A stretch of DNA of 32,135 bases from Phenylobacterium sp. (GTDB lineage: Bacteria; Pseudomonadota; Alphaproteobacteria; Caulobacterales; Caulobacteraceae): assembly GCA_003136395.1 (NCBI GenBank), contig PLEH01000053.1, forward strand, positions 1-32,135, read 5' to 3'. The notes below the pieces were generated by a model, which ran no database searches, was not told the DNA's origin, and saw only the letters and a list, made by a program, of their open reading frames with translations. Positions 1 through 32,135 of this stretch are shown one piece after another. Both the position numbers and the translations under genes were made by a program. Numbering within the stretch: position 1 is the stretch's first letter; every line of letters begins with the position of its first letter.

Positions 1-135
<135 letters not shown>

Positions 136-194
136 TGGCGTCCGCATAACGTGATGCGGCGTCCGGAGCCAGAGGGGCCGCGCCCCGGGCGTGC

Positions 195-1496
195 TCAGCC
201 CTTGCGGAACCGGGCCACGTAGAAGCCGTCCATCCCGCCGTCCATATGCTGCGGCAGGATGCGGAGCGTCCCATCGGGCCGGACGCTGGCCTTGGGCGTC
301 CCGCCCTCGCCCGCGCCGATCGGATCGAGGGACATCTCCGGCGTGCGGCCGAGGAAGGCCGCGACCTGGCCCTCGCCTTCCTCAGGCTCCAGGGAGCAGA
401 CGCAATAGACGAGGCGGCCGCCGGCCTTGGTGCGGCGCGCGGCGGCGTCGAGCAGCTTCGACTGCACGGCGGCCAGGCCCGCCACGTCGCTGGGTTTGGC
501 GGCCCAGAGCACGTCCGGGTGACGGCGGAAGGTCCCCGTCGCCGAGCAGGGCGCGTCCAGCAGCACCGCGTCGAAGGTCCGCCGGTCGTTCCAGATGGCG
601 GCGTCGGAGGTGACGGTCTCGGCGGTGAGACCCGTGCGGGCGAGGTTCTCGGCGACCCGCTTCAGCCGCGCCGGTGCGCGGTCCACGGCGGTCACCTGGG
701 CGCCAGCGGCGGCCAACTGCAGGGTCTTGCCGCCGGGCGCGGCGCACATGTCCAGCGCCGTCTGTCCCGCCCGCACATCCAGCAGCCGCGCGGGGATCGC
801 CGCGGCGGCGTCCTGCACCCACCAGGCGCCCTCGGCGAACTCCGGCCAGGTCGCCAGGTCGCCGCGTTTCGTGGTGCGCAGGCTGCCGCCGGGCAGCACC
901 GTGGCCTCCAGCGCCGTCGCCAGCCCGGCGGCGCGCGCGGCGTCCTTCAGCGACAGGTCGGTGGCCGGCTCCTGGGCGATGGCGGCGGCGATCCCGCGCG
1001 CCGCCTCGGCGCCGAAGGCCGCGCGCCAGCGGGCGTAAAGCCAGCTGGGCGCCATCAGCTCCGGGTCGTCCATCTCCGGCGGCTCGCGGATCAGGCCGCG
1101 CAGCACCGCGTTCACCAGCCCCTTGAACATCGCAAGGCCCTTGTCCTGCGCCACCAGGTCCACCGAGGTGGTGACCGCCGCGTGGGGCGGGGTCTTCAAC
1201 ACAAAGACCTGGGCGACGCCCAGCCGCAGGATCTGCACCACCTTGTCGGGCGGCGCCTTCTTCACCTTGGCCTGCAGGGCGGAGTCGATCGGGCCGAGAT
1301 AGCGCAGCGTCGCCATCACCAGGGCGCGGGCGAAAGCGCGGTCGCGGGCGGGGAGCGCGGCGAGCGCCGGATGGCTCAGCCCCTCGTCCATGCCGGCGCG
1401 CCCGCCGAGCGCGGCGATCAGCAGGTCGAGGGCGGCCGCGCGGGCGGGCAGGCCGACGGCGTCGTTGGGCGTTAGTGTCGGGGGGATATCGGTCAC
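195..1496 (-). CDS. rsmB: RsmB/NOP-family 16S rRNA (cytosine-C5) methyltransferase
   Basis: NusB-like N-terminus, then [31 protein letters not shown] and [12 protein letters not shown] motifs. GTG start at 1496 (VTDIPPTL) preferred over the 1532 ATG. Confidence 0.9.
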
Positions 1497-1572
1497 GCGG
1501 CGCGGCGTGCCCGCTCCGGCGAGCCAAGGCAAGAGGTTTGCGGACGAGGCTGCGAGGTCCTAGATCAGCGGA

Positions 1573-1830
1573 ATGAACGAAGACACGCCCAATGCGGCGC
1601 CGGACAAGGCGCTGACCCCGGCCGCCCGGCGGGCCCTGGAAGAGGCCGCGCAGCGCCGCGCGGAGATCGAGGCGGCCGCTAATCTACCCCCTCCGGGGGT
1701 AGATCGCGAAGCGAGGGGGGCCGGATTGCCTAGCAATCCAGGGGGCGGCGCCGAGCAGGGCGGCCCCAAGGGCCTCGAGCCCACGCGCTTTGGCGACTGG
1801 GAACGCAAGGGAATCGCCGTCGACTTCTGA
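1573..1830 (+). CDS. DUF1674 / SDHAF4-like succinate dehydrogenase assembly factor carrying an in-frame palindromic insertion
   Basis: C-terminal GGPKGLEPTRFGDWERKGIAVDF matches the conserved DUF1674 tail. The middle (LPPPGVDREARGAGLPSNPGG) is encoded by hairpin DNA. Confidence 0.82.
   Translation: MNEDTPNAAPDKALTPAARRALEEAAQRRAEIEAAANLPPPGVDREARGAGLPSNPGGGAEQGGPKGLEPTRFGDWERKGIAVDF
1682..1745. repeat. Three tandem stem-loops inside the SDHAF4-like CDS
   Basis: ATCTACCCCC-TCC-GGGGGTAGAT (1682-1704, perfect 10-bp stem), TCGC-GAA-GCGA (1704-1714), GGATTGC-CTA-GCAATCC (1723-1739). Confidence 0.75.
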
Positions 1831-1840
1831 TTTCCTCTAG

Positions 1841-2006
1841 ATGCTCCCCCGCATGGGGAGCTGTCAGCGAAGACTGACTGAGGGGGTTTCCTTTCCGGCG
1901 CGCGGGATGTCCGGCTGTCGCGGACTCAGAGGCGGAAACCCCTTCAGTCTCGCGGCTTCGCCGCGATCCACCTCCCCCTCACCGCGCTCCGCGCTTTGGG
2001 GGAGGA
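1841..2006. repeat. Complex multi-hairpin intergenic palindromic element between convergent SDHAF4-like gene and pyrF
   Basis: Hairpins GCTCCCC/GGGGAGC (1843-1861), GTCAG/CTGAC (1863-1878), long stem CTGAGGGGGTTTCC (1878-1891)/GGAAACCCCTTCAG (1934-1947), TCGCGGC/GCCGCGA (1950-1966), CCTCCCCC/GGGGGAGG (1971-2005). Confidence 0.78.
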
Positions 2007-2013
2007 TTTGGAA

Positions 2014-2736
2014 TTACCCCGCCTGCGCCATTTCCGCCGCCACCCGCAGGGCCGCGGCGTGCGGATCGTTGGCCGCGGTGATCGGCCGGCCGCAGACGAT
2101 GTGCGAGGCGCCGGCTTTCAGCGCATCGAGCGGGGTCGCCGCGCGCGCCTGATCGTTCTTGGCCGACCAGTCCGGGCGGACTCCGGGGGTGACGACCAGG
2201 AAGTCCCGGCCGCCCAGCGCGCGGGCGAGCGCCGCCTCGTGCGGGCTCGCCACCACCCCGTCGCAGCCGGCGGCGATCGCCTGGTGGATGCGCCGCTCGA
2301 CCAGCGCGCGGGCCGTTTCCGCATAGCCCATCTCCTTCAGGTCTTCATCGGTGAGGCTGGTCAGCACCGTGACGCCCAGGATCTTCAGCGAGGACGACCC
2401 GCGCCCGCGCACGGCGGCGGCCATCACCTGCGGCTCGGCGTGGACGGTGATGAAGTCGCAGCCGGCCTGGGAGATCGCCGCTGCGGCCCGCTGCACGGTG
2501 GTCGGGATGTCGTGCAGCTTCCAGTCCAGGAACACCTGCTTGCCCTGAGCCTTCAGCTCGCGGGCCAGCGCCATGCCGTCGGTGGCGAAGAGCTCCAGGC
2601 CCACCTTGTAGAAGCTGACCGCGTCGCCGAGGCTGGCGACCACCGAGCGGGCCTCGTCGGCGGTCGGGAAGTCCAGCGGCACGATCAGGCGTTTATCCGC
2701 CTTGATTGTGGGTTGTAGGACCGCGGCTTCGGCCAT
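2014..2736 (-). CDS. pyrF: orotidine 5'-phosphate decarboxylase
   Basis: RLIVPLDFPTADEARSVV, VFLDWKLHDIPTTV (D-x-K-x-x-D motif), LVVTPGVRPDW, IVCGRPIT. ATG at 2736 chosen. Confidence 0.92.
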   Translation of the reverse strand: MAEAAVLQPTIKADKRLIVPLDFPTADEARSVVASLGDAVSFYKVGLELFATDGMALARELKAQGKQVFLDWKLHDIPTTVQRAAAAISQAGCDFITVHAEPQVMAAAVRGRGSSSLKILGVTVLTSLTDEDLKEMGYAETARALVERRIHQAIAAGCDGVVASPHEAALARALGGRDFLVVTPGVRPDWSAKNDQARAATPLDALKAGASHIVCGRPITAANDPHAAALRVAAEMAQAG

Positions 2737-2810
2737 GGCGAAGACTCCGGGCAGGAGATCGCGCAAGCCGGGGGTTCGGCTGGCGCAGCGATTTGGGCTA
2801 AGACCCGTGG

Positions 2811-3497
2811 ATGATCCATTGGGACTTCGCGGTCAACTTCTTCGTGGCGCTGTTCGCCCTGCTCGATCCGATCGGGAACGTGCCGGTCTTCGCCGCCTCG
2901 ACCGTGGGCGCCAGCGGCCGCGAGCGTGCGCAGATCGCTTTCGTGATCTCGCTGTTCGTCATGGGCTTCCTGACCTTCTTCTATTTTTCGGGCCTCAGCC
3001 TGCTCACCTTCTTCGGCATCTCCCTGCCGGCCTTCCGCATCGCCGGCGGGGTGATCCTCTTCGTGCTGGGCCTGAAGATGATCGGTGACGACTTCACCGC
3101 GGGCTTCGCCGACGCCGCGGAAGCCAAGGCCGATGACAAGCGCACCTATGTGCGCCGGCGCGTCGAGCAGATGATCGTGCCCTTCGCCATGCCGCTCCTG
3201 ATCGGACCGGGCGCGATCTCGACGGTGATCATCTACGCCAGCCAGGCCAAGGAATATGGCCTGCCGGGCGCAGCGCTGGGGATCGGCGCCATCGCCGCGG
3301 TGTCGGTGGCCACGCTCGCGTCCTTCCTGGCCACGCCGCTGATCGGCAAGCTCCTGGGCAAGATCGGGCTGTCGATCATCGTGCGCGTGCTTGGACTGAT
3401 CCTCTGCGCCATGGCGGTGCAGTTCCTGCTGGCCGGCATCGCCGATTCCACCCACGGCATCATCCGCCCGGAGGCGGCGTGGCCGTACGCGAAGTAG
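2811..3497 (+). CDS. MarC family integral membrane protein
   Basis: LFALLDPIGNVPVFAA, FRIAGGVILFVLGLKMI, MPLLIGPGAISTVI; multiple hydrophobic segments. Confidence 0.9.
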   Translation: MIHWDFAVNFFVALFALLDPIGNVPVFAASTVGASGRERAQIAFVISLFVMGFLTFFYFSGLSLLTFFGISLPAFRIAGGVILFVLGLKMIGDDFTAGFADAAEAKADDKRTYVRRRVEQMIVPFAMPLLIGPGAISTVIIYASQAKEYGLPGAALGIGAIAAVSVATLASFLATPLIGKLLGKIGLSIIVRVLGLILCAMAVQFLLAGIADSTHGIIRPEAAWPYAK

Positions 3498-4298
3498 CTA
3501 GAGCTTCCGGAACCGCGAACTCTGCGAGGCCATCAGCGCCAGCGCCCAGTCGTCGGGGATCAGCTTGGAAGCCGCGGCGATCGCCTTGTTGGGCGCGCCG
3601 GGGACGCAGATCGGGCGATTGGCCTCCACAGCCTCGTAGCCGGCTGCGGCCACCTCGTCGGCGCCCAGCCACAGCCACGGCGGGGTCGACTGGGTGATCT
3701 GGGCCCGCGTGCCGGCCACGTCGTGGAACTCCGAATAGGTGAGGCCCGGGCAAAGCGCGCTCACATGCACCCCTTGCCCCTCGGTCTCCAGGTGCAGGCT
3801 TTGGGAGAACCGCACCAGGAAGGCCTTCACCGCCCCATAGAGCGTGTGGCCCGCGGCGCCCGGGATCAGGCCCGCCAGCGAGGCGACGTTGACGATGCGC
3901 CCGAACCTGCGGTGGATCATCCCCGGCAGCACCCGGTGCGCCAGCTCGGCCGGGGCGGTCATCATTACCTGGATCACGGCGCGCTGGTCCTCCCAGCGGG
4001 TGTCGGCATAGGCGCCGGGCAAGCCGTAACCGGCGTTGTTGACCAGGGCGTCGACGGTGCGGCCATGGGCGGTCAGGAAGTCGAGGATCTGGCCCGGCGC
4101 CTCCGGCTCGGCGAGGTCGGCGGTGATCGTCAGGGCCTCGACCCCGTAGCGGAGCGAGATCTCCTCGGCGAGCTTGTCCAGCCGGTCGGCGCGCCGGGCC
4201 GTGAGCGCCACGTCGTAGCCATGGCTCGCCAGGATGCGGGCGAAGGACGCCCCGATGCCGGCCGAGGCGCCGGTCACCAGCGCCAGTCTGCGATCCAT
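3498..4298 (-). CDS. SDR family NAD(P)-dependent oxidoreductase
   Basis: LVTGASAGIGASFA, VNNAGYG, YGAVKAF motifs. Stop codon directly abuts the MarC stop. Confidence 0.9.
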   Translation of the reverse strand: MDRRLALVTGASAGIGASFARILASHGYDVALTARRADRLDKLAEEISLRYGVEALTITADLAEPEAPGQILDFLTAHGRTVDALVNNAGYGLPGAYADTRWEDQRAVIQVMMTAPAELAHRVLPGMIHRRFGRIVNVASLAGLIPGAAGHTLYGAVKAFLVRFSQSLHLETEGQGVHVSALCPGLTYSEFHDVAGTRAQITQSTPPWLWLGADEVAAAGYEAVEANRPICVPGAPNKAIAAASKLIPDDWALALMASQSSRFRKL

Positions 4299-4481
4299 GT
4301 CCGTCTCCGACTCCGTAGGCGGGAAACTAGGGCCCAGGCGCGGTCATTCAAGGAAAAGCGTGACCAGAGCTCCAACCCCGGAGTCGTCTCCCCAGTCGCC
4401 TCTGGGGCGGCACGCCATTGAACGGGGTCTGGAATGGGTGTATCGCGCCCGCCGCAAGACGGCATGGGGCCGCCCAAAAAA

Positions 4482-4502
4482 GGGGACGCTGTTCCCGTCC
4501 CC
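4482..4502 (+). promoter_or_regulatory. Stem-loop immediately upstream of the kup Shine-Dalgarno
   Basis: GGGGACG-CTGTTCC-CGTCCCC (7-bp stem), followed directly by GGAG and then the ATG at 4514. Confidence 0.4.
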
Positions 4503-4513
4503 GGAGAATTTGG

Positions 4514-6427
4514 ATGGCTGATACGGCCGGCGGCGCCCCGGAGGCGTCCGAGGAGTCGCATCGCTCCCACAAGCAGGGACTCTGGGCGCTCGCCCTCAGT
4601 TCCCTGGGTGTCGTGTTCGGCGATATCGGGACCAGTCCGCTCTATGCGATGAGCGCGGCGCTGAGCCATATCCGCGGCGGCGTCAGCCAGATGGCGGTCC
4701 TGGGGATCGTCTCGCTCATATTCTGGGCGCTGATCATCGTGGTGACGATCAAGTACGTCGTCTTCGTGATGCGGGCCGACAACAAGGGCGAGGGCGGCAC
4801 CCTGGCGCTGATGGCGCTCGCCCAGCGCGCGCTCGGCCGGCGCTCGACCTTCGTGTTCCTGCTGGGGATCTGCGGCGCGGCCCTGTTCTATGGCGATGGC
4901 CTGATCACGCCGGCCGTGTCGGTTCTGTCGGCGGTCGAGCTGTTACGGGACGCCCCGTCGGTCGGTCACTTCTTCAGGCCCATCGTGCTGCCCCTGGCCG
5001 GCGCGATCCTTGTCGGCCTCTTCCTGGTCCAGTCGCGCGGAACGGCCAGCGTCGGCCGCTTCTTCGGGCCGATCATGGTCGTATGGTTCCTCGTGCTGGC
5101 GGTCCTGGGCCTGGCGCACATCGTCCAGGCGCCGATCATCCTGAAGGCGCTGAATCCGTATTTCGGGGTCCACCTGCTGTTCAGCAACGGCCTGCTCGGG
5201 TTCATCATCCTTGGCAGCGTGTTCCTGGCCGTCACCGGCGCCGAGGCGCTCTACGCCGACATGGGACATTTCGGGAAGCAGCCGATCCGCCTGGCCTGGC
5301 TGACCATGGCCCTGCCATGCCTCGCGCTCCAGTATTTCGGCCAGGGCGCGCTCGTCCTGACCGACCCCTCGGCCGCCAAGGACCCGTTCTTCTCCATCAT
5401 TCCGCACTTCGCCTACTGGCCCGTCCTGGTCCTGGCGATCGTCGCGACGGTGATCGCGAGCCAGGCCGTCATCACCGGCGCCTATTCGGTCACGCAGCAG
5501 GCGGTGCAGCTGGGGCTCTTGCCGCGGATCGATATTCGCCGGACCAGCGAAACCGTCGCGGGCCAGATCTTCGTCCCGTCCGTGAACCGGATGCTGATGG
5601 TGGGCGTGCTGGTGCTGCTGGTGCTGTTCCAGACCTCCGCCAACATGGCCTCGGCCTACGGCATCGCCGTGACCGGCACCATGGTGATCACGGTGTTGCT
5701 GGAGTTCATCGTCGCGCGCCGGCTCTGGAAGTGGAGTCTCGCAGGCGCGCTCGCCTTCGCGATCCCGCTTCTGCTGATCGACCTCAGTTTCCTGGGCGCC
5801 AACCTGGTGAAGGTGCTGGATGGCGGCTGGTTCCCGCTGTCATTCGGCGCGGGTATCGTGCTGATCATGTGGACCTGGACCCGTGGCGCCCAGATCCTGA
5901 CCGAGAAGACCCGGCGCGACAGCATCCCCCTGGTGGAACTCTCCGAAATCCTCGCGAACAGGTCGATGCACCGGGTGCCCGGGGCGGCGATCTTCCTGAC
6001 GTCGGACGCTTCGATGTCGCCGGTGGCCCTGATGCACAACCTCAAGCACAACAAGGTGCTGCACGAGAAGAACATCGTCATCACCATCGAGACCGCCGAG
6101 ACGCCGCGGGTCAGCGACGACAACCGCGTGCGCATCGAGCCGGTCAACGACGACTTCAAGAAGGTGATCGTCACCTACGGCTTCATGGAGAGCCCGAACC
6201 TGCCCAAGGCGCTGGGCCTGTGCCGCAAGCTCGGCCTGAAGTTCGACATCATGGCGACCAGCTTCTTCCTCGGCCGCCGCTCGGTCGTCCCGTCCGCGCA
6301 GAGCGGCATGCCGCTGTGGCAGGACAAGCTGTTCATCTTCCTGATGAAGAACGCCGCCAACCCCACCGATTTCTACAAGATCCCCCCGGGGCGGGTTGTG
6401 GAGCTGGGCACGCAGGTTACGATCTAG
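4514..6427 (+). CDS. kup: Kup-family potassium uptake transporter
   Basis: LSSLGVVFGDIGTSPLYAMSAAL, DNKGEGGTLALMALAQ, YGDGLITPAVSVLSAVEGL-like region; ~12 TM segments. ATG at 4514 is preceded by GGAG. Confidence 0.93.
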   Translation: MADTAGGAPEASEESHRSHKQGLWALALSSLGVVFGDIGTSPLYAMSAALSHIRGGVSQMAVLGIVSLIFWALIIVVTIKYVVFVMRADNKGEGGTLALMALAQRALGRRSTFVFLLGICGAALFYGDGLITPAVSVLSAVELLRDAPSVGHFFRPIVLPLAGAILVGLFLVQSRGTASVGRFFGPIMVVWFLVLAVLGLAHIVQAPIILKALNPYFGVHLLFSNGLLGFIILGSVFLAVTGAEALYADMGHFGKQPIRLAWLTMALPCLALQYFGQGALVLTDPSAAKDPFFSIIPHFAYWPVLVLAIVATVIASQAVITGAYSVTQQAVQLGLLPRIDIRRTSETVAGQIFVPSVNRMLMVGVLVLLVLFQTSANMASAYGIAVTGTMVITVLLEFIVARRLWKWSLAGALAFAIPLLLIDLSFLGANLVKVLDGGWFPLSFGAGIVLIMWTWTRGAQILTEKTRRDSIPLVELSEILANRSMHRVPGAAIFLTSDASMSPVALMHNLKHNKVLHEKNIVITIETAETPRVSDDNRVRIEPVNDDFKKVIVTYGFMESPNLPKALGLCRKLGLKFDIMATSFFLGRRSVVPSAQSGMPLWQDKLFIFLMKNAANPTDFYKIPPGRVVELGTQVTI

Positions 6428-6430
6428 GGC

Positions 6431-6742
6431 ATGGCCGTCCTCAGTTACGCCGGCGACGCGCTCTGGGTCATTGCGCTGACCATCATGTTCTCGGCGTCCC
6501 GCAGCGCCTCGGGCGAGACCGCGGGGCGCGAGAAGCTAGTCTTCCTCGGCGGCCAGGCGCCGCGGGCGATCGCGCTGTGGATGCTGCCCACGGCAAGTTT
6601 CGCGGTGAGCCTTTGGCTGGTCTTGCGCGCCCGCGAGGCCGAGGGCGACATGGCCGTGATCGTCTTCGGGGTCCGCGCGACGCTCGCCGCGCTCCTGGCC
6701 CTTCTGCACCTGCGATGGCTCAGCCAGGCGCTTAGGCCTTGA
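6431..6742 (+). CDS. Small hypothetical membrane protein
   Basis: 103-aa ORF starting 3 bp after the kup stop; hydrophobic segments ([25 protein letters not shown]). No family recognised. Confidence 0.6.
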
Positions 6743-6812
6743 ATGTGGGCCGCGTTCGCCCTTAAAGGCGCGCGACCCTTCCTTCCCTCTCTCGTCAGGA
6801 CGCCGCTGCCCC

Positions 6813-8042
6813 ATGGCTGCCAAGCCCATCAAGAAAGTCGTGCTCGCCTATTCCGGCGGCCTCGACACCTCGATCATCCTGAAGTGGCTGCAGACCGAGT
6901 ATGGCGCCGAGGTGATCACCTTCACCGCCGACCTCGGCCAGGGCGAGGAGATCGAGCCTGCGCGCGCCAAGGCGCTGGCCGCCGGCGTAAAGCCGGAGAA
7001 CATCTTCATCGAGGATGTGCGCGAGGAGTTCGTCCGCGACTTCGTCTTCCCGATGTTCCGGGCCAACACCGTCTATGAGGGCCAGTACCTGCTCGGCACC
7101 TCGATCGCCCGGCCGCTGATCGCCAAGCGCCAGATCGAGATCGCCCGGATGCTGGGCGCCGACGCCGTCAGCCACGGCTCGACCGGCAAGGGCAACGACC
7201 AGGTCCGCTACGAGGTGGCCTATTACGCGTTGGAGCCCGACATCCAGGTGATCGCCCCCTGGAGGGAATGGGACTTCAAGTCCCGCGAGGCCCTGCTGGA
7301 CTTCGCCGAGAAACACCAGATCCAGATCACCAAGGACAAGCGCGGCGAAGCGCCCTTCAGCGTAGACGCCAACCTTCTGCACTCCTCCTCCGAGGGCAAG
7401 GTGCTGGAGGACCCGGCCGTCGAGGCCCCGGAATTTGTCCACATGCGCACGATCTCGCCCGAAGACGCCCCGGACAAGGCCACGGTCTTCACGCTCGACT
7501 TCGAGAAGGGCGATCCCGTCGCCATCGACGGCGTGAGGATGTCGCCGGCGACCCTGCTCACCCGGCTGAACGAACTCGGCCACGACAATGGCGTCGGCCG
7601 GCTCGACCTGGTGGAGAACCGCTACGTCGGCATGAAGTCCCGCGGCGTCTACGAGACGCCGGGCGGCACGATCCTGCTCGCCGCCCACCGGGGCATCGAG
7701 TCGATCACGCTGGACCGCGGGTCCATGCACCTGAAGGACGAACTGATGCCGCGCTATGCGGAGCTGATCTACAACGGCTTCTGGTTCACCCCGGAGCGGG
7801 AGATGCTGCAGGCGGCCATCGACCTGAGCCAGGCCATGGTCGCCGGCCAGGTGCGGGTGAAGCTCTACAAGGGCAATGTCACCATCACCGGCCGCACCAG
7901 CCCCTATTCGCTGTACGACCAGGACCTGGTCACCTTCGAAGAGGGCAAGGTCGCCTACGACCACCGCGACGCCACCGGCTTCATCAAGCTGAATGCGCTG
8001 CGCCTGCGGGTCCTGGCCAAGCGTGACAAGCGGGTTAAGTGA
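6813..8042 (+). CDS. argG: argininosuccinate synthase
   Basis: [62 protein letters not shown]-like region. Confidence 0.97.
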
Positions 8043-8046
8043 TTCA

Positions 8047-8184
8047 TCCCTCCCCGTGCCGGGGAGGGTGGCGAGCGCAGCGAGACGGGTGGGGAGGTGT
8101 GGGCCAGTGCGCCGAGTCCGCGCTTGAACGCGACTCCCCCACCCTGACGGCTCCGCCGTCTGTCCCTCCCCTAAAGAGGAGGGA
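8047..8184. repeat. ~138-bp multi-hairpin repeat, copy 1 (3' of argG)
   Basis: By-eye alignment to 24261-24398 and 26129-26264. Hairpins CCCTCCCCG-TGC-CGGGGAGGG, GAGT(C)CGCG-CTTGAA-CGCGACTC, GACGG-CTCCG-CCGTC. Confidence 0.9.
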
Positions 8185-8268
8185 TCAGCGGTTCCCGCCG
8201 AACCCCGATTTGTGCGAAGCTTAGCCCCAAGGCGAAGCTTCGTTCGCCATCTTTTCGGGGGGAATCAC

Positions 8269-8676
8269 ATGCAGCAACCTCACCTTCTGGTGGCGCTCGT
8301 CACCCTGCTTTCACTGCTGACCTATTTCTGGATGAGCGTCCGCGTGCCGGCGGCGCGCATCAAGGCCGGCATCCCGGCCCCCGCGATGACCGGAGAACCC
8401 GTGCTCGAGCGGACGATCCGGGCCCACTACAACACCCTGGAGTGGCTGCCGATCTACCTGGTCTCCCTGTGGCTCTTCGCCATCTACTGGAACGACATGG
8501 TGGCCGCCGCCATGGGCGGGGTCTGGATCATCGGCCGCATCGCCTATGCCCTGGGCTACGCCGCGGATGCGGCCAAGCGCGGGCCCGGCTTTCTGATCCA
8601 GTCAATCGCCACCGCGGTCCTGCTGTTCGGCGCGCTGGGGCGGATCGTCTACATCATGGCGGTGGTAGGGGCCTGA
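8269..8676 (+). CDS. MAPEG family protein
   Basis: VRVPAARIKAGI, VLERTIRAHYNTLEWLPIYL, IIGRIAYALGYAADAAKRGPGFLIQ are typical MAPEG motifs. Confidence 0.85.
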   Translation: MQQPHLLVALVTLLSLLTYFWMSVRVPAARIKAGIPAPAMTGEPVLERTIRAHYNTLEWLPIYLVSLWLFAIYWNDMVAAAMGGVWIIGRIAYALGYAADAAKRGPGFLIQSIATAVLLFGALGRIVYIMAVVGA

Positions 8677-8800
8677 CGCCGCCGCGCCCGGTCCGGCCCC
8701 CAATCTTGAGCGGGGTCAAAGCGGACAACCACATTTGCGGCTAGGTATTGCGCGAAATAGAGCTTCCCTCGAGGGACGTTCTCGTTACGAGAGTTGCCTC

Positions 8801-9385
8801 ATGTCCAGAACATTTGCCGCCGTCGCGTCCGCCGTGGCCCTCGCCGCGGGGCTCAGCGCCTGCGTGTCTCCGACGCCTTACCAGCCCCTGGTCAAGGGCG
8901 GCGTAACCTCCGGCGGCTATACCGAGACCCGCATCGAGCCCAACCGCTGGCGGGTCACCTTCGCCGGCAACACCATGACCAAGCGCGAGACCGTGGAAGG
9001 CTATCTGCTCTTCAGGGCGGCCGAACTCACCCTGCAGAACGGCGACGACTGGTTCGCCATGGTCGATCGCCAGACCGACGCGAAGTCGCGCACCTACGTC
9101 CAGCCCGACCCGTTCTACCACCCCTGGTACGGCCCGGGCTTCGGCTACTGGCGGCCGGCCTGGCGCTACCGCGGCCGCGGCTTCGCCTGGCGCACCTGGG
9201 ACCCGTGGTTCGGCGACCCGTTCTTCGCCGACGGGGTGGACGTCCAGACCATCCAGAACTTCGAGGCCTCCGCCGAGATCGTCACCCACAAGGGCGCCAA
9301 GCCCGCCGACGATCCGCGCGCCTTCGACGCCCATGCGGTGGTGGAAAACCTGAAGCCGAAGATCCAGTACCCCGTGGCGAAATAG
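8801..9385 (+). CDS. CC0125/CC1285-type lipoprotein
   Basis: Signal peptide with lipobox-like LAAGLSAC, then TPYQPLVKGG..GGYTETRIEPNRWRVTFAGN..T.RETVEGYLLFRAAELT, a Caulobacterales lipoprotein family. Confidence 0.82.
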   Translation: MSRTFAAVASAVALAAGLSACVSPTPYQPLVKGGVTSGGYTETRIEPNRWRVTFAGNTMTKRETVEGYLLFRAAELTLQNGDDWFAMVDRQTDAKSRTYVQPDPFYHPWYGPGFGYWRPAWRYRGRGFAWRTWDPWFGDPFFADGVDVQTIQNFEASAEIVTHKGAKPADDPRAFDAHAVVENLKPKIQYPVAK

Positions 9386-9400
9386 CCGCGGGCGGCGGAC

Positions 9401-9967
9401 CTAGAGCAGGTAGGCCACGGCGCACAGCACGAGCCCGGCGGCGCCGAGGCCGAGCGAACCGGCCCAGAAGGCCCGGCGCCGGGTGATGATCGCCACGGTG
9501 CAGATGGCGATGCCGATCTCCAGCAGGGTGGCGGCGGCCGTTAGCCAGTGGTGGTGGCGCTCATGGGCCCGGCTGGCGGCGAGAAGCTTGTCCCGTTCGG
9601 CCTCCTGCTCGAGCGCCTTCGCCTTGATCTCCGCCTGCTTGCCGATCTGCTCCCTGGCCGTTCCAGCGTACTGCGCCGCCTTTGCGCCGCCGGCGTCCGC
9701 GGCGATCCCGTAGAGGTGCTTCTTCAGGCTGTCGGCCTGATACTCGTCCCAGAGATCCGTGGCCTTGTCCTGGGAAAGCACCGCCTCGCTGGAGGACGTG
9801 ATCGCCCCGCCCGCCTCTATGGTCTCCAGGCTGCCGACACTCGCGGCCAGCACGGCCAGCACCGCGATGGTGATCGAGACGCGGCTGATGAACGGGTCGT
9901 GCTCGTGGGCCGCGTGCTCGGCGTGTTCGGCGTGCTCATGGGCGTCGAGCGCGGGGTCGTGGGTCAT
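9401..9967 (-). CDS. DUF4337 domain-containing protein
   Basis: His/Glu-rich N-terminus, VSITIAVLAVLAASVGSLETIEAG, SQDKATDLWDEYQADSLKKHLY, C-terminal TM pair. Confidence 0.8.
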   Translation of the reverse strand: MTHDPALDAHEHAEHAEHAAHEHDPFISRVSITIAVLAVLAASVGSLETIEAGGAITSSSEAVLSQDKATDLWDEYQADSLKKHLYGIAADAGGAKAAQYAGTAREQIGKQAEIKAKALEQEAERDKLLAASRAHERHHHWLTAAATLLEIGIAICTVAIITRRRAFWAGSLGLGAAGLVLCAVAYLL

Positions 9968-10028
9968 GCTGGCCTTCTTCGGGGATGCGCCGTGACGGGC
10001 GGCCTTGGTGTAGCTCAGCCGCGCCCAC

Positions 10029-10065
10029 GAAAAAACCCTGGCCGCGGATCACGCGGGCCAGGGTT
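10029..10065 (-). terminator. Rho-independent terminator for the PEPxxWA-CTERM gene
   Basis: Minus strand reads AACCCTGGCCCGCG-TGATC-CGCGGCCAGGGTTTTTTCG: long GC stem followed by a T-run, 44 bp past the CDS stop. Confidence 0.8.
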
Positions 10066-10108
10066 GTCTCTGTTCATCCTAAGGAGCCGGAGAGGCTCCC
10101 GGCTCGCC

Positions 10109-10759
10109 CTAGGTGGTGGCCGCGCCTTGGTTGCGGCGCTTGGCGCGCACCATGCCGCCGGCCAGGCCGAAGCCCACGATCATCAGCGCCCAGGACGCGG
10201 GCTCCGGAACGCTAACCGCGAGGTTGTCGACCTCGAAGGAGTTCTGGGAACCCGCGAAGGTGACGCTGCTGAACGTGTCGCCCGCGTTACCGGTAACCAT
10301 GAAGAGGCCGTTGGTGCCCGCCGCGTGCTGGTCGCCATTCGCGGGATTTGTGAACGTCAAGCCCGGGATGACCGTGGTCAAACCGGCGGTCGAAACGAAG
10401 GTCAGCGTGTTGTAGCTGTCGAGCGAGCCCCAATCGAATTCGAAGGCGGTGACTGGCCCTGTGAAGGTGTAGGTGGCCGAACCGCCGCCGAGCACCGAAA
10501 GATAGGCGGTGCCAGCCGGAGAGGAGTTCGCCGGCGGCGCGCCGCTGCTGTCAGCCGGCGGAACCTTGATCTGGAAGTTGGAACCGGTAAGGCCCGCGCT
10601 CGTGGTGAAGTCGTCGACCACCGTGAAACCGGCGGTCGGCGAGTGGGCCGGGCCATCGGTGAAGGAGAACACCACCGCGGCGCTGGCGGGCGCGGCGGCC
10701 ATCAGGGCCGAAACCGCGAAACCTGTGGCCAGCGCCGTCGCAAGAAGCTTCATCTTCAT
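10109..10759 (-). CDS. PEPxxWA-CTERM sorting domain-containing secreted protein
   Basis: N-terminal signal peptide (LLATALATGFAVSALMAAAPASA). C-terminus VPEPASWALMIVGFGLAGGMVRAKRRN is the PEPxxWA-CTERM tripartite signal. Confidence 0.92.
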   Translation of the reverse strand: MKMKLLATALATGFAVSALMAAAPASAAVVFSFTDGPAHSPTAGFTVVDDFTTSAGLTGSNFQIKVPPADSSGAPPANSSPAGTAYLSVLGGGSATYTFTGPVTAFEFDWGSLDSYNTLTFVSTAGLTTVIPGLTFTNPANGDQHAAGTNGLFMVTGNAGDTFSSVTFAGSQNSFEVDNLAVSVPEPASWALMIVGFGLAGGMVRAKRRNQGAATT

Positions 10760-10945
10760 CTCAATCTCCCAAATAACGCTGCGCCGGCCCGCTTGGTCGC
10801 CGTCATCAAACTGAGCTGTAATACTTCGTTATCCGCGCTGCGAATCCTTTCCCCTGGGAGGCGAATTTCTTTACGCTGTCAGCTACGGCCGCGCCGCCGC
10901 GCCCAGGCGGGCGGCGGCGGTTGCCTGAAGTTCATGCGGGAAATT

Positions 10946-11020
10946 TGGAGCGGGCGAAGAGATTCGAACTCTCGACCCCAACCTTGGCAAGGTTGTGCTC
11001 TACCACTGAGCTACGCCCGC
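10946..11020 (-). tRNA. tRNA-Gly (anticodon GCC), CCA encoded
   Basis: Reverse complement GCGGGCGTAGCTCAGTGGTAGAGCACAACCTTGCCAAGGTTGGGGTCGAGAGTTCGAATCTCTTCGCCCGCTCCA folds as a cloverleaf; anticodon loop TTGCCAA. Confidence 0.96.
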
Positions 11021-11099
11021 GCTCCTCGAAGGCTTCTAGAGAACCCCCGAAATTCGAGAGGCGGCTTATGGCAGACGCCCCTGCCGTTTGCAAGCCGAC

Positions 11100-11843
11100 C
11101 TAGCGCCCGATCTTGGGTTCCTTGAGCCGGCGCTTGTTCACGTGGTCCTCGCGGGCCGGGGCGATGTCCTCGGGGTACTCGCCTTTGAAGTAGTAGCGCT
11201 GCCAAGCCTCCTTGGTGGCCTCCGGATCCTGGCGGAGGATCCGTTGGTTGAACTCGCTCCTGTGCTTCTCCCAGACGTCGTACTGGTTGCGCAGCTCGGG
11301 GTTGGTGTCCATCCGCCGGATCACCGGCTGGATCTCGTGCAGGGGCTTGTCCTGCAGGAGCGTGATGAAGCAGAACGGCTCGCCCTTCTCGAAGCGGATC
11401 TTGCCGGGCCGGGTGAAGAGCCAGTTCATCGTGAAGGGGAACGGCAGCCAGTCGGTCTCCACCACCCCGGCCAGGGCCTGGATGCCGTCCTTGACGTGGT
11501 TCGGCGAGCCCATGGTCAGCATCGACCAGCCGGGCGGGGTGCGGAACAGATAGCCCGGATGCATGGTCAGCACCCCGTGGCTGAAGTGGCTGGAGGCCAG
11601 GCGGTGAAAGTCCGGGCTCGGATAGTCCGGCTTGAGCGTGATGTCCTCCTGGCGGATGCCGCCGTTCCATTCGGCGGTGAAGGCCACCGGGCAGAGGATC
11701 TCCCAGCCGGAGGTGTTGGCCATGTTGAGCGGCAGGCAGCGGTAGGCGTGGCGGGCGTGGAAAGCGTCCATCCAGTCACGGCTCGGGCGGCCGGGCACGA
11801 TCTGCGGCGGCCGCTCGGTTGTGGGATAGCACTCCAGTTCCAT
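11100..11843 (-). CDS. DUF6065 family protein
   Basis: MELECYPTTERPPQIVPGRPSRDWMDAFHARHAYRCLPLNMANTSGWEILCP..W.G pattern. Family recalled, not searched. Confidence 0.7.
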   Translation of the reverse strand: MELECYPTTERPPQIVPGRPSRDWMDAFHARHAYRCLPLNMANTSGWEILCPVAFTAEWNGGIRQEDITLKPDYPSPDFHRLASSHFSHGVLTMHPGYLFRTPPGWSMLTMGSPNHVKDGIQALAGVVETDWLPFPFTMNWLFTRPGKIRFEKGEPFCFITLLQDKPLHEIQPVIRRMDTNPELRNQYDVWEKHRSEFNQRILRQDPEATKEAWQRYYFKGEYPEDIAPAREDHVNKRRLKEPKIGR

Positions 11844-11923
11844 GGACGACGGCCTCCGCGGCGACAGCTCTCCCTTAAAGCCGTGGGTCGCCTTCGCGTC
11901 CAGTTCCGCTATTGAAGCGCGCC

Positions 11924-12436
11924 ATGAAAACCCGCGCCGACCTCATGGCCCTGCTGGCGGACCTCGGCGTCGAAACACTCACCCACGAACACCCGGCCGT
12001 GTTCCGCGTCGGCGAGGGTGAGGACATCAAGGCCGCCATCCTCGGCGCCCACACCAAGAACCTTTTCCTGAAGGACGCGAAGGGCCAGCTCTGGCTGATC
12101 TCGGCGGCCGACCGCACGGTCATCGACCTGAAGCGGCTGCACTCGGTGATCGGCTCGGCGCGACTGTCGTTCGGCAGCGCGGACCTGATGGCCGAGACCC
12201 TCGGCGTGACTCCCGGCTCGGTCACCGCCTTTGGCCTGATCAACGACACGCACCATCGTGTGCGCTTCGTGCTGGACCGCGTGCTGGCTGACGCGCCCCG
12301 CGTGAACTTCCACCCCCTCACCAACACCGCGACGACCGGCATCGATCAGGCGGGCTTCCGCCGGTTCCTGGCTGCGGTGGGTTTGACGCCGATCATTGTG
12401 GACTTCGCAGCGATGGCGATCGTGCCGCAGGTCTAG
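11924..12436 (+). CDS. prolyl-tRNA synthetase associated (ProX/YbaK-type) trans-editing domain protein
   Basis: [60 protein letters not shown]. Confidence 0.9.
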
Positions 12437-12596
12437 ACGCCGCCTTGCCTTATTTCTTAGGGAAGATGCGGTAGCAGACCGCCCGCTGCGAGATTCGGGG
12501 CCGCCGTTTGTCGCCTTCACCGCGTTGAAGCTGTCGTAGTGCGGGACCATCTTGGGGGGCGAGGTGTTTCACGGACCAGGTTTGGGGACCCGAGTT

Positions 12597-13499
12597 ATGA
12601 GTCTGATCGGAGAGACTGTCGGCGCGCCAGCCGGCGACATCATCAAGGACACGACCGACGCGAGCTTCATCGCCGACGTCGTGGAGGCGTCCAAGTCGAC
12701 GCCGGTGATCGTCGACTTCTGGGCCCCTTGGTGCGGCCCCTGCCGCCAGCTCGGTCCCGCGCTCGAAAAGGCTGTCGCCGCCGCCAAGGGCAAGGTGAAG
12801 CTGGTCAAGGTCGATATCGACGCCAACCCGGCCTATGCGGGCCAGCTGCGCGTGCAGTCGATCCCGGCGGTCTTCGCCTTCGTGGACGGCAAGCCGGTGG
12901 ACGGGTTCATGGGCGCGCTGCCCGACAGCCAGGTGCGGGCCTTCGTCGACAAGCTGGCCAAGCTTGGCCCCGGCGGCCCGTCGCCGATCGACGAGGCGCT
13001 TGAGATGGCGCGTGAGTCCCTGGAGGTCGGTGACATGGGCGGCGCCGCCCAGGCCTATGCCCAGGTGCTGCAGGCCGATCCGCAGCACCCCAAGGCGCTG
13101 GGCGGCCTAGCCAAGGTCTACATGGCCTCGGGCGACACCGAGCGGGCCGGCGAGGTCCTGGCCATGGCCGGCCCCGACGCCAAGGATCCCGACCTCGACA
13201 GCGTTCGCGCCGCCCTGACGCTGACCGCCGAAGCGCCCACCGACACCGCCGCCTTCGAGGCGCGGCTGGCCAAGAACTCGGAAGACCACGAGGCGCGCTT
13301 TGAGCTCGCCAAGGCGCTCGCCGGCGCCCACCGGCTGGAGGAAGCCGCGGGGGAGCTCCTGACTATCATCCAGAAGGACCGCACCTGGAACGACGAGGCC
13401 GCGCGCAAGCAGCTGCTCACCGTCTTCGAGGCGGCCGGCCAGATGTCCGAGATCGCCCGCAACGGCCGCCGTCGCCTGTCGGCCATCCTCTTCAGTTGA
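12597..13499 (+). CDS. Thioredoxin with C-terminal TPR-like region (YbbN/CnoX-like)
   Basis: VIVDFWAPWCGPCRQLGPALEK, VDIDANPAYAGQLRVQSIPAVFAF, then a TPR-type C-terminal region (EDHEARFELAKALAG...). Confidence 0.9.
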   Translation: MSLIGETVGAPAGDIIKDTTDASFIADVVEASKSTPVIVDFWAPWCGPCRQLGPALEKAVAAAKGKVKLVKVDIDANPAYAGQLRVQSIPAVFAFVDGKPVDGFMGALPDSQVRAFVDKLAKLGPGGPSPIDEALEMARESLEVGDMGGAAQAYAQVLQADPQHPKALGGLAKVYMASGDTERAGEVLAMAGPDAKDPDLDSVRAALTLTAEAPTDTAAFEARLAKNSEDHEARFELAKALAGAHRLEEAAGELLTIIQKDRTWNDEAARKQLLTVFEAAGQMSEIARNGRRRLSAILFS

Positions 13500-13502
13500 G
13501 CC

Positions 13503-13578
13503 CTAGTGTGCTGGATCTGAAGTTCGCCATATTCTGGGCCAAGCGCGGAGCGAACTTCAGATCCAAGAAGCACACTAG
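13503..13578. repeat. Near-perfect long inverted repeat
   Basis: CTAGTGTGCT-GGATCTGAAGTTCGC (13503-13527) pairs with GCGAACTTCAGATCC-AAGA-AGCACACTAG (13550-13578); a third CTAGTGT lies at 13592-13598. Confidence 0.9.
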
Positions 13579-13603
13579 AAACATATGCTTGCTAGTGTCC
13601 CCC

Positions 13604-14263
13604 ATGGCGCCCTACCGCCGCATCGCCGACCTGCCGCAGATCATCCCGGTCTTCCCGCTGGACGGCGCCCTGCTGCTGCCCGGCGGCGACCTGCCGCTGC
13701 AGATCTTCGAGCCGCGCTACCTCAACATGATCGACGATGTGATGGCCGGCGACCGGATCATCGGCATGATCCAGACGCGCCAGGGCGGCGACCGCGAACG
13801 GCCAAAGCTCTCCGACGTCGGCTGCGCGGGACGCCTCACCGCCTACGCCGAGACCTCCGACGGCCGCTATCTGATCACGCTGACCGGTGTCTGCCGCTTC
13901 GACGCCGGCGCGGAGCTCTCAAGCCCGACGCCCTACCGGCAGCTGCGGGCCCGCTACGACCGCTTCGAGTCCGACCTCCACGAGACCGGCGAGGCTCTGG
14001 CGCCGGAGGCCGCGCGCAGCCGCTTCGCCAAGGCGCTCAAGCGCTACCTCAACCGCCGGGAGCTCGACATCGACTGGGAGACCGCCCAGACCGCGCCGCT
14101 GGAGGCCCTGGTCAACTCACTGGCCATGGGCCTGCCCTTCGAGCCGGCGGAAAAACAGGCGCTGCTGGAGGCGCCGCACCTCGCCGACCGCTTCGAGACG
14201 CTCGCCACTCTCCTGGAGATCGATGGCGAGGATGGCGATGACGAAGGCCATTCCGTGCAGTAG
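13604..14263 (+). CDS. Lon-substrate-binding (LON N-terminal) domain protein
   Basis: [43 protein letters not shown] is the Lon N-terminal domain signature. Confidence 0.9.
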
Positions 14264-14274
14264 GACTGCCGGCC

Positions 14275-14502
14275 ATGAGCGAGCCCGTCCAGCCTGACAC
14301 CGTTCCCGCCACCGCCCCGGCGCCTGACGTCGATCCGCGCCTGCTGGAGATCCTGGTCTGCCCGGTGACCCATGGGGCCCTGGAATACGACCGCGCCAAG
14401 GGTGAGCTGATCAGCCGCTCCGCGCGCCTCGCCTACCCGATCCGCGACGGCGTGCCGATCATGCTGCCGGAAGAGGCGCGCGAGCTGGGCGATGGCGACT
14501 AG
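14275..14502 (+). CDS. Trm112 family protein
   Basis: [52 protein letters not shown]. Confidence 0.9.
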
Positions 14503-14965
14503 GGACTTCAGCGCCGTCGCCCGCTTCGGCATCGCCCACGTGATCGGCGCCGTGATCGTGATCACCGCCGTGGTCGGCCTGATTACCTTCCAGTTCGTCC
14601 GCGACCGCGACGCCAATATCGCCAGGGCCAAGGCCTTGGACATCCAGGGCCCGCCGTGTCCCGCGATGACCGAGGCCGAGTTCAAGGCCAAACGCTACAC
14701 GGCGCTGAAGACCTTCCCCTATGACGACGCCGTCATCGGCCGCACCGCCGGCGACACCAGCTGCTCCGACGTCAAGGAAAACGGCGGCAAGGGCTTCGGC
14801 ACGGACAGGGTCTGCCAGTTCACCGGCCCCGCGACGCTGACGGTCGTCACGCCGGCCGGCCGCTGGTTCTTCGTCCCCGGCGCGGGGCAACCCTCGACCC
14901 TGATCATCCACAGGGATGCGCCCAGGTGCGTGATGGCGTCTAAGTTCACCCTGCAGTCGGAATAG
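14492..14965 (+). CDS. Hypothetical single-pass membrane protein
   Basis: 157-aa ORF overlapping the Trm112 stop by 11 bp; one N-terminal TM ([22 protein letters not shown]), then CPAMT..., two further Cys. Confidence 0.75.
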
Positions 14966-14974
14966 ACCTGGGCC

Positions 14975-16204
14975 ATGAGACATCCCCTGCCCGAGACGGG
15001 CGTCGGCTGGCCGCAACTCCGGTCGCAGATGCTGGAGTACGCCCAGGGCGACGTCCGCTGGCGCGACGGCAAGACCGCGGTCTACGTCTTCAATGCCGGC
15101 GCGCAAGTCGAGCAGGTGCAGAAGGAGGCCTACGCCCTCTTCCAGTCGGAGAACGGCCTGGGCCCGGCCGCCTTCCCGAGCCTGAAGCGGATGGAGGAGG
15201 AGGTCGTGGGCTTCGGCCTTGGCCTGCTGCACGGCCCCGAGGGCGCGAACGGCGCGATCACTTCGGGCGGCACGGATTCCATCACCATGGCGGTGAAGGC
15301 CGCCCGCGACTTCGCCCGCAAGCAGAAGGGCGTCGCGGGGCCCCTCAACATCGTCCTGCCCCGCTCGGCGCACCCGGCCTTCGACAAGGCCTGCGCCCTG
15401 ATGGAGATCGAGGTCCGCCGCACCCCGCTCAGAGATTACCTCGCCGATCCTGCGGTAATGGCGGCGACGGCCGACGCGGCGACCGTGATGATCGTGGGCT
15501 CGGCGCCCAACTTCCCCTATGGCCTGATCGACCCGATCGGGGCGCTGTCGGACCTCGCGGTCGAGCGCGATCTCTGGCTGCACGTGGACGCCTGCGTCGG
15601 CGGCTACATCGCCCCCTTCGTGCGGATGAACGGCGGCGACATCGCGCCCTTCGATTTTGAGCTGCCGGGCGTGCGCTCGCTCTCCGCCGACCTGCACAAG
15701 TACGGCTACTGCGCCAAGGGCGCGTCCACCGTCTTCTTCCGCTCCGCCGAGCTCATGGCCTTCATGACCTTCGATTTCCGCGACTGGCCGGGCGGGCGGA
15801 TGGTGACCCCGACGCTGGCCGGCACGCGGCCGGGCGGGGCGATCTCGGCGGCCTGGGCGGTGATGAATTTCCTCGGCGTCGAGGGCTACCGGGCCAAGCA
15901 CGCCCTGGTGACTGAGGCCCGCGAGACGATCGCCGCCGGCGTCGAGGCCTTGGGCTTCACGGTGCTGGGCCGCCCGCAGCTCGGCATCCTCGTCTTCACC
16001 CGCGCCGACGTGGACTGCCTGGCGCTCTGGGCGAAGCTGCGCGAGCGCGGCTGGTTCACCGGCGTCACCACCGAGCCCAAGAGCCTGCACCTGATGCTGT
16101 CGCCGGTGCATGCGCAGGTGGTCGGGGAGTACCTGGCCGATGTGGCCTGGGCGCTGGGAGAGGTCGGCGGGTCGGCCACAAAGGTCGAGGCGCGGTACTC
16201 GTAG
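14975..16204 (+). CDS. PLP-dependent decarboxylase/lyase, sphingosine-1-phosphate-lyase-like
   Basis: AITSGGTDSITMAVKAARD, HVDACVGGYIAPFVR, SLSADLHKYGYCAKGAS (PLP-Lys region) and GGAISAAWAVMNFLGVEGY. Confidence 0.85.
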   Translation: MRHPLPETGVGWPQLRSQMLEYAQGDVRWRDGKTAVYVFNAGAQVEQVQKEAYALFQSENGLGPAAFPSLKRMEEEVVGFGLGLLHGPEGANGAITSGGTDSITMAVKAARDFARKQKGVAGPLNIVLPRSAHPAFDKACALMEIEVRRTPLRDYLADPAVMAATADAATVMIVGSAPNFPYGLIDPIGALSDLAVERDLWLHVDACVGGYIAPFVRMNGGDIAPFDFELPGVRSLSADLHKYGYCAKGASTVFFRSAELMAFMTFDFRDWPGGRMVTPTLAGTRPGGAISAAWAVMNFLGVEGYRAKHALVTEARETIAAGVEALGFTVLGRPQLGILVFTRADVDCLALWAKLRERGWFTGVTTEPKSLHLMLSPVHAQVVGEYLADVAWALGEVGGSATKVEARYS

Positions 16205-16253
16205 GGGTCGGGCCGATCGGTTCTCGACGGCGCTCGGGCAAGATACTCAAAGT

Positions 16254-16373
16254 CCTCTCCCCCTTGCGGGGAGAGGGTTGGGTGTGGGGGTGTCGGCTCG
16301 GCGCTCGAGGGGCGAAAACTCGGAATCACAGCTTGCACCCCCACCCCTGACCCCTCCCCGCAAGGGGGAGGGG
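16254..16373. repeat. Palindromic multi-hairpin element between convergent genes
   Basis: CCTCTCCCC/GGGGAGAGG left hairpin, GTGGGGGTG (16284-16292)/CACCCCCAC (16336-16344) inner stem, CCCCTCCCC-GCAAG-GGGGAGGGG right hairpin (16351-16373). Confidence 0.85.
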
Positions 16374-16457
16374 AACGTCGGGGCAGACCCGAAGCCCAAG
16401 CAAAGATAGCCGCCGTGGATTTAAGGGTTGGTGGGTTTGCGGGAAAACATCCGCTGC

Positions 16458-16778
16458 TCACTTGCCGTGTGAAATCGCCACCACCCGACCATCAGACTTC
16501 GTGATGAGAATCTCCGCGACCCCGCCTTTGCAGGACTGTCCTCCACAGTTGAGCGTGCCCTGTACCGTCCAGCGTTCGCCCTTCAGCGTCGCGTGAAACG
16601 GTTCTTCGCCCCGAAGCTCGTCACCGTAGATTGGCGTCAGGATCGCCTTCGCTATCACAAGCGCTGTCTTTGCGTCCGGAACCGCCCCGGCCGCGGGAAT
16701 ACCGTGTCGATCCGCAGCGCTGACTTGCTGGGCAGAACAAAGCACCATGGCGATCGTCAGGACCGTTCCTCTCAGCAT
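16458..16778 (-). CDS. Secreted NTF2-fold immunity-like protein
   Basis: Signal peptide, then VPDAKTALVIAKAILTPIYGDE..P(F)HATLKGERWTVQGTL..GGVAEILITKSDGRVVAISHGK, resembling the NTF2-fold immunity (PF15631-type) pattern. Confidence 0.65.
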   Translation of the reverse strand: MLRGTVLTIAMVLCSAQQVSAADRHGIPAAGAVPDAKTALVIAKAILTPIYGDELRGEEPFHATLKGERWTVQGTLNCGGQSCKGGVAEILITKSDGRVVAISHGK

Positions 16779-16798
16779 TTGAGAACCCCGCTCCGCAT

Positions 16799-18061
16799 CT
16801 AAAGCGCCTCGCCCTTCAGCAGCCGCGGCAGGTCGCCCACCGCGCCGCCGGCCTCGGTCATAAAGAATCGGCGCGCTGGACCTATCCGATTGACCGCCGC
16901 CATCCCCGCGCCGCGCGCCAGGCGCAGGATCGGGTTGTCGTTGGAGAACAGGCGGACGAAAGCGTCCATTCCGGCGCTCAAGGTCACGGTGTCGAAGCGG
17001 CGCCAGGCGGCGTAGCGCTCCAGCACCGCCTCCGAGCCGATGTCCTCGCCCAGACGCATGGCCTCGACCAACACTTCCGCCAGCGCCGCCGCGCCCTTCA
17101 GGCCCAGGTTCAGCCCTTGGCCGGCGATGGGGTGCACGCCGTGGGCCGCGTCCCCCAGCAGGGCCGCGCGCGGCGCGGTGAACCGCTCGGCGAGCTGCAG
17201 GCTCAAGGGATAGGTGAAGACCGGGCCCTCGACGCGAACCGCGCCCAGGTGGTCGCCGAAGCGGCGGTCGAGGTGGGCCTGGAAGATCTCAGGGCGCGCC
17301 GCCTTCAGGGCCGCGCCCCGCGCACGGCTCTCCGTCCAGACCAGGCTGGCGCGATTGCCGGTGAGCGGCAGGATCGCGAAGGGGCCGCCGGGCAGGAAAT
17401 ACTCGTGCGCCACGCCTCCGTGCGGCTTTTCCAGGCGAACGGTCGCCACCACGCCGGTCTGCGGATAGTCCCAGCCGATGGCGCCGATGCCGGCGGCGGC
17501 GCGGATCACCGAGCCGCGGCCTTCCGCGCCCACGGCGACGGGCGCGCGCAGGATCCGGCCATCCGCCAGGGTCACCACCGCCTCGCGGGGCCCGAATGCC
17601 GCGCTCGCCACCCGCGCCGGCGCCAGGACCTCGATGCCGGCGTCCATCACCGCGCGAGCGAGGGCCGCGCGGACGTGGCGGTTTTCCAGGAGGTAGCCCA
17701 GGGGCTCCCCGTCGGCCCTGTCGGCGATCTCGGCCGAGTCGAAGCGCAGGAAGAAGGGGCCGGTCCCGTGCGAGGCCGCGCCGGGCGTCTGGCCGTCGGT
17801 GACCAGGATCTGCTCGATCCGCTGGGCGTGTGGCTCCAGGGCCTCGCCGATCCCCAGCGCCCGCCACTGGCGGAAGCAGGCGTAGGCGATGGCCCAGGCG
17901 CGGCCGTCGAAGGTCGGCGCCAGCTGCGCGTCGAATTCCACCGGGTCGATCAGGACCGGCGTCAGGCCGCCCTGCTTGAGCGCCAACGCCAGGGTCGCGC
18001 CGGCGACGCCGGCGCCGGCGATGATGACATCCACGTCCTTGGAGGCGGGCGCACCGGCCAT
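16799..18061 (-). CDS. UbiH/UbiF/COQ6-family FAD-dependent hydroxylase
   Basis: VDVIIAGAGVAGATLALALKQGG (FAD GxGxxG), ALLGDAAHGVHPIAGQGLNLGLKGAAAL. ATG at 18061. Confidence 0.9.
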   Translation of the reverse strand: MAGAPASKDVDVIIAGAGVAGATLALALKQGGLTPVLIDPVEFDAQLAPTFDGRAWAIAYACFRQWRALGIGEALEPHAQRIEQILVTDGQTPGAASHGTGPFFLRFDSAEIADRADGEPLGYLLENRHVRAALARAVMDAGIEVLAPARVASAAFGPREAVVTLADGRILRAPVAVGAEGRGSVIRAAAGIGAIGWDYPQTGVVATVRLEKPHGGVAHEYFLPGGPFAILPLTGNRASLVWTESRARGAALKAARPEIFQAHLDRRFGDHLGAVRVEGPVFTYPLSLQLAERFTAPRAALLGDAAHGVHPIAGQGLNLGLKGAAALAEVLVEAMRLGEDIGSEAVLERYAAWRRFDTVTLSAGMDAFVRLFSNDNPILRLARGAGMAAVNRIGPARRFFMTEAGGAVGDLPRLLKGEAL

Positions 18062-18066
18062 GGGCC

Positions 18067-18888
18067 CTAGCCCTCCGCCGCCTCGTCTTCGCGGAAGCCC
18101 ATGATGTGGAAGCCCGCGTCCACATGGACGATCTCGCCGGTGGTCGAAAGCCCCAGGTCGGACAGCAGCCATAGGGCAGCCCCGGCCACGCCCTCCATGG
18201 AGGTGTCCTCCTGCATGGCCGAGAGCGAGCGGCCCTTGGCCAGCATGCCGCGCCCGCCGGAGATACCGGCCAGGGAGAGCGTCTTCATGGCCCCGGGCGA
18301 GAGTGCGTTGACCCGGATGCCCTTGGGCCCGAGGTCGCGGGCGGCGTAACGGACGGCCGCCTCCAGCGCCGCCTTGGCCACGCCCATGGTGTTGTAGTTC
18401 GGGATCGCCCGCTCGGAGCCCATGTAGGTGAGCGTGAGTATCGAGCCGCCGGTTTCCGGCATCAGGGCCGCTGCGCGCCGCGCGCAGTCGACGAAACTGA
18501 AGGCGGAGATGTTCATCGCCCGCAGGAAGCCTTCCCGCGTGGTGTTGTCCACAAAGGAGCCCTTCAGCTCGTCCCGACTGGCGGACGCGATGGCGTGGAC
18601 GAAGAAATCGATCTGGCCGAAGGCCTTCTCGACCACTCCGAAGGCCCTATCCATGGCCGCATCGTCGGTGACGTCGACGGGCGCCAGCACCTTGACCCCG
18701 AGGCTCTCGGCCAGCGGCTCGACCCTACGCTCCATGCCGGGCAGGTGCAGGAAGGCCATCTCCGCGCCCTGGGCGGCCAGCTGGCTGGCGATCCCCCAGG
18801 CTATGGACTGGTGGTTGGCGACCCCGGTGACGATCCCGCGCTTGCCGCGCATGAGCTTGCCCTTGGGCATATGATAGTCGTCGGCCAC
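18067..18888 (-). CDS. fabI: enoyl-[acyl-carrier-protein] reductase (NADH)
   Basis: GKRGIVTGVANHQSIAWGIASQLAAQGAEMAF, YMGSERAIPNYNTMGVAKAALEA, GPKGIRVNALSPGAMKTLSLAGI. GTG start 18888 or ATG 18870. Confidence 0.95.
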   Translation of the reverse strand: MADDYHMPKGKLMRGKRGIVTGVANHQSIAWGIASQLAAQGAEMAFLHLPGMERRVEPLAESLGVKVLAPVDVTDDAAMDRAFGVVEKAFGQIDFFVHAIASASRDELKGSFVDNTTREGFLRAMNISAFSFVDCARRAAALMPETGGSILTLTYMGSERAIPNYNTMGVAKAALEAAVRYAARDLGPKGIRVNALSPGAMKTLSLAGISGGRGMLAKGRSLSAMQEDTSMEGVAGAALWLLSDLGLSTTGEIVHVDAGFHIMGFREDEAAEG

Positions 18889-19010
18889 GTGGCGTCTCCC
18901 GTCGCTCGTTTGTCGCGGCGTTTGTGGCCGGGCCCCGCGCGATAGGCAAGCGGCCATCGCCCCTTCATTTTTCGCCGCGGGGCGCTCATAGGGGATTGGT
19001 CGGAGCCTTG

Positions 19011-20789
19011 ATGATCGACGTTTCCTTCCTGTCGCCGCCGCGTCGATGGCCGGTCCGGCTCATGAGCGCGCTTCGCCGCCGGCTGCGGACGAGCGAGCTG
19101 TGGCTCATCGCCCTGTCGGTGGCGGTGGGCGCCGCCGCCGGACTGCTCGCGGTCTTCCAGAGCCGCGTCGCGCACGGCATCCAGAGCCTGCTCTACGGTA
19201 TCGGCCCCGCCGACCACCTGAGCGCCGTCGCGCGGATCGCGCCCGTGCGGGCGTTGTGGCTCGTCGCGGGCGGCCTGGCGCTCGGCCTGTTCACCTGGGC
19301 GGTCAGCCGCCGGCGCACCACCGGGCTCGTGGACGTGGTCGAGGCCAATGCGCTGCACGGCGGGGTGCTGGGTCTTGCCGACAGCCTGATCGTCTGCGCC
19401 CAGACCATATTGTCGAACGGGGTCGGGGCGTCGGTGGGCCTGGAGGCGGCCTACGCCCAGGCGGGCGGCGCGGCGGCCTCCTTCGCGGGCGGGCGCATGA
19501 AGCTGCGGCGTCACGACATGCGCATCCTGGTGGGCGCCGGCGCGGGCGCGGCCATAGGCGCGGCCTTCGGCGCGCCGCTGACCGGCGCCTTCTACGCCTT
19601 CGAAATCGTCATCGGCGCCTACACGCCCTCGGCCATCGCCCCCGTGGCCGCCGCCTGCCTGGCCAGCGTGCTCGTCTCCAAGGGCGTCGGGGGCGTGCCC
19701 TATTCCATCGAGATCAAGTCCCAGCACGCGCCCGACGCGGTGGGCTACCTGCTCTACGCCGGCCTGGGGCTGATCTGCGCCCTGGCCGGGGTGCTGATCA
19801 TGCGTCTGGTGGCCGCCGCGGAGCGGGCGGTGCGGCGCTCTGCGATCCCGGCGGCCCTGCGCCCGGCGGTGGGCGGAATCCTGCTGGGCGGCCTGGCGGT
19901 GGTCTCGCCGCAGACCCTGTCGGCCGGCCACGGGGCTTTGCACCTCGACCTTGCGGTCGGCATGCCGCTGATTCTGCTGGCGATCGTCCTGGTCCTGAAG
20001 AGCGGCGCGTCGATCATCTCGCTCGGCTTCGGGTTCCGCGGCGGACTGTTCTTCGCCTCGCTGTTCCTGGGGTCTCTGCTGGGTCAGATCTACGCGGGCC
20101 TGGCCGACCTCTCGCCCCTCACGGAGAAGCTGACGCCGGAGAACGCCGCCCTGGTGGGCATGGGCGCCCTGGCGGTGGCGATCGTCGGCGGCCCCTTGAC
20201 CATGTCCTTCCTCGTGCTCGAGACCACCGGGGATTTCGGCGTCGCCGCCGCGACCCTCGCCGCGGCGCTGATCGCCTCCACCGTGGTGCGCGAGCGCTTC
20301 GGCTATTCGTTCTCGACCTGGCGGCTCCACCTGCGCGGCGAGACCATCCGCAGCGCCCGCGACGTCGGCTGGATGCGCAGCCTGACCGCCGGGCGGATGA
20401 TGCGCGCCGAACCGCCGACCTCGCCGGCGACCGCCACGGTCGCCGAGTTCCGGGGGCGTTTCCCGCTCGGCTCCACCTCCCGGGTGTTCCTTCTGGACGA
20501 AACGGGCCGCTACGCCGGGGTGGTGATCACAGCGGACGCCTATGCTGAAAGCGTGGAGCTGCAGGCCCCGATCGACGCCCTGGCGACCAGCCGTGACATC
20601 GTCCTCTCCTCAGACACGGACATCGAGGCGGTGATGCGGCTGTTCGAGACCAGTGGAACCGATGCGCTTGCCGTGGTTGACGACGACCGGCGCGTGCTCG
20701 GCCTGGTCACCGAGGCCTATGTGGTGCGCCGCTACGCCAGCGAGCTGGAGCGCCAGCAGATGGACCACTACGGCGAGGGCCGCGCCTAG
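19011..20789 (+). CDS. ClC-family chloride channel/antiporter with C-terminal CBS domain
   Basis: [67 protein letters not shown]-like tail ([18 protein letters not shown]). Confidence 0.88.
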
Positions 20790-21997
20790 ACCTTCGCCAT
20801 CACCAGGCAGCCGTTGGTCCCGCCGAAGCCGAAGCTGTTGGACATCACGGTCTCAAGGTCGCGGTCGGCGCGCTCGAGCAGGATCGGCAGATCGGCGAAC
20901 TCGGGGTCGAGAGTCTCGATGTTGGCGCTCTTGGCGGCGAATCCGTTGTTGAGCATCAGCAGGCAGTAGATCGCCTCCTGCGCCCCGGCCGCGCCCAGGC
21001 TGTGGCCGGTCAGCGACTTGGTCGACGAGATCAGCGGGGGCTTGGCGCCGAACACGCCGCGCACCGCCTCCATCTCGCGGGAGTCGCCCACCGGCGTCGA
21101 GGTGCCGTGCGGGTTCAGGTAGTCGATGGTCCGCCCGCCGATGGTCGACATGGCGAGCTTCATGCAGCGCACCGCGCCCTCGCCGGAGGGGGCGACCATG
21201 TCGAAGCCGTCGGAGTTGGCGGCGTAGCCGATGATCTCGCCATAGATCTTCGCGCCGCGGGCCTTGGCGCGCTCGTACTCTTCCAGCACCACGATCCCGC
21301 CGCCGCCGGCGATGACGAAGCCGTCGCGGGCCACGTCGTAGGCGCGGCTGGCCACCGCCGGGGTCGCGTTGAAGTTGGAACTCATGGCGCCCATGGCGTC
21401 GAACATGACGCTGAGGGTCCAATCGAGCTCCTCGACGCCGCCGGCGAAGACCACGTCCTGCTTGCCCATCTGGATCTGCTCGACGCCGACCCCGATGCAG
21501 TGGGCCGAGGTGGCGCAGGCCGAGGAGATCGAGAAGTTGAGGCCCTTGATCTTGAACCAGGTGGCGAGCACGGCCGAGGCGCCGGAACTCATCGCCTTGG
21601 GCACCGCGAACGGGCCGACGCGCTTGGGGCCCTTGGTGCGGGTGATCTCGGCGGCCTCGACGATGGCCCGGGTCGAGGGGCCGCCGGAGCCGACGATCAG
21701 CCCGGTGCGCTCGTGGGAGACTTCGGCTTCGTCCAGGCCGGAATCGGCGATCGCCTGCTCCATGGCCAGGTGGCCGAAGGCCGTGCCCTGGGCCAGGAAC
21801 CGCAGCGCCCGGCGGTCGATCAAGGATTCCCAGTCGATCTGCGGCGGGGCGTGCACCTGGCAGCGAAAGCCGAGCTCGGCGTACTCCGGCGCGGCCACCA
21901 CGCCGGATTTCGCCTCACGCAACGAGGCGAGCACTTCGTTGGCGTTGTTGCCGATGGACGAGACGATGCCCATTCCGGTGACGACGACGCGGCGCAT
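20786..21997 (-). CDS. fabB: beta-ketoacyl-ACP synthase I
   Basis: [84 protein letters not shown]. Confidence 0.96.
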
Positions 21998-22021
21998 GGT
22001 TCCTTCCGGTTTCCTCGGCCC

Positions 22022-22537
22022 TTAAGAGCGCTTAGAGAGGCCGACGCGCAGGTCGGCCGCCCAATAGATGGGAACTCCATCGGCTTCCAACACCCCGTCG
22101 CCGATCCCCATGACCAGACGGCGGTTGATGACCCGCTTCATCTCGATCTTGTAGGTGACGGTCTTGATGTTGGGCGTGACCTCGCCGCCGAACCTCACAT
22201 CGCCGCAGCCGAGCGCGCGGCCGTGGCCCTTGCCGCCGATCCAGCCCAGGTAGAAACCGACCAGCTGCCAGAGCGCGTCGAGGCCGAGGCTGCCGGGCAT
22301 CACCGGGTCGCCGATGAAGTGGCAGGCGAAGAACCAGAGGCCGGGGTCGATGTCGTACTCGGCCTCGATGTAGCCCTTGCCGTGCGCGCCGCCCGTGTCG
22401 TTGATCTGGGTGATGCGGTTGAACAGCAGCATCGGCGGGGCCGGCAGCTGAGCGTTGCCGGGCCCGTACATCTCGCCGCGGGCGCACTGCATCAGCTCCT
22501 CGAAGCTGTAGTGGTCCTTGGCCATGGGTTCGGTCAT
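22022..22537 (-). CDS. fabA: 3-hydroxydecanoyl-ACP dehydratase/isomerase
   Basis: [65 protein letters not shown]. Confidence 0.96.
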
Positions 22538-22602
22538 CTGGCGATCCGTCTCTTCAGGGGAATTGGCCGTAGCAGAGCCGCACCCGGCGCTCAATGGCGC
22601 GT

Positions 22603-23145
22603 CTAATGGCATTGTGGCCCGTCGGTTGTGCCCCAAAGCGTCCCTTCGCGCACCCAGCCGGAGGCATGGTCAGCCTTCACCTTGCACCAGCCTTTGTCGC
22701 AATGGTCCAGCGCCGCGAGCGCGTGCGCGTTCAAATAGGCATTCGCCTTGAAGCCGTCCTTGGGGCGTTTCAACAGCGCCACCGGTTGAGCGGCGGTGTT
22801 CATGGTGGTGCGCCGTCCGTCGGTCACGCGCTTGTGCACCCAGGCCAGCGTCCCCTCCGGATCGCAGACCCTGCGCCATTCGCTGGTTTCGGCGATCACC
22901 TGTAGCGGCAGGCCGCGGACGCGATAGACGAACAGCAGTTTGTGGTCGTCGCCCGGACCCGCCCGGGCGTTGACCTTGTCGAATTTCAGCGAGACGTAGC
23001 GCGGCACCGGCATGCCCGACGGCGTCTGGCGCTCCTCGGGCCGCGCGGCGGCCTCCGCGCGGGTGAAAACGCCGCCTGCAAGGAGCCCGAAAGCGGCCAG
23101 CAGTCCGATCGCCGCGCCTTTCAGCAATCGGCGTTCGGCGGGCAT
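22603..23145 (-). CDS. Exported bacterial SH3 domain protein
   Basis: Signal-like N-terminus; [57 protein letters not shown]; second SH3-like repeat ([14 protein letters not shown]). Confidence 0.85.
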
Positions 23146-23269
23146 CAATTGCTGTGGGTCGCCTTGGCCGCCCATGGAGCCTTTGCTAGAGGTGCTAATC
23201 AACACGGCGCGCCGGTGAAGCGGCGCGGGAAACGTCCCTCTTCACGTCACGTCCTTTTTCAAGTCAGAC

Positions 23270-24256
23270 ATGGCCGCCCGCAAGCCGAAAGTCATCGTCA
23301 CGCGAAAACTCCCCGATCCGGTGGAGACGCGGATGCGCGAACTGTTCGACACCGAGCTCAACCTCACCGACGCGCCGTTGACCCGCGCCCAGCTCTCCGA
23401 CGCGGTCGCCCGGGCCGATGTGCTGGCCCCGACCATCACCGACAAGATCGATGAGACCCTGCTGGCCCGCGCCGGGCCGCAGCTGAAGCTGATCGCCAAC
23501 TTCGGGGCCGGCATCGACCACATCGACGTGGCCGCCGCCAACGCCAGGGGGATCACCGTCACCAATACGCCGGGCGTGCTCACGGAGGACACCGCCGATC
23601 TGACCATGGCGCTGATCATGGCGGTGGCCCGCCGGATCGTCGAAGGCGCCAATGTCACCCAGGCCGGCGAGTTCACCGGCTGGACCCCCACATGGATGAT
23701 GGGGCGCCGGATCACCGGCAAGCGGCTGGGGATCATCGGCATGGGCCGGATCGGCCAGGCGGTGGCGCGCCGGGCGCGCGCCTTCGGCCTGCAGATCCAC
23801 TACCACAACCGAAAACCGGTCAGCCCGCGGATCGCCGAGGAGCTGGAGGCCACCTACTGGGAGAGTCTCGACCAGATGCTGGGCCGCACCGACATCATCA
23901 CGGTCCACTCGCCGCACACGCCGGCCACCTATCACCTGCTCTCGGCCAGGCGGCTGAAGCTTCTGCAGCCCCACGCCATCCTGATCAACACCGCCCGCGG
24001 CGAGATCATCGACGAGACGGCGCTGGCCGAGCTCCTGAAATCGGGCGCCATCGCCGGCGCCGGCCTCGACGTCTTCGAGTTCGAGCCGAAGATCAATCCG
24101 AAGCTGCTGGGCCTGCCCAACGCGGTCCTCTTGCCCCACCTGGGCTCGGCGACCATCGAGGGTCGCATCGACATGGGCGAGAAGGTGATCATCAACATCC
24201 GCACCTGGATGGACGGCCACAAGCCGCCGGACCGGGTCATCCCGTCGATGATGTGA
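23270..24256 (+). CDS. 2-hydroxyacid dehydrogenase, D-glycerate/hydroxypyruvate-type
   Basis: NFGAGIDHIDVAAANARGITVTNTPGVLTEDTADL, GKRLGIIGMGRIGQAVARRARAFGL, LINTARGEIIDETALAELL. Confidence 0.92.
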   Translation: MAARKPKVIVTRKLPDPVETRMRELFDTELNLTDAPLTRAQLSDAVARADVLAPTITDKIDETLLARAGPQLKLIANFGAGIDHIDVAAANARGITVTNTPGVLTEDTADLTMALIMAVARRIVEGANVTQAGEFTGWTPTWMMGRRITGKRLGIIGMGRIGQAVARRARAFGLQIHYHNRKPVSPRIAEELEATYWESLDQMLGRTDIITVHSPHTPATYHLLSARRLKLLQPHAILINTARGEIIDETALAELLKSGAIAGAGLDVFEFEPKINPKLLGLPNAVLLPHLGSATIEGRIDMGEKVIINIRTWMDGHKPPDRVIPSMM

Positions 24257-24260
24257 GCTA

Positions 24261-24398
24261 TCCCTCCCCGTTCCGGGGAGGGTGGCGAGCAAAGCGAGAC
24301 GGGTGGGGAGGTGTGGGCCGGCGTGCTGAGACCGCGCTTGAACGCGACTCCCCCACCCTGATCGCTGCGCGATCTGTCCCTCCCCATCAGGGGAGGGA
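24261..24398. repeat. ~138-bp multi-hairpin repeat, copy 2 (between convergent genes)
   Basis: Same orientation and near-identical sequence to copy 1. 3' stem GATCG-CTGCG-CGATC covaries with GACGG-CTCCG-CCGTC of copy 1. Confidence 0.92.
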
Positions 24399-25130
24399 GG
24401 AACACACCGGACACTCCGGGTCGGCGCCCACCTTCACCGTCCGCGTCTCCGCCGAGAGCGCGTCGTAGATCAGCAGGCGCCCCGTCAGCGGCTCGCCCGC
24501 GCCCGTGACCAGCTTGATCGCCTCGAGCGCCATCATCGAGCCGACGACGCCGGCCAGGGCCCCCACAACCCCGACCGCGACGCAGGTCTCGGCGTCGGGT
24601 GGAATTTCAGGGACCAGGCAGCGATAGCAGGGCTTGCCGGCGAAGACGCCCACCTGGCCGGTCCAGCGGCCGATGGCGCCGGAGATGAGCGGCTTGCCGT
24701 GGCGCACGCAGGCGGCGTTGACCTCATAGCGGACGGCGAAGTTGTCGGTGCCGTCGAGCACGATGTCGACGCCCTCCACCAGCTCGTCGGCGTTCGCGGC
24801 GCTGAAGGCCTCATTGAGGCCGGCCACGAAGATGTGCGGGTTGAGCGCCGCCAAACGGTCGGTCCCGGCCTCGGCCTTGGGCCGCCCGATATCGTCTTCA
24901 GTGAAGAGCACCTGACGCTGCAGGTTGGAGAGGTCCACCGCGTCCGGGTCGACCAGGATCAGCGTTCCGATCCCGGCGGCGGCCAGGTAGAGGGCGGCGG
25001 GCGAGCCCAGGCCGCCGGCGCCGACGATGAGCGCGCGCGCGGCCTTCAGCTTCTGCTGGCCCGGGCCGCCCACCTCGCGCAGCACCAGGTGGCGGGCGTA
25101 GCGCTCGATCTCGGCGTCGGTGAAGGCCAT
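24387..25130 (-). CDS. HesA/MoeB/ThiF-family adenylyltransferase
   Basis: RYARHLVLREVGGPGQQKLKAARALIVGAGGLGSPAALYLAAAGIGTL, DGTDNFAVRYEVN, zinc CxxC pairs CYRC and CPVC near the C-terminus. Confidence 0.92.
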   Translation of the reverse strand: MAFTDAEIERYARHLVLREVGGPGQQKLKAARALIVGAGGLGSPAALYLAAAGIGTLILVDPDAVDLSNLQRQVLFTEDDIGRPKAEAGTDRLAALNPHIFVAGLNEAFSAANADELVEGVDIVLDGTDNFAVRYEVNAACVRHGKPLISGAIGRWTGQVGVFAGKPCYRCLVPEIPPDAETCVAVGVVGALAGVVGSMMALEAIKLVTGAGEPLTGRLLIYDALSAETRTVKVGADPECPVCSSLP

Positions 25131-25279
25131 GGGGGCCATCTTGGCGCCCAGCCGCGCATGCGCAACCCGCATCGCGGCGCCGGTCGCATGCGGCGGCTCA
25201 TTCGTCGCTCTGGATCGCGACGGGCGCTTCGCGCTAGTCCATAGGCGAGGATGACGCCCCGGGGGGAGCCTGAAGACCC

Positions 25280-26140
25280 ATGCTGAAGATGATCCGGGGG
25301 CTCGCCGCCGCCGCCCTGCTCGCCACCGCCGCCCAGGCCGCGCCACCCTCGCAACCGGCCGATCCCGCGCCCGTCATCGCGGCCGAGCACGCCTTCGCGG
25401 CCCGCGCCGCGGTCGTCGGGGTCGCGCCGAGCTTCCTGGAATATATGACCGACGACGCCATCGTCTTCAGCCCGGACCCGTTGCTGGCCCGGGCGGTCTA
25501 TGGCGGCCGCCCGCCGCCCAAGCTCCCGAAGGACGGCGGGACGCTGCTGAACTGGTGGCCCAATTTCGCTGGGATCTCACGGTCCGGCGACCTCGGCTTC
25601 ACCACCGGGCCGGCGAGCGTCAACAGCGGCAAGCCGCGAGTCTTCTACTTCACTGTCTGGGCCCGCCAGCCCGACGGCGGCTGGAAGTGGGTCTACGACG
25701 GCGGCGTCGAGGCCGACGGGGCGGCGGCGGTCGGCCCAGAGGCCACGCCCATCGCCCTGCCGCCGGGGGACGCGCGGCCCATGGCCCCGGACGCCGCCAT
25801 GAACCAGGTCCGCGCCGCCGAGATCGCGCTCGCCGCCCGCGCCAGGACCGATGTCGTGGCGGCCCTCAAGGCGGTTCTGGCGCCTGACGCGCGCGTGCAG
25901 GGTTCGGATCTTGGACCGGCGACGACCGCGGCCGCGGTGGACAGGGAACTGGCGACCCGCGCCAAGGTCATCGCCTTCGGACCGATCGGCGGCGGCGCCT
26001 CGCACGCCGGCGACCTCGTCTGGACCTACGGCGACGCGCGCTGGGCGGAGGGCCGCGGCCACTATGTCCGGATCTGGCAACGCCGCGCCGGCAAGTGGGC
26101 GCTGGTGTTCGATCAGATCATCAAGGTTTCCCTCCCCTAA
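25280..26140 (+). CDS. Exported DUF4440/SnoaL-like (NTF2-type) protein
   Basis: Signal peptide, AEHAFAARAAVVGVAPSFLEYMTDDAIVFSP, FYFTVWARQPDGGWKWVYDGG; second similar half. Last residues SLP-stop come from the repeat. Confidence 0.78.
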   Translation: MLKMIRGLAAAALLATAAQAAPPSQPADPAPVIAAEHAFAARAAVVGVAPSFLEYMTDDAIVFSPDPLLARAVYGGRPPPKLPKDGGTLLNWWPNFAGISRSGDLGFTTGPASVNSGKPRVFYFTVWARQPDGGWKWVYDGGVEADGAAAVGPEATPIALPPGDARPMAPDAAMNQVRAAEIALAARARTDVVAALKAVLAPDARVQGSDLGPATTAAAVDRELATRAKVIAFGPIGGGASHAGDLVWTYGDARWAEGRGHYVRIWQRRAGKWALVFDQIIKVSLP

Positions 26141-26264
26141 TGGGAGGGTGGCCGGCGAAGCGAGACGGGTGGGGAGGTGTGGGTCGGGACTCTGAGTCGG
26201 CGCTTTAACGCGACTGCCCCAACCTGATCGCTGCGCGATCTGTCCCTCCCCATTAAGGGGGGAA
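26129..26264. repeat. ~138-bp multi-hairpin repeat, copy 3 (between convergent genes)
   Basis: tccctcccctaatgggagggtggccggcgaagcgagacgggtggggaggtgtggg...cctgatcgctgcgcgatctgtccctccccattaagggggga; more diverged, same hairpins. Confidence 0.9.
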
Positions 26265-26265
26265 A

Positions 26266-26739
26266 CTAGCCCCGCTCGCGGCGCGCTTCCCAGATCGCCT
26301 GTTCCAGGGCCCGGGCGAAGTCGGCGCGCTCGCCGGGGCTGAGCGCCTGGGCGACGGGCACGTCCTTTCCGGAGAGCGCCAGGCGCACCCCGATTGTGCG
26401 CTCCTCGTCCTTCTCGACGGTGACACGGGTGAAGGCCGTCGGGCTTTCCCAGACGACCTTGGTCCAGTTGGGCGCCTCGTGGGTGACCACCACGTCGCGC
26501 GCGGTGATGGTCACCCGCTCGATCCGCCGCGCGCCGGCGAAGCTGACCGCGAAGGCCACGATCACCGCCAGCACGTCGAGGGCCATGAAGAACGGCACCA
26601 GCGTCGCGCCGTAATAGACGAAGACCGCCGAGGAGACGCAGTTGCAGAGCGTCACCACGGCGATCAGGATGATGAAGCCACGCTCGGAGAGCGATCGGTG
26701 CGGCCTGATCACCGCGTCCATGTAGGTCTGGCCGAGCAT
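26266..26739 (-). CDS. DUF2244 domain-containing membrane protein
   Basis: IRPHRSLSERGFIILIAVVTL, two TM segments, W/P pattern ...TRVTVEKDE..; typical DUF2244 layout. Confidence 0.85.
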   Translation of the reverse strand: MLGQTYMDAVIRPHRSLSERGFIILIAVVTLCNCVSSAVFVYYGATLVPFFMALDVLAVIVAFAVSFAGARRIERVTITARDVVVTHEAPNWTKVVWESPTAFTRVTVEKDEERTIGVRLALSGKDVPVAQALSPGERADFARALEQAIWEARRERG

Positions 26740-26807
26740 GCGGACGCGAACATAGGCCCGGAAACCGCCTTGGCGGAAGGCCGCGCGGCAACCATTCTGC
26801 GCTTCAG

Positions 26808-27509
26808 ATGGCCAAGACCCCGAGACTCACGAAAAAAAAGCCCCGCGCGAAGCGCCTCGCGCCGGCCGAAGAGGCCCGGATCGCCGAGATCTTCCGGCGC
26901 TTCGAAGAGCAGGAGAGCGACCCCCGCACCGAGCTCGACTATGGAAGCCCCTTCGAGCTGGTCACCGCCGTGGCGCTCTCGGCCCAGGCAACGGACGTCT
27001 CGGTGAACAAGGCCACCGACCGGCTCTTCAAGGTGGCCGATACGCCGGCCAAGATGCTCGCCCTGGGCGAGGCGGGCCTGAAGCCCTTCATCTCCTCGAT
27101 CGGCCTCTTCAACACCAAGGCCAAGAACGTCATCGCCATGAGCCGAATCCTCGTGGAGCAGTATGGCGGCGAAGTCCCGCTGACCCGCGAGGCCCTGCAG
27201 GCCCTGCCCGGCGTCGGGCGCAAGACCGCCTCGGTGGTGCTGAACGAGCTGCGCATCGAGCCGGCCATCGCCGTGGACACCCACGTCTTCCGCGTCTCCC
27301 ACCGCCTGGGCCTGGCCAACGGCAAGACGCCGGACCAGGTGGAGGCCGAGCTCATGGCGATCGTGCCGGCGCCGCTCCAGACCCGCGCCCACCACTGGCT
27401 CATCCTGCACGGCCGCTACGTCTGCGTGGCGCGCCGGCCGAAGTGCGAAGATTGCGTGGTGGGCGACCTCTGCCCCAGCCGGAAGCTGTTCGTCCCGCGG
27501 GGCGCCTAA
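26808..27509 (+). CDS. nth: endonuclease III
   Basis: PFELVTAVALSAQATDVSVNKAT, LPGVGRKTASVVLNE, VDTHVFRVSHRLGL, Fe-S C-x6-C-x2-C-x5-C (CVARRPKCEDCVVGDLC). Confidence 0.96.
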   Translation: MAKTPRLTKKKPRAKRLAPAEEARIAEIFRRFEEQESDPRTELDYGSPFELVTAVALSAQATDVSVNKATDRLFKVADTPAKMLALGEAGLKPFISSIGLFNTKAKNVIAMSRILVEQYGGEVPLTREALQALPGVGRKTASVVLNELRIEPAIAVDTHVFRVSHRLGLANGKTPDQVEAELMAIVPAPLQTRAHHWLILHGRYVCVARRPKCEDCVVGDLCPSRKLFVPRGA

Positions 27510-27871
27510 AGCGGTCGCGTCTGGGACCCCGCCACCTCGCGCATCTCCATGACGCCTTCCCAGCCCGGCATGTGGTCGGCGTGGAGTTGCATGAACTCGA
27601 CGGCCAGCGCCAGACCCTCATCGCGGTCCTTCACCTCGAAGACCGCGTAGCCGCCGATCGCTTCCTTGGTTTCGGAGAATGGGCCATCGAGGACGGAGAC
27701 CTTGCCGCGGGCGTTGGCGATCCGTGCGCCCATGGCGAGCGGCATGAGGCCCCCGTCGTCGAGCATCCGGCCCGCGGCGATCTCACGGGTCGCGAGGGTG
27801 TGCATCGCCTCCATTAGCTCAGGCGTCGGTCCCATGGTGGCGGCCGAGGTGATGATGAACATGACGCGCAT
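27506..27871 (-). CDS. YciI / YCII-related family protein (DGPF type)
   Basis: MRVMFIITSAATM..., VSVLDGPFSETKEAIGGYAVFEVKDRDEGLALA. Stop overlaps the nth stop (ctaa). Confidence 0.9.
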   Translation of the reverse strand: MRVMFIITSAATMGPTPELMEAMHTLATREIAAGRMLDDGGLMPLAMGARIANARGKVSVLDGPFSETKEAIGGYAVFEVKDRDEGLALAVEFMQLHADHMPGWEGVMEMREVAGSQTRPL

Positions 27872-28060
27872 CTGGCGATCTCTCCGTGCGGCGATCCGGA
27901 GCGACATCGCCGCGGCAGCTCGCGGACAGGATGACGAACCGGCCCCCTCAGCGTCCGACATTCGGCTTTTCACAAAATCTCAGCGCCTGTCGCCCACGTT
28001 GCGGCGAACACCGATCTTCTGTAAGCCCCGCCCTCGCCTCCGCCGCCGGAAAGCCCAGCA

Positions 28061-29050
28061 ATGCCAGACCTCTACGACGTCGCCGCGATCGGCAACGCCA
28101 TCGTCGACGTGATCGCGCCGGCGGACGACGCCTTCCTGGCGGCTAACAGCCTCGACAAGGGCGCGATGATGCTGGTCGATCAGGCCCAGTCGCAGGCGCT
28201 CTACGCCAAGATGGCGGCGGGCGTAGAGACCTCTGGCGGCTCGGCGGGCAACACCATCGCCGGCGTCGCCAGCTACGGCGGCAAGGCGGCCTATCTGGGC
28301 AAGGTGGCCGACGACCCGCTCGGCAAGGTTTTCGCTCACGACATGCGCGCCGTCGGCGCCCACTTCGACACCGTCCCCCTGGTGGGCGGCAAGGCCACCG
28401 CGGTCTCGATGATCAACGTCACGCCCGACGGCCAGCGCACCATGTGCACCTTCCTGGGCGCCTCGGTGGAGTTCACCGACGCCGATGTGGACAAGGACGT
28501 CATCGAAGGCGCGAAGATCGTCTACCTGGAGGGCTACCTCTTCGACGCCGAACCGGCCCGCCGGGCCTTCGCCAAGGCCGCGGCGCTCGCGCATGGCTCG
28601 GGACGGATGATCGCGCTGACGCTCTCCGACGGCTTCGTGGTGGAACGCCACCGCGCCGGCCTGATGGGCTTCATCGAGGGCCAGGTGGACCTCCTGTTCG
28701 CCAACGACAGCGAGATCCGCGCCCTCTTCCAGACCGACGACTTCGACACGGCCGTCGAGGCGCTGCGCCCGCACGTGAAGCTGGCCGCCGTCACCCGCGG
28801 CGCCGCCGGCTCGGTGGTGCTCAGCCAGGGCGAACGGCTGTCGGTGAAGGCCGAAGCGGTGCAGAAAGTCGTGGACACCACCGGCGCTGGCGACCAATAC
28901 GCAGCCGGATTCATGTTCGGCCTTTCGCGGGGGCGGCCGCTGCAGCAATGCGGCCAACTGGGCTCTCTCGCGGCGGCCGAGGTGATATCGCACTACGGTC
29001 CGCGTCCGCTGGTCTCGCTCAAGGACCTCGCCGCGGCGAAGGGATATTAG
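28061..29050 (+). CDS. adenosine kinase / PfkB-family carbohydrate kinase
   Basis: YDVAAIGNAIVDVIA, GGSAGNTIAGVASYGGKAAYLGKVADDPLG, VDTTGAGDQYAAGFMFGL (PfkB signature 2). Confidence 0.93.
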   Translation: MPDLYDVAAIGNAIVDVIAPADDAFLAANSLDKGAMMLVDQAQSQALYAKMAAGVETSGGSAGNTIAGVASYGGKAAYLGKVADDPLGKVFAHDMRAVGAHFDTVPLVGGKATAVSMINVTPDGQRTMCTFLGASVEFTDADVDKDVIEGAKIVYLEGYLFDAEPARRAFAKAAALAHGSGRMIALTLSDGFVVERHRAGLMGFIEGQVDLLFANDSEIRALFQTDDFDTAVEALRPHVKLAAVTRGAAGSVVLSQGERLSVKAEAVQKVVDTTGAGDQYAAGFMFGLSRGRPLQQCGQLGSLAAAEVISHYGPRPLVSLKDLAAAKGY

Positions 29051-29053
29051 ACG

Positions 29054-29644
29054 ATGGCCCGCACGGCGGAGGTTGTCCGCAACACCAAGGAGACCCAGAT
29101 CCGGATCGTGCTCGATCTGGACGGCTCGGGCTCGTCCACGGTTTCCACCGGCATCGGCTTCTTCGACCACATGCTGGAGAGCTTCATCCGGCACGGCGGG
29201 TTCGACGCCACCATCGAGACCAAGGGCGACCTGCACATCGACATGCACCACACGGTGGAAGACACCGGGATCGTGCTCGGCCAGGCGTTCGCCCAGGCGC
29301 TGGACGGCTTCAAGGGCGTGCGCCGGTTCGGCCACGCCTATATTCCCATGGACGAGACCCTGACGCGAGCCGCCATCGACCTGTCCAACCGGCCGTACCT
29401 GATCTGGAACGTGTCCTATTTGACCCCGAAGGTGGGTGATATGGACACCGAGCTCTTCAAGGAGTTCCACCAGGCCTTCGCCATGAACTGCGGCGCCTGC
29501 GTGCACCTTGAGACCCTCTACGGGAAGAACTCACACCACATCGCCGAGAGCGGCTTCAAGGCGCTGGCGCGCGCCCTGCGCCACGCCGTCGAACTCGACC
29601 CCAAGACCCACGGCCACGCACCTTCCACCAAGGGCGTGCTCTAG
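29054..29644 (+). CDS. hisB: imidazoleglycerol-phosphate dehydratase
   Basis: GIGFFDHMLESFIRHGGFD, DLHIDMHHTVEDTGIVLGQAF, NCGACVHLETLYGKNSHHIAESGFKALARAL. Confidence 0.97.
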   Translation: MARTAEVVRNTKETQIRIVLDLDGSGSSTVSTGIGFFDHMLESFIRHGGFDATIETKGDLHIDMHHTVEDTGIVLGQAFAQALDGFKGVRRFGHAYIPMDETLTRAAIDLSNRPYLIWNVSYLTPKVGDMDTELFKEFHQAFAMNCGACVHLETLYGKNSHHIAESGFKALARALRHAVELDPKTHGHAPSTKGVL

Positions 29645-29655
29645 GATTTTTCCCC

Positions 29656-30294
29656 ATGCAGAGCGTCGCCCTGATCAACTACGGGTCGGGCAACCTTCGC
29701 TCGGCCGAAAAGGCCCTCATCCGCGCCGCGGACGGGAAGAGCGAGATCGTGGTCACCGATGACCCGGACGTCGTCGCCGCCGCCGACCGCGTCGTGCTGC
29801 CGGGCGTCGGCGCGTTCGCCTCCTGCATGGCCGCGCTCGAGGCCCGGTCCGGCGTCATCGAGGCGATGACCGAGGCGGTGCACGGCAAGGGCGCGCCGTT
29901 CCTGGGCATCTGCGTCGGCATGCAGCTCCTGGCCTCCCGCGGCCTGGAGTTCGGCGAGACGCCGGGCCTCGACTGGATCGCCGGCGATGTGCGCAGGCTG
30001 GTCGACGGCGGCGACCCGGCCATCAAGATCCCGCACATGGGCTGGAACAGCCTCTCCGGCGTCACCGACCAGCCGCTGTTCGCGGGCCTGAAGACTGGGC
30101 AGACCGTCTATTTCACCCACTCCTTCGCCTTTTTCCCGAAGGACGAGGCCGATGTGGCGGCCTATGTGGAGCACGGCGAACGGTTCCCTGCGGCCGTGGC
30201 GCGCGGCAATGTGGCCGGCGTGCAGTTCCACCCGGAGAAGAGCCAAGCCTCCGGCCTCGGCCTTCTCGCCCGCTTCCTGGAGTGGCAGCCTTGA
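29656..30294 (+). CDS. hisH: imidazole glycerol phosphate synthase, glutaminase subunit
   Basis: ALINYGSGNLRSAEKAL, VVLPGVGAFASCM, LGICVGMQLL, GVQFHPEKSQASGL. Confidence 0.97.
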   Translation: MQSVALINYGSGNLRSAEKALIRAADGKSEIVVTDDPDVVAAADRVVLPGVGAFASCMAALEARSGVIEAMTEAVHGKGAPFLGICVGMQLLASRGLEFGETPGLDWIAGDVRRLVDGGDPAIKIPHMGWNSLSGVTDQPLFAGLKTGQTVYFTHSFAFFPKDEADVAAYVEHGERFPAAVARGNVAGVQFHPEKSQASGLGLLARFLEWQP

Positions 30295-31013
30295 TCCTCT
30301 ATCCCGCCATCGACCTGAAGGACGGCCACTGTGTCCGCGTGGTGCACGGCGACCTGTCGACGGCGACGGTGTTCAACACCTCCCCGGCCGCCCAGGCCCG
30401 CGCCTGGGTCGAGGGCGGCTTCCATTGGATCCACGTGGTCGACCTGAACGGCGCGGTCTCCGGCAAGGCGGTGAACCAGGCCGCGGTGGAGGAAATCCTC
30501 AACGCCGTCTCCGTGCCGGTGCAGCTGGGCGGCGGCATCCGCACCCTGGCCGATATCGAGGGCTGGATCGAGGCGGGCGTCTCCCGCGTGATCCTGGGCA
30601 CGGTCGCCGTCCGCCAGCCGGAGATCGTCCGCGAGGCCGCCAAGGCCTGGCCCGAGCAGATCGCCGTCAGCGTCGACGTGCGCAAGGGCAAGGTCGCCGT
30701 ACAGGGCTGGACGGAGGACAGCGACCTCGACGCCATCACCGTCGCCAAGCGGTTCGAGGACGTGGGCGTCTCGGCCCTGATCATCACCGATATCGACCGT
30801 GACGGCACGACCATGGGCTTCAACGTCGAAGCCTTCGGGGTCATCGCCGACGCGGTGGCGATCCCGGTGATAGCGGCCGGAGGCCTGGCCACCGTCGACG
30901 ACATCGTGCGGCTCAAGGCCCGCAAGGGGACGAAGATCGCCGGCGCGGTGCTCGGCCGCGCGCTCTACAACGGCGACATCGTGCCGGCCGCCGCCCTGAA
31001 GGCCGCGGCCTGA
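30282..31013 (+). CDS. hisA: phosphoribosylformimino-5-aminoimidazole carboxamide ribotide isomerase
   Basis: [52 protein letters not shown] 30282 or TTG 30291 start, overlapping the hisH end. Confidence 0.96.
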
Positions 31014-31798
31014 TGTTGCGCGTGCGCGTCATCCCCTGCCTGGACGTCAAGGACGGCCGGGTGGTGAAGGGCGTGCGGTTCGTGTCCTTACGCGACGCCG
31101 GCGACCCGGTGGAGCAGGCGAGGGCTTACGACGCCGCCGGCGCCGACGAACTGATGTTCCTCGACATCACCGCCAGCCACGAGAACCGGGGCACCATCCT
31201 CGACGTGGTGGCCCGCACGGCCGACGTCTGTTTCATGCCGCTCTCGGTGGGCGGCGGCATCCGCACCGTCGAGGACGCGCGCCGCCTGCTGCTGGCCGGC
31301 GCCGACAAGATCTCGATCAACACCGCCGCCGTCGAGAACCGCGACCTGATCGCCGCCTGCGCCGACGCCTTCGGCAGCCAGGCCACCGTGGTGGCCATCG
31401 ACGCCAAGCGGGTGGGCCCCTCAACAGGAGCGGGGGCCTGGCGCGTCTTCACCTACGGCGGACGCACCGACACCGGCCTGGACGTCGTGGACTACGCCGC
31501 CGAAGCGGTTTCGCGGGGCGCGGGCGAGATCCTGCTCACCTCCATGGACCGCGACGGGGCCAAGATCGGCTACGACCTCGATCTCCTGAAGGCGGTGACG
31601 GGCGCGGTCTCGGTGCCGGTGATCGCCTCGGGCGGGGCGGGGAACGCCCAGCACATGGTGGACGCGGTGACCAAGGGCCACGCCGACGCGGTGCTGGCCG
31701 CGTCGATCTTCCACTTCGGCGAGGTCTCGATCTCCGAGGTGAAGCGCGCCATGGCCGCCGCCCACATCCCGGTCCGCCAGACGGAGATCGCCGCATGA
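31013..31798 (+). CDS. hisF: imidazole glycerol phosphate synthase, cyclase subunit
   Basis: [80 protein letters not shown]. Confidence 0.98.
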
Positions 31799-32118
31799 GC
31801 CGTTTCGCCGAAGTCCTGGCGCGCCTGACCGCCGTGATCGAGAGCCGCAGGGGCGGCGACCCGGTCGCGTCCTACACGGCCAGGCTGCTGTCCGATCCGT
31901 CGCTGGCCGCCAAGAAGCTGGGCGAGGAGGCCGTGGAGACGGTCATCGCGGCTGTGCAGGGCGACAAGGCCGCGCTGGCCGCCGAAAGCGCCGACCTGAT
32001 CTACCACTGGCTGGTGGTGCTGGCCGCCGCCGGGGTTTCGCTGGACGAGGTCGCGGCCAAGCTGGCGGCTCGCGAGGGAACCTCCGGCCTCGACGAGAAG
32101 GTTTCGCGGAAGTCCTAG
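31795..32118 (+). CDS. hisE: phosphoribosyl-ATP diphosphatase
   Basis: [51 protein letters not shown]. Confidence 0.96.
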
Positions 32119-32135
32119 AGCCTGACCGCGCTTAG

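Follow-up and report, generated by a model that had tools for sequence, protein, structure and literature searches.

Three copies of a near-palindromic repeat in the window

The window (the whole 32,135-nt stretch that we analyzed) is contig C104 of the source genome G000, a 4.9-Mb draft that is 92% complete, and it carries three copies of a near-palindromic element of ~140 bp in a single orientation. Copy 1 lies between argG, which ends at 8042 and whose stop codon is 3 nt from the start of the copy, and a MAPEG-like gene (8290–8676). Copy 2 is flanked by a convergent pair, a hydroxyacid dehydrogenase-like gene (23270–24256, plus strand) and a ThiF-like gene (24387–25346, minus strand) whose stop codon falls inside the H4 loop of the copy, and copy 3 is flanked by convergent genes at 25280–26140 (plus strand) and 26266–26739 (minus strand). 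These positions and the shared orientation agree with a first-pass annotation made from the sequence alone, which had put the identity of copies 1 and 2 at roughly 85–90% by eye; the measured identity to copy 2 is 88% for copy 1 and 85% for copy 3. We also confirmed that the element has no ORF of its own and that no transposase lies nearby. The features are given below, with scores from R1, a covariance model trained on 26 copies.

8047–8184, plus strand: copy 1 (R1 match 150.7 bits, E 9e-32)
8048–8068: H1 of copy 1
8087–8094 and 8137–8144: 5′ and 3′ arms of stem S, copy 1
8114–8118: central GANTC of copy 1, reading GAGTC
8146–8160: H3 of copy 1, GACGGCTCCGCCGTC
8164–8183: H4 of copy 1
24261–24398, plus strand: copy 2 (R1 match 158.1 bits, E 1.7e-33)
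24262–24282, plus strand: H1 terminal hairpin of copy 2, CCCTCCCC/GGGGAGGG; 95% of cells paired (26 copies)
24283–24300, plus strand: H2 region of copy 2, TGGCGAGCAAAGCGAGAC; distinct stems listed across genera
24301–24308, plus strand: S stem of copy 2, 5′ arm, GGGTGGGG
24309–24350, plus strand: core of copy 2 inside S, housing the GANTC-centered palindrome
24351–24358, plus strand: S stem of copy 2, 3′ arm, CCCCACCC
24360–24374, plus strand: H3 hairpin of copy 2, GATCGCTGCGCGATC; compensatory changes at 3 of 6 pairs
24378–24397, plus strand: H4 terminal hairpin of copy 2, the second CCCTCCCC/GGGGAGGG
24387–24389, minus strand: TGA in the H4 loop of copy 2, stop codon of the convergent gene
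26129–26264, plus strand: copy 3, more degraded (R1 match 128.4 bits)
26131–26148: H1 of copy 3
26138–26140, plus strand: TAA in the H1 loop of copy 3, ending the ORF 25280–26140
26167–26174 and 26217–26224: 5′ and 3′ arms of S, copy 3, the latter degraded
26194–26198: central GANTC of copy 3, reading GAGTC
26226–26240: H3 of copy 3
26244–26263: H4 of copy 3

A weak fourth R1 match inside the window (16253–16374, 32 bits), which overlaps an ORF-like frame (15886–16461) with PHPTLSPQGGE, is probably another GC-rich repeat. At gathering level, a tRNA was the only Rfam match in the whole window.

Five helices and a mosaic of arms and cores

The element follows the plan H1–H2–(S enclosing the core)–H3–H4, and its termini form terminal inverted repeats, TCCCTCCCC...GGGGAGGGA. 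H2, weak in copy 2, forms a hairpin of perfect pairing and variable sequence in other genera. The central hairpin proposed in the first-pass annotation gave way, as the center of the core, to an alternative GANTC-centered palindrome around CTGANTCAG, which is better backed by covariation in the 26 copies (two-sided changes at three pairs versus one).

In Caulobacter, the S core appears usually to be centered on a GANTC (CcrM methylation) site, and the GANTC at the core's center of symmetry is a candidate for CcrM methylation. Copy 2 is without the central GANTC, reading GAGAC there, and retains GACTC at 24346–24350. The core region contains GANTC in 39 of 48 scorable copies in the source genome, compared to 18% of shuffled cores, an upper figure for the central site given that the core pattern sometimes extends into H3, and in nine of ten copies in genome G015 (shuffled cores, 18–20%). 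The word itself is depleted in the source genome, with 483 occurrences seen versus 1113 expected in 386 kb. In other genera the scaffold persists and GANTC is often gone. With GANTC in 0 of 9 copies in G160 and 3 of 8 in G087, the site was rejected as the defining mark of the wider superfamily considered below.

The outer arms are of two types, T (GGGTGG) and D (GGGACAG), and the cores occur in two orientations. The combination T-a...b-D is found in 17 copies and the inverted T-b...a-D in seven, with T...T forms present as well; because both core orientations occur between T and D arms, the core has been inverted or exchanged relative to the arms. The unpaired linkers GGTGGC..GAC and TG..CTGT are also conserved. 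A G-quadruplex noted by eye (GGGGAGGG...GGGTGGGG) is not a general feature, being absent from subfamilies such as GGGAGAAGG...GGATGAGGGG.

Compensatory changes in every helix

On either strand, each window copy has a more stable predicted fold than its dinucleotide-shuffled versions (z −3.1 to −5.4). The terminal hairpins H1 and H4 (a and e of the first-pass annotation) can also pair mutually into one long hairpin, and the minimum-energy fold is often this end-to-end one. The local hairpins are favored by the variation in H3 and H2 and, together with S, are supported by covariation. The exchange first read by eye in the 3′ hairpin (stem d), GACGG/CCGTC versus GATCG/CGATC, is exact and compensatory, and among the 26 copies pair 122–137 is A-U in 12, G-C in 12 and C-G in two. 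Two-sided changes within the source genome fall in H3 and the core center. Over the whole structure, covariation in these 26 copies is 0.158, versus 0.107 ± 0.006 after shuffling, and none of 500 shuffles reached the observed value.

We extended this comparison to 44 loci, one per genome, in which 94% of cells are paired and 231 are changed on both sides, versus 57 (maximum 75) in shuffled controls and 15–42 with slid partners; the alignment was fitted to the structure and hence leans towards it, although the arms are readable directly. In this alignment, H1 has two-sided changes between genomes, and every helix shows compensatory changes across the class. An arm-swapping test, biased because the parser picks complementary arms, was used just for listing distinct stems. 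A covariation check (run without R-scape) and a genome-wide copy search, which found covariation and many more than three copies, uphold the proposal that the repeat is structured, interspersed and marked by genuine compensatory changes.

The arms of H1 co-vary with those of S, with which they form no base pairs (p about 4e-6 and 2e-7, uncorrected for shared ancestry), and this joint variation defines subfamilies, such as the GGGAGAAGG...GGATGAGGGG type. The covariation may fit selection on the fold or palindrome-correcting copying alike. An explanation of the compensatory changes by mutation or copying bias (hairpin-templated correction, gene conversion or core inversion), with no selection on the fold, would accommodate both this co-variation and the cores inverted relative to the outer arms, but it leaves the stop-codon proximity and the spread of the element unexplained and does not predict the conservation of the unpaired linkers. 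We regard it as rather improbable.

The repeat is abundant and widespread

A nucleotide search of the source genome located at least about 40 places (with 40 of 82 candidates scored), and R1 located about 52, in both orientations and with each place counted once for both strands. The description of the element as a three-copy repeat is thus correct for the window and falls well short for the genome. Two further copies lie exactly at contig ends (C83:1–139 and C236:26736–26875), which indicates that the repeat breaks the assembly and that the true copy number is probably higher.

With the source genome included in each count, R1 has matches in 48 of 60 genomes of the genus, 92 of 119 genomes (17 of 22 genera) of the family and 41 of 289 sampled genomes of the class. 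Copy numbers range from none to many between congeners. Positive genomes include Caulobacter sp. Root1455, C. vibrioides OR37, a Brevundimonas metagenome-assembled genome (MAG), Peiella sedimenti, Chelatococcus caeni, a Methylocystis, Mesorhizobium zhangyense and Aminobacter niigataensis; the Bartonella, Ensifer and Shimia genomes examined and a Brucellaceae MAG had no match. A search of known plasmids and phages also returned no match, which leaves the spread between species unexplained.

Copies accumulate directly behind stop codons

To place copies relative to genes, we used a simple codon-usage gene caller that had been verified on the window, which left 45 copies scorable. Within 11 nt of a stop codon lie 37 of the 45, against about 7% expected (p 9e-36), and 19 lie between convergent genes, against 15% expected (p 8e-6). 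Between codirectional genes, 18 of 21 copies are closer to the upstream gene's stop than to the downstream gene's start, and the strand of the element shows no preference relative to the gene (same in 12, opposite in nine). Six genes have their stop codon in a terminal loop (...SLP*), including one at each of the two convergent window copies.

All but two of the 52 places are intergenic. One exception (L141:477–2279, on C138, element at 9961–10104) is a copy in frame within an asparagine synthase gene, where it adds about 48 residues between the GATase_7 (amino acids 42–156) and Asn_synthase (amino acids 268–547) domains; strictly 3′ placement is therefore not absolute. The other (L218:2–2320, on C243, element at 24089–24224) is a partial copy in an open frame that joins TauD-family and RecQ-like helicase genes, and it appears to reflect either loss of the TauD stop codon or an assembly error.

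The placement bears on the view that the element is a functional RNA, a 3′-UTR regulator or terminator held by selection at each locus and not mobile. Tight positioning behind stop codons, class-wide compensation in each helix and the suitability of an orientation-free palindrome for convergent genes are all in keeping with such a role. This view is at odds with the lack of strand bias, the copy within a coding gene, the strong differences in copy number between congeners and the absence of T-run terminators around copies 2 and 3 (no site with a G+C hairpin and T-run in 23900–26500, which spans both), and it is already weakened by orthologous sites in close congeners that are empty or hold unrelated repeats. 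We therefore consider it unlikely. In another genus of the family, one copy of the element has an above-cut-off match to the Caulobacter sRNA CrfA (RF01527; L187:1355–1463) ending about 40 nt away.

Orthologous sites reveal insertion

Three relatives (L354, L356 and L358) have no element at the copy 3 site, where the same two convergent genes are 16–29 nt apart, identifying the elements as insertions. In the source genome, the last codons of the upstream gene have been replaced at this site and the element provides the stop codon; at this point the relatives have different, longer gene ends. Copy 1 is also absent from the relatives examined. At the copy 2 site, some congeners have spacers of 9–26 nt and others have other palindromic repeats. 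In other Caulobacter genomes (L235, L236, L238, L239, L242, L245 and L263), different palindromes (TTCCCCCGGTAC..., CTTCTCCCGG..., CATCCCGGCGAAAGCCGGGAT... and GCTCCCC...) occupy the orthologous site, which marks this spacer as a hotspot for several repeat families.

Among 24 copies, we found no target-site duplication beyond chance (3.13 shared bases versus 3.04 with swapped flanks) and no excess of inverted flanks. The sequence at the copy 3 site suggests that bases were lost rather than duplicated. The lack of target-site duplication leaves classical DDE transposition unsupported.

REP/BIME elements are linked elsewhere to REP-associated tyrosine transposases (RAYTs), and the first-pass annotation had pointed to a search for such an enzyme. 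The element resembles REPs in being palindromic, intergenic, multi-copy and stop-proximal (PMC12306157), yet G000 contains no Y1_Tnp (PF01797) match and neither do the copy-rich congeners G011, G015, G020, G032 and G041. The domain is present in 11 of 60 congeners, is missing from most of the copy-rich ones and does not track copy number. Although its absence from G000 is weak by itself in a draft that is 92% complete, the combined result largely refutes a RAYT as the general mechanism, and mobilization as a RAYT-dependent REP/BIME element is very improbable.

The earlier suggestion of mobilization in trans fits the insertion polymorphism at copy 3. Our best reading, which we hold with moderate confidence, is that the element is a non-autonomous, mosaic REP/MITE-like palindromic repeat that is copied in trans, settles close to stop codons and is either tolerated there or used as a bidirectional 3′-UTR hairpin. 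We infer mobility in trans and, from position and stability, activity at the 3′ end. Trans-acting machinery would copy a gene-less repeat to many places. The copies accumulate right behind stop codons, most of all in convergent pairs, and the element there would join the 3′ UTR of one gene or of both, on either strand. Its stable hairpins would then most likely act as a bidirectional RNA 3′-end structure, as a barrier to 3′ exonucleases or by attenuating transcription; alternatively, they may be merely tolerated.

Relation to known repeat families

The element is abundant, structured and of insertion type, and belongs to a known kind (REP/MITE/CIR-like); its folded plan, with changing sequence, extends across many alphaproteobacteria, a reach that had not been evident. 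The CcrM-associated intergenic repeat (CIR), named in Caulobacter by Chen & Shapiro in 2003, is described as about 110 bp long, with two arms and a linker, no end-to-end pairing and a strictly intergenic location (PMC2229807, PMC10969869). On that description, CIR and the element share their host organisms, an intergenic location, a length somewhat above 100 bp, inverted repeats, the lack of an ORF and a conserved GANTC at or in the terminal loop of one arm. They differ in that the element is about 140 bp long with five helices, can pair end to end and has one intragenic copy. Matched by description and not by sequence, the element is probably of the CIR kind, and the earlier statement that it belongs to no established family is probably wrong, given the methylation site and location shared with CIR in these accounts (PMC2229807, PMC10969869).

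Br-REP1, from Bradyrhizobium, is a close analogue. Br-REP1 and Br-REP2 are likewise clustered palindromes that lie in the overlapping 3′ UTRs of convergent genes, vary in copy number among related alphaproteobacteria and have GANTC words in the central palindrome, but their sequence is different and three stem-loops are described, with no five-helix model (PMC5082802). Enterobacterial REP/BIME elements are also extragenic palindromes behind stop codons; in Escherichia coli, REPs placed close to a stop codon influence both translation and the decay of mRNA, with a translation effect reported for a REP within 15 nt of the stop codon and effects on mRNA 3′ ends as well (PMC12306157, PMC5082802). 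Unlike the element, REP/BIME units are shorter and have another sequence, and G000 has no RAYT.

No Rfam model reaches its cut-off on the element here. The model of whalefall-1 (RF01762), reported as an independent RNA known from no source but whale-fall metagenomes (PMC2864571), aligns over its full 56 nt to one half of many copies at 22–31 bits (best 31.3 bits in L121; 25.6 bits for copy 2), below the gathering cut-off of 37. Its register on the element is H4′, GACAGA, H3′ and TCAGGGTG, and its arms follow the element's H1/S co-variation. Because unrelated Rfam models (miRNA and viral ones) score similarly below threshold, so that GC-rich hairpins can reach such values by chance, and the copies are non-independent, we keep whalefall-1 as a lead only.

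Intergenic palindromes of GC-rich alphaproteobacteria are usually divided into small families, each handled by itself. Here, one covariance model spans 41 of 289 class genomes with covariation in each helix, and we tentatively raise the possibility, which we hold to be doubtful, that CIR-like, whalefall-1-like and similar alphaproteobacterial palindromes form one class-wide, five-helix mosaic superfamily, whose fold and H1/S code are kept because a single enzyme or single-strand copying process recognizes folded DNA. Sequences would then change from one subfamily to the next without loss of the fold or of the matched H1/S arm code. Such a superfamily would offer one target in the search for what copies these repeats and natural pairs of insertions and empty sites with which to probe a hairpin right behind a stop codon, and whalefall-1, a structured RNA of unknown function, might be half a repeat. 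The Rhizobium-specific intergenic mosaic elements (RIME) may be a further lead to possible relatives. Like the element, RIME are alphaproteobacterial, intergenic and mosaic (cited in PMC2873474).
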